Source of the DNA: Terriglobia bacterium
Lineage (GTDB): Bacteria > Acidobacteriota > Terriglobia > JAIQFV01
NCBI GenBank assembly: GCA_020073085.1
Contig: JAIQFV010000006.1
Coordinates: 124,001 to 188,000, forward strand
DNA: 64,000 bases
Direction: 5' to 3'
Shown here: positions 1 through 64,000 of the stretch, piece by piece
Layout of the letters: every line of letters begins with the position of its first letter
How positions within the stretch are numbered: position 1 is the first letter of the stretch
The notes under the pieces: model-generated
Databases searched by the model: none
The model's input: only the letters and a program-made list of their open reading frames with translations
What the model was told of the DNA's origin: nothing
Position numbers and translations under genes: made by a program

Positions 1-2
1 AT

Positions 3-77
3 TGTCAAACCTTTTTTGCGGTTGTTGAAGATGTAGGTTCTTTGAACGTGGTCCACGCCGTCACCCACTTCGATTGA
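3..77 (+). other. possible 3' tail of an upstream gene cut by the window edge
   Basis: Frame 3 is open from the window edge to a TGA at 75-77, giving about 24 residues. The next gene starts at 148. An ABC ATPase would be expected upstream of the ABC-2 permease, but this tail has no recognisable ATPase motif, so the identity is unknown and it may not be coding. Confidence 0.2.
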
Positions 78-147
78 GATAGGGCTCAAAATCCAACCAT
101 GGAGAAGTGCGGAGCCAAGGAATTCTATAGAAGATGCGAAAACGATT

Positions 148-1017
148 ATGACCTCGACGACCGCCCCGCCCCACATTGCCGGTGACTCTGACAAGGAAGA
201 GTCGCAGGAATTTCCCCAGGGCGACCGATTCATCCTCCCGCTGGTTTCGCTCTCGTGGCGCGAACTGATCCGATTCTACCGGCAGAAACATCGAATCTTG
301 GGCGCTTTGGGGACTCCCCTGGTGTTTTGGTTGTTGATCGGAACGGGACTGGGGGCATCCTTTCATCCGCCGGATTCGGTCATGTCCCGGGGGGCGACGG
401 CCATCGAATATCTCTATCCCGGAACGCTGGTCTTGATTCTGCTGTTTACTTCGATATTCTCCACGATTTCGGTCATTGAAGATCGTCGTGAAGGGTTTCT
501 TCAGTCGGTGCTGGTGGCGCCGGCCTCAACGGCCGCCATTGTACTTGGAAAGATTCTGGGGGGCACCGTCGTCGCGCTCTTGCAGGGGATTTTGTTCCTG
601 TCCCTTGCCCCCTGGGTTGGGATCAAGGTCACGATAATTTCGGGGCTCGTCCTGGTGGCGCTGGTCTTCGTGATTTCATTCGGTTTGACGGCCTTAGGGT
701 TGACCATGGCCTGGCGGATGCAATCCACTCAGGGGTTTCACGCCCTCATGAATCTGGTGCTGATCCCGTTGTGGTTATTGTCGGGGGCTTTTTTCCCCGC
801 TGCCGGAGCCCCCCGCATCTTGAAATGGACCCTGAGATTGAATCCGATTTCCTATGCGGTGTCCTCATTGCGTCGAGGCCTCTATTGGAATACGGGGACT
901 CCACTGGATGAACCCTCCATGGCCCTTTCCGTCATGGTGGTAAGCCTGTTCGCCCTCGTCCTTTTTGTCGCTGCAATCCGGATTGCGTCCGCAGAAACCG
1001 TGGGAGACCTGAAATGA
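148..1017 (+). CDS. ABC-2 type transporter permease
   Basis: Inner-membrane permease of an ABC exporter, 289 aa. About 45 mostly polar N-terminal residues precede six hydrophobic segments, with the ABC-2 feature LNPISYAVSSLR near residue 235. The family pairs with a separate ATPase, which should lie to the left of the window. The stop overlaps the SCO1 start (ATGA at 1014-1017), so the two are probably translationally coupled. Inference: because SCO1 and DUF420 follow, the exporter may act in haem or copper handling during cytochrome oxidase assembly, but substrate cannot be read from sequence. Confidence 0.85.
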   Translation: MTSTTAPPHIAGDSDKEESQEFPQGDRFILPLVSLSWRELIRFYRQKHRILGALGTPLVFWLLIGTGLGASFHPPDSVMSRGATAIEYLYPGTLVLILLFTSIFSTISVIEDRREGFLQSVLVAPASTAAIVLGKILGGTVVALLQGILFLSLAPWVGIKVTIISGLVLVALVFVISFGLTALGLTMAWRMQSTQGFHALMNLVLIPLWLLSGAFFPAAGAPRILKWTLRLNPISYAVSSLRRGLYWNTGTPLDEPSMALSVMVVSLFALVLFVAAIRIASAETVGDLK

Positions 1018-1661
1018 GTATCGAGTTGTCGGGCGTTCGAAAGACCTTGATGGTGCTGGCGCTCGCGCTGGGCATTGGGATTCTAGGACTTGCTGTTTTT
1101 TCGTGGAGAGCTGCGGGGATCAGAGCGAATCCGGACCTTCCTGATTACGGCGCTGTTCCCCCCTTCTCTTTGACCGACCGAACTGAGCGGCCGGTGCGAC
1201 TTTCTGATTTGCAGGGGAAAGTGTGGGTAGTCGATTTCATCTTCACCACCTGCCCCGGTCCGTGTCCGGTCATGACAAGCCAGATGAAACGGTTGCAGGA
1301 CGAGTTGAAGGGGAGGCGTCAGGTGCAGCTCGTTTCGATTACCGTGGATCCGGAGACCGACACCCCGGCGGTCCTGTCGAGATACGCCGCCGCGGTTGGG
1401 GGGGATCCCGAGCGGTGGTACTTTCTAACAGGCCCTAAGAACGAGATTCGCGATCTGGCGAACCAGGGCCTCCATCTCGCCGTCGCTGAGAATCCGGATG
1501 CGGCAACGAATCCTGGCCAGGGAGCGATCATTCACAGCACCCGCTTTGTGCTGGTCGATGGCCGGGCACACATCCGTGGATATTTCGACAGCACCGACGA
1601 GCAGTCGCTCCGGGATCTGGTCCGGGGGATTGACCGGCTGCTGGGAGAAAAGTCCAATTGA
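1014..1661 (+). CDS. SCO1/SenC family copper chaperone for cytochrome oxidase
   Basis: Membrane-anchored thioredoxin-fold protein, 215 aa, that delivers copper to the CuA site of terminal oxidase. One N-terminal membrane segment spans about residues 12-31. The copper-binding CPGPC motif follows the strand KVWVVDFIFTT near residue 80, and the conserved distal His lies in GAIIHSTRF near residue 170, so all three metal ligands are present. It overlaps the upstream permease by 4 bp and the downstream DUF420 gene by 4 bp. The three genes therefore form a tight operon for oxidase assembly. Confidence 0.93.
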   Translation: MSIELSGVRKTLMVLALALGIGILGLAVFSWRAAGIRANPDLPDYGAVPPFSLTDRTERPVRLSDLQGKVWVVDFIFTTCPGPCPVMTSQMKRLQDELKGRRQVQLVSITVDPETDTPAVLSRYAAAVGGDPERWYFLTGPKNEIRDLANQGLHLAVAENPDAATNPGQGAIIHSTRFVLVDGRAHIRGYFDSTDEQSLRDLVRGIDRLLGEKSN

Positions 1662-2074
1662 TTTCCATCACTGAACTGCCGGCCCTTAATGCCACCTTAA
1701 ACGGAATCAGTGCGGCCCTTCTGGCGGGCGGGTTCCTCTCGATCCTGAATCGAAAGATCCTCCTCCATAAGATTTTCATGGTATCGGCCTTTTTCACGTC
1801 GACTGCGTTTTTGGTTTCCTATCTGACTTATCATGTTCACGTCGGTTCGGTGCATTTCAGGTATTTTGGTTGGATACGGCCGGTATACTTCAGTATCCTT
1901 CTCACTCACACGGTCCTGGCCGCCCTCATCGTTCCCCTGGTGCTGGTGACGCTGTCCCGTGCCCTGCGGGGGAAATATGAGAAACATAAAAAGATAGCGC
2001 GATGGACACTCCCCTTGTGGTTCTATGTCTCGGTGACGGGCGTCGTGATTTACTGGATGCTTTACCGGATGTGA
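1658..2074 (+). CDS. DUF420 (CtaM-like) membrane protein
   Basis: Small integral membrane protein of 138 aa with four or five hydrophobic helices and the family stretch FLVSYLTYHVHVGS with conserved His residues, plus a C-terminal HKKIARWTLPLWFYVSVTGVVIY. DUF420 proteins (YozB/CtaM in Firmicutes) are needed to make active cytochrome aa3. The start is a TTG overlapping the SCO1 stop (TTGA), which fits translational coupling. It closes the oxidase-assembly operon; about 160 bp separate it from the next gene. Confidence 0.85.
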   Translation: MISITELPALNATLNGISAALLAGGFLSILNRKILLHKIFMVSAFFTSTAFLVSYLTYHVHVGSVHFRYFGWIRPVYFSILLTHTVLAALIVPLVLVTLSRALRGKYEKHKKIARWTLPLWFYVSVTGVVIYWMLYRM

Positions 2075-2236
2075 GGTTTGTGGATTATTTGGAAAAGTAA
2101 GCAAGACGCATTAACGCAAAGGCGCAGGGGGCGCTGAATCTGTAAAGGACTGAATGCTGTTCTCGAGATTCTCCTCGCGCTCGGCGACTCCGCGTTGAGT
2201 GGGTGTGTCGAGACGTTGTAAGTTAGGATGAATTGA

Positions 2237-3109
2237 ATGGACGAAACACTACAAGCCGATCACTTGTCGAATCCGCAGGTTCAGAGAAAGAGACCTCGAT
2301 GGTCGATGATCCTGATTCTGCTGGCGGCCTGGCTCGTCACTCTGATGCCTTTCCTCTTCTGGAAAGCCACCTGGTTTGGCACTCGTCTCAGCGATGCCCA
2401 GCTAGCCGGTTACTTGAGTGACAGCAAAAATCCGAGGCACGCACAGCATGCCCTGGTCCAGGTCTCGGATCGGATGTCTCGGGGCGACCGGAGTGTGGTT
2501 CAGTTCTACCCGCAAATGGTCGCCCTGGCAGACAGTCCCGTGGTGGAGTTACGCATGACGGCGGCCTGGGTGATGGGGCAGGACAACAACTACGATCCAT
2601 TTCATAGAGCGCTGCTCAAACTGGTAAGTGATCAAGATCCATTGGTGAGGTGGAATGCGGCGCTGGCGCTGGTGCGTTTCAGCGATGCCACTGGACGGAC
2701 TGCGCTCCACGAAATACTCCGGCCGTTCACCCTTTATGCGCCCGTTGCGGGAACTTTCAAAGAACGTCTAAAACCCGGGGACTCGGTGAACCGGGGCACT
2801 CTGATGGCGCGCCTTACAACTGCTTCGGCCGACGCCCCCGTGGAAATTCGTTCCCCCATCCCCGGGCGGATTACCTCGCAACTCGTCTCCAATGGCAGGA
2901 GTCTTCCCGGGGGCACCCCGGTGTTCATCCTCGCACCTGATGAAAAGCAGGTTTGGGAGGCGCTTCGCGCCCTGTACCTGATCGGCGTGCCTTCCGACCT
3001 TCCCGACGTCCAACCGTTCACCCACCCCATGGTCCATATGTCGGACCGGATCCGACAACAAGCCCAACTCACCGTCCAGGCCATTCAAAAGCGTGGGGCG
3101 GCGAATTAG
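2237..3109 (+). CDS. membrane-anchored HEAT-repeat protein with a biotinyl/lipoyl-like domain
   Basis: 290 aa. A short cytoplasmic N-terminus and one membrane helix (about residues 22-42) precede two HEAT-like helical repeats (about 85-145, with VELRMTAAWVMGQ and PLVRWNAALALVRF). A barrel-sandwich segment follows (about 160-235) with the paired signatures APVAGTF..LKPGDSVNRGTLMARL and SPIPGRITSQLVSNG. The second half resembles the lipoyl-like domains of HlyD-type adaptors, but no MKM/DK modification lysine is seen. A further helical stretch ends the protein. Function unknown. It follows the oxidase-assembly operon after about 160 bp; whether it belongs to it is unclear. Confidence 0.7.
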   Translation: MDETLQADHLSNPQVQRKRPRWSMILILLAAWLVTLMPFLFWKATWFGTRLSDAQLAGYLSDSKNPRHAQHALVQVSDRMSRGDRSVVQFYPQMVALADSPVVELRMTAAWVMGQDNNYDPFHRALLKLVSDQDPLVRWNAALALVRFSDATGRTALHEILRPFTLYAPVAGTFKERLKPGDSVNRGTLMARLTTASADAPVEIRSPIPGRITSQLVSNGRSLPGGTPVFILAPDEKQVWEALRALYLIGVPSDLPDVQPFTHPMVHMSDRIRQQAQLTVQAIQKRGAAN

Positions 3110-3120
3110 AAATTTGGACG

Positions 3121-3196
3121 GGGTGGCGCATATCCCGATCTATCGGGATGTGCGATGAAGAGACGATCGGGTCTTCAGTTTCTTAAGTAGTGATCT
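3121..3196. repeat. 76-bp direct repeat, left copy
   Basis: Aligns without gaps to 5491-5566 with about 62 of 76 identical positions. It begins GGGTGGCGCAT and contains a small hairpin (CCCGAT-cta-TCGGG type) and a conserved TCTTAAG. The two copies bracket the fic and M15 peptidase genes. Confidence 0.75.
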
Positions 3197-3235
3197 TCAT
3201 GAATAATGACGGACAGCCAAGCGTTACAGAAGACT

Positions 3236-3409
3236 CTGGGGTCAGGCTTCCACAATTACACAATTACAGCCAATCAGTCACATAGACATCGGTGGCTGGT
3301 CGGGGGGGCGGTGCGCCGGTTTCAACAGCAGATGAAAAAAAATAGGGAGTTGGCTGTCCGCTTCGCTCAGGCCGCCTCCACATTGTGAATGTGTAAGCCT
3401 GACCCTGGA
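3236..3409. mobile_element. short inverted-repeat element, MITE- or REP-like
   Basis: About 175 bp bounded by inverted copies of a roughly 28-bp sequence built on GGGTCAGGCTT..ACA (left, 3239-3266) and AATGTGTAAGCCTGACCC (right, 3388-3405). The interior has no convincing gene. The same AATGTnnnnGCCTGACCC motif occurs at 43543 and 48994. This looks like a REP or a small non-autonomous element; no transposase is present nearby. Confidence 0.5.
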
Positions 3410-3436
3410 AGTTACAACTTTGAGATGTGCCCCCTT

Positions 3437-4663
3437 TTACTTCTCGGGGAACAGCCCTGGCATCCAGCGCGACGCCAGCGCTGCCGGAAAGACAAGTCGC
3501 AGCGGCATGCGGGCGCTCTCAGAGACCAGTACGCCCTTCTCGATCAGCGCCGAGACGATGCGGCGCGCCTGGCGATCGCCCGTGCCCACCACCCCCGCAA
3601 CATCTCCGCGCGGCAGTTCGCCACGATAGAGCACCGCCTGGAGGATGCTTCCTGATTTGGGCGGTAGGTTGCCGAGCCTGATTTCTTCTTCCACCCACAC
3701 AAGGATGCGTGTACGCAGGCGATCCGGTTGGAGCAAGCTCTCCATGAACTTGACCTGATCGATGCAGACTCTCAAGAAGAAATCCGTGAACTCCGCCAAT
3801 GCCTCTTCGCTGAGGGGGCCGCGGCCATCAAGATCATTGCGCCGGATGACATCACAGGCGGCAAGATGTGCCTTGTAAGCTTCGACATTGCGTGCCAAGC
3901 CGCGCGCGGCCGACCAGACCGCACCCGTATCGAGCGCCTCCAGCAACATGGCATGCGTCATCAGGCGCGCAACCCGTCCGTTGCCGTCAAGAAAAGGATG
4001 AATCCACACGAGCCGGTGATGCGCCGCCGCAGCACCCAGAATCGATTCCGTCCTGCTAAGACGGCCGTAAACTTCCTCAAATCGTCCCAAGAAACGTGGG
4101 AGAGCGCCGGGACTGACAGGGACATGAGCCCCGACTTTGACATCGCTCCTGCGAAGTTCACCCGGCACAACCCGGATGCGCTCTTTCGTCACCGGATCTT
4201 CCACCCAGAGCAGATCGTCGGGCAACAATTCCCCGAAGCGGCGGTGAATCTCTCGGATGCCATCGCCGGTGTGCGCCCGCCCTCTCAGACCATTGCCGTC
4301 AATCCATTCCTGGACGTTGATATGTGCCTTCGCTTCGAACTGCAGGGCGCGCTTGCGTGCATCGGTGCTGTAGTCGTCCTTGAGGGCGCGCTCAATATCG
4401 ATGGGATGCGTGTCGTGCCCTTCGATCAGGTTGCTGTAATAGCAGTTCATCGCGCGCACCAGATCGGCGAGCGACCTCATCAGGCTCTCCGGCAGGCTCC
4501 GGCGAAGCCCCGCTGACCTCTGCACCAGTTCGACCATGAGGTCGATCAACGCGCTCCGGTGATGGAAACTTTCACCAATCGCCAAAGGCTCCATCAGCAC
4601 CGTCGGCTCTCCACGATCAACCAGCGGATCAATGTCCGCTTTAATGTCCGAATCAGTATTCAT
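3437..4663 (-). CDS. Fic family protein (probable AMPylase), class II
   Basis: 408 aa. Fic enzymes transfer AMP from ATP to hydroxyl side chains of target proteins. The active-site loop HPFLDGNGR (His222 to Arg230) is complete, and the N-terminal inhibitory helix motif S-N-L-I-E-G (residues 77-82) is present, so it should be an autoinhibited class II protein. The C-terminal ~100 residues look like a winged-helix domain, as in other long Fic proteins. The region upstream of the start (4664-4740) is very AT-rich and probably holds the promoter. It stands alone between direct repeats at 3121 and 5491, with an M15 peptidase as the only neighbour inside. Target unknown. Confidence 0.92.
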   Translation of the reverse strand: MNTDSDIKADIDPLVDRGEPTVLMEPLAIGESFHHRSALIDLMVELVQRSAGLRRSLPESLMRSLADLVRAMNCYYSNLIEGHDTHPIDIERALKDDYSTDARKRALQFEAKAHINVQEWIDGNGLRGRAHTGDGIREIHRRFGELLPDDLLWVEDPVTKERIRVVPGELRRSDVKVGAHVPVSPGALPRFLGRFEEVYGRLSRTESILGAAAAHHRLVWIHPFLDGNGRVARLMTHAMLLEALDTGAVWSAARGLARNVEAYKAHLAACDVIRRNDLDGRGPLSEEALAEFTDFFLRVCIDQVKFMESLLQPDRLRTRILVWVEEEIRLGNLPPKSGSILQAVLYRGELPRGDVAGVVGTGDRQARRIVSALIEKGVLVSESARMPLRLVFPAALASRWMPGLFPEK

Positions 4664-4991
4664 ATTAAATTATTATATATCAAAATGATAATATGTAAAT
4701 AACAAATTATTGTGCATCGTTGAAGTCCGTATAATAGTCCGAATCTGTATTCGTTTACCGAAGAGACGGGGGAACCGCGATGGCGGCCTTTCGTTAGAAT
4801 TATGTTGCACATGACCCCCAAAGACGGGATGAAAGGGGTCACACTTGGACAAGAGGAATGAAAGGTGGGGGAGTGAAGTCGTATTTCTTGATTTTCTGCG
4901 GACCCCGGATACTCCGCAGCAATTTGCCTCCCTGGCAAGCGGAGCAAAATATAGAAATGGCTTCCGGACGGGGAAGTTCGGTAGGATTGTC
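4664..4991. other. intergenic region, AT-rich next to fic
   Basis: About 330 bp between the fic start and the M15 stop. The 80 bp next to fic are markedly AT-rich, likely fic promoter. Around 4814-4841 there is a GACCCC...GGGGTC imperfect inverted repeat. The minus-strand reading frames across it show no family signature. Confidence 0.5.
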
Positions 4992-5435
4992 CTAACCAAG
5001 CCCATTGGTGTAATTGGCTTTTCCGTCGGCAAAATGCGCGGTGAGCACTTGGCGGCGCAAGGTGGGGGCAAATGACAGGTGCACCCAAGTCCCTTCCTGA
5101 ATGAGCTGGTCGAAGGTAATGCCCGACGCCTGGATTGCCTGGCATATGCTCAGAGGGTTGCCAAATCCGGCGCAGGCGAAGTCGGCGGCAAAGCCGCTCG
5201 TGTGGGCACTGTTCGCGGCCCCTCCGATCAGGGTGTTCAGCGCGACACAGCGGAACCCGGAGTCGATATTCATCCCCAAATTATTCAACACCTGTGAGCG
5301 GACTTTTTCAAGGCCGTCGGCCAGTATTTTCAGATTGTCGATTATTTCGGCTGACGGCGTGTTGTCGATACCCTTGCGAATGGCTGTCGAGGAAGCGGTC
5401 AGCTCCTCCAGAGTGAAGTGATCGGTTAGATTCAT
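4992..5435 (-). CDS. peptidase M15 family (D-Ala-D-Ala carboxypeptidase / endolysin-like)
   Basis: 147 aa. M15A-type zinc peptidases cut peptidoglycan cross-bridges. The Zn-site pattern is visible as AHTSGFAADF (HxxGxAxDF) near residue 78 and the second His in TWVHLSF near residue 120. FTLEEL at the N-terminus and the GFRC segment are typical of the phage-like M15_3 group. Start chosen at the second ATG, 6 nt after GGAGG; the upstream ATG at 5441 abuts that GGAGG. There is no signal peptide and no holin or other phage gene nearby, so it is an isolated, probably phage-derived gene. Confidence 0.85.
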   Translation of the reverse strand: MNLTDHFTLEELTASSTAIRKGIDNTPSAEIIDNLKILADGLEKVRSQVLNNLGMNIDSGFRCVALNTLIGGAANSAHTSGFAADFACAGFGNPLSICQAIQASGITFDQLIQEGTWVHLSFAPTLRRQVLTAHFADGKANYTNGLG

Positions 5436-5490
5436 GTTCATCCTCCGGTGTCGGCTTGTTAGTCAATGGGGACATGATGGACGACTGACA

Positions 5491-5566
5491 GGGTGGCGCA
5501 TACCCCGATCTACCGGGATGAGCGATGAAGAGCCGATCAGCTACTCCGCTTCTTAAGCGGCGGTCT
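5491..5566. repeat. 76-bp direct repeat, right copy
   Basis: Second copy of the repeat at 3121-3196 in the same orientation, about 82% identical without gaps. The hairpin CCCGAT-cta-CCGGG is slightly degenerate. Together they delimit a segment of about 2.3 kb containing fic and the M15 peptidase gene. Confidence 0.75.
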
Positions 5567-5697
5567 CGTATTTTTGACGAGAAAGGCTGATCACGCCGAC
5601 CACCCAGATCGGAGAAGGAGGAGCTGGAAGTTTCGCAGTCCCAAAAAGCGGTGTCAGCCCCCTGACTATCTTGTTTATTCGCTGTGCGGAGGCGGGA

Positions 5698-6048
5698 TCA
5701 GCGACTGAACTTGATTCCGAGGTTCTGTTCGACCTCTTCAGTCGGGACCATGTCGATGGCGTCCCAGGGGCATCCATCCAGGAAAGCGCCATCAGGACCC
5801 TTGCTGGTGCATTTCTTGCAGCCAATGCAAAGTTGCGCGTCCACTTCAATGCGGCCGAAGGGAGGGTGGTCCTCGTCTGCAACCCAATACATGCAGTCTT
5901 CCACCGGGCAATATTCAACACACGCGGGGGACCCTGCGCAGCCGGTACAATTCTCGGTAATGATCGCGAGTTCTTTGGGAATTTTCTTCCGGGGTGTCGT
6001 CAGTCCTTTGGACTTGGGCTCACTTTTGATGACCTCGGCCGACTCCAT
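5698..6048 (-). CDS. 2[4Fe-4S] ferredoxin-like protein
   Basis: About 116 aa from the chosen start. It carries two iron-sulfur binding segments: CTGCAGSPACVEYCP and CIGCKKCTSKGP...GCPWDAI. The insertions inside both clusters make it longer than a minimal bacterial ferredoxin. It should be a soluble electron carrier. The start at 6048 is preferred because GAGGAG lies about 9 nt upstream; the frame is open to 6177, but the extra N-terminus is low-complexity. It lies downstream of the MauE-thioredoxin gene on the same strand, so the two may be co-transcribed. Confidence 0.83.
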   Translation of the reverse strand: MESAEVIKSEPKSKGLTTPRKKIPKELAIITENCTGCAGSPACVEYCPVEDCMYWVADEDHPPFGRIEVDAQLCIGCKKCTSKGPDGAFLDGCPWDAIDMVPTEEVEQNLGIKFSR

Positions 6049-6225
6049 GCTTGCAGTCTCCTCTTGGTTCAGGATGTCCTTTGCTTCGCCCAGCATCTTA
6101 GGCGACGTCTGCGTCTTAGTCAAGAAAAGCAGACAGAAAAGCAGACGATCGAATCCTGGCGCCAACCCCTTCGCCAAGGTCTTTCGAAAATAAGCCCGGC
6201 TGCCCGCCAGGCCCTCGCAGCTGGC

Positions 6226-7116
6226 TTACTTCTGATTTTGATCCTGTGCTCGAGCTGCCGTCATGGCATTGACCACTTCCTCCGGTGTAGGCATGTCTCC
6301 ATCCCATCGGGCCACGATCGAATCCCCGCGACGCAATTCCAGCACAGGAACCGACTTCGTCATCAGCCAGAGGTAGCCAAACGGGATCTTTGTGTAAGGG
6401 ATTCTGAGGTTCCCCTGACGAAGGAAATCCGCGATCTGCAAATCCGTATCTGCAGCAAGATAGGTTTGAATGGGTGGGAGGTTAGGCGTTTCCCCAACCC
6501 GGTTAAGTCTCTCGGAGTTGGCAATGCAGTGCGGGCAGGTCGAGCTCAGATAGATGACGATATTCAATTGGCCCTGGGTCGTCTGGTCAACGGAAGAAAC
6601 CTTGGAACGGGCATCGATTTCGGAATAGGTGGCTGTACCGAGGCACAGTAAGGTGATGACGACAGAAATGATCTTCCGTCCTGCCAGCTCGAGCGTCCGG
6701 CGGCGGTACTTGAACGTTACCAGGGTGATCAGCAAAAGGACCGTGTCCTGCCACAGCACCGAGGCAGGTCCTCCCCGGTCAAACGAGCCGAAACAGCCGC
6801 AATCATGTCCTTTCAGCTCATTCCATCGAATGCCGGTTGCGGCGAGAAAGAAGAGCAACAAACAAGCCGCCGCCCCGAGTGACAGTGTTCTTTGAAAACC
6901 AGTAATCAAACAGATCCCGATGAAGGCCTCGAGAACGACCATGAAGAAGGCAGCGGGGAGGTCGAGGGATCCCGGCAGAATATTGTAATAGCTGATTTGA
7001 ATGGCGAATTGCCGGATGTCCCAGGCTTTCAAGAAAGCGGCGGCGATGAATACCAGCCCGATCACCCATGCCAGCGGCGTTACCCAGCGGCTGGCTATTT
7101 GTGACTCTTGTTCCAT
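6226..7116 (-). CDS. MauE/DoxX-type membrane protein fused to a thioredoxin-like domain
   Basis: 296 aa. Four predicted membrane helices in the first ~140 residues match the MauE/DoxX type, including the GHDCGCFGSF motif that MauE-like redox proteins carry. A fifth helix leads into a periplasmic thioredoxin-fold domain with the active site STCPHCIAN. Known relatives shuttle electrons for disulfide formation or isomerisation of exported proteins; here membrane and redox domains are fused in one chain. Start 7116 is chosen for AGGAGA 7 nt upstream; the frame extends upstream to 7212 without an obvious ribosome site. Confidence 0.85.
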   Translation of the reverse strand: MEQESQIASRWVTPLAWVIGLVFIAAAFLKAWDIRQFAIQISYYNILPGSLDLPAAFFMVVLEAFIGICLITGFQRTLSLGAAACLLLFFLAATGIRWNELKGHDCGCFGSFDRGGPASVLWQDTVLLLITLVTFKYRRRTLELAGRKIISVVITLLCLGTATYSEIDARSKVSSVDQTTQGQLNIVIYLSSTCPHCIANSERLNRVGETPNLPPIQTYLAADTDLQIADFLRQGNLRIPYTKIPFGYLWLMTKSVPVLELRRGDSIVARWDGDMPTPEEVVNAMTAARAQDQNQK

Positions 7117-7285
7117 GCGATCTCCTGTGACCGGGAATGGTGCTGACAGCGGGTGGAATCGTAACCCGTTGCGGCGAATGGAGTCAAGTCGATGAAGCGC
7201 CCCCTGGTTCACTCAAGCCGGATAAGTAACGGATTAAAATGAAAGGGATCCTGCTCTGATGTTCCGTGGCTAACGATCAAACCAA

Positions 7286-7314
7286 TTGACCGCAACACGG
7301 CTAGCCGTTATGAT
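7286..7314 (+). promoter_or_regulatory. sigma70-type promoter of the YfgM-like gene
   Basis: TTGACC (7286-7291), 17-nt spacer, TATGAT (7309-7314). The GTG start with its ribosome site lies about 33 nt downstream of the -10 box. Confidence 0.65.
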
Positions 7315-7346
7315 ATGCTGATTTTTTGAAGCTGGAGGAAGGTACT

Positions 7347-8087
7347 GTGGGGAAAACACATCTGACCCGGCACGAGTTGGTCAAGCAGGATGAATTCCTC
7401 GTTACCGTAACGGGGACTTGGGAGTATCTTCAGGTTCATGCGCGGGAAATTTTGCTGGGCATCGGCACGGTAGCAGTGGTAGTCGTCGCGGTTTTCGGGA
7501 TTACCTGGTTCATGAGGAACAGGCAACAGGTAAGCAATGAGGATATCAGCAACGCCATACAACTGTACAACTCGCCTCTCATCACGGACAAGCAACGTGC
7601 CCCGCTGGGTCCGAACCAGCGTATCTTCGCCACCGCCCAGGAAAAATACACCAAAGCCGAGCAGGAATTTGCCCGTCTCAGCCGAAAATACAACGGCCAG
7701 GTGATCGGAGAGACTGCGGCCTATTACGATGCCATGTGCAAGTATCAGCTGGGGGATAGCACGACGGCTGTTCAACAGTTAGAGGCCCTTACAAAGACCT
7801 CGGAGAACGTGGAGATTGGCGCCCTGGCGAAGTTCGCCTTAGCACAAATCTATGCGGCGCAAAAGAACACCGCCCAGGTGGCCGGACTGCTGCAGCAGTT
7901 GATTGACCATCCAACGGTTGCGGTCCCCAAAATCACTTCTATGATGGCATTGGCTGAGTACTACAAGACCATCAATAACAAGGACGCTGCCATTCAGCTT
8001 TATAAGAAGATTCAGACCGAGTTCCCCAGCTTCCAGATTCAAAGTGATGTGCGTTCCCGTCTGCAGGAACTGAGTCCTGGCTCCTAG
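7347..8087 (+). CDS. YfgM-like tetratricopeptide membrane protein
   Basis: 246 aa. A cytoplasmic N-terminus of about 30 residues and one membrane helix (about 33-55) precede a periplasmic TPR-like helical region (about 100-240: ETAAYYDAMCKYQLG, ALAKFALAQIYAAQK, MALAEYYKTINNKDAAIQLY). This matches the architecture of YfgM, an accessory SecYEG/chaperone protein. The GTG start at 7347 is chosen because GGAGGAAGG (7334-7342) lies just upstream; an in-frame TTG at 7326 has no such site. A promoter and a downstream terminator make it a single-gene unit. Confidence 0.8.
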   Translation: MGKTHLTRHELVKQDEFLVTVTGTWEYLQVHAREILLGIGTVAVVVVAVFGITWFMRNRQQVSNEDISNAIQLYNSPLITDKQRAPLGPNQRIFATAQEKYTKAEQEFARLSRKYNGQVIGETAAYYDAMCKYQLGDSTTAVQQLEALTKTSENVEIGALAKFALAQIYAAQKNTAQVAGLLQQLIDHPTVAVPKITSMMALAEYYKTINNKDAAIQLYKKIQTEFPSFQIQSDVRSRLQELSPGS

Positions 8088-8123
8088 GCGTTTTTCCGGG
8101 AATGAGAGTCCGACCATGGTTCA

Positions 8124-8152
8124 AAATCCAGGCCTTGAGCCTGGATTTTTTT
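8124..8152 (+). terminator. rho-independent terminator
   Basis: Perfect 10-bp stem AAATCCAGGC/GCCTGGATTT with a 5-nt loop, running into a T tract (8146-8152), 37 bp after the YfgM-like stop codon. Confidence 0.8.
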
Positions 8153-8301
8153 GTTTGTTCTGGACTGTTTTTCCCCTAGGGCCCCTGATGGGCGAGGATC
8201 TGGATGAGGCCCGGCGTCCTCAAAGGTCTCCGGTTCTTGGATGTGTCCGGAGATGCTGCTCCGACCCGGAAACCAAGTCTTTTGAAGCCAGGGTGGGGTG
8301 C

Positions 8302-8329
8302 TTGACAAAGAGGGGTTCGTTGCTATAAT
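8302..8329 (+). promoter_or_regulatory. consensus sigma70 promoter of the yceD-rpmF-fatty-acid operon
   Basis: Exact TTGACA (8302-8307) and exact TATAAT (8324-8329) separated by 16 nt. Transcription would begin about 8336, leaving a leader of about 90 nt before yceD. It is the best promoter match I found in the window, which fits a housekeeping operon. Confidence 0.8.
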
Positions 8330-8424
8330 GCGTTGATTTGCATGTCCGTTCGGGCCTCGCAAGGGCGCAGCGCTTCGTGCTCAGCGAGGGTGCTGCTGAA
8401 TACGCGATGGGCTGGTAATTTCAA

Positions 8425-8952
8425 ATGTTTATCGCCCTCAAAGATCTGGCGATTCAGCCGATTGTCATCTCCGAAGTACTGGAACCCGGGGTGGTCGACC
8501 TCCGTTCGGCTGATTTCAGGCAGAGCGGGCATTTGAGTGTCGAAGCCGTAGCCTCGCTGGTAAGCGAGGAGGTTCGCATCGAGGGGACCCTGGAGGTTGA
8601 GATCGAGACCGCGTGTTCCCGATGCCTTGAGAGCATGCGGATTCCGGTTAAGAAGTCATTCGATCTCTTTTATCGTTCCCACAAGAGCATGGGTCCCGTC
8701 GAGCGGGATGAGGAGATTGAATTAAGACGTCCGGACCTGGATGTCGGGTTCTATGTCGGAACGGGATTGGAACTGGTCGACACGCTTCGGGAGCAGATTC
8801 TTATTGAGCTTCCCATGAAACCCGTTTGTCAGGTTGGTTGCCAGGGATTGTGTCCCCATTGTGGCGCCAACCGGAACCTGGCATCCTGCAGTTGTGGGGA
8901 TGAGGAATTTGATCCCCGATGGGCGGGCTTAAGCGGCCTGAAGAGTCTGTAA
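8425..8952 (+). CDS. yceD: YceD/DUF177 family protein
   Basis: 175 aa. YceD proteins are almost always encoded just before rpmF and are linked to rRNA processing. The family signature is present: a beta-rich N-terminus, ACSRCLESMRIPV in the middle, then LPMKPVC..GCQGLCPHCGANRN and a C-terminal DPRWAGLSGL. The Cys pairs suggest a structural metal site. It sits directly upstream of rpmF and downstream of the consensus promoter. Confidence 0.93.
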   Translation: MFIALKDLAIQPIVISEVLEPGVVDLRSADFRQSGHLSVEAVASLVSEEVRIEGTLEVEIETACSRCLESMRIPVKKSFDLFYRSHKSMGPVERDEEIELRRPDLDVGFYVGTGLELVDTLREQILIELPMKPVCQVGCQGLCPHCGANRNLASCSCGDEEFDPRWAGLSGLKSL

Positions 8953-9039
8953 ATCCACTTCCGGGATTCCGCCGTGGCCCGTCCCAACAGCCCCGGTTTT
9001 CAGGGCGAGGGATCTCAGGTTTAAGAAAGGAAAATTGTC

Positions 9040-9222
9040 ATGCCAAATCCCAAGCGCAGGCATTCGAAGGCGCGGACGGCTCGACGTCGTGCGCACGACG
9101 CCCTGACGTCACCGTCCTTTTCCGAATGTCCGAATTGTCACGAGATGAAGCTGCCTCACCAGGCATGCCCGAAATGCGGATATTACAACGGGAAGGAAGT
9201 CATTGAAGTCGAGGCCGAGTAG
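9040..9222 (+). CDS. rpmF: 50S ribosomal protein L32
   Basis: 60 aa, usual length. The N-terminus MPNPKRRHSKARTARRRAHD is diagnostic for L32, followed by the zinc-ribbon cysteines CPNCHEMKLPHQACPKCGYY. All four Cys are present, so it is the zinc-binding (C+) form. AAGGAAAA lies 8-10 nt upstream of the ATG. Gene order yceD-rpmF-plsX is widely conserved. Confidence 0.97.
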   Translation: MPNPKRRHSKARTARRRAHDALTSPSFSECPNCHEMKLPHQACPKCGYYNGKEVIEVEAE

Positions 9223-9382
9223 GTTGCTGTCTCGTTGCGCCCGCGCGAGGCTGCGGTGATATTCTGGACCGGGCGGGCCCACCCGGTCGTGGCCTCAAGC
9301 CTGTTGGGCGAAGTCCCGGATTGAGGACCCGACCGATCGAACTTGAGTATCATCTTGACGTTTGTTGCTGCTCCTACAGCCT

Positions 9383-10453
9383 ATGATTAAGATCGCCGTT
9401 GACGCCATGGGCAGCGATCATGCCCCGCACAGTGAAGTGGAAGGTGCCATGGCCGCCGTCGAAGAGTATCCCGTGGCGGTGGTCCTGGTCGGGCCGGAGC
9501 AGGGGATCCATGCCGAGCTCAAGCGCCGCCGTTGCCCGCGCCACCTCCCCATTGAAGTCCAGAACGCCTCCCAGGTGGTAACGATGGAGGATATGGCGGC
9601 GGCCAGTTTCCGCAAGAAACGCGATTCCTCGATCCACGTCTCTGCCCGGTTGGTGCGGGAAGGGAAGGCCGCGGGCTTGGTCAGTGCCGGCAATACCGGC
9701 GCCGTCATGACCACCTCCAAGATTGTCATGGGGGTGCTCCCTTCGGTCGATCGTCCCGGACTGGCCGCGGTTTTTCCGACCTCGAAAGGGAAACCGGCCA
9801 TTCTCCTCGATGTCGGCGCCAACGTCGATTGCAAACCCTTCCACCTCGAACAATTCGCCATCATGGGCGAGGTTTATTCCCGTGTCATTTTTAACGTGGC
9901 GCGCCCTCGCGTGGGGCTGCTTTCGATCGGTGAGGAACCCTCCAAGGGAAACGATTTGACCAGGGAGGTCTATGGCCTCCTGAAGAAATCGACGTTGAAT
10001 TTCATAGGGAATGTTGAAGGCCGGGACCTCTACAACGGGTCCTGCGATGTGATCGTATGCGATGGGTTCACCGGCAATGTGGCGCTCAAGGTGAGCGAGG
10101 GCCTGGTGGAGGCGATTTCGACGCTTCTTCGGGAGGAGCTTTCTGCCACGTTGACCTCCAAGGTGGGCTACGTTCTTTCTCAGAAGGCATTTGCCAATTT
10201 CAGGCGGCGGCTGGATTATTCCGAGTATGGCGGGGCTCCTCTGCTGGGACTCAAGGAGGTTTGTATCATTTGTCACGGACGCTCAAACGGGCATGCCATT
10301 AAGAATGCCATCCGGGTGGCTTATGAATTCTGCAATAACAAATTGAGTGAAAGAATTGAAAGCGAAATCGCTCGAATCAACGCCACCGGCGAGGTTGCAG
10401 ACCCCCGGGTTTCGGTCTCGCAGAACTCCCCCTCGCCACGGAGAATTCATTGA
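9383..10453 (+). CDS. plsX: phosphate acyltransferase PlsX
   Basis: 356 aa. PlsX converts acyl-ACP to acyl-phosphate, the first step of phospholipid synthesis in most bacteria. The opening [15 protein letters not shown] is the family hallmark; [21 protein letters not shown] and [12 protein letters not shown] follow in order. The ATG at 9383 is preferred over an upstream in-frame TTG because it gives the conserved N-terminus. The stop overlaps the fabD start by 4 bp, coupling phospholipid and fatty-acid genes. Confidence 0.95.
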
Positions 10454-11403
10454 GCAAAATCGCCTTCATTTTCCCCGGACAGGCATCGCAATATGCGGGC
10501 ATGGGCAAGGAGCTCGCAGAAAAGTTTCCTGCTGCCCATCGGGTCTTCGAAGAGGCCGATCGGAGCCTCGGATTTCAAATCAGCAAACTCTGCTTTGACG
10601 GGCCGGAGGAAGAGCTCCAGTTGACCATGAACACGCAGCCGGCCATCCTCGCGGTTTCGGTCGCCGCCTACCGGGTCCTTGAAGAGAAAGGTTTGCAGCC
10701 TGAAGTGGTGGCAGGCCACAGCCTGGGGGAATACTCCGCATTAGTGGCCGCCGGGGCAATTCCTCTCTCCCAGGCCGTTCAGATCGTCCACAACCGCGGG
10801 ATTTACATGCAGGAGGCGGTTCCTGTGGGGGAGGGCGCCATGGCGGCGATCCTCGGTTTACCCCTGGACTGCGTTTATCAAATCTGTGCGGATGCGCGGC
10901 AGGACGAAGAATGCTCTGCCGCCAATATCAATTCGCCCGCCCAGATTGTGATCGCAGGTTCAAAGGGCGCCGTGGAACGGGCGGTGAAGCTGGCGACCGA
11001 AGCGGGGGCGAAGCGAGCAATCCTTCTGAATGTCAGTGCTCCCTTTCATTGCCGATTGATGATGCCCGCCCAGGAGCGGCTGGAACACGATTTAATGCGG
11101 CTGGATTTCGATGATTTAAGTTTTCCGCTGGTGACCAACGTGGACGGGGAATTCATTACCACGGGTCTGGCGGCCCGCACGTCTCTGGTGCGACAAGTGT
11201 CCTCCCCGGTCATGTGGGAGGACTCGATTCGCGCCATGATCGCTCGGGACATTGACACTTTTGTGGAGGTCGGGCCAGGCCGCGTTCTGTCCGGAGTGGT
11301 GAAGCAGATCGACCGAAGCCGAAGGATGCTTAACGTCGAAGATGAAAAGAGTTTAACGGCCACGCTCGAGGCGTTGCACGACGCCGTGCGAACTGGCCGT
11401 TGA
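10450..11403 (+). CDS. fabD: malonyl-CoA:ACP transacylase
   Basis: 317 aa. FabD loads malonyl groups from CoA onto acyl carrier protein. It shows the N-terminal [15 protein letters not shown], the nucleophile elbow [10 protein letters not shown] (Ser91), and the His of APFHCRLM near residue 200. The start is a TTG inside the plsX stop region (ATTGAG), so its translation probably depends on plsX. Confidence 0.95.
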
Positions 11404-11514
11404 ATCCGAACACAACCTAAAGTCTCTCCCCTGTGGGGAGGCGAAAAACGTTAGGGGGCCGGGACGTTGCTTTAACCCGCCCCCGGGATTTGCTTCTTTA
11501 GCTGGGAAGAAAAC

Positions 11515-12255
11515 ATGTTGCTTGAAAATAAAGTAGCCGTGGTGACGGGTGCGTCGCAGGGGATTGGGCGCGCTATCGCACTCGTCCTGGCGGAGGCGGG
11601 GGCCACGGTAGTGGCCTTGGCACGTCAGGTGGAGAAATTGAACACCCTGCGTGCCGAAATTGAAGCCTTGGGGCGACCGGCGGTTGTGATACAATGCGAC
11701 GTTTCCTCGGCGGAGGAAATCAAGCGGACATTTGAGGGAGTCATTAAGCAATTGGGGCGGGTGGACGTCCTGGTCAACAATGCCGGAATTACACGCGACG
11801 GCCTTGTCATGCGCATGAAACGCGAGGATTGGGACGTGGTGATGGCGACCAATCTCACCAGTGTCTTTCATACCATCCAGGAAGCCCTCAAATGCATGGT
11901 GCGACAGCGGTATGGCCGGATCATTAATATCACCTCGGTGGTGGCGCAGTCCGGCAACGCCGGGCAGGCCAATTACGTTGCCGCCAAATCGGGCCTGATC
12001 GGCCTGACAAAATCAATTGCCTTGGAAGTCGCTTCCCGCAACATTACCGTCAACGCGGTGGCGCCGGGTTTCATCGACACCGCGATGACGGCCGGCCTGC
12101 CGGAAACGACCCGGCAGAAATTGCTGGACATGATTCCATTGAAACGAATGGGGTCGGATCGCGAGGTGGCCTGGGCCGTGAGGTTCCTGGCATCGGACGA
12201 AGCTGCATATATTACCGGCCAGGTCCTGAGTGTCAATGGGGGGATGTACATGTGA
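11515..12255 (+). CDS. fabG: 3-oxoacyl-[ACP] reductase
   Basis: 246 aa, standard for FabG, which reduces 3-ketoacyl-ACP with NADPH. The cofactor loop TGASQGIG is at residues 11-18. NNAG follows, then the catalytic Ser (INITSVVAQSG) and Tyr-Lys (NYVAAKSG). The C-terminus YITGQVLSVNGGMYM is typical. A gap of about 110 bp separates it from fabD. Confidence 0.95.
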   Translation: MLLENKVAVVTGASQGIGRAIALVLAEAGATVVALARQVEKLNTLRAEIEALGRPAVVIQCDVSSAEEIKRTFEGVIKQLGRVDVLVNNAGITRDGLVMRMKREDWDVVMATNLTSVFHTIQEALKCMVRQRYGRIINITSVVAQSGNAGQANYVAAKSGLIGLTKSIALEVASRNITVNAVAPGFIDTAMTAGLPETTRQKLLDMIPLKRMGSDREVAWAVRFLASDEAAYITGQVLSVNGGMYM

Positions 12256-12369
12256 AGGAATACCGAAGGGTTGATTTTGAGTTTCTGACCGTCCCCGGGC
12301 CTTACGCGGGACCGAGCCAGGCTCAAGATGAGTCATTCGGAATAATCTGAGTGCACATAAGGAGGAACG

Positions 12370-12615
12370 ATGGTCATGGCAGCAAATGTCGAGGAAAAGG
12401 TGAAGCAGATTATTGTGGAACAGCTCGGCGTGGATGAGGCGGAAGTGACCCCCACGGCGTCCTTTGTGGATGATCTCGGCGCGGATTCACTGGACACGGT
12501 GGAATTGGTGATGGCCTTTGAAGAGGGATTCAATATCGAGATTCCTGACGAGGACGCGGAGAAGATCGCCACGGTCAAGGACGCCGTCGACTACATTCAG
12601 GCCCACGCAAAATAA
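12370..12615 (+). CDS. acpP: acyl carrier protein
   Basis: 81 aa acidic carrier that holds growing acyl chains on phosphopantetheine. The attachment Ser is in [13 protein letters not shown] (Ser40 from this start), followed by [16 protein letters not shown], both near-invariant in AcpP. GGAGG (12361-12365) could serve either the ATG at 12370 or the in-frame ATG at 12376. It lies between fabG and fabF, the usual order. Confidence 0.97.
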
Positions 12616-12650
12616 ACGAAAGGAATGGAGTCGTCAGACTGCATTATCTT

Positions 12651-13907
12651 ATGAACGCCATGAATAAAAGGCGAGTGGTCGTCACGGGAGTCGGATTGGT
12701 CTCTGCTGTCGGCATTGGGACACAGGAGTGCTGGGACGCACTGCTCGCGGGTAAGAGCGGCGCCGCGCGGATCACACTATTCGATCCAACGCAGTTCTCT
12801 ACCCAGTTTGCATGCGAGGTGAAGGGATTCGATCCCCTCTTGTACATTGAAAAAAAAGAAGTGAAGAAAATGGGGCGCTTCATCCATTTTGCCATTGCGG
12901 CCTCGGATTTTGCGATGAAACAGTCCGGCCTTCAAGTGGACGGGGGCAATGCAGAGCGCGTGGGAGTTTACATTGGATCCGGCATCGGGGGGTTCGATGT
13001 GATCGAGCGGGAACATACCGAACTGCTTCGGGGAGGCCCTCGAAGGATCTCGCCCTTTTTCATTCCGGCCGCTATCGTCAATCTCGCCTCGGGCCAGGTC
13101 TCAATTCGCTTTCGCGCCAAGGGGCCAAATTCAGCGACATGCACGGCCTGTTCTTCGAGCGCTCATGCAGTCGGGGATTCATTTCGGCTGATTCAGCGTG
13201 GGGAGGCCGATGCCATGATCTGCGGGGGCTCCGAAGCCGCTATCACGCCCATGGGGGTCGGAGGATTCGCTTCCATGCGCGCGCTTTCCATCCGGAATGA
13301 TTCTCCGGAATCCGCCAGCCGGCCCTTTGACAAGGACCGCGATGGATTTGTCATCGGGGAGGGATCGGGCATCCTGATTCTGGAAGAGTTGGAGTTCGCC
13401 CGACGCCGCGGGGCGAGGATCCTGTCCGAACTGGTGGGGTACGGAATGTCAGGAGACGCTTTTCATATCACTCAGCCTTCGGAAGACGGAGACGGAGCAG
13501 TGCGCGTGATGAAAAATACCCTGAACGATGCGGGAGTCCGGCCGGACGAGATCGACTACATCAACGCCCACGGAACGTCAACTCCGTTTAATGACAAGAC
13601 AGAAACGCTGGCGATCAGGAAGGTATTCGGCGAGCATGCCAGTAAAATCTCGGTGAGCTCGACCAAGTCGATGACCGGACACCTTCTGGGCGGTGCGGGG
13701 GGACTCGAAGCGGCGGTCCTCGCCCTCTCCATCCACTGCCAATGTGTTCCACCGACAATTAATTATCAGACCCCGGACCCGGAGTGCGATCTTGATTACG
13801 TCCCGCTCAAGTCGAGAAATATGAAGATCGATTACGCACTCTCGAACTCCTTCGGATTCGGCGGGACGAATGCTGCTTTGCTAATGAAACGATACTCTGG
13901 AGATTAG
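12651..13907 (+). CDS. fabF: 3-oxoacyl-[ACP] synthase II (KAS II)
   Basis: 418 aa. FabF carries out elongating condensation of acyl-ACP with malonyl-ACP. The catalytic triad is visible: Cys167 in TACSSSAHA, His in NAHGTSTPFND and His in MTGHLLGGAGG. The C-terminal NSFGFGGTNAALL is typical. Either the ATG at 12651 or the in-frame ATG at 12660 (MNKRRVVVTG) could be used; the second gives the more typical N-terminus. It ends the fatty-acid gene set. Confidence 0.95.
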   Translation: MNAMNKRRVVVTGVGLVSAVGIGTQECWDALLAGKSGAARITLFDPTQFSTQFACEVKGFDPLLYIEKKEVKKMGRFIHFAIAASDFAMKQSGLQVDGGNAERVGVYIGSGIGGFDVIEREHTELLRGGPRRISPFFIPAAIVNLASGQVSIRFRAKGPNSATCTACSSSAHAVGDSFRLIQRGEADAMICGGSEAAITPMGVGGFASMRALSIRNDSPESASRPFDKDRDGFVIGEGSGILILEELEFARRRGARILSELVGYGMSGDAFHITQPSEDGDGAVRVMKNTLNDAGVRPDEIDYINAHGTSTPFNDKTETLAIRKVFGEHASKISVSSTKSMTGHLLGGAGGLEAAVLALSIHCQCVPPTINYQTPDPECDLDYVPLKSRNMKIDYALSNSFGFGGTNAALLMKRYSGD

Positions 13908-14037
13908 CGCGGTGGCAGTGGAAAAGGCAGGACGCTTCTCGAACCCACCGCCCCCACAGGCTTCATTCCCCGACCCGCCCACGACGCTGAGAAGAAATCA
14001 GACGCCCTCGAGTTGCGAAGTTTGAGAGAGATCCCTT

Positions 14038-14823
14038 ATGAACATCATTGTTTGTATCAAGCAGGTTCCCAGCCGCGAAGCCCCGCTTCGGATCAATGCC
14101 GACCAGACGTGGATTCGTGAGGAGGACCTTTCCTTTGAAACGAACGAGAGTGACATCTACGCCCTGGAAGCGGCGTTGCAACTCAAAGAAAAGATGGGAG
14201 GGGAGGTTGTGGTCTGCACCCTTGGACCGGCATCGGCCCACGCGGTGATTCGTGAGGCTCTGGCGAAGGGGGCGGAACGTGCCTTGCACTTGAGCGACGC
14301 CGCCTTCTTAGGACTGGATGCCTGTGCCACGGCTCGTGTCATGGCGGAAGTTTTCAAAAGGGAGAAGTTTGATCTGATTGTTACCGGGCTGCAATCGGAT
14401 GATCACGGATTTGGTCAAACAGGTGTCATCTTGGCCGAGTTCCTGAATCTTCCTCACACCACACTGGTCATGGGAGTGGAGGTCCTTGAGGGAGGTTCGC
14501 GGGTCAAGATCAAACGGGAGTTGGAAAGCGGATGGTTCCAGTGGCTTGAACTCCCCTTGCCGGCTGTCCTCACCATCCAGTCGGGGATCAATCAACCTCG
14601 CTATGCCAGCCTGAAAGGAATCATGGGGGTCAAGAAAAAGGAGATCAAGTTGATCGACTTGGCAGCGACGGGATTGACCCAGTCGGATTTGGCTCCCCAG
14701 CAGTCCATTCGGAAGGTTTACGTACCGCAAAAGGCCAAACAGACCCAGTTTCTGGAAGGTTCTCCCAAGGAAGCAGCGGCGAAGCTTGTGGATAAACTGA
14801 AAAACGAAGCGCGGGTAATTTGA
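14038..14823 (+). CDS. etfB: electron transfer flavoprotein beta subunit
   Basis: 261 aa. EtfB and EtfA form the FAD/AMP heterodimer that accepts electrons from acyl-CoA dehydrogenases. The N-terminus MNIIVCIKQVPS is diagnostic. The AMP/FAD-binding region LIVTGLQSDDHGFGQTG, then LESGWFQWLELPLPAVLTIQSGIN and PRYASLKGIM, match the family. The partner etfA follows on the same strand after a 400-bp heptamer-repeat gap. Confidence 0.94.
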   Translation: MNIIVCIKQVPSREAPLRINADQTWIREEDLSFETNESDIYALEAALQLKEKMGGEVVVCTLGPASAHAVIREALAKGAERALHLSDAAFLGLDACATARVMAEVFKREKFDLIVTGLQSDDHGFGQTGVILAEFLNLPHTTLVMGVEVLEGGSRVKIKRELESGWFQWLELPLPAVLTIQSGINQPRYASLKGIMGVKKKEIKLIDLAATGLTQSDLAPQQSIRKVYVPQKAKQTQFLEGSPKEAAAKLVDKLKNEARVI

Positions 14824-14825
14824 AG

Positions 14826-15200
14826 AGCAGTTGTCAGTTCCCAGTTGTCAGTTGCCAGAGAGCGGAAGTCGGAAGTCAGACGTCAGAAGCTGGAAGCCAG
14901 AGGCAGGAAGCCAGAGGCCAGAGGCCGGAAGCCAGAAGTCGGAGGCCAGAGGTCGGGAGCGAGAAGAGGCCGGAAGCAGGAAGCCGGAAATCAGAGGTCA
15001 GAAGTCGGAAAACAAGTGCTGAAAACGTGGAATCACAGGGTTTTAACTTTGAACTTTGAACTTGGAACTTTGAATTAGGTTTTTTGAACTTGGAACTTTG
15101 AACTGGGTTTTTGGGATTTGGCGTTTGGAATTTATTTGGACTTTGGACCTTGGACCTTGGACTTTGGACCTTGGACTTTGGACCTTGGACTTTGAACTCA
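14826..15200. repeat. 7-bp-periodic repeat array, copy 1
   Basis: About 375 bp between etfB and etfA. The left half is a run of variants of GAAGCCA/GAGGTCA with a 7-bp step. The right half moves through TTTGAAC/TTGGAAC to about eight TTGGACC/T units (15138-15195). A non-periodic core of about 28 bp lies at 15007-15035. All three plus-strand frames stay open for long stretches because the unit has no stop codons, but these are not genes. The core and flanks recur inverted at 17.7 and 24.6 kb. Confidence 0.85.
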
Positions 15201-15223
15201 TATCTTGAATGTGGTGAATCCTT

Positions 15224-16213
15224 ATGCCGGATGGAATATTAGTTTTTATAGAACAGCGCGATGGAAAGATGAACCGGAGTTCCTGGGAGGCCCTCGTTGC
15301 AGGACAGGAACTGGGACGGGGGTTAGGCCTGAAGGTCTATGCGGGGGTCTTTGGCAACGGAGTCTCTCAGATTGCCGAAGCGGTCGCCGAGAAGAAACTG
15401 GACCAAGTCTACACGGTCGAACATCCATTGTTGGAGAGTTACACCCCGGATGGGTATGCCCTTGCCTTCCAGCAGGTCATTCAGCAGGTCGCCCCCAAGT
15501 TCGTCCTCATGAGTCATACGTATGAGGTGCGCGATTTCGCCCCCAAGCTTGCGGCGTCCATGGGCAGGGCACTGGTAGGGGACGTTACCGCTTACCGCCC
15601 TGAGGATGGGCAAGTCATCTTTATTCGGCAGGTGTTTCAAGGAAAGATGAACGCCGATGTGAAAATTGAACACGACCCGCCTTACTTTGTTTCCTTCCAG
15701 GCGGGTGCATTCCGTGGAGACTCGGTGGAAGCGGGCGAATCCAGGGCTGCCGTGAAACCGCTGACTGTCGCCCTGGACCCGACACAGATCCGGACCAAGT
15801 CCCTGGAAGTGTTTCGCGAGGCGAAGCAGGCTGTCGATCTCAGCCAAGCCGAAAAAATAGTGGCGATTGGCCGCGGCATCAAGAAGGTGGAGAATATTGA
15901 GATGGCCCGGGCCCTGGCCGAGGCGCTGGGCGCCGAGTTGGCGGCGTCTCGTCCCATTTGTGATAGTGGCTGGTTGCCGATGGATCGGCAGGTGGGAAGC
16001 TCCGGGCAGACCGTCTCTCCCAAGCTCTATTTGGCGATTGGCATCTCTGGGGCCACTCAACACCTGGTTGGCATGAAATCGTCCCGGACGATTGTCGCGA
16101 TCAACAAGGACCCCGATGCCCCCATCTTTGAGGTGGCCGACTTCGGCATTGTGGCCGACCTGTTTGAGATAATCCCGGTGTTGACCGAGGCCGTTAAGGC
16201 GGCCCGCAGCTAG
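15224..16213 (+). CDS. etfA: electron transfer flavoprotein alpha subunit
   Basis: 329 aa. This is the FAD-binding partner of EtfB. The C-terminal FAD domain shows the full signature RQVGSSGQTVSPKLYLAIGISGATQHLVGM and the closing AINKDPDAPIFEVADFGIVAD. The N-terminal domain begins ILVFIEQRDGKMNRSSWEALVAG. No iron-sulfur extension is present, so this is the ordinary EtfA type. Upstream lies the heptamer repeat array rather than a clear ribosome site. Confidence 0.94.
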   Translation: MPDGILVFIEQRDGKMNRSSWEALVAGQELGRGLGLKVYAGVFGNGVSQIAEAVAEKKLDQVYTVEHPLLESYTPDGYALAFQQVIQQVAPKFVLMSHTYEVRDFAPKLAASMGRALVGDVTAYRPEDGQVIFIRQVFQGKMNADVKIEHDPPYFVSFQAGAFRGDSVEAGESRAAVKPLTVALDPTQIRTKSLEVFREAKQAVDLSQAEKIVAIGRGIKKVENIEMARALAEALGAELAASRPICDSGWLPMDRQVGSSGQTVSPKLYLAIGISGATQHLVGMKSSRTIVAINKDPDAPIFEVADFGIVADLFEIIPVLTEAVKAARS

Positions 16214-16269
16214 AGATCCGGAAGGCAGACACAGTTGTCCGGCGAGGTTTTTCCGCCTTCGCTGGAAGA

Positions 16270-16542
16270 ATGCGGAAAAGGAATTCTGCCTTTGGGCGCG
16301 AGGGTTCGTTGGAGACCAAGAAAAGAATTCCATTTTCATCGAATACCACAGGACAAGTGTTCCCCCGGAGACGCGACGAAGGCGTCCCCCCATTGGGCGA
16401 ACAGGAACTCTCTGCGCGAGGAACCGGTCCTCGCGGAGTGACTCAACCCCTCTGCGACATCTGTGGCCATCCCCTGGCCCAGCGCAACTGCAAGTTGATT
16501 TGTACCAACTGCGGGTTCCGTCGGGACTGCTCGGATCCGTGA
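16270..16542 (+). CDS. small zinc-ribbon protein
   Basis: Up to 90 aa. Only the C-terminal part looks conserved: CDICGHPLAQRNCKLICTNCG and then FRRDCSDP, with two CxxC pairs and extra Cys, probably binding one zinc. The true start is uncertain; the first ~55 residues look unconstrained, and a shorter protein starting near the Cys region is possible. It lies 56 bp downstream of etfA on the same strand. Function unknown. Confidence 0.5.
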   Translation: MRKRNSAFGREGSLETKKRIPFSSNTTGQVFPRRRDEGVPPLGEQELSARGTGPRGVTQPLCDICGHPLAQRNCKLICTNCGFRRDCSDP

Positions 16543-16874
16543 CAGCGCTTGAAAGATCCGCTGCGATTCGGATCGTCTCCCTATCCTCACCCCAGTCTGC
16601 TTAACCTCATTCGTCTGCGCCAGCCCCATCAGAAGATCAAGCCCCGATGGTTTTGTCGATGACATGCCGTCACTATGGAGGGGATGGTATCCAAGTGGCG
16701 GCTTCAGGAGGGAAAGGGATCGGGAATCGTCCGGGCTGACAAATGAGCCTCAAAACAGTATATTGATGGCTGACCGACGGTCGGCGGGCGCCTCCGGCCC
16801 TAAAGGCGTCTCCAGTAGAGATTACCGGGCCGAGTTGGACCGATGAAGCGGGTCGACCCGATGAACGCGAATCC
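16543..16874. other. intergenic region without a recognisable feature
   Basis: About 330 bp between the zinc-ribbon gene and the acyltransferase. Reading frames are short and no RNA gene, strong promoter or terminator is visible. Confidence 0.5.
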
Positions 16875-17651
16875 ATGTCCGAACAGATCACAGAAACGGG
16901 AGAATTGATGGCCGAGGGCGGAGCGCATGGAGCCGCCAAACAGCCCCCCCCTTTCCGCGGGTGCGCGCGGGTGTGGACTCGATGGCAAAGATTTCAAATC
17001 TGGGTGGCGGCACATGTTGGCTACTGGTTCATTGAACTCATTGGGAGAACACTGAGGTTCGAATCACGCGGGGACGAGAACCTGGAGGCGATATACAGGG
17101 CCGGACACCGTGCCATATTCGTTTTTTGGCACAACCGTATCTTTGGAGCTACCTGGTATTACCGCAGGCGGGGCATTGTCGTGATGACCTCACAGAATTT
17201 TGATGGAGAATATATCGCGCGCTTCATCACCATGCATGGCTACGGGACGGCGCGCGGCTCCAGTTCACGGGGCGGGATGAGAGCGCTCGCGGAAATGGCG
17301 AGGTGTTTGAGACAGGGAAGCGATGTGGGATTCACCATTGACGGACCCCGAGGGCCGCGTTACCAGGCCAAGATGGGGCCGCTGCTGCTGGCCCGCAAGA
17401 CGGGCGATGCGATCTTCTGCTTTCATGTCTCGTACGAGAAGAAGTGGATTCTGCGAAACAGTTGGGATCACTTTGAAATCCCCAAACCCTTCAGCCGTGC
17501 CTTGATCATCAAGGCCCCGCCCATCTACGTCGAGTCGGCTGCCGACGAAGCGACCGTTCGCCAGAAGCATCAGGAGATGCAGCGACTGCTGGATAGGATC
17601 CGCGGGGAGGGAGATTCCTTCTGGGTGGATGGATCGAGAAGGAAGGAATAG
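16875..17651 (+). CDS. lysophospholipid acyltransferase family protein (DUF374)
   Basis: 258 aa. DUF374 proteins belong to the LPLAT fold and are thought to acylate lipid A or phospholipid precursors. The HX4D-like acceptor site appears as FVFWHNRIFGATWY near residue 80. It is followed by SQNFDGEYIARFITMHGY, the GSSSRGG segment and TIDGPRGPRYQAK, all typical of the family. One possible membrane-associated helix lies near residues 40-60. No good ribosome site precedes the chosen ATG, so the start is uncertain. It is convergent with the GH57 gene across a repeat array. Confidence 0.87.
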   Translation: MSEQITETGELMAEGGAHGAAKQPPPFRGCARVWTRWQRFQIWVAAHVGYWFIELIGRTLRFESRGDENLEAIYRAGHRAIFVFWHNRIFGATWYYRRRGIVVMTSQNFDGEYIARFITMHGYGTARGSSSRGGMRALAEMARCLRQGSDVGFTIDGPRGPRYQAKMGPLLLARKTGDAIFCFHVSYEKKWILRNSWDHFEIPKPFSRALIIKAPPIYVESAADEATVRQKHQEMQRLLDRIRGEGDSFWVDGSRRKE

Positions 17652-17654
17652 CTA

Positions 17655-17955
17655 GGAGCAAAATCCAAATTCCAAAGTCCAAAATCCAAATAAATTCCAA
17701 ACACCAAATCCCAAAAACCCAGTCCAAAGTTCCAAGTTCAAAAAACCTAGTTCAAAGTTCCAGGTTCAAAGTTCAAAGTTAAAACCCTGCGATTCCACGT
17801 TTTCAGCACTTGTTTTCCGACTTCTGACCTCTGATTTCCGGCTTCTCGCTTTCGGCCTCTTCTTGCTTCCGACCTCTGACCTCCGACTTCTGACTTCTTG
17901 CTTCCGTCCTCTGGCCTCTGGCTTCACCCACCTGACACCCGACACCTGATCCCTG
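17655..17955. repeat. 7-bp-periodic repeat array, copy 2
   Basis: Pyrimidine-rich on the plus strand, i.e. inverted relative to copy 1. TCCAAAA/TTCAAAG units are followed by a core with AACCCTGCGATTCCACG, then GACTTCT/GACCTCT units. The segment 17739-17847 matches 24630-24739 with one mismatch over about 107 bp. It fills the gap between two convergent genes. Confidence 0.85.
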
Positions 17956-17959
17956 ACAC

Positions 17960-20155
17960 CTACTTCAGCCGCGTCACCCGGACCGTGACCCAGGTGTGAA
18001 AGGCTTTCTGTTTGCCCGGATTAAATCTCCGGTGAGGTAGAATCGCCGAACCCTCATAGATCAGTTCAAAGCCATCCTCCGACTGGGCAATGGCGTTGAG
18101 CGGGGTAATCCACCACGTGGTGGGTTCAGGAACCTTAATTTCAATTCTGATCTTCTGATACTCGTCGACCAGGGCCACCTCATCGAGGTCCTCACAGCAC
18201 CCTTGCCATTTCAAGGGCTCCTTTCTCTTCCCCAACACAAAGTAACGATCCGTCTCATCCGGGGCCAGAAGATTGAAGGCCATTTCGATTCCGACTTTCT
18301 TCTCCTCAGCCTCCGCCTTTCCCCATTCCAGGTCGACTCTGCACGCGATTTCCAGTCCTTCAGCTTCGGGCCCTGAAAACTTGAACCGCTTTCGCACTTG
18401 GGGCGAAGACTTGCCGTCAATGCTCTTAAAGATGAGATCGTCGACGGAAATGGGGTGGGCCAGCAGAGGATGGATGTTCGGCTTCGCTGGAAAAAGGGGA
18501 GGGGCAGGCGCCAGGGAGTATCTGCCGGCGGCCAGTTCGAGATCCATCCCCAGTGATGCCGTCGCAAAGTCATCAAACTCTCTCGAGGAAGGGAAACACA
18601 CGACCCGGAAGCAGTTTCTCAGGTACGGGTCATAGATCAATTCCCGCTGAAGATGCGGTTGTGTGGCGAATGGCCTCTCGTGGATGGTTTGGATCCCTTC
18701 CCGCAGCGGAATGTTTTCTCCCGCGGAGGCGATCTTCTGGTGATAGGCTTCCTTGCGACGTCTCAACGTATTGATGATGTCCATCGAGCAGGGCTTGAAG
18801 TCCAGGTACTGCAGTGTGGCTCCGTCATTGGGATCGAAAAGAGCTGAAAAGTTTTGAGCCGAAATATAGATTTCGTCCTCTTGATCACAATCAAAATCAA
18901 CTACTTCAACAATGGTCCGGGTAAGGCCGGTCAAGCTGCGCTCCACCTCGTCTGCGCATGACTCGGCCATGCTCAAATTGCGCTGCGCTGAGAGCCGGAG
19001 ATGCGGTGCATAGAGCCCTCCGAAGACCCCATGCCAATAAGGATCGTTGCCTTGCGAGCGGAGGAGATGGTCATAGGCCCGGTTCCAGAGGGAGAGGGCC
19101 GCATCACTGGCATAAAGTCCGCGGTTACGCAGCTCCTCGAGACGATGACTGCAGTGGACCATCCGTTTGTGCAGCAGGTTCGACTCCGAATACCGCGCGA
19201 AGAAATTCCGGAAAAAGCCGCCCCGGACAAAAGGTTCCACAAGGTGTGCTCCGTCAGAGTTCTTCAGGAAACTTTCTGCAGCTTCAAGTTGAAGCTGTTT
19301 CTCCGGGGGAAGCGCCCACATCATCATCTCCGGGTACGAGGCCGCGGGCAAGTCAACCCGGCCCAGCGGATGGAATGCTTCCAGGTACTCGCCGGCCGGG
19401 ACCACCTCGATCCACTCGTGATTCTCCTCCAGGGCCCTGAAGAATCGATCGAGCCAGGCGTTTTGATAGACATGTTCGTAGGTGTGCGGCCACGCCCCGA
19501 ATTTTTCAAGATCGTCTGCCATCGTGACCAGCCCATCACCGTGTTTTTCGGAGACGGAACGAAGGTAATCAATCGTTTCGGAGGGGTCACGGAAGGGGAT
19601 GAAATACCGCAGGCGTTTGCTGCCCGCCAGGACGCGAACCGTGTTTCCAAGATCCTCGGTGATGTAGTAGCCGAACAGATCGTCAGGCGACAATCCCGTC
19701 ATCAGGAAATGAACATCGTCGAGACAAAGGTAATCGACCTGGGCCCGGGCGAGCACTGAAGGGAGCTGGGGTTCCCACACCCGCTCCGGCAACCACACCC
19801 CGCGAGGTCTGAGCCCAAATCTTGACTTCAGATAATCCGTCAGGCGTTCGAGCTGTGCCAGGGCGTCGCGCTCGGGGATCAGCGGGAGGATGGGTTCATG
19901 GAACCCACCCCCCATCAGCTCCACCTGGCGCCGTTCGATCATTCCACGAAGCAATTCGAAATACTCCCGATGATGTCTCTCGATCCATTCCAGCAAGGGT
20001 CCGGAAACATGCAGGGTGAGCCGGATATGGGGATGGCTTTCCAGCTTTTGAAGAAAAGGAAGGTAGGAATGCCGGTAGGCATCTTCGATCACTTCGTGGA
20101 AGTTGCCGGCCGGCTGATGGGCGTGGATGATGAGCGAAAAATAGATCCTGTTCAT
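17960..20155 (-). CDS. glycoside hydrolase family 57, 4-alpha-glucanotransferase/amylase type
   Basis: 731 aa. GH57 enzymes act on alpha-1,4-glucans such as glycogen by a retaining mechanism. The N-terminal catalytic domain has IIHAHQPAGNF (region 1), GGGFHEPILPLIPE (region 2), GVWLPERVWEP with nucleophile Glu124, and TMADDLEKFGAWP with acid/base Asp near residue 214. These positions are very close to those of archaeal GH57 4-alpha-glucanotransferase. The second half fits the beta-rich DUF1925/DUF1926 domains of that subfamily. No signal peptide, so it is probably cytosolic and acts on stored glycogen or maltodextrin. Confidence 0.92.
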   Translation of the reverse strand: MNRIYFSLIIHAHQPAGNFHEVIEDAYRHSYLPFLQKLESHPHIRLTLHVSGPLLEWIERHHREYFELLRGMIERRQVELMGGGFHEPILPLIPERDALAQLERLTDYLKSRFGLRPRGVWLPERVWEPQLPSVLARAQVDYLCLDDVHFLMTGLSPDDLFGYYITEDLGNTVRVLAGSKRLRYFIPFRDPSETIDYLRSVSEKHGDGLVTMADDLEKFGAWPHTYEHVYQNAWLDRFFRALEENHEWIEVVPAGEYLEAFHPLGRVDLPAASYPEMMMWALPPEKQLQLEAAESFLKNSDGAHLVEPFVRGGFFRNFFARYSESNLLHKRMVHCSHRLEELRNRGLYASDAALSLWNRAYDHLLRSQGNDPYWHGVFGGLYAPHLRLSAQRNLSMAESCADEVERSLTGLTRTIVEVVDFDCDQEDEIYISAQNFSALFDPNDGATLQYLDFKPCSMDIINTLRRRKEAYHQKIASAGENIPLREGIQTIHERPFATQPHLQRELIYDPYLRNCFRVVCFPSSREFDDFATASLGMDLELAAGRYSLAPAPPLFPAKPNIHPLLAHPISVDDLIFKSIDGKSSPQVRKRFKFSGPEAEGLEIACRVDLEWGKAEAEEKKVGIEMAFNLLAPDETDRYFVLGKRKEPLKWQGCCEDLDEVALVDEYQKIRIEIKVPEPTTWWITPLNAIAQSEDGFELIYEGSAILPHRRFNPGKQKAFHTWVTVRVTRLK

Positions 20156-20717
20156 GTGGGTTCACGCGGACCACGACCGCGAGGTACCAGCGGTGTGTCA
20201 ATCGCAATTCGAAGCGCTCATGCCCGCATGAACATCCTGAAGACCGGCCCGCGAAAAGGCCGCTCTGTCCGGAGGAGCGCAAAATCCATAGTTAGGACCC
20301 CTGAAACTATCATCGGAGAAGGAAAATTGCCACCCGTATTTCACGGGGTGGAAGAGGAGGCGCGAGTCACTTCCCAAGAGGGCCCTCCCTTCTTCACCTG
20401 TTCGAATGTGTCCAGTCCGAATTTTTCGAATGACGGACAATTCAATGGAGAGAATCGGACCATTCAACTGGCATTGAAACGGGTCTTCAAAGCTATCCTC
20501 TGGGGTTATTTCCAAAGGGGAGCTTCGGCTTTCCCTTTTCGTTATGGAGATACAAGGTGTTTACACGACCTGAGGGCCGCCGCTCAACCGCAAAGAACGC
20601 CAGGCAGGCGCGAAGGCCGCCAGGACCTTCCATTCTTAGCGTGCGATGCTTCAACTGGCGTTCTTGGCCCCCACTTTGCACTCTCCGAGGTTTGTTCTTT
20701 CGCACTTCAGAGGGTGT
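20156..20717. other. intergenic region
   Basis: About 560 bp upstream of the GH57 gene. Frames are short and unconvincing. Around 20577-20640 is a degenerate CGCAAAGAACGCCAGG-type stretch, a kind of dispersed intergenic repeat also hinted at near 2105-2130 (TTAACGCAAAGGCGCAG). No RNA gene is seen. Confidence 0.4.
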
Positions 20718-21386
20718 TCATTGGGATCCCTTTTTTTCCCGAACCACCGGATTGAACAGAAGATCCTGAAAATCAAAACTGAAATTGGTGAGCGGCGAGA
20801 CAGGGGCCATTTTCATCTGGTCAATCGTTCCGTCAGGCTTGAGAGAGAAGGTCACAAAGGCGTCGGCCACCAGCGAGCGGTCGCGCCAGCGGGCGATGAA
20901 GGTGTCATATTGCCAGTGCTCCAGGCTCCCGACCAGGGCGGGCGTGTGGTCGAAACGGATGGCCAGCGTTCCATTCTGCAGGGCTAAGGAGATCGTCCCG
21001 TACCAGGCGTCGCGATACTCGCCCGCATACTTTTCGAGCGGGAGCGAGGCTTTGGAGCCCGTGGCTCGATTTGCCTTTTGCTTGTTCTCCTCCTCCTTTG
21101 CCTTCGCTTCGTCGGTCTGTAATACAGGGTAATACGCGGTCACCCAGTCGGTGGGCGGTGCCCCCAGGTACTCGTCCAGGGGGTGATACGTAACGGCCTG
21201 AAATACATCCCCCCGTTCCTGGTTCGTCAGCACCACGATGCCGAGCTTCGGGTCTGGCACCAGGGTGACCCTTGAGACCACACCGGCAAGACTTCCGGTG
21301 TGCGATACAATTCTCCTGCTCCGGTAGTCAGCCAGCCCCCCGCCGAGTCCGTACGCAGAGAAGTCTGGACGCAGGAATCTTTTCAT
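20718..21386 (-). pseudogene. serine beta-lactamase-like hydrolase, C-terminal fragment (DUF3471)
   Basis: 222 aa that match only the C-terminal third of class-C-type serine hydrolases. FSAYGLGGGLADYRSRRIV, the third motif HTGSLAGVVSRVTLVP, and LTNQERGDVFQAVTYHPLDEYLG are present, then a DUF3471-like tail. The upstream SxxK and YxN catalytic motifs are absent. Only about 60 bp separate it from the next gene, so the N-terminal ~350 residues have been lost. It is probably non-functional. Confidence 0.75.
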
Positions 21387-21449
21387 GGGTATGCTCCGGG
21401 TGGGTAAGGCTCAACAGGATTGAGGAGCCCGATATCGCGCCGCGAACCG

Positions 21450-22868
21450 CTACCCCTCCTTCTTTAACTTCTCGACGAGACCCTGAAATGCAGGCTCCTT
21501 TCGGATGGGCTCAAGGTCAGGATCGGTTTCAAGCGCCAGAACATCCTTGAAGCCCTTCTCCACGGCGTTTTGTAGAGCCTCAATGGCATCTTTTTTCTTT
21601 CCGTCCTGCGAATAAGCGCAGGCGAGATGGTATAACACCCTTGGATTCTCCGGGCTGATTTGGGCGGCAAGCGAAAAATTGAAGGCAGCAAGGCTGTAGT
21701 TCCGGGCTTGGAAGAATTGCATCCCCTCCTGGTTGAGCTGGACAGTCATCAGACTCAGAACGCGCCGCGCGACGAGTCGATCTGGGGTATCTTCTTTTCT
21801 AGCGGCGGTCCGCTTCAGGTCAGCGATTTCATTCTTCAGTTCCTGGCGTACCGAGGAGGAGTTCCCGCCACTCTGATACCTCTCTTTGAGCGCATAAAGT
21901 TTGCTGCCCAGCTCATTCTGACGATCTTCCTGCTCCTGCTCGCTCCGGAGGGACCGTCTGACCTCCTTCGAGTTTTCCAGGCGCGCGCGCTCGCTGTTAA
22001 ATGCGGTGACATCCCGGAGGCCCTTGAAATCCGCCTCCAGGGCCTTGTAACCGAGAAACGCTTCATAGGCATTCTTCGACGAATTGTCGCTCTGAGCCTT
22101 TTGAACTGCCTTTTTGAGCACCTCGTCGATCAGCGTCTCGTCTCTCGTCCGTTTTCCTGATTTCATCGCCTGCAATTCCATCCATTCCACCGCATCCCCG
22201 CAAACTTCCGGAGGAGGCCAATCGTGGCTTCCCTTGAACATGACTATTCGGTGAGGAACTGCGAGGCGATCCAAAGTCTGATCCAGCTTCCGCATTTCGG
22301 AAAAATTGAAATCTTCGAACCCGACCGTGCCAAAGTATGCAAACGGGAGGGAGGGCGAGGGGTTTATTTCGGAGGGGAAACCGGCGCCGCAACCGATCAC
22401 CCCGGCGGCAAGTCCTTTCAATGAGTAAGCCACAGAAACGGCCACCCGGGCGCCCCCCGAAAAGCCGGCGAGATAAACGCGGTTCTCATTGATCGAGAAT
22501 CGGGTCTGGGTATCTTCAAATAATGCGCGAATGGCCGCAATGACTGGCTCGGGCGGTCCATTGCGGGAATTGTTCGAGCCCGCCAGAATATATCCATACC
22601 TCTCCGCGGCCTCTTTGAAACGCTCGACCGGGAGTCGCCCCCGCGCCCCCGCATCAAACGCATAAAGAATGGGCCACTTTCTTTCGGGGGTGTAGTGCGA
22701 GGGGAGATAGAGTGCGTACGTTTGTCGGGGATCGGCCTGACACGCGACCTTGTCAACGATCTGTCCCCGGGGAAGATTCTCCGGAGGAAATGCGCCCACC
22801 TGAGAGGAGGCGAATACTAGAAACCAGAACAGGGCAATCCTCAACAAGTTCACGAGCCGGCTTCTCAT
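21450..22868 (-). CDS. secreted alpha/beta-hydrolase (esterase/PHB-depolymerase-like) with C-terminal TPR
   Basis: 472 aa. A signal peptide (about residues 1-26) precedes an alpha/beta-hydrolase domain: YALYLPSHYTPERKWPILYAFDAGA, the nucleophile elbow AGFSGGARVA, and a likely catalytic His in FKGSHDWPP. The middle is a long charged helical region. The C-terminus has TPR-like repeats (AAFNFSLAAQISPENPRVLYHLACAYSQDG). The ATG at 22868 overlaps the TGA of the diguanylate cyclase gene (ATGA), so the two are coupled. Substrate unknown. Confidence 0.78.
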   Translation of the reverse strand: MRSRLVNLLRIALFWFLVFASSQVGAFPPENLPRGQIVDKVACQADPRQTYALYLPSHYTPERKWPILYAFDAGARGRLPVERFKEAAERYGYILAGSNNSRNGPPEPVIAAIRALFEDTQTRFSINENRVYLAGFSGGARVAVSVAYSLKGLAAGVIGCGAGFPSEINPSPSLPFAYFGTVGFEDFNFSEMRKLDQTLDRLAVPHRIVMFKGSHDWPPPEVCGDAVEWMELQAMKSGKRTRDETLIDEVLKKAVQKAQSDNSSKNAYEAFLGYKALEADFKGLRDVTAFNSERARLENSKEVRRSLRSEQEQEDRQNELGSKLYALKERYQSGGNSSSVRQELKNEIADLKRTAARKEDTPDRLVARRVLSLMTVQLNQEGMQFFQARNYSLAAFNFSLAAQISPENPRVLYHLACAYSQDGKKKDAIEALQNAVEKGFKDVLALETDPDLEPIRKEPAFQGLVEKLKKEG

Positions 22869-24448
22869 AAGGACTGGACGGGAGAAGGGAGGACACAATT
22901 CCGGCCTCTCTGTTTGGCCTGGTACAGGCGTTCGTCGGCCAAACGGATGAGGTCGGCGGGAGTATGAGCATCCTCGGGATAGGTAGCGACCCCAAAACTG
23001 GCCGTGGCACGGTAGGGTCCGTCATGATGATCTCCCCAAAAGACGGCCTCCTGCGTCTTGTGGCGAAGCTTCTCGGCCACGCCCAGCGCATCCGGGCGGG
23101 TCGTATTCGGAAGGATCGCACTGAACTCGTCCCCTCCGTAGCGGGCAATGATGTCGCTGTCGCGCAAGGAATTCATCAGGAGCACCGACACCTGCTTGAG
23201 AATCGCATCCCCCGTCAGGTGGCCATGGACGTCGTTGATCGACTTGAAGCGATCGATGTCGCACATGACAAAGGAACATGGTTTGCCGAGACGATTCATG
23301 CGATGCAGTTCCAGCTCAAGCTGTTCCATCAGGAAGCGATGGTTGTAAAGGCCCGTCAAGCCGTCGCGATTCGCGCGGACATCGACCCATCGGGCATTGG
23401 CTAGCGCAATGGAGGCGTAGTCCGCCACGGCTGACAGAACCCGTTCATCATTGCGGGTGAAGCCATTCAAGCGTCCACTCTGCACATCAAGTATGGCAAA
23501 GACCTCTCCGTGACGCTTCAAGGGCAATGTCAATTCCGAAACGGTCGGGCAGTCCGAAGTGAGGTTCGCGGTGGTGTAGCGGCTGTCTTGTTGGACGTTT
23601 CCTACATTGGCCATTGACCCCCGCAGTGCCACCCACACGGTAATTCCGGGTCCCGACAGAGGCAAACGTGTGTCGCTTGAATTGTCGAGGGAGACAAACC
23701 CCTTTTGGGCACGAAGGACCAGCTCATGGCTGGCTTTTTCAAGGGTCCAGAGCGAGCAATTCACGTAGCCGAACCTCTCCTTGATGATGGCCAGAATTTG
23801 CTCCACGAGTTGATCCACCACGAGCGTGGAAACAAGCGTTTTACCGATTTCCTGGAGCGTGGCGACCTCCTTCACGGTCGCTATGTATTTCTCCCGGTGC
23901 CGCTTGGTTCGTTCCATAATCAGGCAACTGAATACCATGACGAGGAAGAACACGGTGACGCGTACGCCCTCTGCCTGCGTGTTCAGAGTCTCATATCCGG
24001 AGAGGTGCAATAACAGCGTGAGGTAGGCGATGACAAACAGAGAGCTGATAATGAGGCCGTCGCGAAGGCCGACCAGACTTACCATGAAAACAAAGGGAAG
24101 AAAAATGACTGAGAAGAGCAGACTGCGCGCCTCATGGGCAACATAAAGATAATAAGTGAGCCACAAGATGGAGAGGAAAACCGGGATGTAAATGAAATGA
24201 GGATCGAATAAAAGCTTTCCGTCCAGGCGGCTTTGAAGCACGAGGAGCAACAAAAGGCTGTTGGCCAGAAAGAAAACAATGCACCACATCAACTCCCGCA
24301 GGCTCGTGCTGCTGAGGCCGAGCCACCGGCACAACCACAACACCGCGATGCCCAGCAGGTAACCAAAGGCTGCCAGCATGAGTCCCCGGCGTTTAGTCCG
24401 CCGGGCTGCCTCCTGTGTCGAGACGCTGTCGAAAGACTGAGCTATCAT
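22865..24448 (-). CDS. membrane diguanylate cyclase (GAF-GGDEF)
   Basis: 527 aa. Six hydrophobic helices fill about residues 20-180. A GAF domain (about 200-340) precedes a GGDEF domain (about 355-525) that makes c-di-GMP from GTP. The active site reads RYGGDEFSA, and the inhibitory I-site RDSD sits exactly five residues before GGDEF, so product inhibition is likely. DIDRFKSINDVHGH is also conserved. No EAL domain. It is the first gene of a coupled pair with the esterase-TPR gene; the repeat array at 24.6 kb is immediately upstream. Confidence 0.93.
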   Translation of the reverse strand: MIAQSFDSVSTQEAARRTKRRGLMLAAFGYLLGIAVLWLCRWLGLSSTSLRELMWCIVFFLANSLLLLLVLQSRLDGKLLFDPHFIYIPVFLSILWLTYYLYVAHEARSLLFSVIFLPFVFMVSLVGLRDGLIISSLFVIAYLTLLLHLSGYETLNTQAEGVRVTVFFLVMVFSCLIMERTKRHREKYIATVKEVATLQEIGKTLVSTLVVDQLVEQILAIIKERFGYVNCSLWTLEKASHELVLRAQKGFVSLDNSSDTRLPLSGPGITVWVALRGSMANVGNVQQDSRYTTANLTSDCPTVSELTLPLKRHGEVFAILDVQSGRLNGFTRNDERVLSAVADYASIALANARWVDVRANRDGLTGLYNHRFLMEQLELELHRMNRLGKPCSFVMCDIDRFKSINDVHGHLTGDAILKQVSVLLMNSLRDSDIIARYGGDEFSAILPNTTRPDALGVAEKLRHKTQEAVFWGDHHDGPYRATASFGVATYPEDAHTPADLIRLADERLYQAKQRGRNCVLPSPVQSL

Positions 24449-24571
24449 CGTGGTCTGAGGAGTGTCGGTAAATTAATGGAGAACTTCAATTATGGAACCC
24501 GGATAGGCGACCGCCGTCAACACAACCAGTTTAACATGAGTGCCGGCCTCTGGCGTGCTCTTTAGAGATCA

Positions 24572-24930
24572 AGGTTCAAAGTCCCAAGCCCAAGGTCCAA
24601 AGTCTTAAAACCCGTTCAAAGTTCCAGGTTCAAAAAACCTAGTTCAAAGTTCCAGGTTCAAAGTTCAAAGTTAAAACCCTGGGATTCCACGTTTTCAGCA
24701 CTTGTTTTCCGACTTCTGACCTCTGATTTCCGGCTTCTTGCTTCCGGCCTCAGACTTCTGCCTTCCGACCTCCGACTTCTGCCATTAGCCTTCCCTCACC
24801 TAAGACCTGAAACCTGGTCCCTAACACTTGCTCTTCTGGCTTCCTGCCCCCGGCTTCTGACGTCCGACTTCCGCTCTCTGGCAACTGGCAACTGAAAACT
24901 GAAAACTGCTCTTCCAACCCCCCCCCAAAA
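24572..24930. repeat. 7-bp-periodic repeat array, copy 3
   Basis: Same orientation as copy 2. TTCAAAG/TTCCAGG units, the AACCCTGGGATTCCACG core, then long GACTTCT/GACCTCT-type units. Segment 24630-24739 is nearly identical to 17739-17847. It ends with a run of nine C just before a strong terminator hairpin on the minus strand. Confidence 0.85.
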
Positions 24931-24934
24931 GAAA

Positions 24935-24966
24935 TGCCCACTCAGACGAGAAAATCTGAGTGGGCA
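24935..24966 (-). terminator. strong hairpin, probable terminator of the small minus-strand operon
   Basis: Perfect 12-bp stem TGCCCACTCAGA/TCTGAGTGGGCA with an 8-nt loop. On the minus strand it is followed by ATTTCTTTT, giving a T-rich tail. It lies 18 bp after the stop codon of the 39-aa gene. Confidence 0.65.
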
Positions 24967-24984
24967 CGGGGTTTCGCTTGAACC

Positions 24985-25104
24985 TTATCTCAATCGCAAG
25001 GATTGAACCTGTTCACGCTTCCCTCTGCCGGAGATCCTGGATCGCACAGCGGCCACCACGGCCCCTGTTGAGACCAAGCCGGCAACGACTAGGAAAAATG
25101 TCAT
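24985..25104 (-). CDS. 39-aa single-helix membrane protein (putative small gene)
   Basis: MTFFLVVAGLVSTGAVVAAV forms one clear membrane helix (residues 2-20), and a basic tail RSRISGRGKREQ follows, so the C-terminus should be cytoplasmic. Its ATG overlaps the TGA of a 33-codon upstream ORF (ATGA at 25101-25104), and a hairpin terminator follows 18 bp downstream. I do not recognise a family. Support comes from the helix, the overlap and the terminator, not from homology. Confidence 0.45.
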   Translation of the reverse strand: MTFFLVVAGLVSTGAVVAAVRSRISGRGKREQVQSLRLR

Positions 25105-25202
25105 GGTGCGTGGTCATCTACCTTTCTACAGTGTGGTCGGAGTCTCGAGTCGAGCGGCGCACTGCATTCACTGTTGATTAACTCAGAACCCGGCGCCAGC
25201 AT
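25101..25202 (-). CDS. 33-codon leader ORF with a very strong ribosome site
   Basis: The ATG at 25202 is preceded by GGAGGTGAT (25203-25211), which matches the 16S anti-Shine-Dalgarno almost fully. The peptide begins MLAPGSELINSE and has no recognisable domain. Its stop overlaps the start of the 39-aa membrane protein, so it could be a leader that couples translation, or an ORF of its own. Confidence 0.4.
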   Translation of the reverse strand: MLAPGSELINSECSAPLDSRLRPHCRKVDDHAP

Positions 25203-25404
25203 ATCACCTCCAAAATAATTTTTCAAATTGTTCGAGAGCGCAGTGTCGAGAGCGCAGGAACCCTGCGTGGAAGATGGGGAGGGAAGGGTCTGATTCTAGG
25301 GCTTGCAATCATCGATAGGCTGTGAAACCATAAGTCGCGGTTCCGCAATCTCGACCGAGCCTGGCAAATCCAACGGTGTCCATTTCCGTGTGATCAGGGA
25401 CAGC

Positions 25405-26274
25405 ATGAAAGATCCACTCGCCTCCTCTCCTTCCGACTCAGGGGCGTCCGGCAGAAAACCCAAGAAATCACATCGGTCCGCTCGCCCGGATCCATTTACC
25501 CTCTCGGAGTCGGAGATGTTAAGCCAGTTGCCGCAGGCCATCGGTCCCAGCCTCTTCCTGGACCATTTCACCTCCGACGAAGTGTTTACCCAAATTGAGT
25601 CCACGAGCTTTCTTTCGGCCATGAAGAAAAAGGGCGTGCTGGCCCCACGGATTGAACTCGCGCGCGTTGAGCCGGATGAGCACCGTCTCATCGTCCTTGA
25701 CGATTCTGAATCCGAGCCGATGAAAATGATCGAACTTCGGCTCGCGTTGATGCGGCTGGAGGTTCCCGTCCTGGCAGGATCTCCTTCTCTGACCGGTTTA
25801 TTTGAGATGCTCGCGATTAACTGGGTCATGATGCAGAATCCGAGGGCTGCTTTTACGAAGGAGCGTCCCCAGCTCCCCGGGCAGGAACATCCCGGTCTGG
25901 GGCTGGGTCGAAAATGCCACGAGTTCCTGGTCCATCTGGGCGCCGGGCTTCGGCGGGACGGATTGGTCAATCATCCCCAATACTTTCACAACGCCGTCTT
26001 TTACCGCGATGATTACTATTTCATTGATCCCAAACGTCAGGGAGAACTGCTGGCCATGTTTCGTGATCTGGCCCGATACCCGATCGGGGTGGTGTCGCAG
26101 GCAATTGCGGATGGGAGGCTGGTGGACGTCCGACAACAGATGCGGATGGATTGGGACGCTGAGGAGATGGTCTGTCCCATCCAGGAACGTTTGAACGACT
26201 ATTTTCAGGGCCGGGAGTACCGCGAGGTCGTCGAGGCGACGCTCTCCTCGTCCTCGTACGACCTGGCACCCTAG
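25405..26274 (+). CDS. uncharacterised protein
   Basis: About 289 aa, no signal peptide or membrane helix. The first ~35 residues are rich in Ser/Pro/Lys and probably disordered. The rest is a mixed alpha/beta protein with segments such as LSQLPQAIGPSLFLDHFTSDEVF, RLALMRLEVPVLAG and the aromatic FYRDDYYFIDPKRQGELL. I do not recognise the family. The ATG at 25405 is preferred because AGGGA lies 5 nt upstream; the frame is open to 25303. The codon pattern looks like that of its neighbours, so it is probably a real gene. Confidence 0.65.
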   Translation: MKDPLASSPSDSGASGRKPKKSHRSARPDPFTLSESEMLSQLPQAIGPSLFLDHFTSDEVFTQIESTSFLSAMKKKGVLAPRIELARVEPDEHRLIVLDDSESEPMKMIELRLALMRLEVPVLAGSPSLTGLFEMLAINWVMMQNPRAAFTKERPQLPGQEHPGLGLGRKCHEFLVHLGAGLRRDGLVNHPQYFHNAVFYRDDYYFIDPKRQGELLAMFRDLARYPIGVVSQAIADGRLVDVRQQMRMDWDAEEMVCPIQERLNDYFQGREYREVVEATLSSSSYDLAP

Positions 26275-26443
26275 TGTTGAAAAGGAAGCGTCGCCGGCCT
26301 GGGGAATCGAGGGGCCAGGTCCCGGAAACCGAATGAAGGCCGGGCTTGATTTCTGCCTCTCCCGGCGTCATGATTTTCACTGCCACGGGTCAGGATCGAG
26401 GACTTCTGATCAGCTTCAATCCCGAAAGCATGAAGGGGGCGCA

Positions 26444-27580
26444 ATGAGACGATATCGGTTTGGCATTGTTCACGTGGGTTTGATCCTGCTTTTCACGACG
26501 GCAGCATTTTCACAATCTCAGCCGCCGGTCGTCATGATCGTGGCCGGATCTCCTGAAGACAAGGCCTTGCGCGCGGTGGAAAACGAGCCGGATGCCGCCA
26601 AGCGGGTTCAGTTGCTGGATCAGTTCGTCAAGGATTTTCCCGCGATGGTGCAGGCGCCCGATGTCAACGAGATCTACGTTTTTGCCTATCAACAATTGAA
26701 AAACAGCGACAAGCTGATCGAGTACTCCGAAAAAGTCCTGGCGGTTAAGCCCAACGACATTGAGGTGCTGCCTCGTGCCATCAATGCCATGCTGGAGCAG
26801 CCCAGCCTGCTTGACAAAGCATGGGAATACGCCAAGCGTTATCAGACCCTGGCGCAAAATCCGGATACGGCAAGTGTGGGGCGGGCCCTCAGTGATCAGG
26901 ACCGAGTTCGCATCCAGGCGGACGCCAAGGCGCTGTACGGTGCCGCGCGACAACAAAAGGAATATGCGATCTTACAGGCCGCATACCAGGAAGCGAACAA
27001 TGACAAAAAAATCGCCGACCTGGAGAAGTTCGTTCAGGAATTTCCGGACTCGCCCCAGATTTGCGGCGCTTACTCGATCCTCGCCGTGACGTTCCTCCAA
27101 AAGCGAGACATCGCAAAGAGCGTGGAGAATGCGCAAAAATGCCTCCAGGCCAATCCGGATGATCTGGATATGCGGGTCCTCCTCGCGGATTTGCAGATCG
27201 AGGACAAGACTAAGACCAAAGAGACGGCGGAATTGATCCGAAGAGCCATTGAGCTGGCGGATGCCCTGGAATCGAAGCCGGTCCCCGAGGGTCAGAACGA
27301 AGCGGACTGGACCAAGCGCAAGAACTACCTCCGAGGGTCCGCTCATGGCTTGCGGGGGTACCTTGATTTGAAATCGGGGCAATACGCGAAGGCCCTGCCG
27401 GATTTGGAGCTCGCCTATAAGCTGCTGGGTGATGATCCCACCCTCCTTTACAGACTCGGCTTTGCGCTCGCCAAGCTGCGAAGGAATAGCGAAGCAGAAA
27501 ACTATCTGTCCCGGGCTGCCAAGATGCCGGGTCCATTCCAACAGGCCGCCAAGAAAGCATTGAGTGAGTTGGGGCGTTAA
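26444..27580 (+). CDS. secreted tetratricopeptide repeat protein
   Basis: 378 aa. A signal peptide (about residues 1-22, ending near AAFSQ) is followed by TPR-like helical pairs: YVFAYQQLKNSDKLIEYSEKVLAVKPND, SILAVTFLQKRDIAKSVENAQKCLQANPDD and ALPDLELAYKLLGDDPTLLYRLGFALAKL. The likely location is the periplasm, as a protein-protein scaffold. The ATG at 26444 is chosen because it begins the signal peptide and follows a G-rich ribosome site. It ends 2 bp before the ABC ATPase gene, so it may be part of that transcript. Confidence 0.8.
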   Translation: MRRYRFGIVHVGLILLFTTAAFSQSQPPVVMIVAGSPEDKALRAVENEPDAAKRVQLLDQFVKDFPAMVQAPDVNEIYVFAYQQLKNSDKLIEYSEKVLAVKPNDIEVLPRAINAMLEQPSLLDKAWEYAKRYQTLAQNPDTASVGRALSDQDRVRIQADAKALYGAARQQKEYAILQAAYQEANNDKKIADLEKFVQEFPDSPQICGAYSILAVTFLQKRDIAKSVENAQKCLQANPDDLDMRVLLADLQIEDKTKTKETAELIRRAIELADALESKPVPEGQNEADWTKRKNYLRGSAHGLRGYLDLKSGQYAKALPDLELAYKLLGDDPTLLYRLGFALAKLRRNSEAENYLSRAAKMPGPFQQAAKKALSELGR

Positions 27581-27582
27581 CG

Positions 27583-28563
27583 ATGCCGGCAATTCTTGAA
27601 GTCAGAAATCTGAAAAAGGTCTTTTCGATCAACCCCGGACGCTCGGCAAGAAAATCGGGGGGGTCGAAAACGGTCACCGCGGTGGATGGCATTAATTTCA
27701 CCGTCAACGAGGGGGAAGTATTCGGACTGCTTGGACCGAACGGGGCGGGCAAGACCACCACTATCGGCATTCTGACCACCCGCATTACTCCCACCGAAGG
27801 GACGGGCTACATTGCAGGGATTGACGTGGCCCGCGAGCCCATTCGGGCGAAACAGATTATCGCCGTGGTTCCCCAAAAAATGAATCTGGATCGGAGTCTG
27901 AAGGTCCGCGAGAATCTCACCTTTCACGCCGCCTATTTTGGCATGGCCAAAAAGAGACGCGAAGAGCGCGCCGACGAGTTGCTGGAATGGCTGCAGCTGA
28001 AGGACCGCGCCTATGATCGCGTCGATCGATTGTCCGGAGGCATGACGCAACGTGTCATGATCGCACGCGCGCTCATGCATGACCCCAAGATCCTTTTTTT
28101 GGACGAAGCAACAGTGGGGTTGGACCCCCAGTCCCGGCTTTTGATCTGGGAGAAAATCAAGGATCTGAACCGCAGGGGCCTGACCGTGATTCTCACCACG
28201 CACCACATGGAAGAAGCCGACGAACTCTGTCAGCGGGTTGCCGTGATTGATCATGGCAAGATCATAGCGCTCGACACCCCCGGGAATCTGAAGAAAATGA
28301 TTCCCGGCGGCGAAGTCATAGAGATGCATCTGGCTTCAAACACCGACCCCTTGCTGGCAACCCTCGATGCCATCCCGGAGGTGCAGCGGGTGGAGCCGCT
28401 CGATGGGATGGTCCGGCTTTACGTGACGCCAGGGTCGAAACTGCTCACCCGCCTGGTGTCCATTGTTGAGGACCACCAGTGTGAATTGCTCGATGTCCGG
28501 GTGTCTCATCCGACCCTGGAAAACGTGTTCATTTTTCTGACGGGGAAAGGACTGCGCGAATGA
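27583..28563 (+). CDS. ABC transporter ATP-binding protein (DrrA/ABC-2 exporter type)
   Basis: 326 aa ATPase of an exporter. Walker A GPNGAGKTT, Q-loop VVPQKMNLD, signature LSGGMTQRV, Walker B ILFLDEATVGLD and the H-loop LTTHHMEEAD are complete. The C-terminal ~80 residues match the DrrA-type extension. The stop overlaps the permease start by 4 bp. Substrate cannot be inferred; related pairs export drugs, lipids or polysaccharides. Confidence 0.94.
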   Translation: MPAILEVRNLKKVFSINPGRSARKSGGSKTVTAVDGINFTVNEGEVFGLLGPNGAGKTTTIGILTTRITPTEGTGYIAGIDVAREPIRAKQIIAVVPQKMNLDRSLKVRENLTFHAAYFGMAKKRREERADELLEWLQLKDRAYDRVDRLSGGMTQRVMIARALMHDPKILFLDEATVGLDPQSRLLIWEKIKDLNRRGLTVILTTHHMEEADELCQRVAVIDHGKIIALDTPGNLKKMIPGGEVIEMHLASNTDPLLATLDAIPEVQRVEPLDGMVRLYVTPGSKLLTRLVSIVEDHQCELLDVRVSHPTLENVFIFLTGKGLRE

Positions 28564-29330
28564 ATGTGAAGACCTTTCTGGCGCTCATGCGCCGGGACAC
28601 GCTGGTGGCGGGGCGCGATATCGTGTCCTTTATGGTGCGGACCCTGGTGCAGCCGATGTTTCTGCTGTTCATCTTCGGGAATGTGATGTCGCGGATGAGC
28701 CTGGTCACCGGGGGCTTCAAAGAGATCCTGGTTCCCGGCGTGACGGCATTGACCATGTTGTTCGCCGGCATGCAAGCGGTCACCCTGCCGCTGGTCCTGG
28801 ACCTGGGCTATACCAAGGAGATTGAGGACCGGGTTCTGTCCCCCATTGGCGTCCATTTCATCGCCCTTGAAAAGATGGTCATGGGGACGATTCATTCCAT
28901 CTTTTCGGGATTGCTGGTGCTGCCGCTGGCCAAGGTCATGTTGCATGGCGGCGTCAGCCTGAACCTGCACCAATGGGAGTTGACGGTGGCTCTCGCCGTC
29001 CTGATCGGATTGGTCTCTTCCGCCCTGGGATTGACGATCGGCAGCTACATCAAGCCCGAGAAAATCGGCCTGATGTTTTCCCTGATCGTTGCCCCCATTA
29101 TTTTCTTCGGCTGCACGTACTACCCCTGGATCGCGCTCTACCGCATCCCCTGGATGCAAAAACTGGTCCTTATCAACCCGCTTGTCTATATGGCGGAAGG
29201 ACTGCGCGCCGCCATCACCCCCGGCATCCCCCATATGCCGCTATTCTGGATTCTCACGGGTCTGACCGTGAGCATGATCGTCTTCACCTGGCTGGGACTC
29301 GTGGGCTTTTACCGTCGGGTGATCGATTAA
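28560..29330 (+). CDS. ABC-2 type transporter permease
   Basis: 256 aa with six hydrophobic helices, partner of the preceding ATPase. The cytoplasmic N-terminus (LMRRDTLVAGRDIVSFMVRTLVQP) and the segment TYYPWIALYRIPWMQKLVLINPLVYMAEGLRAA are characteristic of ABC-2 permeases. ATPase and permease overlap by 4 bp (ATGA). A repeat array follows before a convergent gene. Confidence 0.92.
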   Translation: MNVKTFLALMRRDTLVAGRDIVSFMVRTLVQPMFLLFIFGNVMSRMSLVTGGFKEILVPGVTALTMLFAGMQAVTLPLVLDLGYTKEIEDRVLSPIGVHFIALEKMVMGTIHSIFSGLLVLPLAKVMLHGGVSLNLHQWELTVALAVLIGLVSSALGLTIGSYIKPEKIGLMFSLIVAPIIFFGCTYYPWIALYRIPWMQKLVLINPLVYMAEGLRAAITPGIPHMPLFWILTGLTVSMIVFTWLGLVGFYRRVID

Positions 29331-29332
29331 AT

Positions 29333-29645
29333 AGTTCCAAGTCCAAAGTCCAAAGTCCAGAGTTTGGAAACACAGTTCAAAGTTCCAAGTTCAAAGTCGT
29401 AGAACCGAGATCAAAGTTTCAGGTTCAAAAAACCCAGTTCAAAGTTCAAGGTTCCAAGTTCAAAGTTGAAACCCTAATGTTCCTTCCGGCCTCTGGCTTC
29501 AGGCCTCTGCCTTCGGCGTTCCGACTTCTGACCCCCGATCTCTGACTTCCGACTTCTGCCATCAGGCTTCTTTCACCTAACACCTGATCCCTCACACCTG
29601 CCCTTCTGTCCTCCGGCTCTCCTTGTCTAACGCCACAGACCCGAA
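29333..29645. repeat. 7-bp-periodic repeat array, copy 4 (divergent)
   Basis: TCCAAAG/TTCAAAG-type units, then TTCCGGCCTCTGGCTTC and GACTTCC/GACCCCC units, same orientation as copies 2 and 3. It lacks the GATTCCACGTTTTCAGCAC core. It fills the gap between two convergent genes. Confidence 0.75.
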
Positions 29646-29652
29646 ACCTGCC

Positions 29653-30699
29653 TTACGGCTTCCGGCCCCCTACCACCAGGAGTTCAAACGATCCAGAAAC
29701 GATACTCGGTCGCGGTCGTGGCTGTTCCGGTGTAGCCGCAGGAGGGGGTCCGAACTGGGCCGTGACAAGATAAATGTTATGCGTCTTGGGATCGAGGGCC
29801 ATGGTGCGGGCACCGCGCGCCGTCTCGACATTTTGGACCACGGTGAACTTATCCGGCGTGTCTTCATGCACGACAGTCAGGGTGCCGTCGCCATTTGAGC
29901 TGAAGGCGAGTTGGGTATCCGGGTCAAAGGCGTTAGCATCAACTCCGGATCCGATGGGCAGGGTGGAAATCACTTTTCCGTTGTCGGCATCCATGACCGC
30001 CATCATCTTGTTCCGGCATCCAATGAAGAGCCTCCGATGTTGTTTATCGAGGGCCATGCCGGAGGGCTCTTCGCAAGGCGCCAAAGCCCAGCGGGTCTTC
30101 AAGGTGAGTTTCTGGGAGTCAAGCACGGCAACTTCACTCTTGTCTTCCAAATTTACGAAAATCTGGCCCTTCCCATCAGCCGCCGCAAACTCCGGTTTTC
30201 CCCCCAGGGGGATGCTGCCCGCCACGGTCCCTGCAGCAGCATCGATCGCCGTCGTGTCTTTGCTCCTCCCATTAAAAGTGAACACCCGCTTGGACGCCGG
30301 GTCGTAGATGATCGCATCCGGATTGTCTCCGGTCTTGACGGAACCCAAAGGTTTGAGGCTCTTCAAATCGAAGAAAGTTGCCGTCCCGTCCCGCCCGTTG
30401 CTGGTGAACCCCCGACCCAGTTCTGGAATGAGGGCTATGCCGTGCACGCCGGGCGTGTTAGGAATCTCTCCCACCGCGGTATTGGTATCCAGGTCAACAA
30501 CCATGACCCGGGTGGAACGTGAGATATAGACCCGGTGGGCGGCGCTGTCCACCGTCAGATAATCCCAGCCTCCCTCTCCACCCAGCGTAATTTTCTTAAG
30601 AACCTGGTATTCCTCTTTTGGAGAAGCGATCGCAGGAATGCTGATCAACAACCCCAAGATGAAACAAACGAGAACCATTCTGATGCATCGAATTTTCAT
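29653..30699 (-). CDS. secreted YncE-like beta-propeller protein
   Basis: 348 aa. A signal peptide (about 1-25) is followed by seven-bladed YVTN/YncE-like propeller repeats, e.g. GGWDYLTVDSAAHRVYIS, GIALIPELGRGFTSNGRDG and ALDPKTHNIYLVTAQFG. Such proteins are periplasmic or surface binding modules; the ligand is unknown. GGGAGGAT lies just upstream of the ATG. Confidence 0.88.
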   Translation of the reverse strand: MKIRCIRMVLVCFILGLLISIPAIASPKEEYQVLKKITLGGEGGWDYLTVDSAAHRVYISRSTRVMVVDLDTNTAVGEIPNTPGVHGIALIPELGRGFTSNGRDGTATFFDLKSLKPLGSVKTGDNPDAIIYDPASKRVFTFNGRSKDTTAIDAAAGTVAGSIPLGGKPEFAAADGKGQIFVNLEDKSEVAVLDSQKLTLKTRWALAPCEEPSGMALDKQHRRLFIGCRNKMMAVMDADNGKVISTLPIGSGVDANAFDPDTQLAFSSNGDGTLTVVHEDTPDKFTVVQNVETARGARTMALDPKTHNIYLVTAQFGPPPAATPEQPRPRPSIVSGSFELLVVGGRKP

Positions 30700-30759
30700 A
30701 ATATCCTCCCTCGGATTTGAACGACTTGTCAGTCTAGATCATGTCCCTGATTGAAGCCC

Positions 30760-33700
30760 CTAGGATCGGTTTTGGATATCACCCCCTCGAGTTAAATAGA
30801 AATGCACGGCGGGAGTGATCAGCAATGACAACAGCATCGAGATCAAGACCCCCCCAATTACTGCAATGGCCAGCGGTTGAAGCATCTGGGACCCGGACCC
30901 CCACGCCAGGGCGAGCGGGAGCATCCCCGCCACCGTCGCCATGGCGGTCATCACGATAGGGCGCAGACGCCGCCGGGCGGATTGAAACATGGCCTCTTCG
31001 GGGGAAAATCCCAGTTTCCGGTATCGCTGGTCGGCGTCCAGGAGCAGGATTCCATTCTTCGCCACGATTCCGACGACCATGATGAGCCCCATGAAAGAGG
31101 AGATGTTGAAGGTCGTCCGGGTGATGAGCAATGCCAGGAGAACTCCGGAGGTGGAAAGCAGGGCGGAGGGCAGGATGGACAACGGGGCGGCAAAGCTGCG
31201 AAATTCAAAGAGCAAAACGGTGAAGACTAGAACGATCGCGAGCACCAGAACCAGCACAAGATCGCGGAACGAGCGCTGCTGCTCCTGATAGGTCCCGCCA
31301 TACTCCACCCGAATCCCGGCCGGCAGGTGAAGACCGGCCACGGCCTCCTGAACCTTGGCGATCGAACTTCCTAGATCTCTCCCTTCCAAACGCGCGGTCA
31401 CCGCCACATCCCGTTGGAGATTCTCCCGGCGAATCTCCGTCTGGCCGGGAAGATCCGTGACCGAGGCCAGGGAACCGAGGGTCGCGGTTCGTCCGTTGGA
31501 ACTGTTCAGCAGGGTTGCGCTCATCGCCTCAAGCGAGCTGCGGTTGCGGGCCGGAAAACGAATGCGAATCGTATAGGAGCGGTCATTGGCGACGACAGGG
31601 GTCGAGGCCGGCGCACCTTCGAGAATGGCAGCCGCATCCGTGGCCACCTCTTCCGGGGTGAAGCCGGATCGGGCGGCCCGCATGGGATCTACCTGAAATG
31701 CCACCGCAGGACCGCTGACCGTGTTGTCAATTCCATTCAGGATATCGACCACGCCGGGAATCTTCCCGATGGCCTCGGCGACTTTCGGCGCCCATTGCCG
31801 CAGCAATTCCGGATCCGGGGAGAATAACTTGATTTGAATGGGTTCCGGGGCGCCGGTTAAATCGCCAATCATGTCCTGTAACAACTGGATGAACTCCACA
31901 TCGATCCCGGGTTCCTGCTCCGCGATTTTTGATCGAATCTCCGCGATGACCTCATCGATACTCCGGCCGCGGCGCTGCTTCAGTTTCACCGAAATATCTC
32001 CGGTGTTGGCCTCCGTCACCGCCGCCAGTCCCAGTTGCAGCCCGGTTCGGCGGGACGTGTTCTCGACTTCTGGAAGGGAGCGGGCCATGCGCTCGAGGTG
32101 GCCCACCACGCGATTGGTCTCCGCCAGGGAGCTTCCGGCAGGCATGATGTAGTCCAGCACAAAATCTCCCTCGTCCATCGCGGGCAGCAAGTCTGTTCCC
32201 AACGACCGGTAACACAGAAAAGTGGCGCCGATCAGAACGACGCTGCCGACAGCCATTCCCCAGGGATGGTTGAGAGCAAAATGCAGGTAACGTTCGTAAA
32301 AGCGGACGACCCGACCGAAGTACCGGCCGACCGGGGCCTCCGGGTGGGCGGCCAGTGTTTGCCCGTCCAAAACGGGGTTTCCCCCGTTTTCGGGAATCGT
32401 TCCCGGCGACCCCGGCACGGGCGGTGTCAATCCCCGGGATTCGCGAATGAAATATTGACTCAGGTTGGGGGTCCAGGTCAGGGCCAGGGCCAGCGAAGTG
32501 AACAAGGAGGCCGCCACGGTCACCGCGAGCGCCCGAAAAAAGATTCCGGTCACCCCGGCAATCGAGATCAGGGGCAGGAAGACAACGACCGGCGTGATCG
32601 TGGATCCCACCAACGGAGGCGTGATTTCCTTGAGAGCGCTTTGAATCGCCTCAAGACGCGATTGGCCCGAATCGCGATGCATCACGATGTTTTCCACCAC
32701 CACGATGGCATCGTCAATCACCAGTCCCACGGCTGCCGCCAGTCCTCCCAAAGTCATCAGGTCGAAGTTTTCGCCAAGCATCTTGAGCACAATGAAAGTC
32801 ACCAGAACGGTCACAGGGATCACCAGTCCGGCGACCACCGAGGTCCCCCAGTCCCGCAGAAAGAGGACCATGATCCCGGAAACGAGGATCAGCCCGATGA
32901 GAATGGCATCGCGGACGCTCTTGATCGATTCAGTCACAATAATGGATTGATCATAGAAAGGCTGCAATTCAACTCCGGGGGGCAGTGTGCGGAGAATCTG
33001 GGCGATCTCCGCGTGGACACTCTCCGCGACACGGACTGTATTGCTGTCGGGCTGACGGTTAATGTTCAGCAGCACCGCCGGCTTTCCATTTGCAGTGACC
33101 ACGGTGTAAACCGGTTTGACGGATGGCGAAACGCCGGCCACATCGCCAATGTGGACCGGAAGTCCGGCAGGCGTCGTCTTGACAACAATCGCAGCAATCT
33201 GGTCCGGGCTGCGCACCTGCCCATTGACGAGGCTAAGGTAGAGCTGGTGATTCTGTTCAAGCAGACCCGGCGATTCGATCATGTTGGTGCGACGCACAGC
33301 ATCCAGAAGGTCGGAGACGGTCACATTGGCTGCAAGCAACTTGGCAGGATCGGGTGTAATTTCAAATTCCGGTTCCCGGCCGCCCTGGACGATGACGGTG
33401 GCGACCCCCTCCAGGCGGTTGAGACGCGGCTTCAGCTCGTATGTCGCCAGCTCCCAGAGCGCGGTCTGCGGCACGCGTTCGGAAGTCAGGCTGTACCCCA
33501 TGATCGGGAAGCTGGCGAATGTTAATCGATGTGTTTCAATCTTCGCTCCCGCGGGGAGCAGGGGCTGGGCGCGCGACAGGGCGGCGTCCACCAACTGGAG
33601 CGTCTGGAGCATGTCGACCTGCCAACTGAAGAACAAATCGATCTCTGCCGTTCCCCGGCTGGTGATGGACCACACTTTTTGCAGTCCCGGAACACTGTTC

Positions 33701-33957
33701 ACCGCCTCTTCCAGCGGGCGCGTCACTGACACCAGCATCTGGTCAATCGGCGTGACCCCGGTGTCGACACCAATGACAATGCGGGGAAAATTGGTTTCAG
33801 GAAAGACGGAAATAGGGATGGTAAACATGAGATAACCACCCACCAGGGCCAGGGTGACAATCAGGAAGAGGATTGGCTTGGAGTGTTGCACGAACCAAAA
33901 GGGCGGCGGTTGGCTCGAGTCGTTTTTGTTTGCGCGATCGGGGAATCGGGAGCTCAT
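30760..33957 (-). CDS. RND efflux transporter, inner-membrane pump (HAE1/AcrB-like)
   Basis: 1065 aa, the usual RND length, with 12 membrane helices and two large periplasmic loops. TM4 reads GLVIDDAIVVVENI with the proton-relay Asp pair of the hydrophobe/amphiphile efflux type; heavy-metal pumps differ here. C-terminal motifs such as MVVGIVAKNGILLLDAD are standard. It forms a tripartite system with the MFP and TolC genes just upstream. Substrates are probably amphiphilic compounds. Confidence 0.95.
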   Translation of the reverse strand: MSSRFPDRANKNDSSQPPPFWFVQHSKPILFLIVTLALVGGYLMFTIPISVFPETNFPRIVIGVDTGVTPIDQMLVSVTRPLEEAVNSVPGLQKVWSITSRGTAEIDLFFSWQVDMLQTLQLVDAALSRAQPLLPAGAKIETHRLTFASFPIMGYSLTSERVPQTALWELATYELKPRLNRLEGVATVIVQGGREPEFEITPDPAKLLAANVTVSDLLDAVRRTNMIESPGLLEQNHQLYLSLVNGQVRSPDQIAAIVVKTTPAGLPVHIGDVAGVSPSVKPVYTVVTANGKPAVLLNINRQPDSNTVRVAESVHAEIAQILRTLPPGVELQPFYDQSIIVTESIKSVRDAILIGLILVSGIMVLFLRDWGTSVVAGLVIPVTVLVTFIVLKMLGENFDLMTLGGLAAAVGLVIDDAIVVVENIVMHRDSGQSRLEAIQSALKEITPPLVGSTITPVVVFLPLISIAGVTGIFFRALAVTVAASLFTSLALALTWTPNLSQYFIRESRGLTPPVPGSPGTIPENGGNPVLDGQTLAAHPEAPVGRYFGRVVRFYERYLHFALNHPWGMAVGSVVLIGATFLCYRSLGTDLLPAMDEGDFVLDYIMPAGSSLAETNRVVGHLERMARSLPEVENTSRRTGLQLGLAAVTEANTGDISVKLKQRRGRSIDEVIAEIRSKIAEQEPGIDVEFIQLLQDMIGDLTGAPEPIQIKLFSPDPELLRQWAPKVAEAIGKIPGVVDILNGIDNTVSGPAVAFQVDPMRAARSGFTPEEVATDAAAILEGAPASTPVVANDRSYTIRIRFPARNRSSLEAMSATLLNSSNGRTATLGSLASVTDLPGQTEIRRENLQRDVAVTARLEGRDLGSSIAKVQEAVAGLHLPAGIRVEYGGTYQEQQRSFRDLVLVLVLAIVLVFTVLLFEFRSFAAPLSILPSALLSTSGVLLALLITRTTFNISSFMGLIMVVGIVAKNGILLLDADQRYRKLGFSPEEAMFQSARRRLRPIVMTAMATVAGMLPLALAWGSGSQMLQPLAIAVIGGVLISMLLSLLITPAVHFYLTRGGDIQNRS

Positions 33958-34017
33958 GAAAGAAGGTTCAGTTTGTGGTGATTTCGCGGTGACCGGACTT
34001 CCGTTTCCAGCCTCTCC

Positions 34018-35331
34018 TTAGGGTTGACTGGCGGAGGAATCCGTCAGCTTGATCCTGGTGTTATCGGGTAGTCCAAAGCCGCCGGTGGTGATGACCCGTT
34101 CGCCGGGTTTGAGTCCTTGCGTAATCTGCACCTCGCCGCCTTGACGGATGCCCACCGTCACCTTTTGCACATGGGCGCGGTCATCGTTGCGGGCCACCAT
34201 GACGGAGGTGGTGCCGTCCTCAGTGGTCAGAATGGAACTCGCCGGAACAACGACCGCCTTCGGAATCTCCTGAGCAACCATTGAAACTTGCACCGTCTCA
34301 CCCGGTTTAAGCCGGTGTCCCGTGTTCGGCACTTGGATCCAGATCTCCACGGTCGTGCTGTTGGGATCGACCGCCGGACTGACCACCGTTACCGTCCCCG
34401 CAAGATCTTCAGAAATTCCAGGTCTCGATATTGTGGCCGGGTTTCCCACCTTTAATACGGCAGCCTCCTGCTGTGGAATGTGGGCACGGGCAATAATTTG
34501 AGAGATGTCCATGACCGTGATCAGCGGAGTTCCGGCGTTCGCCATTTCTCCCGGGTAAAACGGCCGATCGGTGACGACTCCATCAATGGGACTGCGGATC
34601 TCGGAGTATCCCAGTTGGGCCTTCGACCCCTGGTGCTTTCCCTCAGCAGAGGTCAATTGCCCCTTGGCTGCTTTGATCTCCTGCTGCCTGCCGACCGCCT
34701 TCAGCGCATTGAAGTGTTTCAAGGAGATTTCATATTGAGCCCGTGCCTGCGTGAAGGACACGGAGGCCTGATCCAGTTCTTTACGGGGAAGCGCGCCCTG
34801 ACGATAAAGATTTTGCCGGCTCTCATAGACCTTTTGGGTCGCATCAAGCGCCTCCTTGGCCTGCTGGACATCGAGCTCCGCTTTTTGCATTTCTTCGGGA
34901 AGGCTTGCGGCCGTCGTGCTCTCGTAACTCGCCTGGGCTTGCTCGTAGATGCCCTTGGTCTCAATCTCGGCTGCCGCGAGGTCGCTGTTTTCGAGGACCG
35001 CGAGCAGTTGACCGCGATGCACGGGGCTGCCCCGTTGAACGTGGAACTCTCGGACGGGGGCGCTGATCTTCGGAGTCAACGCGGCCTGATGTAAGGGAAA
35101 GAGAATGGCGTCTGCCGTGACAATCCTCTTAATCGTGGCCTCACGCGCCACCGCCGTCTGGACAGAAACAACAGGTTCCTTTTCGGCGGGCTCTTTGGAG
35201 CAACCCCACGCGAGCCCGAGCCAGATGAGAAGCCCCCCCAGGACAAGGTTCCGTTTAAAGCCGGGTCGATAGGTCTCGGTATTCCCCGCATGGAGTCTTC
35301 GGTTCAAGGGTCTTCCCATCTCAAGGGGCAT
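34018..35331 (-). CDS. RND efflux membrane fusion protein (lipoprotein)
   Basis: 437 aa periplasmic adaptor. The signal peptide ends in a lipobox-like LAWGC (Cys about residue 44). Then come the barrel-sandwich half-motif VREFHVQRGSPVHRGQLLAVLENSDL, a long coiled coil (about 120-230), and the second half-motif IRSPIDGVVTDRPFYPGEMANAGTPL, followed by beta-barrel and membrane-proximal domains. It starts 3 bp after the TolC gene and is followed 60 bp later by the RND pump. Confidence 0.94.
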   Translation of the reverse strand: MPLEMGRPLNRRLHAGNTETYRPGFKRNLVLGGLLIWLGLAWGCSKEPAEKEPVVSVQTAVAREATIKRIVTADAILFPLHQAALTPKISAPVREFHVQRGSPVHRGQLLAVLENSDLAAAEIETKGIYEQAQASYESTTAASLPEEMQKAELDVQQAKEALDATQKVYESRQNLYRQGALPRKELDQASVSFTQARAQYEISLKHFNALKAVGRQQEIKAAKGQLTSAEGKHQGSKAQLGYSEIRSPIDGVVTDRPFYPGEMANAGTPLITVMDISQIIARAHIPQQEAAVLKVGNPATISRPGISEDLAGTVTVVSPAVDPNSTTVEIWIQVPNTGHRLKPGETVQVSMVAQEIPKAVVVPASSILTTEDGTTSVMVARNDDRAHVQKVTVGIRQGGEVQITQGLKPGERVITTGGFGLPDNTRIKLTDSSASQP

Positions 35332-35334
35332 TCT

Positions 35335-36738
35335 TCAAAAACTCCCGGTCAGTGTCTGCAAAGTGGCCAGGGCGACACGAAAACGCATCTCCCCGTCATC
35401 ATAGGCGTTACGGTTCTGCGTCAAGGTGTTCTGCGCATCGACCACCTCGAGGACCGAGGCTTCCCCGGCCTGGTAGCGCAGGGTTGTCAGGCGCAGGCTG
35501 TCGGCGGCAAGCTCCGCGGAACTGCGCAACGTTTCCAGCTGCTCATGCGACGCTGCCGCCTCGTTGAAAAAAGACCGCAGATTACTCAGGAGCTGGCGCT
35601 GGGCAAATGTCAATTCTACGCGAGCTTGTTGGCGCCGCAAGTCCGCTTGGTGCACCTTGCTCCTGGTGGCGCCCCAGTTCCAAAGAGGAATATTCACCGT
35701 TCCGATGGCTGAGGATCCTACATTGGGGACGCCCTCCGTCTTGGTGGCGAACCGTGTGGCGTCAATCCCGTAAAAATAATCCAAACTGAGCGAAGGAAGG
35801 TAGCCGGCCCGGGCGACTCGCATCTCCTGGCTTGCCACCTGGAGCGCTGCGAGTGCGGCGCGAAGGTCTGGATTATCTTGCTGAGCCAGCTGCTGGACTT
35901 CGGTGAAGGACGGCAAAGCCGGGCTGTGCTCAAGATCGTCCACTACCATGAAATTCTGGTTGAAATCAGGAAACAGCAGAATGCCGAGCGACAAGCGACT
36001 CTTTTCCATCGACAATCGAGCTTCGGAAAGGTCTCGCTGGCGATCGTTAAACTGGAGTTGAGCCTTGATCACATCGGAATGAGCCACCTCTCCGCCCTTC
36101 TCGAGGTCCTGGGTGATCTTCAAGAAACGTCGGGCTTCTTCGGCCGCCTGCTGGACCGTCGCATACCGGCGTTGCGCCACAAGCACGGCGTAATAATTCT
36201 GCACCACCGTCACCGTCAGCCCCCGCGCTGCAATCTCGGATTTGGCTTGTGCCACGGCCTCCGCGGCCTGGGAACGCCGGTATTCGGCGAACTGAGAGAG
36301 TCCAAATGCCTGATGCACATCGACCTGGCTGACGTATTCATGAACCGCATTGTTGGCGATGAACCGGCCGGTGGGAGTCCCGTTCCCTTGAGTGTATAGG
36401 TACTGGTTGGTATAGAGGGCTGTGGGCAGAAGTCCCGCCCGGGCCTGGACATGATCCTCGCGTGCCGATTGATATTCATTAATCGCCGCTTGAAATTGAG
36501 GGCTGTTCGCCCGGGCATGGTCGAGGGCATCCTGCAAGGTAATCGTCAGAGGAGCCGCCGTTTGATCGGGCGCCGGGCCGCTTGCAACCTTTTTGGGCTC
36601 GTCCTTCACTCTCCCCTCCGCTGCCACCATCGGTGCAAGAAAATGGAAAGCCAGGAGCGTAAATAAAATAGTCCTGGCCATCGGCGAAACGAGCAAAAGG
36701 AATGAGCACACCTTGGAACGGAAATGATTTCGAGTCAT
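35335..36738 (-). CDS. TolC-family outer membrane efflux protein
   Basis: 467 aa with an N-terminal signal peptide (about 1-38). Two OEP repeats: ALDHARANSPQFQAAINEYQSA and QQDNPDLRAALAALQVASQEMRVARAGYLPSLSLD, plus the C-terminal LTTLRYQAGEASVLEVVDAQNTL. It forms the outer-membrane channel of the RND system. CGGAGGCGAG precedes the ATG. First gene of the three-gene operon, so the promoter should be in 36739-36835. Confidence 0.93.
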   Translation of the reverse strand: MTRNHFRSKVCSFLLLVSPMARTILFTLLAFHFLAPMVAAEGRVKDEPKKVASGPAPDQTAAPLTITLQDALDHARANSPQFQAAINEYQSAREDHVQARAGLLPTALYTNQYLYTQGNGTPTGRFIANNAVHEYVSQVDVHQAFGLSQFAEYRRSQAAEAVAQAKSEIAARGLTVTVVQNYYAVLVAQRRYATVQQAAEEARRFLKITQDLEKGGEVAHSDVIKAQLQFNDRQRDLSEARLSMEKSRLSLGILLFPDFNQNFMVVDDLEHSPALPSFTEVQQLAQQDNPDLRAALAALQVASQEMRVARAGYLPSLSLDYFYGIDATRFATKTEGVPNVGSSAIGTVNIPLWNWGATRSKVHQADLRRQQARVELTFAQRQLLSNLRSFFNEAAASHEQLETLRSSAELAADSLRLTTLRYQAGEASVLEVVDAQNTLTQNRNAYDDGEMRFRVALATLQTLTGSF

Positions 36739-36835
36739 CTCTCGCCTCCGAAAATCGTTGATTCATAGCTGAAGCAATGCCGATTCTAACGGTGAAGATC
36801 GATTCATGGAAACAAAAAATCAGCGAATGGCCAGG

Positions 36836-37090
36836 TTAAGGCCGGCATCCCTCTGAGTGAGGGAATCCCAGTTCGTTCTTTGGATTTTGAAAACCATATC
36901 GAGTGAGCCAGAGAGATCCATCCCTGACTAGGCCAATACCGGCCGCATAGAACTTGTATTCTCTATTCCCGGGTTCCAAAGGGGTGGTCTCTTCCGCTTT
37001 AATACAATCCTTGAATTCGTCCCGGGGAGTCTTCAAGGTTTCTCGAACAGTGATGATTTTGGAAGAGGATGTGAAATCGATGGTCCGGAG
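36836..37090 (-). pseudogene. C-terminal fragment of an uncharacterised protein
   Basis: The frame is open from a TGA at 37091 down to the stop at 36836. It carries KDCIKAEETTPLEPGNREYKFYAAGIGLVRDG, which resembles the conserved end of a family of uncharacterised secreted proteins (C..T..TPLEP...E.KFYAPGIGLV). Nothing of the N-terminal part is found upstream. Family recognition is from memory of the pattern, so this is tentative. Confidence 0.4.
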
Positions 37091-37166
37091 TCAGAAGGGA
37101 GGCAGCCCAAAAAATGGCGGGAGGTAGGCGCTGGGGGGACAACGCTCAGACCTCCCGCGTGTCACT

Positions 37167-39194
37167 TCAGTGCACGGTGAGGGAAACGACTCCAAGATTC
37201 GAGTCGACGAATCCATCCCATGCAGAGAAGGTGAAGGAATCGGCCCCTACAAATCCCGGATCCGGGAAGAAGGTGGCAATTTTCCCGTTCAAAGCAACGG
37301 TGCCATTGCTCGGCTGTGACACGATCCGTAAGGTCAGCGGGTTTCCATTCGGATCGGTGGCCGTCAGCGTGATCGCCACTGAATTTCCAGACGTCGTCGT
37401 GGCAGAGGTATTACTGACGACCGCAGGCCGATTGCGGCTCGCATCCTCGCTGGAGGGGCCATTGTGACATGCGTAGCAGCCGATTTGGAACCCTTTCCAG
37501 AACACCTTAGTGCCGAATTTCGTGCTGATAGTCCGATCGGCTTGAGAGCGAGAGAGTACGGTTCCCCGGTAATCGATGCCATGACAGGCCTGGCACCGGG
37601 CTCTGCCACTGTTCTCCGCCGCGTCAGGGTGAGCGGAGACCCATTGTTGTCCCACGGTGTGCATCCCATGAGGCCCGCCCGTGGCGCTGTTTATCGTGGC
37701 CGATGATGAACCGGAACTGGACGTTCGTCCACCTTCAGTTCGGTTTCCACCTGAGGAACGGGTTCCGGAGACGTGGCAGGCAGAGCATTCCGCCAACACC
37801 CCCTTGTGACCTTGAAGTCTAATGTTCGCGATGTTGTCATTGGGGTGCGAACTCGGGAATTCCGCATGGGTGGATCCATGACATGCGGAACACTGAACCC
37901 CCCCGTGACCTGACGAGAAGCGGTACATTGAAAGACCCGCATCCGGCGTATTCTGATTGGTTGCAAAGAGGGGGTTGATCGCCTGGCGGGGTTGGCCGGT
38001 CGGTTCAAATACCGTGGTGAAGCGGATTTGACCGTTGTTGCTGATTGCAGTGCCGGTGTGACAACTCTGACAACCCGGTTCCTCGAGCCAGCCCTTTCGT
38101 CCTACCGTCCCGACGACAGCCATGGCCCCATGGCAGTTCTGGCATTGGATTTCCATGCTGCCGTCAGCCGCCACGGCATTCCCCATGACGCCCCGCAGAC
38201 ACTTGGTGACCGCTCCGGGATGGCACCGGTAGCAGGCAGAGCGATTGACGATGTCGCCAAGGACCATGCCATTGGTGGGATCCACAACCTTCGAATGGAG
38301 TGTGTGCATGTCTTGAGTCAAAGGATGAATGGAAGGGTCTCCAAATCCGGGGAGCGCGTTCGAGGTATGGCAATTAACACAGAGGATGGGTCTACCCATT
38401 CCGGCAGGAGGTGGAGCGGCCGTGGCATAAAGACCGTCCGGGCTGTAGCCGGCGGTTTGAAGGAGGGCCTTGTACTTGGCGTTGAAAGGATCGGCAGGAT
38501 CCAAATGTCGTCCATCCTTTCGCCGCAGGATATTCAGCTTCACATCCTTAACGGGATCCGGATTGAAGACCCAGCCATCCTTGGGCATGGCGGCCGGGTT
38601 GGAACCCGAAAGATGGCAGGTTTTGCAGTCCATTTCATCCGACACCGGGAGCACAATGTCCGTAGTCGCCAGGACCGTTCCCGACGAATTCCTTGCCGTC
38701 AGGCGCATCATGGGATAGGTGTTTTTCTTCCCGGCGTCGTCAATGGGTGTTAAGGGAATACCATCCGCTATGAACCAGTTCATGGCCGTATCAAACTTCA
38801 TGGGCTGAGGCGTGTTGGCCGTTCCGGGCATGGCATTTCCGGACAAGCCCACGTCAGGAGCTGGGGAACCGCCAAAGAGCGCCTGCACGAATTGCCAGAA
38901 ATTGGTTTTGGTGATGGAACTCTTGTTGATGGAGTTGGTAGGATCGGCGACGGCTTGGTAAGTGACTGTGATCCCAGTCGGGCTCTTCACGAGATGCCCA
39001 TTGGGATCGATGAGTTGCGCCTGAATGGTATTGAAAGGTGGAAGGAGCGAGAGCACGGAGTAGTCACTGTCCATGCAATGCATCCCCAAATTGTTCCACC
39101 CGACAAGAGTGTAATGGCTTTGAGCAAATGACGGCGTCAAGACCAATAGACTACCCAAAAGAATCAGACAAAAGTGGAGCCAAGGCCTTTTCAT
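37167..39194 (-). CDS. secreted nonaheme c-type cytochrome with a C-terminal Ig/cadherin-like domain
   Basis: 675 aa. A signal peptide (about 1-25) precedes a ~180-residue beta-rich region without haem sites. Nine CxxCH motifs follow (CKTCH, CVNCH, CYRCH, CQNCH, CQSCH, CSACH, CSACH, CQACH, CYACH). The last ~85 residues read as an Ig-like repeat (SVAITLTATDPNGNPLTLRIVSQPSNG...GFVGADSFTFSAWDG). It is probably periplasmic or cell-surface and moves electrons. No partner beta-barrel or menaquinol oxidase is encoded nearby. GGGGGACC precedes the ATG. Confidence 0.88.
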   Translation of the reverse strand: MKRPWLHFCLILLGSLLVLTPSFAQSHYTLVGWNNLGMHCMDSDYSVLSLLPPFNTIQAQLIDPNGHLVKSPTGITVTYQAVADPTNSINKSSITKTNFWQFVQALFGGSPAPDVGLSGNAMPGTANTPQPMKFDTAMNWFIADGIPLTPIDDAGKKNTYPMMRLTARNSSGTVLATTDIVLPVSDEMDCKTCHLSGSNPAAMPKDGWVFNPDPVKDVKLNILRRKDGRHLDPADPFNAKYKALLQTAGYSPDGLYATAAPPPAGMGRPILCVNCHTSNALPGFGDPSIHPLTQDMHTLHSKVVDPTNGMVLGDIVNRSACYRCHPGAVTKCLRGVMGNAVAADGSMEIQCQNCHGAMAVVGTVGRKGWLEEPGCQSCHTGTAISNNGQIRFTTVFEPTGQPRQAINPLFATNQNTPDAGLSMYRFSSGHGGVQCSACHGSTHAEFPSSHPNDNIANIRLQGHKGVLAECSACHVSGTRSSGGNRTEGGRTSSSGSSSATINSATGGPHGMHTVGQQWVSAHPDAAENSGRARCQACHGIDYRGTVLSRSQADRTISTKFGTKVFWKGFQIGCYACHNGPSSEDASRNRPAVVSNTSATTTSGNSVAITLTATDPNGNPLTLRIVSQPSNGTVALNGKIATFFPDPGFVGADSFTFSAWDGFVDSNLGVVSLTVH

Positions 39195-39921
39195 AAAGGT
39201 CCCCCTTTTTCATTGGTATATGAAACGGAAGAATCACAGAGGGGTGGGTTACTTCTGAAGAACAGAGATTTTCACCCCTCTTCTTGGGTGTGAGAAGGAA
39301 GACCTTAGAATCTTCGGCGCCTCCTGCGTCTTGATTAAAGGTGTATTTTCCTCGAGCCCGATGGGCACTATACTTCGTGCGAAAACAGCGTTAACGGGAT
39401 TCTCTGAAACCACATGAAAAAATCCCGACTGCACGATCCACTGCCGCGGGTCCGCCCACACACACTTCCAGCTACGTCCTGTTCGTGGATGATTTCAAAG
39501 CGGCGACGAGGCGTGATAACCTGAGGAGTCTAGGAGTTGCGTTTGTTCTGCTTTCGATGCCGGTTTCAAAGAATCCGGAGCCTCGAACCCGCTCGTCCCA
39601 AGTGGGTCAGTAAAACAACAAGGCACACCAGTAGAATTCTATGCCCAGTCTTCAAAATGCTGGGGCCGCGCCAAGAAACTTCATCAGGCCATGGAAGAAA
39701 TTGCGAGCCATGGTTTCCTGTCGCAACGTTTGCGAGGCTGCGGCAACCCTCGACGCCTTGTCGCGAAATGAAACAGCATCTGAGGTTCCAAACCGTGACC
39801 TAATCTAATTTGTTTAAAATGGGACAATTAGAATTTCTCAGAAATGATAAATGGATTTCAATGAGGGTGAGTGGGGGAAATTATACCCGATTTGTCCGGA
39901 TTGAGATTCCGATTTTGGAAT

Positions 39922-39943
39922 GGACTGTCCCTAGGGACAGTCC
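39922..39943. repeat. 22-bp perfect palindrome
   Basis: GGACTGTCCCTAGGGACAGTCC reads the same on both strands. The related ACTGTCCCC recurs at 40280. It could be a repeat-element end or an operator; no adjacent gene starts close by. Confidence 0.6.
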
Positions 39944-40303
39944 CCGATTTTGAACTTAATTCAACGGACAACTTTCCTGCATGTCATTTTTTTCTCGTAG
40001 ACGGAATCTGGGAAGGCCAAAATGGTAATTTTGATTGCACGACGAATTTTTGATACAGTCCTCGCGCTGTTAGTCGGATAACAAACGATTAAATCATGAA
40101 GTCCTCTTGGAGGACATTGATCTCCTCATCTTGCCAGGGCACTGGCGATCGGGCGCGCCTGAAGATGATCCGGTTCATCCTGATCGGTTCAGGTGGGAAC
40201 ATTCGGCACCAACCGGCAGCTTTCGACTTAGGACAATTCTGTCATTGGATACTATCATGATAGGCATTGGATTTGGAGCGACTGTCCCCGCGATGAATCC
40301 GCG

Positions 40304-40331
40304 GTAGGGGCGCATAGCCATGCGCCCCTAC
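40304..40331. repeat. REP-like hairpin
   Basis: GTAGGGGCGCAT-agcc-ATGCGCCCCTAC, a perfect 12-bp stem with a 4-nt loop. A similar GTAGGCGCG-type hairpin lies at 53618-53649. Confidence 0.6.
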
Positions 40332-40493
40332 GTTGAATCTTGCGCGATTCTGTAACATTGTCAGTGACGTTCGTATCAGATTGCCCGCGTGGCGTCGGCG
40401 GAGCACGGAACTGGCAGTCTCAATGTGTCACATCAGAGCAAGGTTCCAGGTAGCATGAAAATCAACGCGTAGGAATTTCGTGGAGGAAAACAC

Positions 40494-42503
40494 ATGAAGC
40501 GTGAACGAATTATGGGCGTTCTGCTGGCCCTCTCTTTTATTTTAGGAATGGGGAAAGCCTTCTCTCAAGCCCCGAGCTCTGATCAAACGAAGCAAGAGAA
40601 GCCGCAAACTCAAGCGGAGGATCAGAAGCGAAAGTATCCAGCCTTGCCGAGCGAAACGCCACCCGAATTCAAGCGGGCAATCGACAGCTTCGACTACATC
40701 CGGCGGGACGTCATGATCCCCATGCGTGACGGAGTGAAGCTGCACACCGTCATCCTCATCCCGAAGGGCGCGAGCGGTGCGCCGATGCTGCTGACGCGCA
40801 CGCCCTACGACGCCACCAAGCTGACGAACCACGCTGAGAGTTCCCATCTCGGCCCGATCCTTGAGGGGTACGACAACACCGTCGACGTGATTGTCGAGGG
40901 CGGTTACATCCGCGTGGTCCAGGACGTCCGCGGCAAGCATGGCTCGGAGGGGGACTACATGATGAACCGCCCACAGCACGGGCCGCTCAACCCGACTCCG
41001 GTGGATCATGCCACCGATACCTACGACACCATCGACTGGCTGGTCAAAAACGTTCCGGAGTCGAACGGCCGAGTGGGCATCCTGGGCATCTCTTACGACG
41101 GTTTCACGCCGCTGATGGCGCTGGTCCATCCGCATCCCGCACTGAAAGTGTCGGTGCCGATGAACCCCATGGTGGACGGCTGGATGGGCGACGACTGGTT
41201 CCACAACGGCGCTTTCCGTGAGCTGGGCATGGCCTACATCCTGGACCAGGAGGCGACGCGCAAGTCGGAGCCCCAGTGGTGGACAAGCCACTTTGATGAT
41301 TATGATATGTTCATGGAAGCGGGATCGGCAGGCGAGCTCGGCCGCCGCCGCGGTCTCGAACAGGTCGGCTTCTGGAGGAACATTCTCGCGCACCCTAGCT
41401 ATGACGCCTTCTGGCGCGATCAAGCGGTGGACAAATTATTGGCGGCAGAGCCGCTGAAGGTACCGGTGATGCTCGTGGACAGCCTGTGGGATCAGGAGGA
41501 CATCTACGGCGCCATCGCTGTCTACAAGGCCATCAAGCCCAAGGACACAGACAACGATAAGGTTTTCCTGGTGCTGGGCCCGTGGCACCACGGCCAGGAA
41601 ATTCGTGATGGCAGCACGCTCGGTCCATTGAAATTTAACAGCGATACCGCGCTCACCTTCCGCCGGGAGATCCTGCGCCCTTTCCTGGACCAATACTTGA
41701 AGGATGGCGCGCCCAAAGCCGACGTTTCACCGGTCATGGCGTTTGAGACCGGGACGAACACATGGCGTCGCCTGCCCGCTTGGCCCGCCGGCTGCACTTC
41801 CGGCTGCACGATCCAGGCGACGCCGATCTATCTTTCCGCAGGCTTGAAACTCCACTTCGCCGCCCCTAAGATCGGGGACGCGGCGTTCGACGAATATGTC
41901 TCTGACCCCAGCAAACCCGTTCCGTTTCACGCGCGCCCCATTCCTGCCGGCAACTTCGATGGCGGCAAGAGCTGGCGCGAGTGGCTGGTGACCGATCAGC
42001 GCGAGGCTGCGGGGCGCCCGGATGTTCTAGCGTTCGTCTCCGATGTCCTCAAATCGCCTGTCAAGATCAGCGGACAGCCGCAAGTGCACTTGGTCGCCTC
42101 CACCAGCGGGACCGACTCTGACTGGGTGGTCAAGTTGATCGACGTCTACCCCGACGAAGTGGCGGCCCAGCCGGAAATGGGCGGATATCAACTGATGGTT
42201 TCCGCCGACATCTTCCGCGGCCGCTATCGCGAAAGCCTGGAGACGGCCAAGCCCATCGCAGCAGACCAGCCGCTGCCGTACCGCTTTGCCCTGCCCACGG
42301 CGAACCACGTCTTCCTACCCGGGCACCGCATCATGGTGCAGGTCCAATCGAGCTGGTTCCCCCTCTACGACCGCAATCCGCAGACCTTCGTTCCCAACAT
42401 TTTCTGGGCAAAGCCTGGGGATTACCGTAAGGCCGTCGAGCGCATCTACCACGCCCCCGACCAGGCGAGTTTTATCGAACTGCCGTTGGTCGTGACGCAT
42501 TGA
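40494..42503 (+). CDS. secreted CocE/NonD family hydrolase (X-Pro dipeptidyl-peptidase S15 fold)
   Basis: 669 aa. A signal peptide (about 1-26) and a low-complexity linker precede the S15/CocE hydrolase domain. The nucleophile elbow is LGISYDGFTPL; the likely Asp is in VDSLWDQEDIYG and the likely His in LGPWHHGQ. The C-terminal jelly-roll domain includes SGTDSDWVVKLIDVYP. Relatives hydrolyse acyl esters or amino-acid amides. GGAGG lies 9 nt upstream of the ATG. A ~95-bp piece of a second copy of the C-terminal domain lies at 43446. Confidence 0.9.
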   Translation: MKRERIMGVLLALSFILGMGKAFSQAPSSDQTKQEKPQTQAEDQKRKYPALPSETPPEFKRAIDSFDYIRRDVMIPMRDGVKLHTVILIPKGASGAPMLLTRTPYDATKLTNHAESSHLGPILEGYDNTVDVIVEGGYIRVVQDVRGKHGSEGDYMMNRPQHGPLNPTPVDHATDTYDTIDWLVKNVPESNGRVGILGISYDGFTPLMALVHPHPALKVSVPMNPMVDGWMGDDWFHNGAFRELGMAYILDQEATRKSEPQWWTSHFDDYDMFMEAGSAGELGRRRGLEQVGFWRNILAHPSYDAFWRDQAVDKLLAAEPLKVPVMLVDSLWDQEDIYGAIAVYKAIKPKDTDNDKVFLVLGPWHHGQEIRDGSTLGPLKFNSDTALTFRREILRPFLDQYLKDGAPKADVSPVMAFETGTNTWRRLPAWPAGCTSGCTIQATPIYLSAGLKLHFAAPKIGDAAFDEYVSDPSKPVPFHARPIPAGNFDGGKSWREWLVTDQREAAGRPDVLAFVSDVLKSPVKISGQPQVHLVASTSGTDSDWVVKLIDVYPDEVAAQPEMGGYQLMVSADIFRGRYRESLETAKPIAADQPLPYRFALPTANHVFLPGHRIMVQVQSSWFPLYDRNPQTFVPNIFWAKPGDYRKAVERIYHAPDQASFIELPLVVTH

Positions 42504-42674
42504 GAGGGGACGATAGTGGAAAAAAGGTCCGGCAGGCCCGAATAGTAGAGAGAATCAGGAAGGGCGGATCCGCATTTCTGAACGAGATCGGCACGCACAG
42601 CATTTCTATTGACGGGCTGATCTCCCGAAACGGGCGCCTGTCCCCGGTTTGTGGAGTGCATTACTTCTCTTGAT

Positions 42675-42980
42675 ATGGTAGAATTTGTGGAAGTGGAGGA
42701 AATCGTGCACACCGCTTACATTACATCCAAGGGCCAATTGGTGGTGCCGGCGAAGATGCGCCGCAAGTACAACATCAAGCCAGGCACCCGGATTAACTTT
42801 ATAGAGGAGCCGGATGGAAAGATTGTCATGCAGCCGATCACCCCGGAGGCCATCCGTTCCCTGCGAGGGATTCTGAAACCGAAGACGGGTGAGAAGTCGG
42901 CCACGGGGCAGTTGTTGGGGGATCGAACCGAAGATCGTCGCCGGGAGGAGGCGCGGCTTGCGAAACATCGTCCTCGATAG
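42675..42980 (+). CDS. vapB: AbrB/MazE-type antitoxin of a VapBC pair
   Basis: 101 aa. The swapped-hairpin AbrB domain is near the N-terminus: TAYITSKGQLVVPAKMRRKYNIKPGTRINF. The C-terminal half (about 60-101) is charged and should wrap the toxin. Antitoxins of this type bind their own promoter. The toxin ORF begins inside this gene's last codons (overlap 42958-42980), standard for such modules. Confidence 0.85.
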   Translation: MVEFVEVEEIVHTAYITSKGQLVVPAKMRRKYNIKPGTRINFIEEPDGKIVMQPITPEAIRSLRGILKPKTGEKSATGQLLGDRTEDRRREEARLAKHRPR

Positions 42981-43368
42981 CTTTGCCGTGCTGGCCTTCC
43001 TTTTTGATGAACCGGCAGCCGAACAGGTGGAAGCGCTGCTGAACAAGGCGGAGCAGCAAGGAGATCGAGTCCTGATCGGGGCCGTCAACTGGGCGGAGGT
43101 TCTTTATCGGGTGTCCCGCATGCAGGGAGAAATCGGGTTAGCGGCCGCGCGGCAGTTCGCCCAAACACTGGCCTTGGAGATTGTTCCCGCCGACGCCGTC
43201 CAGGCGGAAGAGGCCGCTGAGTTCAAGCTCGCCCACAAAATGTCGTTGGGCGATTGTTTCGCCGCGGCGCTGGCCAAAGTAAGGAAAGCGGATCTGGTGA
43301 CCGGCGACCCTGATTTCAAGTCGGTGGGGGGGCGCATCCGAATCGCCTGGCTGAAGCCCTCCTCCTAA
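42958..43368 (+). CDS. vapC: PIN-domain toxin (VapC-like ribonuclease)
   Basis: 136 aa PIN ribonuclease that cleaves RNA when freed from its antitoxin. The acidic site is complete: Asp in IVLDSFAVLAFL, Glu in NWAEVLYR, Asp in SLGDCFAAALA and Asp in TGDPDFK. The TTG at 42958 is chosen because GGGAGGAGG (42943-42951) precedes it and the protein then begins LRNIVLDSF, typical of PIN toxins. The frame is open further upstream without such a site. Confidence 0.87.
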   Translation: MRNIVLDSFAVLAFLFDEPAAEQVEALLNKAEQQGDRVLIGAVNWAEVLYRVSRMQGEIGLAAARQFAQTLALEIVPADAVQAEEAAEFKLAHKMSLGDCFAAALAKVRKADLVTGDPDFKSVGGRIRIAWLKPSS

Positions 43369-43445
43369 AGATAATCCTACGCTGTTGAGAACGGTTGAAA
43401 GAAAATACATGCGGGTCCGGGACCGCCATCCTCCTGGTCCACCGT

Positions 43446-43542
43446 GTCGCCTCCACCAGCGGGACCGGCTCCGACTGGGTGGTCAAGCTGATCGACGTCT
43501 ACCTGGGCGAGTTGGCGGGGCAACCCAAGATAGGGGTTATCG
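43446..43542 (+). pseudogene. fragment of a second CocE/NonD hydrolase gene
   Basis: Aligns to 42093-42189 inside the intact hydrolase gene. It is nearly identical for the first ~70 nt and diverges after that. The translation VASTSGTGSDWVVKLIDVYLGEL matches the C-terminal domain of that enzyme. Frames before and after are not hydrolase-like. It ends at the 18-bp repeat that marks the left side of the defence cluster. Confidence 0.75.
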
Positions 43543-43560
43543 AATGTTCGTGCCTGACCC
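43543..43560. repeat. 18-bp direct repeat, left flank of the defence cluster
   Basis: AATGTTCGTGCCTGACCC differs at two positions from AATGTCGGTGCCTGACCC at 48994-49011, same orientation. A third relative, AATGTGTAAGCCTGACCC, is at 3388-3405. Confidence 0.65.
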
Positions 43561-43594
43561 TAACGGGTTTCTTTTGCCTTCCTGATTAGTCCGC

Positions 43595-43624
43595 TTGAAT
43601 CAAGAGCAAGCTTCGAATTATACT
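43595..43624 (+). promoter_or_regulatory. putative promoter of the restriction-modification gene
   Basis: TTGAAT (43595-43600), 18-nt spacer, TATACT (43619-43624), 34 nt before the TTG start. A reasonable but not perfect sigma70 match. Confidence 0.45.
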
Positions 43625-43658
43625 GCGCCAGCATTCAAGCTTTTCTTGGAGCCCGTCA

Positions 43659-46505
43659 TTGCCCAATTCAATCGAGGCCCTAAAAGGGCGATTGCAGAAA
43701 CTCATTACCAAATTCCAAGCTGACCGAGAGTACTATCTTTCCAGCAAATACCTCGAAGCCCAGGCCCGCGTGGACTTCGTCACGCCTTTTTTCAAAGCGC
43801 TTGGTTGGGATGTTGAAAATGAAGCCGGCGCACTTCACCACCAGCGGGAAGTCATCGTCGAGCGAGGCGAGGCAGAAACTGAAGGCCGACCTGATTACAG
43901 CTTTCGAATCGCCGGCCAAACCAGATTCTTCGTCGAGGCCAAGGCCCCTTGCGAAACTCTAAGCACACCAAAGCACATTCTTCAGGCCAAGGGCTACGCT
44001 TGGAACACCAAGCAGGTTTCCTTTGTGATCCTGACGGACTTTGAGGAATTCCGCTTCTACGACGCTTCCATTCGGCCCGACGAGCGCATGCCGGATGAAG
44101 GTCTCCTACTTTCACTCAAGTACACCGAGTACCTCAGAAATGCAGAGAAGCTCTGGGAGTTTTCTCGGGAGCGTGTTGCGGCGGGCTCACTGGACGCGAT
44201 GTTGCCTCGCGATCGGCGTACTCAGCGTCTACGGATCCCGGTTGATGCGGCGTTCCTCGATGAGATGACCGGCTGGCGCGAAGACCTAGCCCGGAATGTT
44301 TTCAAAAACAATCCCGACCTTACCGCCAAGCAACTGAACGAAATCGTTCAGCGCTTGCTTGACCGTATCGTCTTCGTCCGCATTGCTGAAGACCGGCGCA
44401 TCATCGAGAAGAACCAGCTCCGCGACGCAGTGGAAGAATGGCGGGCGCGCGGTGGCAAGTTTCATATCTTTGACTGGTTGAACGATCTCTTCCACAAGAT
44501 CAACGACGACTTCAACGGCGAAATCTTCAAGCCACACCTTTCGGAAACCATCAAGATCGAGTCTGAGGGGCTTGCAAAAATCATTGAGCGCCTCTACCCA
44601 CCAAAAAGCCCTTATCGTTTCGATGTCATCGGCGTCGAACTGCTCGGCTCCATCTATGAACGTTACCTGGGGAAAACTATCCGGCCCACCGCCAAAACCG
44701 TCCGAGTCGAGGAAAAGCCAGAGGTTCGCAAGGCCGGCGGCGTCTATTACACACCCAAATACATTGTCGATTACATCGTCAAGAACACAGTAGGCAAAGT
44801 CGCTGAAGGAAAGACGCCCAGACAAATCGAGAAAATCCGCATCCTCGATCCGGCATGCGGCTCTGGTTCCTTCCTCATCGGCGCATTTCAATATCTCATT
44901 GATTACCATGTGCGCTACCTCATTGAACACCCGAAGGAAGCTCGCGTTCATCCGCTGTTCCCAGACTTGATCAAGGATGAAAGTGGTGAGCCCCGGCTGT
45001 CGGTCATTCGCAAGGCGCGCATATTGAAGAACAACCTCTTCGGGGTGGACATCGACCCTCAGGCTGTTGAGATCACTATGATGAGCCTTTACCTCAAGGC
45101 TCTCGATGGTGAGAAATCGCAGCTCCCGCCGAAGCACCACTTGTTGCCCGAACTCAAGTACAACATCATTTGCGGGAATTCCCTCATCGGTCCAGATATC
45201 TATAGCCAGGGCACACTGTTCGGCGAGGCGGATCGTGATCGTATCAATGCATTCGACTGGAATTCTGTCGTCGCAGGTTTTGGCGACGAAATGAAATCAG
45301 GGGGATTCAATTGCGTGATTGGAAATCCACCATACGGCGCCTCGCTCGGCGATTCTGAAAAGCCGTATCTGTCCCAGAAATTCAAGACAGCCACAAGCGA
45401 ACTTGATACTTACAGCATGTTCATAGAACGGGCAGTCGGAGTTTGCGCGCCCAGAGGCCGCGTATCGATGATTGTGCCAACTGGTTGGTACAGTGGTTCA
45501 AAATTCTCGAAGCTCCGGCAATTCATTGCGGTACAAACGGATCCACAAACGTTGATCAACCTTCCCTATGATGTCTTCCCAGCGTGGGTTGACACAACGA
45601 TTTTTGTCTTTTCCAAACGTGCTGAACCAACGACTTGGCCACGCCGAAGCCGCTGCGGGGTCCTCCTGAAGACCTTTTCAAAACGACATAAAATCAAGTC
45701 GCTATCTGAGTTTGAGGAGGACACGAAATTTGCTGAACTGACAAGCTGGTTTGCACTGGGAGGGGACGAATTCCTAACTTACGCAGACGAGGCCACAAGC
45801 AGGATTATCACAAAAATGCAGAGGACAGGTAAGCCTCTCGGAGAGATCTCGGATGTCCAGCGTGGTGTGACCCCGTTCAATCTCACACCCACGCGCGAGC
45901 AAAAATGTAGCGTGCGCGCTTTTGCTGGGACGGTACGCCGATATTCCATTGTAATGGGTCCTCGAAGATTCATTCGATTTGATGACACTCTGGCAGAACC
46001 TAAACCCGATCGGTATTTCAAAGGACCACGACTGCTCTTGCGGGAACTTATAAGTCGCCAGTTTAGGCTTCAGGCAGTGAAGACCACCGAGGATTTTGTC
46101 ACCAACAAATCGATGCAGAGTATTTTGCAAGGCCAGGCCGGGCCAGCCCTGAACTTTATTCTCGGGTGTGTGAACAGCCGACTGATGTCGTGGTACTTTC
46201 TGCATCGATCTAACATCGCGCAACGCGACGATTTTCCTAAGATTGTTTTAAAGGAGAGCCGGGGTTTGCCTATCCACTTGCCAAATGTTCACGATCCTGC
46301 AGATAAGGCGCGCCACGATAAGCTCGTGGCGCTCGTGGACCAGATGCTAGAACTGCACAACCAAAAGTGTTCCGCTAAGCTGGCACCATCGGAACTAGCT
46401 CGTATTGACCGGGAAATCGGTGTAACTGATCGCGAAGTTGACGAATTAGTCTACGAGCTCTACAAAATCACATATGAAGAAAGAAGGCTGATCGAGGAAG
46501 GCTAG
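43659..46505 (+). CDS. type IIG restriction-modification enzyme (Eco57I-like, nuclease + N6-adenine methylase)
   Basis: 948 aa single-chain enzyme that both cuts and methylates DNA. An N-terminal PD-(D/E)xK nuclease shows RPDYSFRI...FFVEAKAP (Asp about residue 78, ExK about 93-95). A helical linker precedes the methylase: motif I ILDPACGSGSFLIGAF (about 396-411) and motif IV NCVIGNPPYGAS (about 553-564). The C-terminal ~270 residues look like a TaqI-type specificity domain. The start is TTG. The stop is followed directly by the TIR gene with no gap. Recognition sequence cannot be predicted. Confidence 0.92.
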   Translation: MPNSIEALKGRLQKLITKFQADREYYLSSKYLEAQARVDFVTPFFKALGWDVENEAGALHHQREVIVERGEAETEGRPDYSFRIAGQTRFFVEAKAPCETLSTPKHILQAKGYAWNTKQVSFVILTDFEEFRFYDASIRPDERMPDEGLLLSLKYTEYLRNAEKLWEFSRERVAAGSLDAMLPRDRRTQRLRIPVDAAFLDEMTGWREDLARNVFKNNPDLTAKQLNEIVQRLLDRIVFVRIAEDRRIIEKNQLRDAVEEWRARGGKFHIFDWLNDLFHKINDDFNGEIFKPHLSETIKIESEGLAKIIERLYPPKSPYRFDVIGVELLGSIYERYLGKTIRPTAKTVRVEEKPEVRKAGGVYYTPKYIVDYIVKNTVGKVAEGKTPRQIEKIRILDPACGSGSFLIGAFQYLIDYHVRYLIEHPKEARVHPLFPDLIKDESGEPRLSVIRKARILKNNLFGVDIDPQAVEITMMSLYLKALDGEKSQLPPKHHLLPELKYNIICGNSLIGPDIYSQGTLFGEADRDRINAFDWNSVVAGFGDEMKSGGFNCVIGNPPYGASLGDSEKPYLSQKFKTATSELDTYSMFIERAVGVCAPRGRVSMIVPTGWYSGSKFSKLRQFIAVQTDPQTLINLPYDVFPAWVDTTIFVFSKRAEPTTWPRRSRCGVLLKTFSKRHKIKSLSEFEEDTKFAELTSWFALGGDEFLTYADEATSRIITKMQRTGKPLGEISDVQRGVTPFNLTPTREQKCSVRAFAGTVRRYSIVMGPRRFIRFDDTLAEPKPDRYFKGPRLLLRELISRQFRLQAVKTTEDFVTNKSMQSILQGQAGPALNFILGCVNSRLMSWYFLHRSNIAQRDDFPKIVLKESRGLPIHLPNVHDPADKARHDKLVALVDQMLELHNQKCSAKLAPSELARIDREIGVTDREVDELVYELYKITYEERRLIEEG

Positions 46506-46988
46506 GTGAACGATATGGCGTATACAATTTTCCTGAGCCACAGCTCTTCAGATAAGGAATGGGTCAAATGGATTGCTGCCAATGCACAGCAGGTGGGTAT
46601 AGAGGTGTACCTTTACGAACATGACCCGCAGCCAGGCAGACTGGTCGCTGACAAGCTCCAAGCTGCAATCCATGTTTGTGATTCATTGGTCGTGTTGATT
46701 ACCGGAAACAGTCAATTCTCGCCTTATGTCCAGCAGGAAATTGGATCGGCCAAAGCGCTGAATAAGCCCGTGATTCCACTCGTCCAACCAGGCATTGGCC
46801 AGTCGAGCCTCGCGATGTTGCAAGGAGAGGAGTACATACCGTTTGACTTCGCCAGCCCTGAGCATGCAATGTCCGCGCTTTTGGATTATTTACAGAGAGC
46901 AAAACAGAGCAAGGAGAAGGGGCAAGGTGCTCTCTTGGTGATTGGAGCGATCATCGTCGGGGCTTTACTCCTCAAAGGCAAGGGCTAA
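46506..46988 (+). CDS. TIR-domain protein with C-terminal membrane anchor
   Basis: 160 aa. The TIR domain (about 5-125) begins YTIFLSHSSSDKEWVKWIA and includes YVQQEIGSAKALNKPVIPL, where Glu78 is the likely NADase residue. A basic linker and one C-terminal helix (GALLVIGAIIVGALLLKGKG) follow, so the protein should sit at the membrane facing the cytoplasm. Bacterial TIR effectors deplete NAD+ or make signalling nucleotides during phage infection. The GTG start abuts the stop of the restriction-modification gene; an ATG at 46515 is an alternative. The 285 bp after it contain no clear gene. Confidence 0.85.
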   Translation: MNDMAYTIFLSHSSSDKEWVKWIAANAQQVGIEVYLYEHDPQPGRLVADKLQAAIHVCDSLVVLITGNSQFSPYVQQEIGSAKALNKPVIPLVQPGIGQSSLAMLQGEEYIPFDFASPEHAMSALLDYLQRAKQSKEKGQGALLVIGAIIVGALLLKGKG

Positions 46989-47273
46989 AGGCTTTTGACT
47001 TTAACGACATGACCCGGTATGACAACTTGTAGCACTGTTCAAGAGGATGCTGGAACTGCACTGGAAGGAACATTCGGTTTCGCCTTGCCAAATTGTGCAC
47101 TCGGAACATGACGGCATCGACGGCAAAATCGCTGTGACCGACCGCCCAAGAATGAAATTGCATGTGACAAATCCAACGTCGCGGCCAAGGATCGAGGCTC
47201 TTCTCCTCTTGGACCGCGCGAATACGAACGGCCGCGCCATGATTTCTTCCGCATGCGATAAAGAGAGATTTCC

Positions 47274-47993
47274 ATGATAAATAGAATGATTGACTTTTCG
47301 AGTCACTTGGATCGAAAGGGCTTTGAATCAGACAGTAAAGCAACATGGGGGCAGTCGTTCTTCGATACTGTGGAAGATCTTAAGTCTCTGCTTAGTCGTC
47401 GCCCGCCAGAGCAAAGGTTACAGCAGTTCTTCGAGAGCCATCCGTACCTGCTTCCCGGCATTGACGCCCTACACAACGGTCCTTTGGCTGGAATCGTCGC
47501 TACGAAATTCTGTTTAGGGAATTCATTCCAGACTGATTTCTCCTTTGTCAGCGCAAATTCTCAAGAACTACGAATTACCTGCGTGGAGATTGAATCACCC
47601 CGGAAGAGCATTTTCAGAAAGGATGGGGAATTCAGCCGTGACTACTTAATGGCAAAACAACAGATTCTGGACTGGATGTTTTGGGCACACCACAACGTTA
47701 AACAGGCATTAGATTGTTGGGGCCCTCTCATGGGGGGACGAGTCCGGAGACTACACACGATATATTTCGGGGGCTATCTCGTTTTTGGCAGAAGGGCCGA
47801 GATAGATAACCCTAAGAAGCAGGAACGATGGTCAGCGGAAGATCTAACTCTTGCCAGAGGCTTGTCAACCATGACGTATGACAGATTGCTGGACTGGAGA
47901 GAAGGTCGCTGGATTCCAAAGATACGGTACGGAAAAATTGCAGTATGTTCTTACAAGGACAGAAGATTCATCGCCAAGAAGCTGTGTATTTAG
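47274..47993 (+). CDS. Shedu-like nuclease protein (DUF4263-related), ExE variant
   Basis: 239 aa. The pattern EQRLQQFFESHPYLLPG (about 46-62), TDFSFVSA (Asp88) and CVEIESPRKSIFRKDGEF (Glu105, Glu107), with the downstream Gln in AKQQILDWMFWA (about 127-138), matches the PD-(D/E)xK core of Shedu/DUF4263 proteins. The usual Lys of ExK is replaced, giving E-I-E. Shedu proteins give single-gene phage resistance. It is shorter than classical SduA and has no obvious N-terminal sensor domain. It lies in the defence cluster on the same strand as the TIR gene. Confidence 0.7.
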   Translation: MINRMIDFSSHLDRKGFESDSKATWGQSFFDTVEDLKSLLSRRPPEQRLQQFFESHPYLLPGIDALHNGPLAGIVATKFCLGNSFQTDFSFVSANSQELRITCVEIESPRKSIFRKDGEFSRDYLMAKQQILDWMFWAHHNVKQALDCWGPLMGGRVRRLHTIYFGGYLVFGRRAEIDNPKKQERWSAEDLTLARGLSTMTYDRLLDWREGRWIPKIRYGKIAVCSYKDRRFIAKKLCI

Positions 47994-48184
47994 AAGAACT
48001 GGGGTCGACTATGAATGCGGACGAACTAAAAGGGCTGGGGCAGGATGTGTCCAAACTCATCTGGGCAAGTATCAAATTGTGAAATCTGGGCGGTTTATGA
48101 CATCAGAGTGTAAGAGAGATGGATTTTTGAAGAGAGAGTGAATTCCTCCGGCCTTGTCAGAGAGCAGGAGAGGAGGCTAGCCCC

Positions 48185-48799
48185 ATGCCCGAGACGATGA
48201 ATCAGATATTAGTCTTGTTGGTTTTCATAGTGCCTGGCTTCATTGTGATTCGAGTGAAGCGCATCGCCTATCCAAGAGCTGAGGAGGCGACGCTCAGCAT
48301 CGTCCTTGACAGTCTCGCACTCAGCAGCTTGGTTCACGCCATCTGTTTTCCGATTTGGTATTGGATTTATGCTTCTCGGTCTTACGCCACAGCGCCAACT
48401 CTCTTCGTGCTGCAGGTGTTCGTGATCCTGCTCCTTGTTCCTGTTCTGTTCGGCATTCTGTTCAATTTTTCTGTCAGGACAGACAAGGCCCGATGGCTTC
48501 GTGAATTTCTCTATTTTCCGCATCCCGACCCCACGGCATGGGACTACCATTTTAGAAAGGGAAGGGCCTACTGGATTTGGTTGACATTCAAGAATGGTCA
48601 AGTGATGGCTGGGCTCTTCGGCCCAAATTCGTTCGCGGGCTCCTTTCCGAACAGGCAAGACCTTTACATCGAGAAATTGCTTTCACTCGATGAGCATGGT
48701 AAAGTCAAATCGTTAATCGAAAACTCTGCGGGAGCGCTCGTAAGGATGGATGATTTGGACCGCATCGAGTTCTTCGAGATCGGAGGAGTCAAAGTATGA
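48185..48799 (+). CDS. DUF6338 family membrane protein
   Basis: 204 aa. Three membrane helices (about 7-23, 44-65 and 75-97) precede a cytoplasmic C-terminal domain with PHPDPTAWDYHFRKGRAYWIWLTFKNGQVMAGLFG and NRQDLYIEKLLSLDEHGKV, the pattern of DUF6338. No enzymatic motif is evident. GGAGAGGAGG precedes the ATG. Its stop overlaps the start of a 64-aa gene by 4 bp, so the two act as a unit. Function unknown. Confidence 0.7.
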   Translation: MPETMNQILVLLVFIVPGFIVIRVKRIAYPRAEEATLSIVLDSLALSSLVHAICFPIWYWIYASRSYATAPTLFVLQVFVILLLVPVLFGILFNFSVRTDKARWLREFLYFPHPDPTAWDYHFRKGRAYWIWLTFKNGQVMAGLFGPNSFAGSFPNRQDLYIEKLLSLDEHGKVKSLIENSAGALVRMDDLDRIEFFEIGGVKV

Positions 48800-48990
48800 G
48801 TGAAGAGAAGACAGTTCGTGCACTTCGGGAAAGCCATCAGCCTCTCAAAAATGAGATCACTAAAGGTTATCCGGTTAGTCAGCAGGTAGATCTGGCCAAC
48901 CTCAAGCCCCCTTCAAACCTCGGAAGCGCGGCTGTCACCCCGCAGAACTCGAATCAGTCAGCTCCTGCCCCCGCCAAGACTAACAAGTGA
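48796..48990 (+). CDS. small partner protein of the DUF6338 gene
   Basis: 64 aa, hydrophilic. Residues 15-30 (QPLKNEITKGYPVSQQ) look conserved-like, and the rest is Ser/Pro/Asn-rich and probably disordered. It starts at ATGA overlapping the DUF6338 stop. It resembles the small proteins that accompany DUF6338 membrane proteins, but this is from pattern memory. Stop lies 4 bp before the right-hand 18-bp repeat. Confidence 0.6.
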   Translation: MSEEKTVRALRESHQPLKNEITKGYPVSQQVDLANLKPPSNLGSAAVTPQNSNQSAPAPAKTNK

Positions 48991-48993
48991 AGG

Positions 48994-49011
48994 AATGTCG
49001 GTGCCTGACCC
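48994..49011. repeat. 18-bp direct repeat, right flank of the defence cluster
   Basis: AATGTCGGTGCCTGACCC, direct copy of 43543-43560 with two differences. The block between them holds exactly the restriction-modification, TIR, Shedu-like, DUF6338 and small-partner genes. Confidence 0.65.
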
Positions 49012-49030
49012 GAATTCCTATTACAGCCGT

Positions 49031-50116
49031 TCAGGGTTGTGTGAGATCAAATCTTTTCTTGAGGTAGTTGAATCGCGAGAATGGGATCCTCCCTTCGTGC
49101 TGCAAGCGACCCACGACAATACCCGCCGAAATGCCAAGGGAATCCGCAAGGGCCCGGATTCCGGGTTCTGTAAACTTCGATGCGACAATGAATCGCCGCC
49201 ATTGGGACTCGGGGATGAGGTGGGTTGTGGCGAAGGCGTCCGCTTCTCGCTCTTTGTCGTTTCCACCGGCGCCATCCTCCAGGAATACGTCGCGTTTGCC
49301 ATGCAACGCCACATGACCCGCCTCGTGGAAGAAGGTGAACCAAAAGATGTCTTCCACCTTGTACCTACAACTCAATTGGATGATCGGATGATCGCCCACC
49401 CATCTTACCGCACCATGGATTGAAGTATGGGGAAGCTCCTCCACGAAAACCACGGCTACACCAGCCTTACGACACGCTGCCGTCAGGGACCGTTTCAACG
49501 CGGCGGGACGCATCTTCATGAGACCGCGCATACGACCAAGCTGTTGCTTGAAGACGGTCCGTTCAAATGCCGGCAAGCGGAGCTTTCTGGCCGAGACTTC
49601 TCCCAAACGCAACCAGGCCGCCGTGGATTCCGGGCAGGCACGGAAAGCAGTGGACCGGCGGTAAGATGCCGCGGGAGCCGTCCACACCTGGCTCCAGGCG
49701 GAAATGCTGCTCACGCCGAAAAATTGAAACATTGCGCGAACCAAGTCGCCGCCTTCTCGCGATTCGGAGAGGACCCCGCGCTGGGTGAGCTCCTTGACGG
49801 GGAACCTCTTCACCCACTCTGTAGCAGCTTCCAACGATTTTTGTTCTTTCAGGGAGGCTATCGTTTGTCGGTAGTTTCGCTCCAGGTTGTTCCAAAACGA
49901 AGCCGGCAGCGCGAGCACGTGTTCCAACTGCAAGGCAGTTTCTGCGGTAATGGCGGCCTTCCCCTTGATGATTTCGTTTATGGTTTTAAGGGGCCGTCCG
50001 GTGCGTTTGGCCAATTCGGCCTGCGAAAGACCGAGCGATTGAATCGTTTCAAGCAGGGTCGCCCCTGGAGGCACGGCGTAGTCCGGCTTAAACTCAATTC
50101 TTCTCTTAGCGATCAT
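49031..50116 (-). CDS. HigA-type XRE regulator fused to an ImmA/IrrE metallopeptidase domain
   Basis: 361 aa. The N-terminal helix-turn-helix (about 25-75) has LSQAELAKRTGRPLKTINEIIKGKAAI, typical of HigA antitoxins. The C-terminal half contains FFHEAGHVALHGK, the zinc site of ImmA/IrrE peptidases, followed by KEREADAFATTHLIP with the third ligand Glu. Such fusions act as stress-responsive repressors or antitoxins. Start 50116 is chosen because GAGGA lies upstream; the frame runs on to 50197. No toxin gene is seen directly upstream or downstream. Confidence 0.88.
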   Translation of the reverse strand: MIAKRRIEFKPDYAVPPGATLLETIQSLGLSQAELAKRTGRPLKTINEIIKGKAAITAETALQLEHVLALPASFWNNLERNYRQTIASLKEQKSLEAATEWVKRFPVKELTQRGVLSESREGGDLVRAMFQFFGVSSISAWSQVWTAPAASYRRSTAFRACPESTAAWLRLGEVSARKLRLPAFERTVFKQQLGRMRGLMKMRPAALKRSLTAACRKAGVAVVFVEELPHTSIHGAVRWVGDHPIIQLSCRYKVEDIFWFTFFHEAGHVALHGKRDVFLEDGAGGNDKEREADAFATTHLIPESQWRRFIVASKFTEPGIRALADSLGISAGIVVGRLQHEGRIPFSRFNYLKKRFDLTQP

Positions 50117-50184
50117 GGTAGTCCTCAATTGACGATTGGACAGGGATTCTGAGTTTGCCGCCTTCGCGAACTTGCCCGAATGAA

Positions 50185-50238
50185 AGCTTATTCTCATGGC
50201 TTGATTATGTCAATAGTTTTATTAACCCTTAGGGTTAA
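50185..50238 (-). promoter_or_regulatory. putative promoter and operator of the HigA/ImmA gene
   Basis: On the minus strand TTGACA (50213-50208), 17-nt spacer and TAAGCT (50190-50185). Just upstream lies an inverted repeat TTAACCC-tta-GGGTTAA (50222-50238) in an AT-rich stretch, a plausible autoregulatory operator for the XRE protein. The -10 box is weak. Confidence 0.4.
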
Positions 50239-50602
50239 ATAATAATTATAATAGCGCCCTCTCGACGCACACCAAATCCGCGACACCCGATACTGGCGAG
50301 CGCCTCGTATTAAGGAATATCGAAATGCCGTCCGATCATCTTGACCTTTGCTTACGGGGGTGGGTTGGCTATTTCAAACCAGAGCGACGGAGGACCAAAA
50401 CAAGACTCGTCATATAATACTTCGATATGATAGCCTACAGAGAAATCTCCGAACAGTCACCTATTATCTTGCGTCGTTTGGGAGCCTTTTTGGGCCCAGC
50501 AAAGCTCGAAGTTCGTGCATCTGGATTCTGCAATGGGCAGGGGGCAAATGCAAGGGTCAATAAGTAGAGACAGCGACCCGTTTGGGAAGGAAGCATCGGA
50601 GC
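50239..50602. other. intergenic region
   Basis: About 360 bp upstream of the HigA/ImmA gene and of the divergent propeller gene. No reading frame with a HigB-like toxin signature is found on either strand. Confidence 0.45.
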
Positions 50603-51601
50603 ATGCGAGTATCGGGAGTTCTCATAGCGCTAATGATGGTGGCGTTCCCTATGGCCTTCTTGGCGCAGACGAAACCGGATAACACGCTCACGGTGCACCA
50701 GCGCCCGGTTACAGCGCTGCCGATCGTCGCCCGGATCCCTTTGCCGAAGGAGCCTGATTGGATGGCCCTTGGGTTTGGCTCGGTCTGGGTCGTGAACTAC
50801 AAGCCGGACCGCTTGTCGCGGGTGGATCCGGTCACGGGCCATCTCCTCGCCGACATTGCGCTGGGGCCCGACGCGTGCCTCGGGGTGGTGATTGCACTTG
50901 ACCGGGTATGGGTGGCGACCTGTGGCGACGGCGTGATCAACGAGATCGATGCTAGGACGAACGCCGTCGTGCGGCGGATATCGGTTCCGATTACAACAGG
51001 ACGAGAAGGCGCCTTCGCCATTGCGAACGGCAGCTTCTGGATTCCGGCAAACCTTCCAGATGCGTCTTCATCTGCGGTTGCCCGGGTCGACGTACGCTCA
51101 GGCCGCGTCCTGTCCTTGATTCCCGTCGGCGCGAGAACCGATGTGGTGATCGCAGGATTTGGGGCCGTCTGGGCCGCGAGCAGCGCCACTGATACAATTC
51201 ATCGAATCAATCCATCTCGCAACGCCGTCACAGCACGCGTCGCGGTGGGCCATACCCCCAAATTCATGGCCGCAGGTGAGGGCGGCGTCTGGGTGCAGAA
51301 TCAAGCGGACGGCTCGGTTTCGCGGGTGGATCCGCGTGCCAACCGCGAGGTTGCCCGTATTGAGGCTGGCGCTCCTACCAAGTGGGGAGACATCGCAACC
51401 GGTGATGGCGCCGTTTGGCTCAGCGTGAACGGAAAGCCCGTCACCCGCATCGATCCCCAGACCAACCGCGTGACGCACCAGTTTGTCGGCGGCGATGGAG
51501 CTGACGCTATTCGATCAGGGGCAGGAGCGCTGTGGGTCGCGGACCACAAGCACGGTGAACTCTGGAAGATCGATTTCCGTGTACTTCGCCCGGCACCGTG
51601 A
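50603..51601 (+). CDS. secreted beta-propeller protein (Vgb/YncE-like)
   Basis: 332 aa. A signal peptide (about 1-22) precedes six or seven propeller blades that repeat the pattern GFGSVWVVNYKPDRLSRVDPVTG, e.g. VWVATCGDGVINEIDARTN, VWAASSATDTIHRINPSRN and VWVQNQADGSVSRVDPRAN. This resembles virginiamycin B lyase-type propellers, but no lyase site can be confirmed. Start 50603 begins the signal peptide; the frame is open 7 codons upstream. Confidence 0.85.
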   Translation: MRVSGVLIALMMVAFPMAFLAQTKPDNTLTVHQRPVTALPIVARIPLPKEPDWMALGFGSVWVVNYKPDRLSRVDPVTGHLLADIALGPDACLGVVIALDRVWVATCGDGVINEIDARTNAVVRRISVPITTGREGAFAIANGSFWIPANLPDASSSAVARVDVRSGRVLSLIPVGARTDVVIAGFGAVWAASSATDTIHRINPSRNAVTARVAVGHTPKFMAAGEGGVWVQNQADGSVSRVDPRANREVARIEAGAPTKWGDIATGDGAVWLSVNGKPVTRIDPQTNRVTHQFVGGDGADAIRSGAGALWVADHKHGELWKIDFRVLRPAP

Positions 51602-51624
51602 AGCCTCACTAACGAGTCCGACAA

Positions 51625-51761
51625 AGTGGTTTGGGTAGCGCCGCCACGGTTTCTGGTGGCGGGGGCGTTGGCGCGCGGGGGGCAGGGTAGCTGAATACAT
51701 ACCGGTCGCCGGCACAAGCCCCCGCCGGGTAGAGAGCACCCGGCGGGGCTACCAAAGCAAG
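51625..51761. repeat. tandem repeat of about 148-bp period, copy 1
   Basis: GTGGTTTGGGTAGCGCCGCC..., a GGTAGCTGAATACATACCGG stretch, then CCCCCGCCGGG/CCCGGCGGGG, which forms a hairpin. Repeated almost exactly at 51772. Minus-strand ORFs across it are repeat artefacts. Confidence 0.8.
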
Positions 51762-51771
51762 GCACCATCCG

Positions 51772-51908
51772 AAGTGGTTTGGGTAGCGCCGCCACGGTTT
51801 CTGGTGGCGGGGGCGTTGGCGCGCGAGGGGCAGAGTAGCTGAATACATACCGGGCGCCGGCACAAGCCCCCGCCGGGCAGAGAGCACCCGGCGGGGCTAC
51901 CAAAGCAG
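51772..51908. repeat. tandem repeat of about 148-bp period, copy 2
   Basis: Second copy of 51625-51761 with a few substitutions and the same CCCCGCCGGG...CCCGGCGGGG hairpin. A partial third copy is at 54359-54434. Confidence 0.8.
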
Positions 51909-52011
51909 GACACAATTGGATATCAAGACAAAGGGGCAGGCTCCGACATCCGGCAACTGTTTCATTGGATGGCAGGGGAGGTTCGTGACGGAATAGCTGT
52001 GATTCGGATAT

Positions 52012-53434
52012 TCATCTTGATTCTGACGAAAGCGCCTTCACGAGGCGGTACATGAATTCCATCCCATCGTAAAACTCCCTCACCCCCATGCGTTCATCCT
52101 TCCCGTGGGCTCGCACGTCATTGATGTCATCAAAAAGTCCTGAGACACCATACGTGGGCATGCCGGCGATGCGGAGATAGAGCCCGTCGGTCCCCCCCCG
52201 TGGACATGACCGGGACGACGGGTACGCCCGGCCAGAGCTCTGCGGTAATTCGATCGGTTGCTCGCACGATCTCCGGCCTGAGTGGCGAGGGTGGGCTTGG
52301 ATTGGGCTTGTTAACTGGAGAAATCGTGATTTTGTCGTCAGCCAGCACCCGGGTCAGTGTTCGCTGGACTTCCTGAGGTGATTCACCGGGGAGCAACCGG
52401 CAATTAACAGTGGCACGCGCGGTCTGAGGGAGTGCGTTGTCCGCATGTCCACCCTCCAGGCGGGTGGCGACGCAGGTGGTTCGCATCAGGGAGTTGAAGT
52501 AGGGTGAGGCGGAAGTCAGGCGTGAAACCGCCGCGGGGTCGGGCGGGATCTGCGCGGCCGCCCGCATATCCCGGGCTGCTTGCCCGGTCTCCACTTTGGA
52601 CATCTGCTCGAAGTAGGCCCGTGTGGTTTCGTTCAGCTTCACGGGGAAGTCGAACTTGGCGAGGCGCGTCAGCCCCTCCGCGAGCTCATAGATGGCGTTG
52701 TCCTTGACGGGAAGAGAGCTGTGCCCGCCCCGGTTCCTGGTCTCCAGGCGGAAGCTGAGATAGACCTTCTCACTCGTCTGCAGCTCGTTGACCCAGTGCT
52801 TGCCGTCCTTGATCTCGCCGCCCCCTCCATCCGTGTTGAGACAATACTCTGCGTCGATCAGTTCCCGGTGATTCTGCAACAGCCAGGAGACGCCGTTTGA
52901 GTCGCCTCCTTCCTCGTCGGCCGTCAAGGCGACAATCAGGTCCCGGTCCGGCTTGAACCCTTCCCGTTTGAGCCGTATCAAATTGGCGATCAACAAAGCA
53001 TCGCCCGATTTGATGTCGTTGGTGCCGCGTCCATAAAAATACCCATCGCGCTCAAGGAATTTGAAGGGATCAAACGACCAGTCCTCGCGCCGCGCCTCCA
53101 CCACATCGAGATGGGCCAGCAGAAGAATTGGTTTCCCGGAGCCAGTGCCGCGCAGGCGCGCGACCAGATTTCCCTTCCGCGGATTCGGGCCGAGCACTTG
53201 AACATCTGCGGCAGGGTAGCCGGCGGCCCGAAGTCGCGCCGCCATCGCCTCGGCAGCCCGGGTCGTGTTGCCTGAGGAGTCCGTGGTGTTGATCTCGATC
53301 AATTCTTTGAAAATGTCGCGGGCCAGTTCCTGTTGAGCCGAAGGCGGCGTGCCGCCTGCCCCCGGCAAGGCTTGAGCCGCAAGAGGCAGTGTTGCAAGAA
53401 GAAAAGAAATCATCAGTGTGCTGCCGAATTTCAT
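52012..53434 (-). pseudogene. M20 family metallopeptidase, frameshifted near the C-terminus
   Basis: Secreted zinc exopeptidase with a signal peptide (about 1-20). Zn-site segments are ILLLAHLDVVEA (His), GRGTNDIKSGDAL (bridging Asp), TADEEGGDSNGVSW (catalytic Glu) and CLNTDGGGG (Asp). The intact frame runs 53434 down to a stop at 52130 (434 aa) and ends in unrelated residues. In the next frame the sequence continues as family-typical GTDGLYLRIAGMPTYGVSG..DINDVRAHGKDER to a stop at 52012. The switch falls in a run of eight C on the plus strand (52192-52199); seven would restore the frame. GGAGGA precedes the ATG. The lost tail carries the last Zn-ligand His (RAHGKDE). Confidence 0.8.
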
Positions 53435-53617
53435 CCAGAAATCCTCCGTTCCTATCGAGCGACAGCCGAGTGGTATTGGGAGATTAAAACACAATTCCGA
53501 ACAGCCACCTATCGCCGAATCAAAATTGGAGCTCACGCCATTCATACTGAGGAAGAGAAAGTATAGTGACAAACACGAACGTCATTGAAAATGTCACAAA
53601 GTCATGCGTGATTCAAC

Positions 53618-53649
53618 GTAGGCGCGTCCGCCGTGGCGGACGCGCCTAC
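53618..53649. repeat. REP-like hairpin
   Basis: GTAGGCGCGTCCGCC-gt-GGCGGACGCGCCTAC, a perfect 15-bp stem. Similar in design to the hairpin at 40304. Confidence 0.6.
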
Positions 53650-53811
53650 CACGAAGATTTCACAATTACCCCACGAAACTCTAATTCCAATCACGTCTGC
53701 CCATGAAGTTTAAAGCTCTTGCTCACTGGATATCAGAGTGATATGGTCCCGAGAGTATTAATTTTCCGTGGTAGACGTCATGTGTCCTATATGAGGCCAG
53801 AGGAATCGAAG

Positions 53812-54171
53812 ATGGATGTCATGATTGGATATTGTGGTTTGGATTGTCGGGGCTGTCCAATCCATTTGGCTACTCTCGATCCCGATGACGCCAAAAGACG
53901 GACCATGCGAGCTTCTATTGCTCGTCTCTGCTCCGAGCAGTACGGTCTGAACTTGTTGCCCGAGGAGGTTACGGACTGTGACGGATGCCGGTCCGAAACG
54001 GGCCGTTTGTTCTCGGGGTGTGCACGCTGTGAGATCCGATCCTGTGCAATCAAGCGAAAGCTCGAGAGTTGTGCCTTCTGCGATGAATACGCCTGCGACA
54101 AACTTCGATCTCACTTTGAGACGGACCCAACTGCCGAGGGGCGTCTTAAGGCACTCAGGGGTCAGATGTAG
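53812..54171 (+). CDS. DUF3795 cysteine-rich protein
   Basis: 119 aa. The family pattern is clear: GYCGLDCRGCPIHLAT at the start, then CDGCRSETGRLFSGCARCEIRSCA and CAFCDEYACDKL. Its many Cys probably bind a metal or iron-sulfur centre; the role of the family is unknown. The ATG at 53812 is preferred because AGAGGA lies 7 nt upstream; the frame is open to 53719. Confidence 0.85.
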   Translation: MDVMIGYCGLDCRGCPIHLATLDPDDAKRRTMRASIARLCSEQYGLNLLPEEVTDCDGCRSETGRLFSGCARCEIRSCAIKRKLESCAFCDEYACDKLRSHFETDPTAEGRLKALRGQM

Positions 54172-54677
54172 CATCGGCCAGATCGGTTCATGGTGCGACC
54201 CCGCGCGGGACTTGACTCGGGGCAAGATGACGCCCGCGGCGCAAGGATCGCAGCTCCCTGTGATTCACGGCCCGGCCCCTAGGCTTGCCGGTGCAGTCCG
54301 ACCGCCAAGAGCAACCACACAACAGACAGGACCGCCAATCCGAGCGGGGGCGTTTGCGTGGGGCAGGGTAGCTGAATACATACCGGCCGCAGGCACAAGC
54401 CCCCGCCGGGCAAAAAGCGCCAGGCGGGGCTACCCAGTCGGAGCAGAAGAATAAATGAGTGTCAGATCTCTGCAAACGGCGATTGACCGAGAAAGGCGTC
54501 CTGTTTTCAAAATGAAGAAACAGTATTTCGCGCCTGCAGAGACTTGACACTCGTCATTCAGATCTGTTTTGGAAATCCTGGCGCCGTGTTATCGCAACAA
54601 CGCGTCCTTTTGCCCTGAGACGTAGACGGGAAATGAGCATCGGTCCGCCTCGGGGATCGTTGCCGCGTTCGGTTGAA
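54172..54677. other. intergenic region with a partial repeat
   Basis: About 500 bp with no convincing gene. It contains 54359-54434, a third, partial copy of the repeat at 51625, and short frames only. Confidence 0.5.
54359..54434. repeat. partial third copy of the 148-bp repeat
   Basis: GGGGCAGGGTAGCTGAATACATACCGG followed by GCACAAGCCCCCGCCGGG and GGCGGGGCTACC, same orientation as the tandem copies at 51.6-51.9 kb. Confidence 0.7.
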
Positions 54678-55769
54678 TCAATTAATTCGAGTTATCTGGA
54701 TGCTCCCGGTCGCTCCATTCGTTCCCGACAAGCTGGTCATCGTAAAGGAACCGGTAAGGGTGTTTGCTGAGAGCGAGAAATTGTCAATCTGGGTGTAGAC
54801 GATGAATTCCTGACCCTGCAACAAAATGGATTTCCCATAGCCCATGATTCTCGCCGTCTTGTTCTGAAGTGCGCCATAAACGAAATAGGTTTCCGGCGTC
54901 ACGGTTTCAAGGCTGGGCGTGGTTCCGGTGATATGTAGATACCCGTTCACCGCCATGCCGTTGACCCAAATCCCTCCATCGCCTGTGAACCCCAGTCCCG
55001 AGAGGGTAGCGGAAAAAGAAAATGTGCGCTGCGAAGGCAGCAAGGGAAGCGAAGAAAACTGATTCGACACCAACGTGAGTGCCGTCCCGATGATCGGCGC
55101 ATCTGACTCGATCTCGAGGCGTCCTTTCCCCAGGGTCAAACCAGGAAAAAACTGATTTAGGAACTGTGGCAAATGACTTTGTGCGGAAAGAGTCAGGGTC
55201 TGGGGCGGGGACGCCGTGCCGTTCGTCTCGTTGAACACCGAGAGTTTCACGTTGGCGGTGGTGTTTCCAAGGTTGGCCAATGCCAGCGCAATCGTGGTGG
55301 AATCCTCAAATGGAATGGTGGTCATATAGAATTCGGAGGAGGGAGGAACGCCCACGCTGTCGGTTACAGTCGACCCGGCCTTCACATAGTAGGTCAGGTT
55401 TCCTTCCAGAGTCGCCGTTTGTATCGTCGGATCCGTGGCTTTGATATAACCGAACCCTGCCTCAATTCCCGCCGCTGCCGTGATGTGAAACGTTTTTGTC
55501 CCCCCGGCTGGAATGTCGACGGCCACTTTTCCATTAGCGACCGGGGCGCCGTTCACAATCGGATTCCAGGCCAGTCCCTGCAGGTGAGAAAGATTTAACA
55601 CACCCGTGTATGCGGTGATGCCCCGATTGGTCGCTACCAGCACGGTCTCATATCCGCCACCTGCGGCGATTTGGCTGAACGCTATGTCCTTTTGTGGCGA
55701 AAGATTCTGTCCCCATGTTGGACTGCAAAAAGTCAGAAAAAGGACAGTAATCGAGATTTTCCAAACCAT
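54678..55769 (-). CDS. secreted beta-rich protein of unknown function
   Basis: 363 aa. A signal peptide (about 1-20, ending TWGQ) is followed by beta-strand-rich sequence without Cys beyond the leader. IAFSQIAAGGGYETVLVATNRG near the N-terminus and several Ig/adhesin-like stretches (TTIALALANLGNTTANVKLSVFN) suggest tandem beta-sandwich domains. I do not recognise the family. AAGGAGGAAAC just before the ATG supports the start. It may be exported to the periplasm or cell surface. Confidence 0.78.
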   Translation of the reverse strand: MVWKISITVLFLTFCSPTWGQNLSPQKDIAFSQIAAGGGYETVLVATNRGITAYTGVLNLSHLQGLAWNPIVNGAPVANGKVAVDIPAGGTKTFHITAAAGIEAGFGYIKATDPTIQTATLEGNLTYYVKAGSTVTDSVGVPPSSEFYMTTIPFEDSTTIALALANLGNTTANVKLSVFNETNGTASPPQTLTLSAQSHLPQFLNQFFPGLTLGKGRLEIESDAPIIGTALTLVSNQFSSLPLLPSQRTFSFSATLSGLGFTGDGGIWVNGMAVNGYLHITGTTPSLETVTPETYFVYGALQNKTARIMGYGKSILLQGQEFIVYTQIDNFSLSANTLTGSFTMTSLSGTNGATGSIQITRIN

Positions 55770-56231
55770 GTTTCCTCCTTTTGGATATCACAGATAAAAT
55801 TGAATAAGTGAAGAACCGCAAACCCGCCGCCGCTGGTGCTTCCGCGCCGAATTTCCTAGAAGAATCAATTCCTTGAACCGAATCTCAATTTCAAAAATGG
55901 GAAAAAGGAATTCCTAGAATAGCCCCCAATTACCAATGGCCAAATTGCGGCCAAGATAACAACTCTAACACCAGCAGAAGAGGTTAATAGCGTTCAGAGT
56001 CTTTTCAATACCCTTCTGATCTCAATATACTCACTCCATTAAGGATGTCAAGGTGTTCACGGCAGTTTGGTGACGTCAAGCCGCTTGGGTAAAAACTTGG
56101 AGAGTGCGGTTTCGCCACTCTTTTTTCAAACCGTAGAAAGCGGCCTGAATCCGCCTTGAGATCCAAAAACTTTCGCTTTCCGACACCCTGAAATTAAGCT
56201 ACCATTCGCGCGCATCCACGACACGGCTACC
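55770..56231. other. divergent intergenic region
   Basis: About 460 bp between the divergent secreted-protein and kinase genes; both promoters should lie here. No clear consensus boxes or RNA gene are seen. Confidence 0.4.
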
Positions 56232-58877
56232 ATGGCGTTAACGACAGGCATGACGGTTGGTCCGTACGAAATCACCGGTGCGCTTGGCGCCGGGGGGATG
56301 GGGGAGGTGTATTGCGCGCGGGACAAGAAGCTGGGGCGCGACGTTGCACTAAAGGTATTGCCCGAGGCTTTTGCCGACGACCCGGAGCGCATGGCGCGGT
56401 TTGAGCGCGAAGCCAAAGTGCTCGCCTCGCTCAACCATCCGAACATCGCCTCAATTTACGGTCTCGAGGACTCCGACAACCGACGCGCGCTCGTGATGGA
56501 GCTGGTCGCAGGACCCACGCTGGCTGAGCGCCTCAAGTCCGGCGCCATTCCTGTCGATGAAGCCCTTCCGATCGCCAAACAAATCTGCGACGCCCTTGAA
56601 TGCGCGCACGAGCGCGGGATCCTTCATCGCGACTTGAAACCCGCCAATGTCAAAGTTGCCCCCGATGGCACGGTGAAGCTCCTGGACTTTGGGTTGGCTA
56701 AAGCAATTGAAGGAGATTCCGCAGCTACTGAAAGTTTGGAATCCCCGACTGTCAGCGTCCGGGCAACACAAGCAGGTCTTATACTCGGCACGGCGGGGTA
56801 CATGTCGCCGGAGCAAGCCAGAGGCAAGCCCGTCGATCCCCGGACCGACATCTGGGCCTTTGGCGTTTTAATGTTTGAGATGCTGACGGGCCAACCGCTG
56901 TACTTCGGCGACACAATTTCCGAAATCCTCGCGAAGGTCATTGAGCGCGAGCCGGACCTCCACCGATTGCCTCCAAGCACTCCTGCATCCATCCGTGAGT
57001 TAATTCGCCGCTGTCTCGTTAAGAACCCGCGGCAGAGATTGCGCGATATCGGCGATGCGCGGCTTGTACTTGAGGAGTATCTGGCCAATCCTTCCACGAC
57101 GCAGCCGGTCGCCGGGGCGGCGATGTCTCCGGCTCGATCATGGGTTCTGCTGTGGTTGTTCGGCGGCCTTGCCTTGGGCGCACTGGTGGCAGGCACCGTA
57201 GTCTGGAAGCTGATGCCTGCGGCCCCGCCGCCCCCGACCATGCGTTTCAGCGCCGTCACCAACTTCACCGGTGTTGATGCAATGCCTGCTTTCTCACCCG
57301 ACGGGCGCTCCGTGGCTTTTTTGTCAAATCGGGGCGGCCAGTTTGATATTTGGATGGGACTGATCACTGGCGGGAGCCCCGTCCGCATCACCAACGATCC
57401 CAATCTCAAGGCGCGGCCCCACTGGTCTCCTGACGGCTCCAAAATCTCCTACTCCCGCTTGAATGAAAGTGGCTTGTGGGATGTCTGGACGGTGCCTGCA
57501 TTGGGCGGGACACCACGCAAGTTATTGACAAACGCTTACGAAGCTGCCTGGGCACCCGATGGTCGCTCGCTGGCCTACGCCAATTCCTCCACTCGAACGA
57601 TTTGGATCTGTGACGCGATGGGAAGCAATGCGCGCGCTTTGACTCAGCCTGAGAGTCAGACTTCCCACATCGAGCCCGCGTTTTCGCATGATGGACGAAT
57701 CATCGCTTTTGTCCGTCGAAACGCCGGCCCTCGCGGAGAGTTAGCAACGGTAGATCTATCCTCAGGGAAAGTGAAGAGGCTAACCGACGACGGAGTTTCG
57801 GCTCGTTCGCCTGTCTGGTCCGTAGACAATCGGTTCGTCTATTTCGCGTCCACCCGCGGTGGCACGATGAACCTCTGGAAGATTGCCGCTCACGGCGGCC
57901 CACCGGTGCAAATCACTGCCGGCCGCGGAGATGACTCCGAGCTGGATCTCTCTGCGGACGGTCAGAAGATTGTTTTTGCCAGTCACCGCTCCATCATCAA
58001 TTTGCTGGAAGTGACGATCGACTCGAACACGGAAGCCGGCCGCAGATGGCTCACCACCGACGCCGCCCGCAGCACATTCTCGCCCGCCTATTCCCCCGAT
58101 GGTCGCCGGATTGCGTACTTTACCAACCGCAAAGGCGCTGAAAATGAGTCTATTTGGATGATGGATGCCGACGGCTCCAACCCCGTCAAGTTGGTAGAGG
58201 ACGGTAGCTTAAATTACTTTCCACGCTGGGGCCCCGACGGGCAGTATTTGATTTTTGCATCCGGCCTTCGCGGGGATGCCGCCCAGCGGAACCTTCGCCG
58301 GCTGAGTCTGTCGGGGACGGTGCCGGAGGATCTCCCTGCCGAGCCACTTGAAACCCCTTGGGGTGATGTCGGGCCAGATGGTCGCTTGGTCTTTAGCGCG
58401 AAAGATGGCCAGGTCCAGCTCTTTAATCAGGGGAATAGCAAGACGCAAGCCCTCGACTCGGTCCGGGGAAGCATCTTATCCTGGGCGACTGACGGTCGTC
58501 ATATCGCCTCCGTCATCTTAGCTCGCCAATTGGGCGATCCCGAGGCTGGTGTGTGGGTCTATGATTTGAGTGGAGGAGCTGCGCGCCAAGTATTTCGCGG
58601 TTGGGCATGCTACTACAAATGGATCGGCCCTGACGAACTCTTTGTCCTCGAAGGGAAGCCGGACCTCACTGCTATTCTTTGGCGTGTTCGCCTCGATGGG
58701 TCACTGCCGGTGCGTATGCGGACCTCCCTCCGGCTCAGGTACTCCCCTCAGGACATAGGCGCATTCCTAGCCACTTCCTACGCGCGGTTCGATATCCATC
58801 CTGACCACCGCCGGATTGTGATTGAGGCCTTCCGTTTCCAAGAGGCCGACATCAGCATGATCGAAAACATCCGCTAG
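56232..58877 (+). CDS. transmembrane Ser/Thr protein kinase with TolB-like propeller
   Basis: 881 aa. A cytoplasmic Hanks-type kinase (about 10-275) has GALGAGGMGEVY, catalytic Lys41 in VALKVLPE, HRDLKPANV (Asp134), LDFGLA (Asp152) and GTAGYMSPEQARG, so it should be active. One membrane helix (about 304-326) leads to an outside WD40/TolB-type propeller with repeats such as PAFSPDGRSVAFLSNRGGQFDIW and PAYSPDGRRIAYFTNRKG. The layout is that of a sensor kinase whose propeller detects an envelope signal. No cognate phosphatase is nearby. Confidence 0.93.
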   Translation: MALTTGMTVGPYEITGALGAGGMGEVYCARDKKLGRDVALKVLPEAFADDPERMARFEREAKVLASLNHPNIASIYGLEDSDNRRALVMELVAGPTLAERLKSGAIPVDEALPIAKQICDALECAHERGILHRDLKPANVKVAPDGTVKLLDFGLAKAIEGDSAATESLESPTVSVRATQAGLILGTAGYMSPEQARGKPVDPRTDIWAFGVLMFEMLTGQPLYFGDTISEILAKVIEREPDLHRLPPSTPASIRELIRRCLVKNPRQRLRDIGDARLVLEEYLANPSTTQPVAGAAMSPARSWVLLWLFGGLALGALVAGTVVWKLMPAAPPPPTMRFSAVTNFTGVDAMPAFSPDGRSVAFLSNRGGQFDIWMGLITGGSPVRITNDPNLKARPHWSPDGSKISYSRLNESGLWDVWTVPALGGTPRKLLTNAYEAAWAPDGRSLAYANSSTRTIWICDAMGSNARALTQPESQTSHIEPAFSHDGRIIAFVRRNAGPRGELATVDLSSGKVKRLTDDGVSARSPVWSVDNRFVYFASTRGGTMNLWKIAAHGGPPVQITAGRGDDSELDLSADGQKIVFASHRSIINLLEVTIDSNTEAGRRWLTTDAARSTFSPAYSPDGRRIAYFTNRKGAENESIWMMDADGSNPVKLVEDGSLNYFPRWGPDGQYLIFASGLRGDAAQRNLRRLSLSGTVPEDLPAEPLETPWGDVGPDGRLVFSAKDGQVQLFNQGNSKTQALDSVRGSILSWATDGRHIASVILARQLGDPEAGVWVYDLSGGAARQVFRGWACYYKWIGPDELFVLEGKPDLTAILWRVRLDGSLPVRMRTSLRLRYSPQDIGAFLATSYARFDIHPDHRRIVIEAFRFQEADISMIENIR

Positions 58878-59136
58878 CCGCCTATGCCATTCGCACCCCC
58901 GCCCTAGCCTCCTGACAAAGTCTCTCTCAAAACAAGGTCGCCCGCCGTGGCGGGCCAATAGCGCATGTGTGCGCCACCCCGCCCGATTTTGATAGGGGTC
59001 TTCGTATTTCACCCACCTGAATGAGCTCCATGACAGGAGCGCGCGGGCTCATTTGAGGTTGAAACCACAATTTTGTCGGGTGGAAAACGAGTGGTGTCGG
59101 AGAGAACTACAAGCCGCTGAAGTGAAAAAAGAATAT

Positions 59137-59212
59137 TGGTAGCGGCGTGTGGACTCGAACCACAGACCTAGGGATTATGAGACCCTCGCTCTACCACCTG
59201 AGCTACGCCGCC
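59137..59212 (-). tRNA. tRNA-Met (anticodon CAU)
   Basis: 76 nt including an encoded CCA. On the minus strand it begins GGCGGCGTAGCTCAGGTGG, has an anticodon arm GGGTCTCATAATCCC with CAU, and a T arm GTGGTTCGAGTCCAC. The acceptor stem pairs fully with one G-U at position 1. G1-U72 suits an elongator tRNA-Met; an isoleucine tRNA with modified CAU cannot be excluded from sequence alone. Confidence 0.93.
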
Positions 59213-59245
59213 ACACTGCAAGATCCACCGCGAAGTGGGCAGAAA

Positions 59246-59275
59246 ATATTAAGGCGTGACGTCTGTGTTTGTCAA
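59246..59275 (-). promoter_or_regulatory. promoter of the tRNA gene
   Basis: On the minus strand TTGACA (59275-59270), 18-nt spacer, TAATAT (59251-59246), 33 nt before the tRNA 5' end. Confidence 0.6.
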
Positions 59276-59640
59276 ACGTTAACCATGTCCCTGAGAAGGT
59301 CACTTGAGACCGTCGGAGGGTATAGATTCAAGCCTATAGATCAGAATCCAAGTGTGCAAATCAGAAAGCGCGAAGGCGAGTGGAAGCACAGAGGGAGCAC
59401 ATGGGGGAGAGGAGGATAGCAGGAAATAGTTTTGGGGATCTGGACTGAATCTGTCGCCCCGTCGGGGCTCAAGCCACGTTTTCCTTGCTTACCCCACCCT
59501 CGCCCCGCAAAGAGCGCGGGGCTCAGGTGGGGCCACAATCTGACGCCCTCCGGGCTTTGGATCTACTTGGCGGACTTTGTAGTTTGCTTTGGCCTGCACT
59601 AAGTCCGGAGACGCCAATTGATTCTCTTCTGGGGCTGACT
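59276..59640. other. intergenic region with GC hairpins
   Basis: Between the tRNA and RNase R genes. It contains GCCCC-gtc-GGGGC (59456-59468) and GCCCCGC-aaagagc-GCGGGGC (59502-59522), REP-like hairpins. No gene is seen. Confidence 0.5.
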
Positions 59641-62265
59641 TTAACCCCAGCCCTTCCGTCGGGCGTGGTAGGGGCGGCGTGTCGTGCGCCGTTGCGAAGA
59701 GGCACCTTTCACCAGGTCGGCGACCAGGAATTGAATCTTGTGGGAGTCCGCGTCCACGCGATCGACAAGCACACTGATGCGGTCGCCGATGCGGAAGGAT
59801 TTCTTGGAACGATCGCCCACCAGAGACTGCATGCTTTCGCGGTACACATAGAAATCATCAATCAATGATCCCACTGGAACAAACCCTTCGATGAACAGAT
59901 CCAGGAGTTCCACGTAGAACCCATTCTTGTTGACGCTGATGATCAATCCCGGGAGCTCCTCCCCGACCCGTTCCTGCATGAACTTCGCCTTCTTCCACTC
60001 CATCAACTCGCGCTCCGCTCCGTCGGCCCTGCGTTCCGCGTCGCTGGACTCGGATCCGATGGTGGCAAGCTGCTCGTTCGAGTAGGGCGAACCTCTTCTT
60101 GGGAGACGCGTTTTGACGCTGCCGGCCGTCGAGGGCTGTTCCACGGAACCGGGCCGACGTGCACTCCGCACCCGCTCCCGAATCGCGCCGGATTCATTCT
60201 GGTCGGGGCCGATGAGTGATTTCAAGATGCGATGGACAATCAAGTCCGGATACCGGCGGATGGGGGAGGTGAAATGCGTATAGCACCCCGAAGCCAGCCC
60301 AAAATGCCCCAGGTTGAGCTCGCTGTAACGCGCTTGTTTGAGGGATCGCAACATGAGATAGGAGAGGATCCGCTCCTCCGGCTTCCCGACCACCCGTTCC
60401 GCGAGTTTCTGATAATGAGCCGGGGTCACGACGAGATCGGTGGGCTGCAGCCAGAGGTTGGACCTGGCAAATCCAGCGGCCGTGGAGCGTCGAACCTCTG
60501 ACCCTGGACTCCGCCCCCGTCTCTCCCTTCCCCTCGCCTCCTTCTCCACTGGCAGCTTCTTGACCACCAGGTCAATCCCCAGCGAGTATCCGAAGCTCCG
60601 CGCGATCATCTCGAATTCGGCGACTTTGGCGGGGTCGGGCGCCTCATGAACTCGATAAAGCGACGGGATTTCACGTTCAAAGAGTGCTCGCGCCACGGTT
60701 TCGTTGGCGATCAGCATGAACTCTTCGATGAGGCGGTGGGCGATGTTGCGCTCGCTGCGGACCACGCCGGTCATAATCCCGTTTTCGTCGAAGGTAATGA
60801 CGGGCTCGGGCAGATCGAAGTCGATCGAACCCCGCGCGTCACGCATGCGGTTCAAGATCACTGCCAATTCCTGCATCCGGTGGAAGGTCTCCACCAGCGG
60901 GGCGTAGCGCGCCATGACCGCTTTGTCGCCATCTACCAGGATCTTCGCCACGTTGGTGTAAGTCATCCGTTCCACGCTTCGGATAACCCCCTGGGCGAAG
61001 CGATGATCCTGCACCCGGCCCTGGGAATCAATTTCCATAATGCAGGATTGCACCAGTCGATCCACCTTCGGATTCAAGCTGCAAATTCCGTTGGAAAGCT
61101 CTTCGGGGAGCATGGGAACGGCCCGGTCGGGGAAGTAGACGGAGGTTCCACGCAGTGAGGCTTCCAGATCGAACTCCGAACCCGGGGTCACGTAGTGCGC
61201 GACGTCGGCTATATGGACCTGCAACTCAAAACTCCCGTTCTCGAGGCGCCGGACGTAAACCGCGTCGTCAAAATCCTTGGCGGTTTCACCGTCAATCGTG
61301 ACAATAGGTTGGGACCGAAAATCCTCACGTCCCCCGATTTCCTCAGTGCTCACCTCCTGGGGAACCGCGTGTGCTGCCTCCATGACTTCCTCAGGAAAAC
61401 GATGCGGAAGGTGATGCTTCCGGATCATGATTTCCACGTCGATGCCGAATTCCCCGGGCTTGCCGAGGACCTCCGTGACCCGTCCCCGGGGCGATTCCAA
61501 AGGGGTGGGAAAGCTGGTGATTTCGACATCGACGATGTCACCCTCCGTAGCCCGGCCTTCTTCACCTGATTCGATTATCACCTGGTGGAGAAACTTCTCG
61601 TCCAAGGGGAGCACGACGGCGGTTGATCCCCGACGTCTGAATTGTCCGACCATGGAGGAGAACCTTCTTTGCAGGACCTTGACGATGTGGCCTTCCGCCC
61701 GCCCGTCCCTCTTGATGGCATCGATCTCGACCTCCACCTGGTCTCCATTCAGGCCGCCACGCATCTGCAAAGGGGGGATAAAGATATCTCCTTTAATGGG
61801 GATAGTGCTTCCCGCAAGAGCGCGCGGGGGAGCGGGGCGAGTGGCGTGGGCCCTGGGTTTCGATGTGACTTGATCAGGAGCTGGGGAAGAATTCGGGCTC
61901 GTTCCTTTTTTCAGCGCCAATCCTTCGACTTCGACGAATCCGTACCCGTCACGGTGCGTGATGAGCCGGCCAGCCAGCCGGTTTCTGGAAGTGGCGGGTT
62001 CGGTGTGAGTTCTTCCGTCCCTTGAGGGGGCTCTTGAACTGCTGCCCGCAGCATTCTTGGATCCCCTTTCAGCCTGTGGGAGCCGAAAGCGCCCACCCCG
62101 AAGCTTCTCAAGCTCGCCTTCCCGCACCATTCGATCCAGGCATTCTCTCAGGTGGCGACGATCGCCCGGCTTGAGACGAAGCACTCGGGAGAGATGTTTG
62201 ATCTTCATATGCGGCTCCCGGGACTCGTGGAAGGCCTCCAGGATTTTTTCTTTGGTGGCGGTCAT
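59641..62265 (-). CDS. rnr: ribonuclease R (RNB family exoribonuclease)
   Basis: 874 aa 3'-5' exoribonuclease that degrades structured RNA. A winged-helix N-terminus (TKEKILEAFHESREPHMKIKHLSRVLRL), cold-shock domains, the RNB catalytic core with VTIDGETAKDFDDAVYV (metal-binding Asp) and HFTSPIRRYPDLIVHR, and a C-terminal S1 domain are all present. Basic/Ser/Pro-rich insertions absent from typical RNase R occur near residues 50-80 and 110-145 and within the RNB region (about 60479-60549 and 60010-60175). Start 62265 (MTATKEK) is chosen over upstream in-frame Mets that give unrelated sequence; no clear ribosome site. Confidence 0.92.
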   Translation of the reverse strand: MTATKEKILEAFHESREPHMKIKHLSRVLRLKPGDRRHLRECLDRMVREGELEKLRGGRFRLPQAERGSKNAAGSSSRAPSRDGRTHTEPATSRNRLAGRLITHRDGYGFVEVEGLALKKGTSPNSSPAPDQVTSKPRAHATRPAPPRALAGSTIPIKGDIFIPPLQMRGGLNGDQVEVEIDAIKRDGRAEGHIVKVLQRRFSSMVGQFRRRGSTAVVLPLDEKFLHQVIIESGEEGRATEGDIVDVEITSFPTPLESPRGRVTEVLGKPGEFGIDVEIMIRKHHLPHRFPEEVMEAAHAVPQEVSTEEIGGREDFRSQPIVTIDGETAKDFDDAVYVRRLENGSFELQVHIADVAHYVTPGSEFDLEASLRGTSVYFPDRAVPMLPEELSNGICSLNPKVDRLVQSCIMEIDSQGRVQDHRFAQGVIRSVERMTYTNVAKILVDGDKAVMARYAPLVETFHRMQELAVILNRMRDARGSIDFDLPEPVITFDENGIMTGVVRSERNIAHRLIEEFMLIANETVARALFEREIPSLYRVHEAPDPAKVAEFEMIARSFGYSLGIDLVVKKLPVEKEARGRERRGRSPGSEVRRSTAAGFARSNLWLQPTDLVVTPAHYQKLAERVVGKPEERILSYLMLRSLKQARYSELNLGHFGLASGCYTHFTSPIRRYPDLIVHRILKSLIGPDQNESGAIRERVRSARRPGSVEQPSTAGSVKTRLPRRGSPYSNEQLATIGSESSDAERRADGAERELMEWKKAKFMQERVGEELPGLIISVNKNGFYVELLDLFIEGFVPVGSLIDDFYVYRESMQSLVGDRSKKSFRIGDRISVLVDRVDADSHKIQFLVADLVKGASSQRRTTRRPYHARRKGWG

Positions 62266-62785
62266 GGTTAGGGTCAAAGTGGTCCTAATTCCGGTCACCA
62301 TGGTAACACCGGGGGCGCACGGATTTTTGATTTTCTTGCAGAGAGGACGGCAGCACTTGTGCACAACGAGAATGAGGAGCCGTGGTAGCCGGGATGAATT
62401 GCTTTTTGATTCATCCCGGGATCGCGGTTTCCAAAACTTGATTGCCACACAATTCTTTTTTATGAAACAGTGCATCGCAGACTTGCAATACACAATCCTT
62501 CAGATCATCAAAAAACCAGAAGTGGCACGGAGAACCAATGGCGCCTTCCGGAGGTCCCAGCGAGCTGGCGAAGCCTGAAATCAAGCAGTTCGCGGCATTT
62601 TTCCTTGCCAATCCGGGGGTATCAAAGTAGAATTCGACCGGCTTGGGCTCCCTTTCGAGGATTAGCTCCATAATTGAGGTGTGTCGGCGGTCGGACAACC
62701 CCTGAGGGAGAAACCTAATCAGATTGGATTCACCGGAGGATTAATGCCGGGATTCAATACTGTGGACGATGTTTGAGGTGAATGA
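62266..62785. other. intergenic region upstream of rnr and the radical SAM gene
   Basis: About 520 bp. It includes a perfect hairpin CCGGGATGAAT-9 nt-ATTCATCCCGG (62389-62419) and a nine-codon ORF with a strong ribosome site (62744-62776). No other gene is supported. Confidence 0.5.
62744..62776 (+). CDS. possible 10-codon leader ORF
   Basis: GGAGG (62735-62739) precedes ATG at 62744, coding MPGFNTVDDV then TGA. It ends 9 nt before the radical SAM start. Too short to judge; it may be a translated leader or chance. Confidence 0.25.
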   Translation: MPGFNTVDDV

Positions 62786-64000
62786 ATGTACAGTGATGGC
62801 GTACTTCCTGAACAAACAGGTCCCCGGGGGCGACTGGGTTCCATGCGTGGTTCCGCTCTCCTTTCCGGTTTAGCGAACGTCGCTTGGAAGACCTTTCAGG
62901 CGTTCAACCGGATGTTTCCTGAAGGAGAGCAGATTTCACCGAAATGGGCGCCGGGAAAATTATTAAAAAGTTATGAACGCACCGCCCCAACGCTGGGTGT
63001 TCCGAGGCAGACCGATTCACTCTGTCCGAAATGCGTGAAGGAAGTGCGCGACGCGGTGATGACCGGGCAAAAGGATTTGTCCGAGTTCTACGGCAAGCAT
63101 TCCGGCGAAATCAAGGCGGACATTGTTGAAGTGGAGGGCAAGGTCCTGATGCGGAAGACCTGCCCGAAGCATGGGGATATTGAAGACATCCTTTCGACCG
63201 ATGTGGAGTGGACCAAGCGCATTGAATCGCTCTTCTTCGGCCGCGACTTCCGCTGTAGCGATGACACTGATGTTCATAAGCATGGAACTTCCACGATCAA
63301 ATTCGGGCGAGGGGCCGTCCTCACGGTCGATCTGACCAACCGATGCAACATGATGTGCAATCCCTGCTTCATGGATGCCAACCAGGTAGGTTATGTCCAC
63401 GAACCCGATTGGGAGGACGTCAAAGGGATTCTGGATCGCGCGGTGTCTTTTAAACCCAAACGGCAGTCCATCATCTTATTCTCCGGCGGCGAACCCACCG
63501 TTGCCTCGACGTTCCTGAAGGCAGTGGCTTATGCCAAGGAAGTTGGATTTTATCGCATCCTGGCGGCCACGAATGGGATTCGTTTCGCTCAGGATCCGGA
63601 ATTCACGCGCCAGGCGCACGAAGCGGGGTTGCATGGGGCTTATCTGCAGTTCGACGGGGTGGGTGAAGATGTGAACGCCCACCGCGGCGTGGGCAACCTG
63701 TTCGATGTCAAGCTCCAAGCCATCGAGAATATGGCCAAGGTCGGCATGAAGACCACCCTGGTGACCACGATCCTGAATGGGGTCAATAATCATCGGATCG
63801 GGAAGATCGTGGAGTTTGCCTTGCAGAATATCGATAAGGTCCAGACCATTGCATTTCAACCCGTCTCTTTCACCGGCCGCGATGAAGACATCGACGACCG
63901 GCGACGCAAGGCGCAGCGCTACACGCTTTCTGAGATGTGCGATGACTTGAAGGTACAGCTGGGACCCGATCTTCAGCCGATGCGCGATTGGTTCCCCCTC
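62786..64000 (+). CDS. radical SAM protein, Tes/MJ0619-like (cut by the window edge)
   Basis: 405 codons shown, open at the right edge. A weak N-terminal hydrophobic stretch precedes SLCPKCVKEV (Cys80, Cys83) and RKTCPKHGD (Cys126), a zinc- or Fe-S-binding pattern. The radical SAM motif CNMMCNPCF (Cys187, 191, 194) follows VDLTNR, then FSGGEPTVAS, the SAM-binding GGE. This N-terminal Cys domain plus LTxxCNxxCxxCF arrangement is seen in tetraether synthase (Tes) and bacterial membrane-spanning-lipid synthase relatives, so lipid tail coupling is a reasonable guess, not proven. GAGGTG lies 5-6 nt upstream of the ATG. Confidence 0.85.
   Translation, partial: MYSDGVLPEQTGPRGRLGSMRGSALLSGLANVAWKTFQAFNRMFPEGEQISPKWAPGKLLKSYERTAPTLGVPRQTDSLCPKCVKEVRDAVMTGQKDLSEFYGKHSGEIKADIVEVEGKVLMRKTCPKHGDIEDILSTDVEWTKRIESLFFGRDFRCSDDTDVHKHGTSTIKFGRGAVLTVDLTNRCNMMCNPCFMDANQVGYVHEPDWEDVKGILDRAVSFKPKRQSIILFSGGEPTVASTFLKAVAYAKEVGFYRILAATNGIRFAQDPEFTRQAHEAGLHGAYLQFDGVGEDVNAHRGVGNLFDVKLQAIENMAKVGMKTTLVTTILNGVNNHRIGKIVEFALQNIDKVQTIAFQPVSFTGRDEDIDDRRRKAQRYTLSEMCDDLKVQLGPDLQPMRDWFPL

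Follow-up and report, generated by a model that had tools for sequence, protein, structure and literature searches.

The 64,000-nucleotide stretch of a Terriglobia bacterium contig analysed here (the window) encodes, among other defence genes, a Shedu-like protein in which the lysine of PD-(D/E)xK motif III (Glu-X-Lys, ExK) is replaced by glutamate (Glu-X-Glu, ExE). The original prediction saw in this protein either a diverged subfamily with a migrated Lys or an inactive variant with a binding role. Every Shedu enzyme that we found described with an activity has the Lys, while ExE is fixed across a widespread branch. This branch-wide change of the motif is real and worth testing, and it raises two questions: does the branch cut DNA, and how does a protein devoid of a sensor domain spare its host?

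The reading frame of the gene is intact, with an ATG start codon, 239 amino acid codons and a stop codon (Table 1). A possible ribosome-binding stretch (AAAGAGAG) is located immediately 5' of the ATG; a scan for promoters and terminators around the frame gave no signal above chance. The translation places D88, E105-I106-E107, Q130 and W134 exactly where they had been predicted, and the Lys-rich segment P109-R-K111-S-I-F-R-K116 is also present as described. Residues 45-206 are assigned to SduA_C (PF14082, formerly DUF4263; E=3.2e-17, 63.6 bits, the curated Pfam cut-off being 27 bits) and to no unrelated family, and among the SduA models of PADLOC the best match is PDLC00378 (E=4.7e-28). Its own genome contains no other SduA_C match; a single-sequence scan of a collection of genome contigs with the protein yielded no match, and a search of NCBIfam no matching model.

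The assignment is supported by the predicted fold. The AlphaFold2 model, calculated from an alignment of the protein with eleven relatives from genome and viral collections, has a mean pLDDT of 76.8 and a pTM of 0.77; most of the core exceeds 90, and residues 1-24 are modelled below 50. A sequence-profile search (profile A1) matched none of the solved structures, but the fold search succeeded: Foldseek returned nine matches at E<0.001, all of them Shedu (Bacillus cereus 8TI9 and 8TI8, Escherichia coli 8PS4 and 8PS5), with an E-value of 4e-7 for the nuclease domain. VIA-align superposed the model on 8TI9_B (Z 15.0) and 8PS4_A (Z 14.4) over 169-175 residues, whereas the next unrelated fold, the BspD6I nuclease subunit, reached Z 7.3. 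The PD-(D/E)xK fold is thus that of Shedu nuclease domains, and the protein has the SduA_C motif residues common to both branches, i.e., D88 of motif II, E105 as the first Glu of motif III, and Q130 of motif IV. It is a member of the SduA_C family, although not a canonical (type I) Shedu, because ExE stands where motif III should have its Lys, and the N-terminal domain is all but missing.

Table 1. Features of the Shedu-family gene and its surroundings (positions in the window; counts refer to alignment rows)
Feature	Position	Strand	Basis
Block lacking in a genome of the same genus (type IIG gene for the most part, TIR, Shedu, DUF6338)	43784-49024		Comparison with sister genome G396
Type IIG-like restriction-methyltransferase (Eco57I/N6_Mtase, HSDR_N)	43659-46505	+	PADLOC REase_MTase_IIG E=2.8e-162; Pfam
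TIR-domain protein (TIR_2)	46506-46988	+	Pfam TIR_2 1.4e-18
Shedu-family (SduA_C/DUF4263) nuclease, ExE branch, 239 aa	47274-47993	+	Pfam, PADLOC, AlphaFold2 model
E46 codon, motif I acidic residue	47409-47411	+	Invariant: ExE 26/26, ExK 14/14
D88 codon, motif II Asp	47535-47537	+	Invariant: ExE 26/26, ExK 14/14
E105-I106-E107 codons, motif III (ExE replacing ExK)	47586-47594	+	E107 in 26/26 ExE; same column K in 14/14 ExK
K111 codon, basic residue going with ExE, candidate compensating Lys	47604-47606	+	K/R in 22/26 ExE, 2/14 ExK
Q130-ILD-W134 codons, motif IV helix	47661-47675	+	Q130 invariant in both branches
DUF6338 protein, no assigned function	48185-48799	+	Pfam PF19865 1.9e-34
HigA-type HTH fused to IrrE/M78 peptidase-like domain	49031-50197	-	PADLOC PD-Lambda-2_B 1.2e-34

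The replacement is not peculiar to this gene. A profile search of 396 same-phylum genomes, together with searches of 61 nearer genomes, plasmids, phages, a set with one genome for each species, and viral contigs, gathered 42 SduA_C domains: 27 with ExE (that of the window included), 14 with ExK, and one with AxA. Among domains that were found with the Pfam profile only, in genomes around that of the window, and have a readable motif, four are ExE and fourteen ExK; ExE is thus common even when the window protein does not bias the search. ExE domains come from at least six phyla (Acidobacteriota, Pseudomonadota, Actinomycetota, Bacteroidota, Bacillota, and Fusobacteriota) as well as from plasmids and viral contigs. 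One such gene is carried by the IncHI1 plasmid pO111_1, and similar matches occur in E. coli and Salmonella plasmids (tens of records, few of which were inspected). Two ExE domains reside in proteins longer than 500 residues (L048:1303-3009 and L050:2399-3955), whose long C-terminal extensions lie outside any PADLOC match.

In the phylogenetic tree, the ExE domains, with the AxA copy nested within them, and the ExK domains lie on opposite sides of one branch (support 98/92). The same split is recovered after removal of the ten motif columns, with support of 86/87 and in 87% of the bootstrap trees. From this unrooted tree, which contains several long branches, one split is claimed and its direction left out. 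ExE is nevertheless likely to be the derived state, because Lys in motif III is the norm of the PD-(D/E)xK superfamily. The window protein, which shares only 21-30% identity with its aligned relatives, forms a long branch of its own inside the ExE side. As judged from these sequences, the altered motif is a constant feature of a widespread branch to which databases already give the name Shedu, and the gene of the window is a diverged yet ordinary member of it, adding one more sequence. The initial designation of the protein as a Shedu-like nuclease therefore agrees with profiles, fold, and tree; the same evidence upholds its placement in a diverged subfamily, with the qualification that ExE is the signature of a branch rather than the oddity of one gene.

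Column counts refer to 26 ExE rows (the window protein and 25 relatives, one truncated row being excluded) and 14 ExK rows. Search patterns were made from smaller sub-alignments, because divergence within the complete ExE alignment was too great. Six residues are invariant in all ExE rows (E46, D88, E105, E107, A127, and Q130) and Q50 occurs in 25 of the 26; E46, D88, Q130, and the motif III Lys are invariant in all ExK rows, where motif III begins with E (13/14) or D (1/14). A profile-profile alignment places EIE over EIK, so that E107 is aligned with the canonical Lys. As to the Gln and Trp described originally as a DUF4263 motif, the Gln is indeed shared by both branches, but the Trp is typical of the ExE branch (W in 24/26 rows at position 134), its ExK counterpart being mostly Tyr (12/14).

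The persistence of E46, D88, E105, E107, and Q130 throughout the ExE branch argues against decay, and the enzyme of the window is probably functional rather than broken, to judge by these residues. Could the domain instead be catalytically dead and bind DNA or DNA ends in a sensing or regulatory role that perhaps serves the neighbouring TIR or restriction genes? The canonical Shedu nucleases that have been tested require the Lys, and in Vibrio cholerae VcSduA the K557A substitution abolishes defence (PMC12137116). Yet the catalytic carboxylates and Q130 are all retained across very diverged relatives, E107 with them, and a truly decayed copy has AxA instead, so a dead domain appears quite improbable and the inactive variant with a binding role considered at the outset is unlikely. 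Inactivation was also rejected as the reason for ExE, the motif being invariant across the branch and the decayed copy looking different. The latter (L040:4965-5624, from a Gemmatimonadetes MAG) has Ala in place of both motif III acids (VAIARP) with the remaining motif kept; from its sequence, it could have been inactivated naturally or be a variant that only binds.

As we read the evidence, the original prediction overlooked a third option, namely that ExE is itself a known catalytic form. Replacement of the Lys occurs in active PD-(D/E)xK enzymes, with Glu in BamHI and Gln in BglII (PMC4081073). The catalytic residues of BamHI are E77, D94, E111, and E113, and its E113K variant cleaves poorly while binding remains intact (PMC8845596). 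An all-carboxylate site is the first choice here, because the window protein offers E46, D88, E105, and E107. We consider it fairly probable that the gene encodes a stand-alone, single-gene PD-(D/E)xK nuclease (SduA_C, ExE branch) that is catalytically active on DNA by means of such a BamHI-like site.

A basic residue accompanies ExE. All ExE rows without K/R at position 111 have K at 112, as in the KPSSKYF group, which combines S111 with K112; a basic residue at either position is found in 27/27 ExE sequences versus 6/14 ExK. For position 111, Fisher's test gives p = 1.6e-5 under the assumption of independent rows, which these rows are not. The pattern suggests K111 as a compensating Lys. It would also suit an active nuclease with a migrated catalytic Lys, in which K111 (K112 in the KPSSKYF group) replaces the motif III Lys and E107 is secondary, and migration of Lys or Arg is documented in other PD-(D/E)xK families. 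The documented migrations, however, enter the motif IV helix and not the loop after strand 3 (PMC1913061), and the Q130 helix of the window protein contains no ExE-specific basic residue, position 135 being Met. Furthermore, the association of the +4 basic residue with ExE is not independent of phylogeny, and strict retention of Glu would be needless at a freed position: E107 does not drift as a non-catalytic position should, which argues that its site has not been freed. We therefore regard migration as unlikely, albeit less so than a dead domain.

The genomic surroundings are those of a defence island. The type IIG-like and TIR genes precede the Shedu gene, with a PIN gene further upstream, and the DUF6338 and HigA-IrrE genes follow it. 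The third-position GC content of this stretch (0.52-0.60) is below that of most of its surroundings. The TIR_2 gene starts right after the stop codon of the type IIG gene and encodes a hydrophobic, possibly membrane-spanning C-terminus; it possibly encodes an effector of the TIR type, coupled to that restriction gene. The sister genome matches the window at 43577-43783 and again from 49025 onwards, with a scar of ~130 bp between the two parts; the HigA-IrrE gene is conserved there. Because the start of the type IIG gene (~125 bases) and this short scar remain there, the 5.2-kb block was probably lost from the sister genome by deletion. Direct copies of a 19-bp element (GAATGTCGGTGCCTGACCC) flank the defence block at 43542-43560 (with two mismatches) and 48993-49011 (+ strand); exact copies number three genome-wide, and the scar of the sister genome comprises two inverted copies of a 22-bp version (L070:893-914 and 942-963).

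Among the relatives examined, no gene recurs beside the ExE gene. A fixed partner gene for ExE Shedu was accordingly rejected, and a single-gene system fits this observation. The proximity of the TIR gene would suit a dead, regulatory domain, whereas the missing recurrent partner speaks against one. On a Priestia megaterium plasmid (L024:1-5108), the ExE Shedu gene comes immediately after genes for an AAA ATPase and a UvrD-type helicase, in a Gabija-like order, and precedes that of a 3'-5' exonuclease.

If the protein is an active nuclease with an all-carboxylate site, E46, D88, E105, and E107 would bind metal ions and activate water, as their four BamHI counterparts do, and K111 might contact the scissile phosphate. 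Within the defence island, the protein would restrict incoming phage or plasmid DNA. Our guess for its control and sensing, given that no N-terminal sensor is present, is self-assembly or recognition of DNA ends by the core itself. A more tentative proposal concerns the family as a whole: Shedu may have switched chemistry once, exchanging a Lys-containing site for an all-carboxylate one that resembles BamHI and has a compensating basic residue at +4. If true, this single switch gave rise to a large branch of sensor-less, single-gene nucleases that extends across phyla and onto conjugative plasmids. No assayed member of the ExE branch was found in the literature, of which the Shedu papers were covered in part.

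The closest known counterparts are the other SduA_C proteins of the ExE branch (PADLOC PDLC00378 and PDLC00398; NCBI "Shedu immune nuclease family protein"), which share the motifs E46, D88, ExE, K/R111, and Q130-W134 and, like the gene of the window, have a short N-terminus and are mostly single genes, some of them on conjugative enterobacterial plasmids. B. cereus SduA (8TI8/8TI9) and E. coli SduA (8PS4/8PS5) have the same nuclease fold (Z 14-15), and the characterised Shedu nucleases share the active-site Asp and Glu and the motif IV Gln. They differ in having the motif III Lys (EIK in B. cereus SduA, EVK in E. coli SduA, K557 in V. cholerae VcSduA) and a large N-terminal regulatory domain, whereas the window protein has ~45 residues before SduA_C and no sensor domain. 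In E. coli SduA, an N-terminal clamp binds DNA ends and the nick falls at a constant distance (PMC12904381); the window protein, whose N-terminal domain is almost absent, should not be assumed to sense ends in this way. BamHI resembles it in the carboxylate-only motif (D94 and E111-x-E113, plus E77; PMC8845596), corresponding to E46, D88, E105, and E107. Since the structural match between BamHI and the model is weak (Z 5.5, a value in the range that unrelated folds reach), BamHI-like chemistry is an analogy. No sequence kinship with BamHI was detected, and BamHI differs further in being a type II enzyme that is specific for a sequence and paired with a methylase. Among validated defence proteins, PD-T4-8 from E. 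coli contains a DUF4263 domain (PMC9519451) and might be of the ExE type.

Follow-up and report, generated by a model that had tools for sequence, protein, structure and literature searches.

The window, the 64,000-nucleotide stretch of Terriglobia bacterium DNA analysed here, carries a cassette of about 5.2 kb in which a type IIG restriction-modification (RM) gene, a TIR gene, a Shedu-like nuclease gene and a DUF6338 membrane protein gene follow one another on the same strand, with a tiny partner gene coming last (Table 1). An earlier note on this DNA had placed the last two genes inside a defence cluster, and the RM, TIR and SduA_C genes upstream bear this out.

Table 1. Genes and features of the defence cassette (positions in the window).
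Feature	Coordinates	Strand	Details
22-bp direct repeat, left copy	43542..43563	+	GAATGTnnGTGCCTGACCCnAA; flanks the cassette
Type IIG restriction enzyme-methyltransferase (Eco57I type)	43659..46505	+	First gene of the cassette; PDLC03604 540 bits; Eco57I 112.7 bits
Stretch missing from congener G001	43784..49024		blastn, window 33001-60000 against G001:C24; flanks collinear
TIR-domain protein	46506..46988	+	160 aa; TIR_2 68 bits; ThsB 42.3 bits
Shedu-like nuclease domain protein (SduA_C / DUF4263)	47274..47993	+	Directly upstream of DUF6338; Pfam 63.6 bits; PADLOC SduA 96.5 bits
DUF6338 protein gene	48185..48799	+	204 aa, ATG start; Pfam PF19865 119.5 bits
Partner gene	48796..48990	+	64 aa, ATG start; disordered, divergent GYxP-class member; RESHQP and KGYP motifs, proline-rich tail
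22-bp direct repeat, right copy	48993..49014	+	2 bp past the partner stop codon

The gene pair and its cassette

The two ORFs of the pair share four bases, ATGA, which agrees with the 4 bp overlap described earlier, and by sequence reading each has a strong Shine-Dalgarno site, AGGAGG at 48171-48176 (8 nt ahead of the ATG) for DUF6338 and GGAGGAG at 48782-48788 (7 nt ahead of the ATG) for the partner. The larger product matches the Pfam family DUF6338 over residues 1-198 (E 1.9e-34, its score standing against a cut-off of 26.5 bits), so that the identity first proposed for it holds and the window protein is a clear member of a family that itself has no assigned function. A match to SBF/bile-acid symporters (Pfam E 0.0017, NCBIfam E 0.0022) was rejected as a hydrophobic chance match, being below cut-off and restricted to membrane-helix residues. 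This match apart, the pair found nothing in PADLOC, PHROG or NCBIfam, one relative having a PHROG match at E 0.06; in PADLOC-DB 2.0.0 no profile family matched the two window proteins at E up to 1, nor any of five other DUF6338 proteins and three other partners searched at E up to 0.1. For the partner itself, no family scored above cut-off in Pfam and none was found in PADLOC, NCBIfam or PHROGs.

The partner stands where members of the class described below stand, as a tiny ORF directly 3' of DUF6338 on the same strand, and it carries no strict G[YFW]xP motif, only the degenerate forms SHQP and KGYP. We place it in the GYxP class because of its alignment with the partner at L139, a DUF6338 locus in a genome drawn from our Planctomycetota search, whose partner has SYQP and GYQP. 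The aligned blocks are RESHQP...KGYP...VDLANLK in the window and RESYQP...KGYQP...VDLRNLK at L139, with an alignment score of 65 against 26.5 +/- 5.1 for shuffled sequences, none of 5000 shuffles scoring as high; on this test the small ORF of the window is judged to be a real gene and no chance reading frame.

In a congeneric genome (G001) the sequence to the left and right of the cassette runs collinear with the window, at 83-93% identity in the main flanking blocks, but of the cassette itself only a 5' fragment of the RM ORF is present. What G001 lacks is therefore almost the whole RM gene together with the TIR, SduA, DUF6338 and small genes. Because the RM remnant persists, loss in G001 is as likely as gain in the window genome. 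The G+C content is 48-51% across 45 to 49 kb, most of the kilobases around it being at 54-64% and one block, at 39 kb, lower, and SduA was found in one of 21 genomes, namely the window's own. The 22-bp repeat is dispersed, with 22 matches in its own genome at up to two mismatches and none for a reversed control; in G001 two copies, inverted, lie at the empty site. The HTH and M78 peptidase gene that follows the cassette (49031-50197, minus strand; best PADLOC match PD-Lambda-2_B, 118 bits) was considered as a further member and rejected, since G001 has the gene, at about 93% DNA identity, although it lacks the cassette. Two further features of the surroundings were seen: window 43434-43516 also matches the part of the congener that corresponds to an S15 peptidase gene region (window 41661-42512), perhaps as a duplicated gene fragment, and 51624-51916 consists of tandem repeat units of about 147 bp, proline-codon-rich on the minus strand, with a related piece at 54344-54434.

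A class of tiny GYxP partner genes

DUF6338 genes were collected from plasmids, a phage, prophages of E. coli, GTDB genomes and viral contigs, and the ORFs downstream of them were inspected. Profile scans of genome contigs found relatives with an alignment as query and none with a single protein. Time after time the gene is followed by tandem ORFs, one to four in number and some 40-90 codons long, that encode the motif G-Y-x-P; these define the partner class. The commonest form of the motif is GYQP, with 168 occurrences in 128 extracted partner ORFs, and many C-termini read (A)PPPKKP, for example APPPKKP. In an automatic pairing test (ORFs of 30-130 aa that contain a strict G[YFW]xP and start between -90 and +200 nt relative to the stop codon), 51 of 72 distinct DUF6338 loci had such an ORF, compared with 27 of the 789 other genes of the tested loci. 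Admitting proline-rich ORFs raises the count to 60 of 72, but since such ORFs are common in the background (136/789) it is the motif count alone that is strong. The count leaves out duplicate or open-ended loci (L001-L009, L098), near-duplicates, two loci with an interrupted gene (L026, L101) and two at a contig end (L090, L102), while L010-L020 and others that came from family matches below cut-off were likewise set aside. L041 is in the pairing count and, at fewer than 150 residues, not in the tree (L138 is on the same contig); at L056 the ORF retained by the test is a chance long ORF and the real partner was identified separately.

In the DUF6338 tree (70 rows) the window's group comprises 49 rows, with weak support (85/4), and 46 of these have an adjacent strict GYxP ORF; together with the wider count this confirms the fixed pairing proposed in the earlier note and extends it beyond what was claimed there. 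The three exceptions have degenerate motifs: the window itself, L144 (SYQP) and L037 (a GYQA-like start). The actinobacterial group has in part single-motif partners, and the distant group of L133-L136 and L148 has tiny poly-proline ORFs (NPPPP...PPPPPKK) without GYxP, suggesting, from their sequences, an older pairing with proline-rich proteins. Inspection of L137, L140-L143, L145-L147, L149 and L150 found no convincing partner beside DUF6338.

Over 90 related partner pairs, 584, 476 and 2064 substitutions fall at codon positions 1, 2 and 3, and a Shine-Dalgarno-like site precedes 95 of the 128 partner ORFs (near-identical loci retained in both counts). Given this third-position excess and these sites, the partners are, by their sequences, real translated genes. 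Two to four tandem copies occur in 24 of the 85 loci with an automatically found chain. At L026 (near 10363) and L101 (near 8363) the DUF6338 ORF is interrupted at the same relative place and the partners are intact. A DNA search for the pattern GYQP...PPKKP found four viral contigs; on two of them (L160, L161) such an ORF is present and a simple motif search found no DUF6338-like ORF beside it. One of these two tiny ORFs has a possible transmembrane segment.

The accessible part of PMC10433244 describes three proline-rich proteins of less than 50 aa from P. stutzeri, encoded together with a DUF6338 gene in what is predicted to be one operon and detected by mass spectrometry with 44-114 PSMs, which its authors regard there as restricted to P. 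stutzeri and perhaps of de novo origin. As far as that part goes, the operon has the architecture found here, DUF6338 with three tiny proline-rich partners, and on this likeness the three proteins are probably members of the GYxP class; unlike in the view taken there, such partners adjoin DUF6338 in several phyla. Within the literature searched, that paper is the only one in which DUF6338 was found, and nothing relevant was found on GYQP or on Sm-like membrane or defence proteins; supplements and outside preprints apart, no Sm-like fold or GYxP partner class was found described for DUF6338.

Predicted fold and topology of DUF6338

The three-helix membrane protein with a C-terminal domain that had been proposed from sequence is also what AlphaFold2 predicts. 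The model (55 aligned sequences; mean pLDDT 85.6, pTM 0.66) has three long helices and a C-terminal beta barrel: predicted transmembrane helices at about residues 3-28, 36-63 and 71-98, a basic linker with an HPxxxxWD motif (113-120) and a predicted Sm-like barrel at 118-198. Among the best 50 PDB matches in Foldseek, nearly all are Sm/LSm proteins, with probabilities of 0.99-1.00 and a best E of only 1.5e-3. The best three VIA-align matches have Z of 8.2, 8.1 and 8.1 (rmsd 4.2, 2.5 and 1.7 over 88, 73 and 60 residues), with many close behind; a Z below about 8 can mean a common arrangement only, and fold families not listed are not thereby excluded. One example is 1i5l_B (Z 8.1, rmsd 2.5 over 73 residues). 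The model also has the short N-terminal helix and strongly bent small barrel by which the Sm/LSm fold is recognised. The scores are modest and the identity is consistent, and we predict that the soluble domain has an Sm/LSm/Hfq-type fold. At the sequence level, a profile search of PDB sequences with DUF6338 found no Sm protein at E up to 10, and an Sm2-like stretch, GILILSxDIxxIEF, was seen by eye only.

The predicted barrel thus resembles those of Sm/LSm/Hfq proteins, N-terminal helix included (Z up to 8.2; in several matches 58-73 residues superpose at rmsd 1.4-2.6), and differs from them in being membrane-anchored, in the conserved loop that joins strands 2 and 3 and in the lack of any sequence-level match to solved chains. 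MscS channels have three transmembrane helices, after which come a cytoplasmic beta domain of Sm-like form, an alpha/beta domain and a terminal barrel. DUF6338 shares with them the three helices and the predicted cytoplasmic Sm-like domain that ensues, but it has a helix and a low-confidence linker between the third transmembrane helix and the barrel and stops after the latter, ending 6 residues past the last strand (191-198 of 204) with no MscS-type alpha/beta domain or terminal barrel.

Positive charge is concentrated in the linker after the third helix (mean K+R 4.3, against 0.02 at the N-terminus), and on this distribution the N-terminus is predicted to lie outside and the C-terminal domain in the cytoplasm. 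H113, P114, W119, D120 and G143 are invariant, and the best conserved region is the loop 147-158 (SFxSSxP; 0.70). Conservation inside the membrane helices at P17, position 50 (mostly N; V in the window) and P86 suggests that the helices are more than an anchor. The barrel is acidic, with on average 12.7 D+E against 7.6 K+R.

As a proxy for the complex, AlphaFold2 was run on the DUF6338 protein of L056 joined in frame to its partner by reading through the stop codon (a 45-row alignment, 11 of the rows joined). The partner is disordered in this model, with a pLDDT of about 30 that rises to 64 in the last seven-residue block, the PPPKKP end. The GYxP motifs received no placement there and the C-terminal rise is modest, giving a weak hint that the conserved PPPKKP tail may dock on DUF6338. 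Membership of the partner in a conserved motif class and the predicted Sm fold of the soluble domain are both new relative to the earlier note.

Mobile contexts, defence neighbours and possible function

DUF6338 is sparsely distributed, scoring over the cut-off in 10 of 396 genomes of the window's own phylum, in 8 of 369 genomes in the class of an Erwinia locus (L032) and in 9 of 294 genomes in the phylum of a Planctomycetota locus (L040), the centre genome being counted each time, and it was not found in the one other genome of its genus that was searched. The largest set found consists of 59 loci on prophage-like viral contigs. By DNA match, copies occur in 6 of 5426 E. coli genomes; the three regions inspected are prophage-like, with DUF6338 as cargo near an integrase, and two of them are of the same type and in the same place. 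Plasmids, prophages and a Tn7-like element provide the other settings. DUF6338 and its GYxP partner travel together on mobile DNA in several phyla, and a housekeeping role was rejected because the gene is sparse, missing from the searched congener and mobile.

We examined the 24 non-prophage loci of the window clade and the actinobacterial group (L022-L025, L027, L028, L034, L037-L041, L132, L139, L144, the window as L151, L153-L157, L159, L163, L164), taking as adjacent the gene nearest to DUF6338 with partner ORFs skipped. A defence gene is directly adjacent in 11 of them. These neighbours are a TIR and then a caspase gene (L023), an E2-E1-JAB system, the pair beginning about 14 bp after the JAB protein gene (L025), a CBASS 2TM effector gene, which the pair follows at about 10 bp (L028; cyclase 414 bits), Gabija GajA/GajB (L038; 906/795 bits), a caspase-like gene (L039; 37.9 bits), a type IIG RM gene (L041; 259 bits, via L138 on the same contig), Mrr (L139; 312 bits), SduA (the window), a type I restriction endonuclease (L153) and a CHAT protease, 3 bp from the partner (L159), both by annotation, and a TIR gene with a caspase gene (L164). 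Two weaker candidates, a DUF4062 gene (L024) and PDC-M03B (L037), bring the count to 13 of 24. The TIR and caspase-like pairs lie at 10838-12206 of L023, a gammaproteobacterial plasmid, and at 7526-8889 of L164, an actinobacterial plasmid, and we take them to resemble TIR-caspase immune pairs, with a likeness to type IV Thoeris. According to the accessible part of PMC13174449, DUF4062 proteins form a family of antiphage NADases.

Control points were set opposite DUF6338 on the record in eight plasmids that carry the gene. None of the eight has an adjacent defence gene and one has a defence gene (a DNA cytosine methyltransferase) at two genes' distance, whereas in 6 of the same 8 plasmids a defence gene stands beside DUF6338; since the contexts were known before the plasmids were chosen, which was not done blind, this comparison is a check and no unbiased estimate. 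Housekeeping neighbours occur at few loci, a class I Glu/Gln tRNA synthetase at L040 and NAD kinase with glutamate dehydrogenase at L132, and the neighbours are on the whole very varied, TetR, Mor and TnsE included. The pattern that the earlier note had named as telling against a link with defence, pairs mainly in housekeeping contexts with no enrichment near defence genes, is therefore not the one that emerged, with 11 to 13 of 24 loci defence-adjacent and 0 of 8 controls. Its proposal of a new defence system stands in part: the defence-adjacent loci speak for it, but a further 11 of the 24 have no adjacent defence gene and the largest set of loci is prophage-like. We infer that the module may act as a defence system.

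Our tentative reading, held at somewhat less than even confidence, is that DUF6338 and its partners form an obligate two-component mobile membrane module in which the GYxP proteins bind the Sm-type barrels and hold a membrane effector or exclusion function quiet. DUF6338 would sit in the inner membrane with its N-terminus out and present its cytoplasmic barrel, the barrels probably forming a ring or cluster. The disordered partners, with their repeated GYxP motifs and PPPKKP-like tail, would bind several barrels at once, most likely at the long conserved loop SFxSSxP; since motifs repeat within partners and partner genes duplicate, they may be a multivalent ligand for a multi-subunit receptor. 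Bound partners would keep the membrane part assembled but quiet until their binding was disturbed by infection or by the output of an adjacent defence system, and the freed membrane part would then either permeabilise the inner membrane (abortive infection) or block the entry of phage DNA (exclusion). A membrane effector or exclusion factor is suggested because the pair often stands beside or ends a defence operon, or is prophage cargo.

Several features of the pair would also be expected of a toxin-antitoxin system serving the stability of plasmids, prophages and islands, with defence secondary, DUF6338 being the membrane toxin and the GYxP proteins the antitoxins. The occurrence on plasmids and prophages as two adjacent and often overlapping genes, the extra tandem partners and the two loci with an interrupted DUF6338 ORF beside an intact partner all fit this explanation, as does, in the accessible part of PMC10433244, the detection by mass spectrometry of partners and not of DUF6338, membrane fractions lying outside that analysis. 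We nevertheless regard it as unlikely, though deserving serious attention: profile searches with the disordered partner found no known family of antitoxins, and maintenance alone leaves the preference for defence neighbours unexplained. Superinfection exclusion by prophages, with DNA entry blocked at the inner membrane and the GYxP proteins acting as assembly factors of something that is no toxin, would account for the 59 prophage-like viral contigs and for the E. coli copies carried as prophage cargo near an integrase; a moron encoding a membrane protein is the classical layout of exclusion. It does not explain why copies are appended to RM, CBASS, Gabija and TIR-caspase systems outside prophages, and we consider it rather improbable.

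The predicted Sm fold could instead point to an RNA-binding protein of Sm/LSm type, tethered to the membrane, which localises RNA or controls it and has nothing to do with phages, the partners modulating RNA binding. The acidic barrel, the mobile contexts and the sparse accessory distribution in the three genome sets all count against it, and we give it little credence. Hardly credible, finally, is the notion that the pair is a passenger in islands that gather mobile genes, with no functional link to its neighbours; the variety of those neighbours, from tRNA synthetase to TetR, Mor and TnsE, is what such a passenger would show, but the tight, operon-like spacing to the CBASS effector, JAB and CHAT genes and the absence of adjacent defence genes at all eight control points argue otherwise.

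The module in which partners keep a membrane protein quiet may be extended, though we think this doubtful, to a new class of ligand-gated effector: a membrane-anchored Sm-fold ring gated by multivalent tandem GYxP proteins, portable, joined again and again to immune systems that are unrelated to one another (CBASS, Gabija, restriction, TIR-caspase, E2-E1-JAB, CHAT), while prophages carry it alone. The literature searched yielded no membrane-tethered Sm-fold protein acting as such an effector. The nuclease-protease pairs that, according to the accessible part of PMC12799240, are recurrently acquired by defence systems have in common with this module that a gene pair is repeatedly joined to unrelated systems; unlike those pairs, as described there, it combines a membrane protein with a disordered, peptide-like partner.

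The module gives a domain of unknown function a concrete, testable role, and it brings to light a class of tiny genes which annotation misses or labels hypothetical. It also recasts small proteins that a proteomics study, in the accessible part of its text (PMC10433244), took for genes that might have arisen de novo. Should the effector reading be true, DUF6338 would be a membrane effector common to several otherwise unrelated immune systems.
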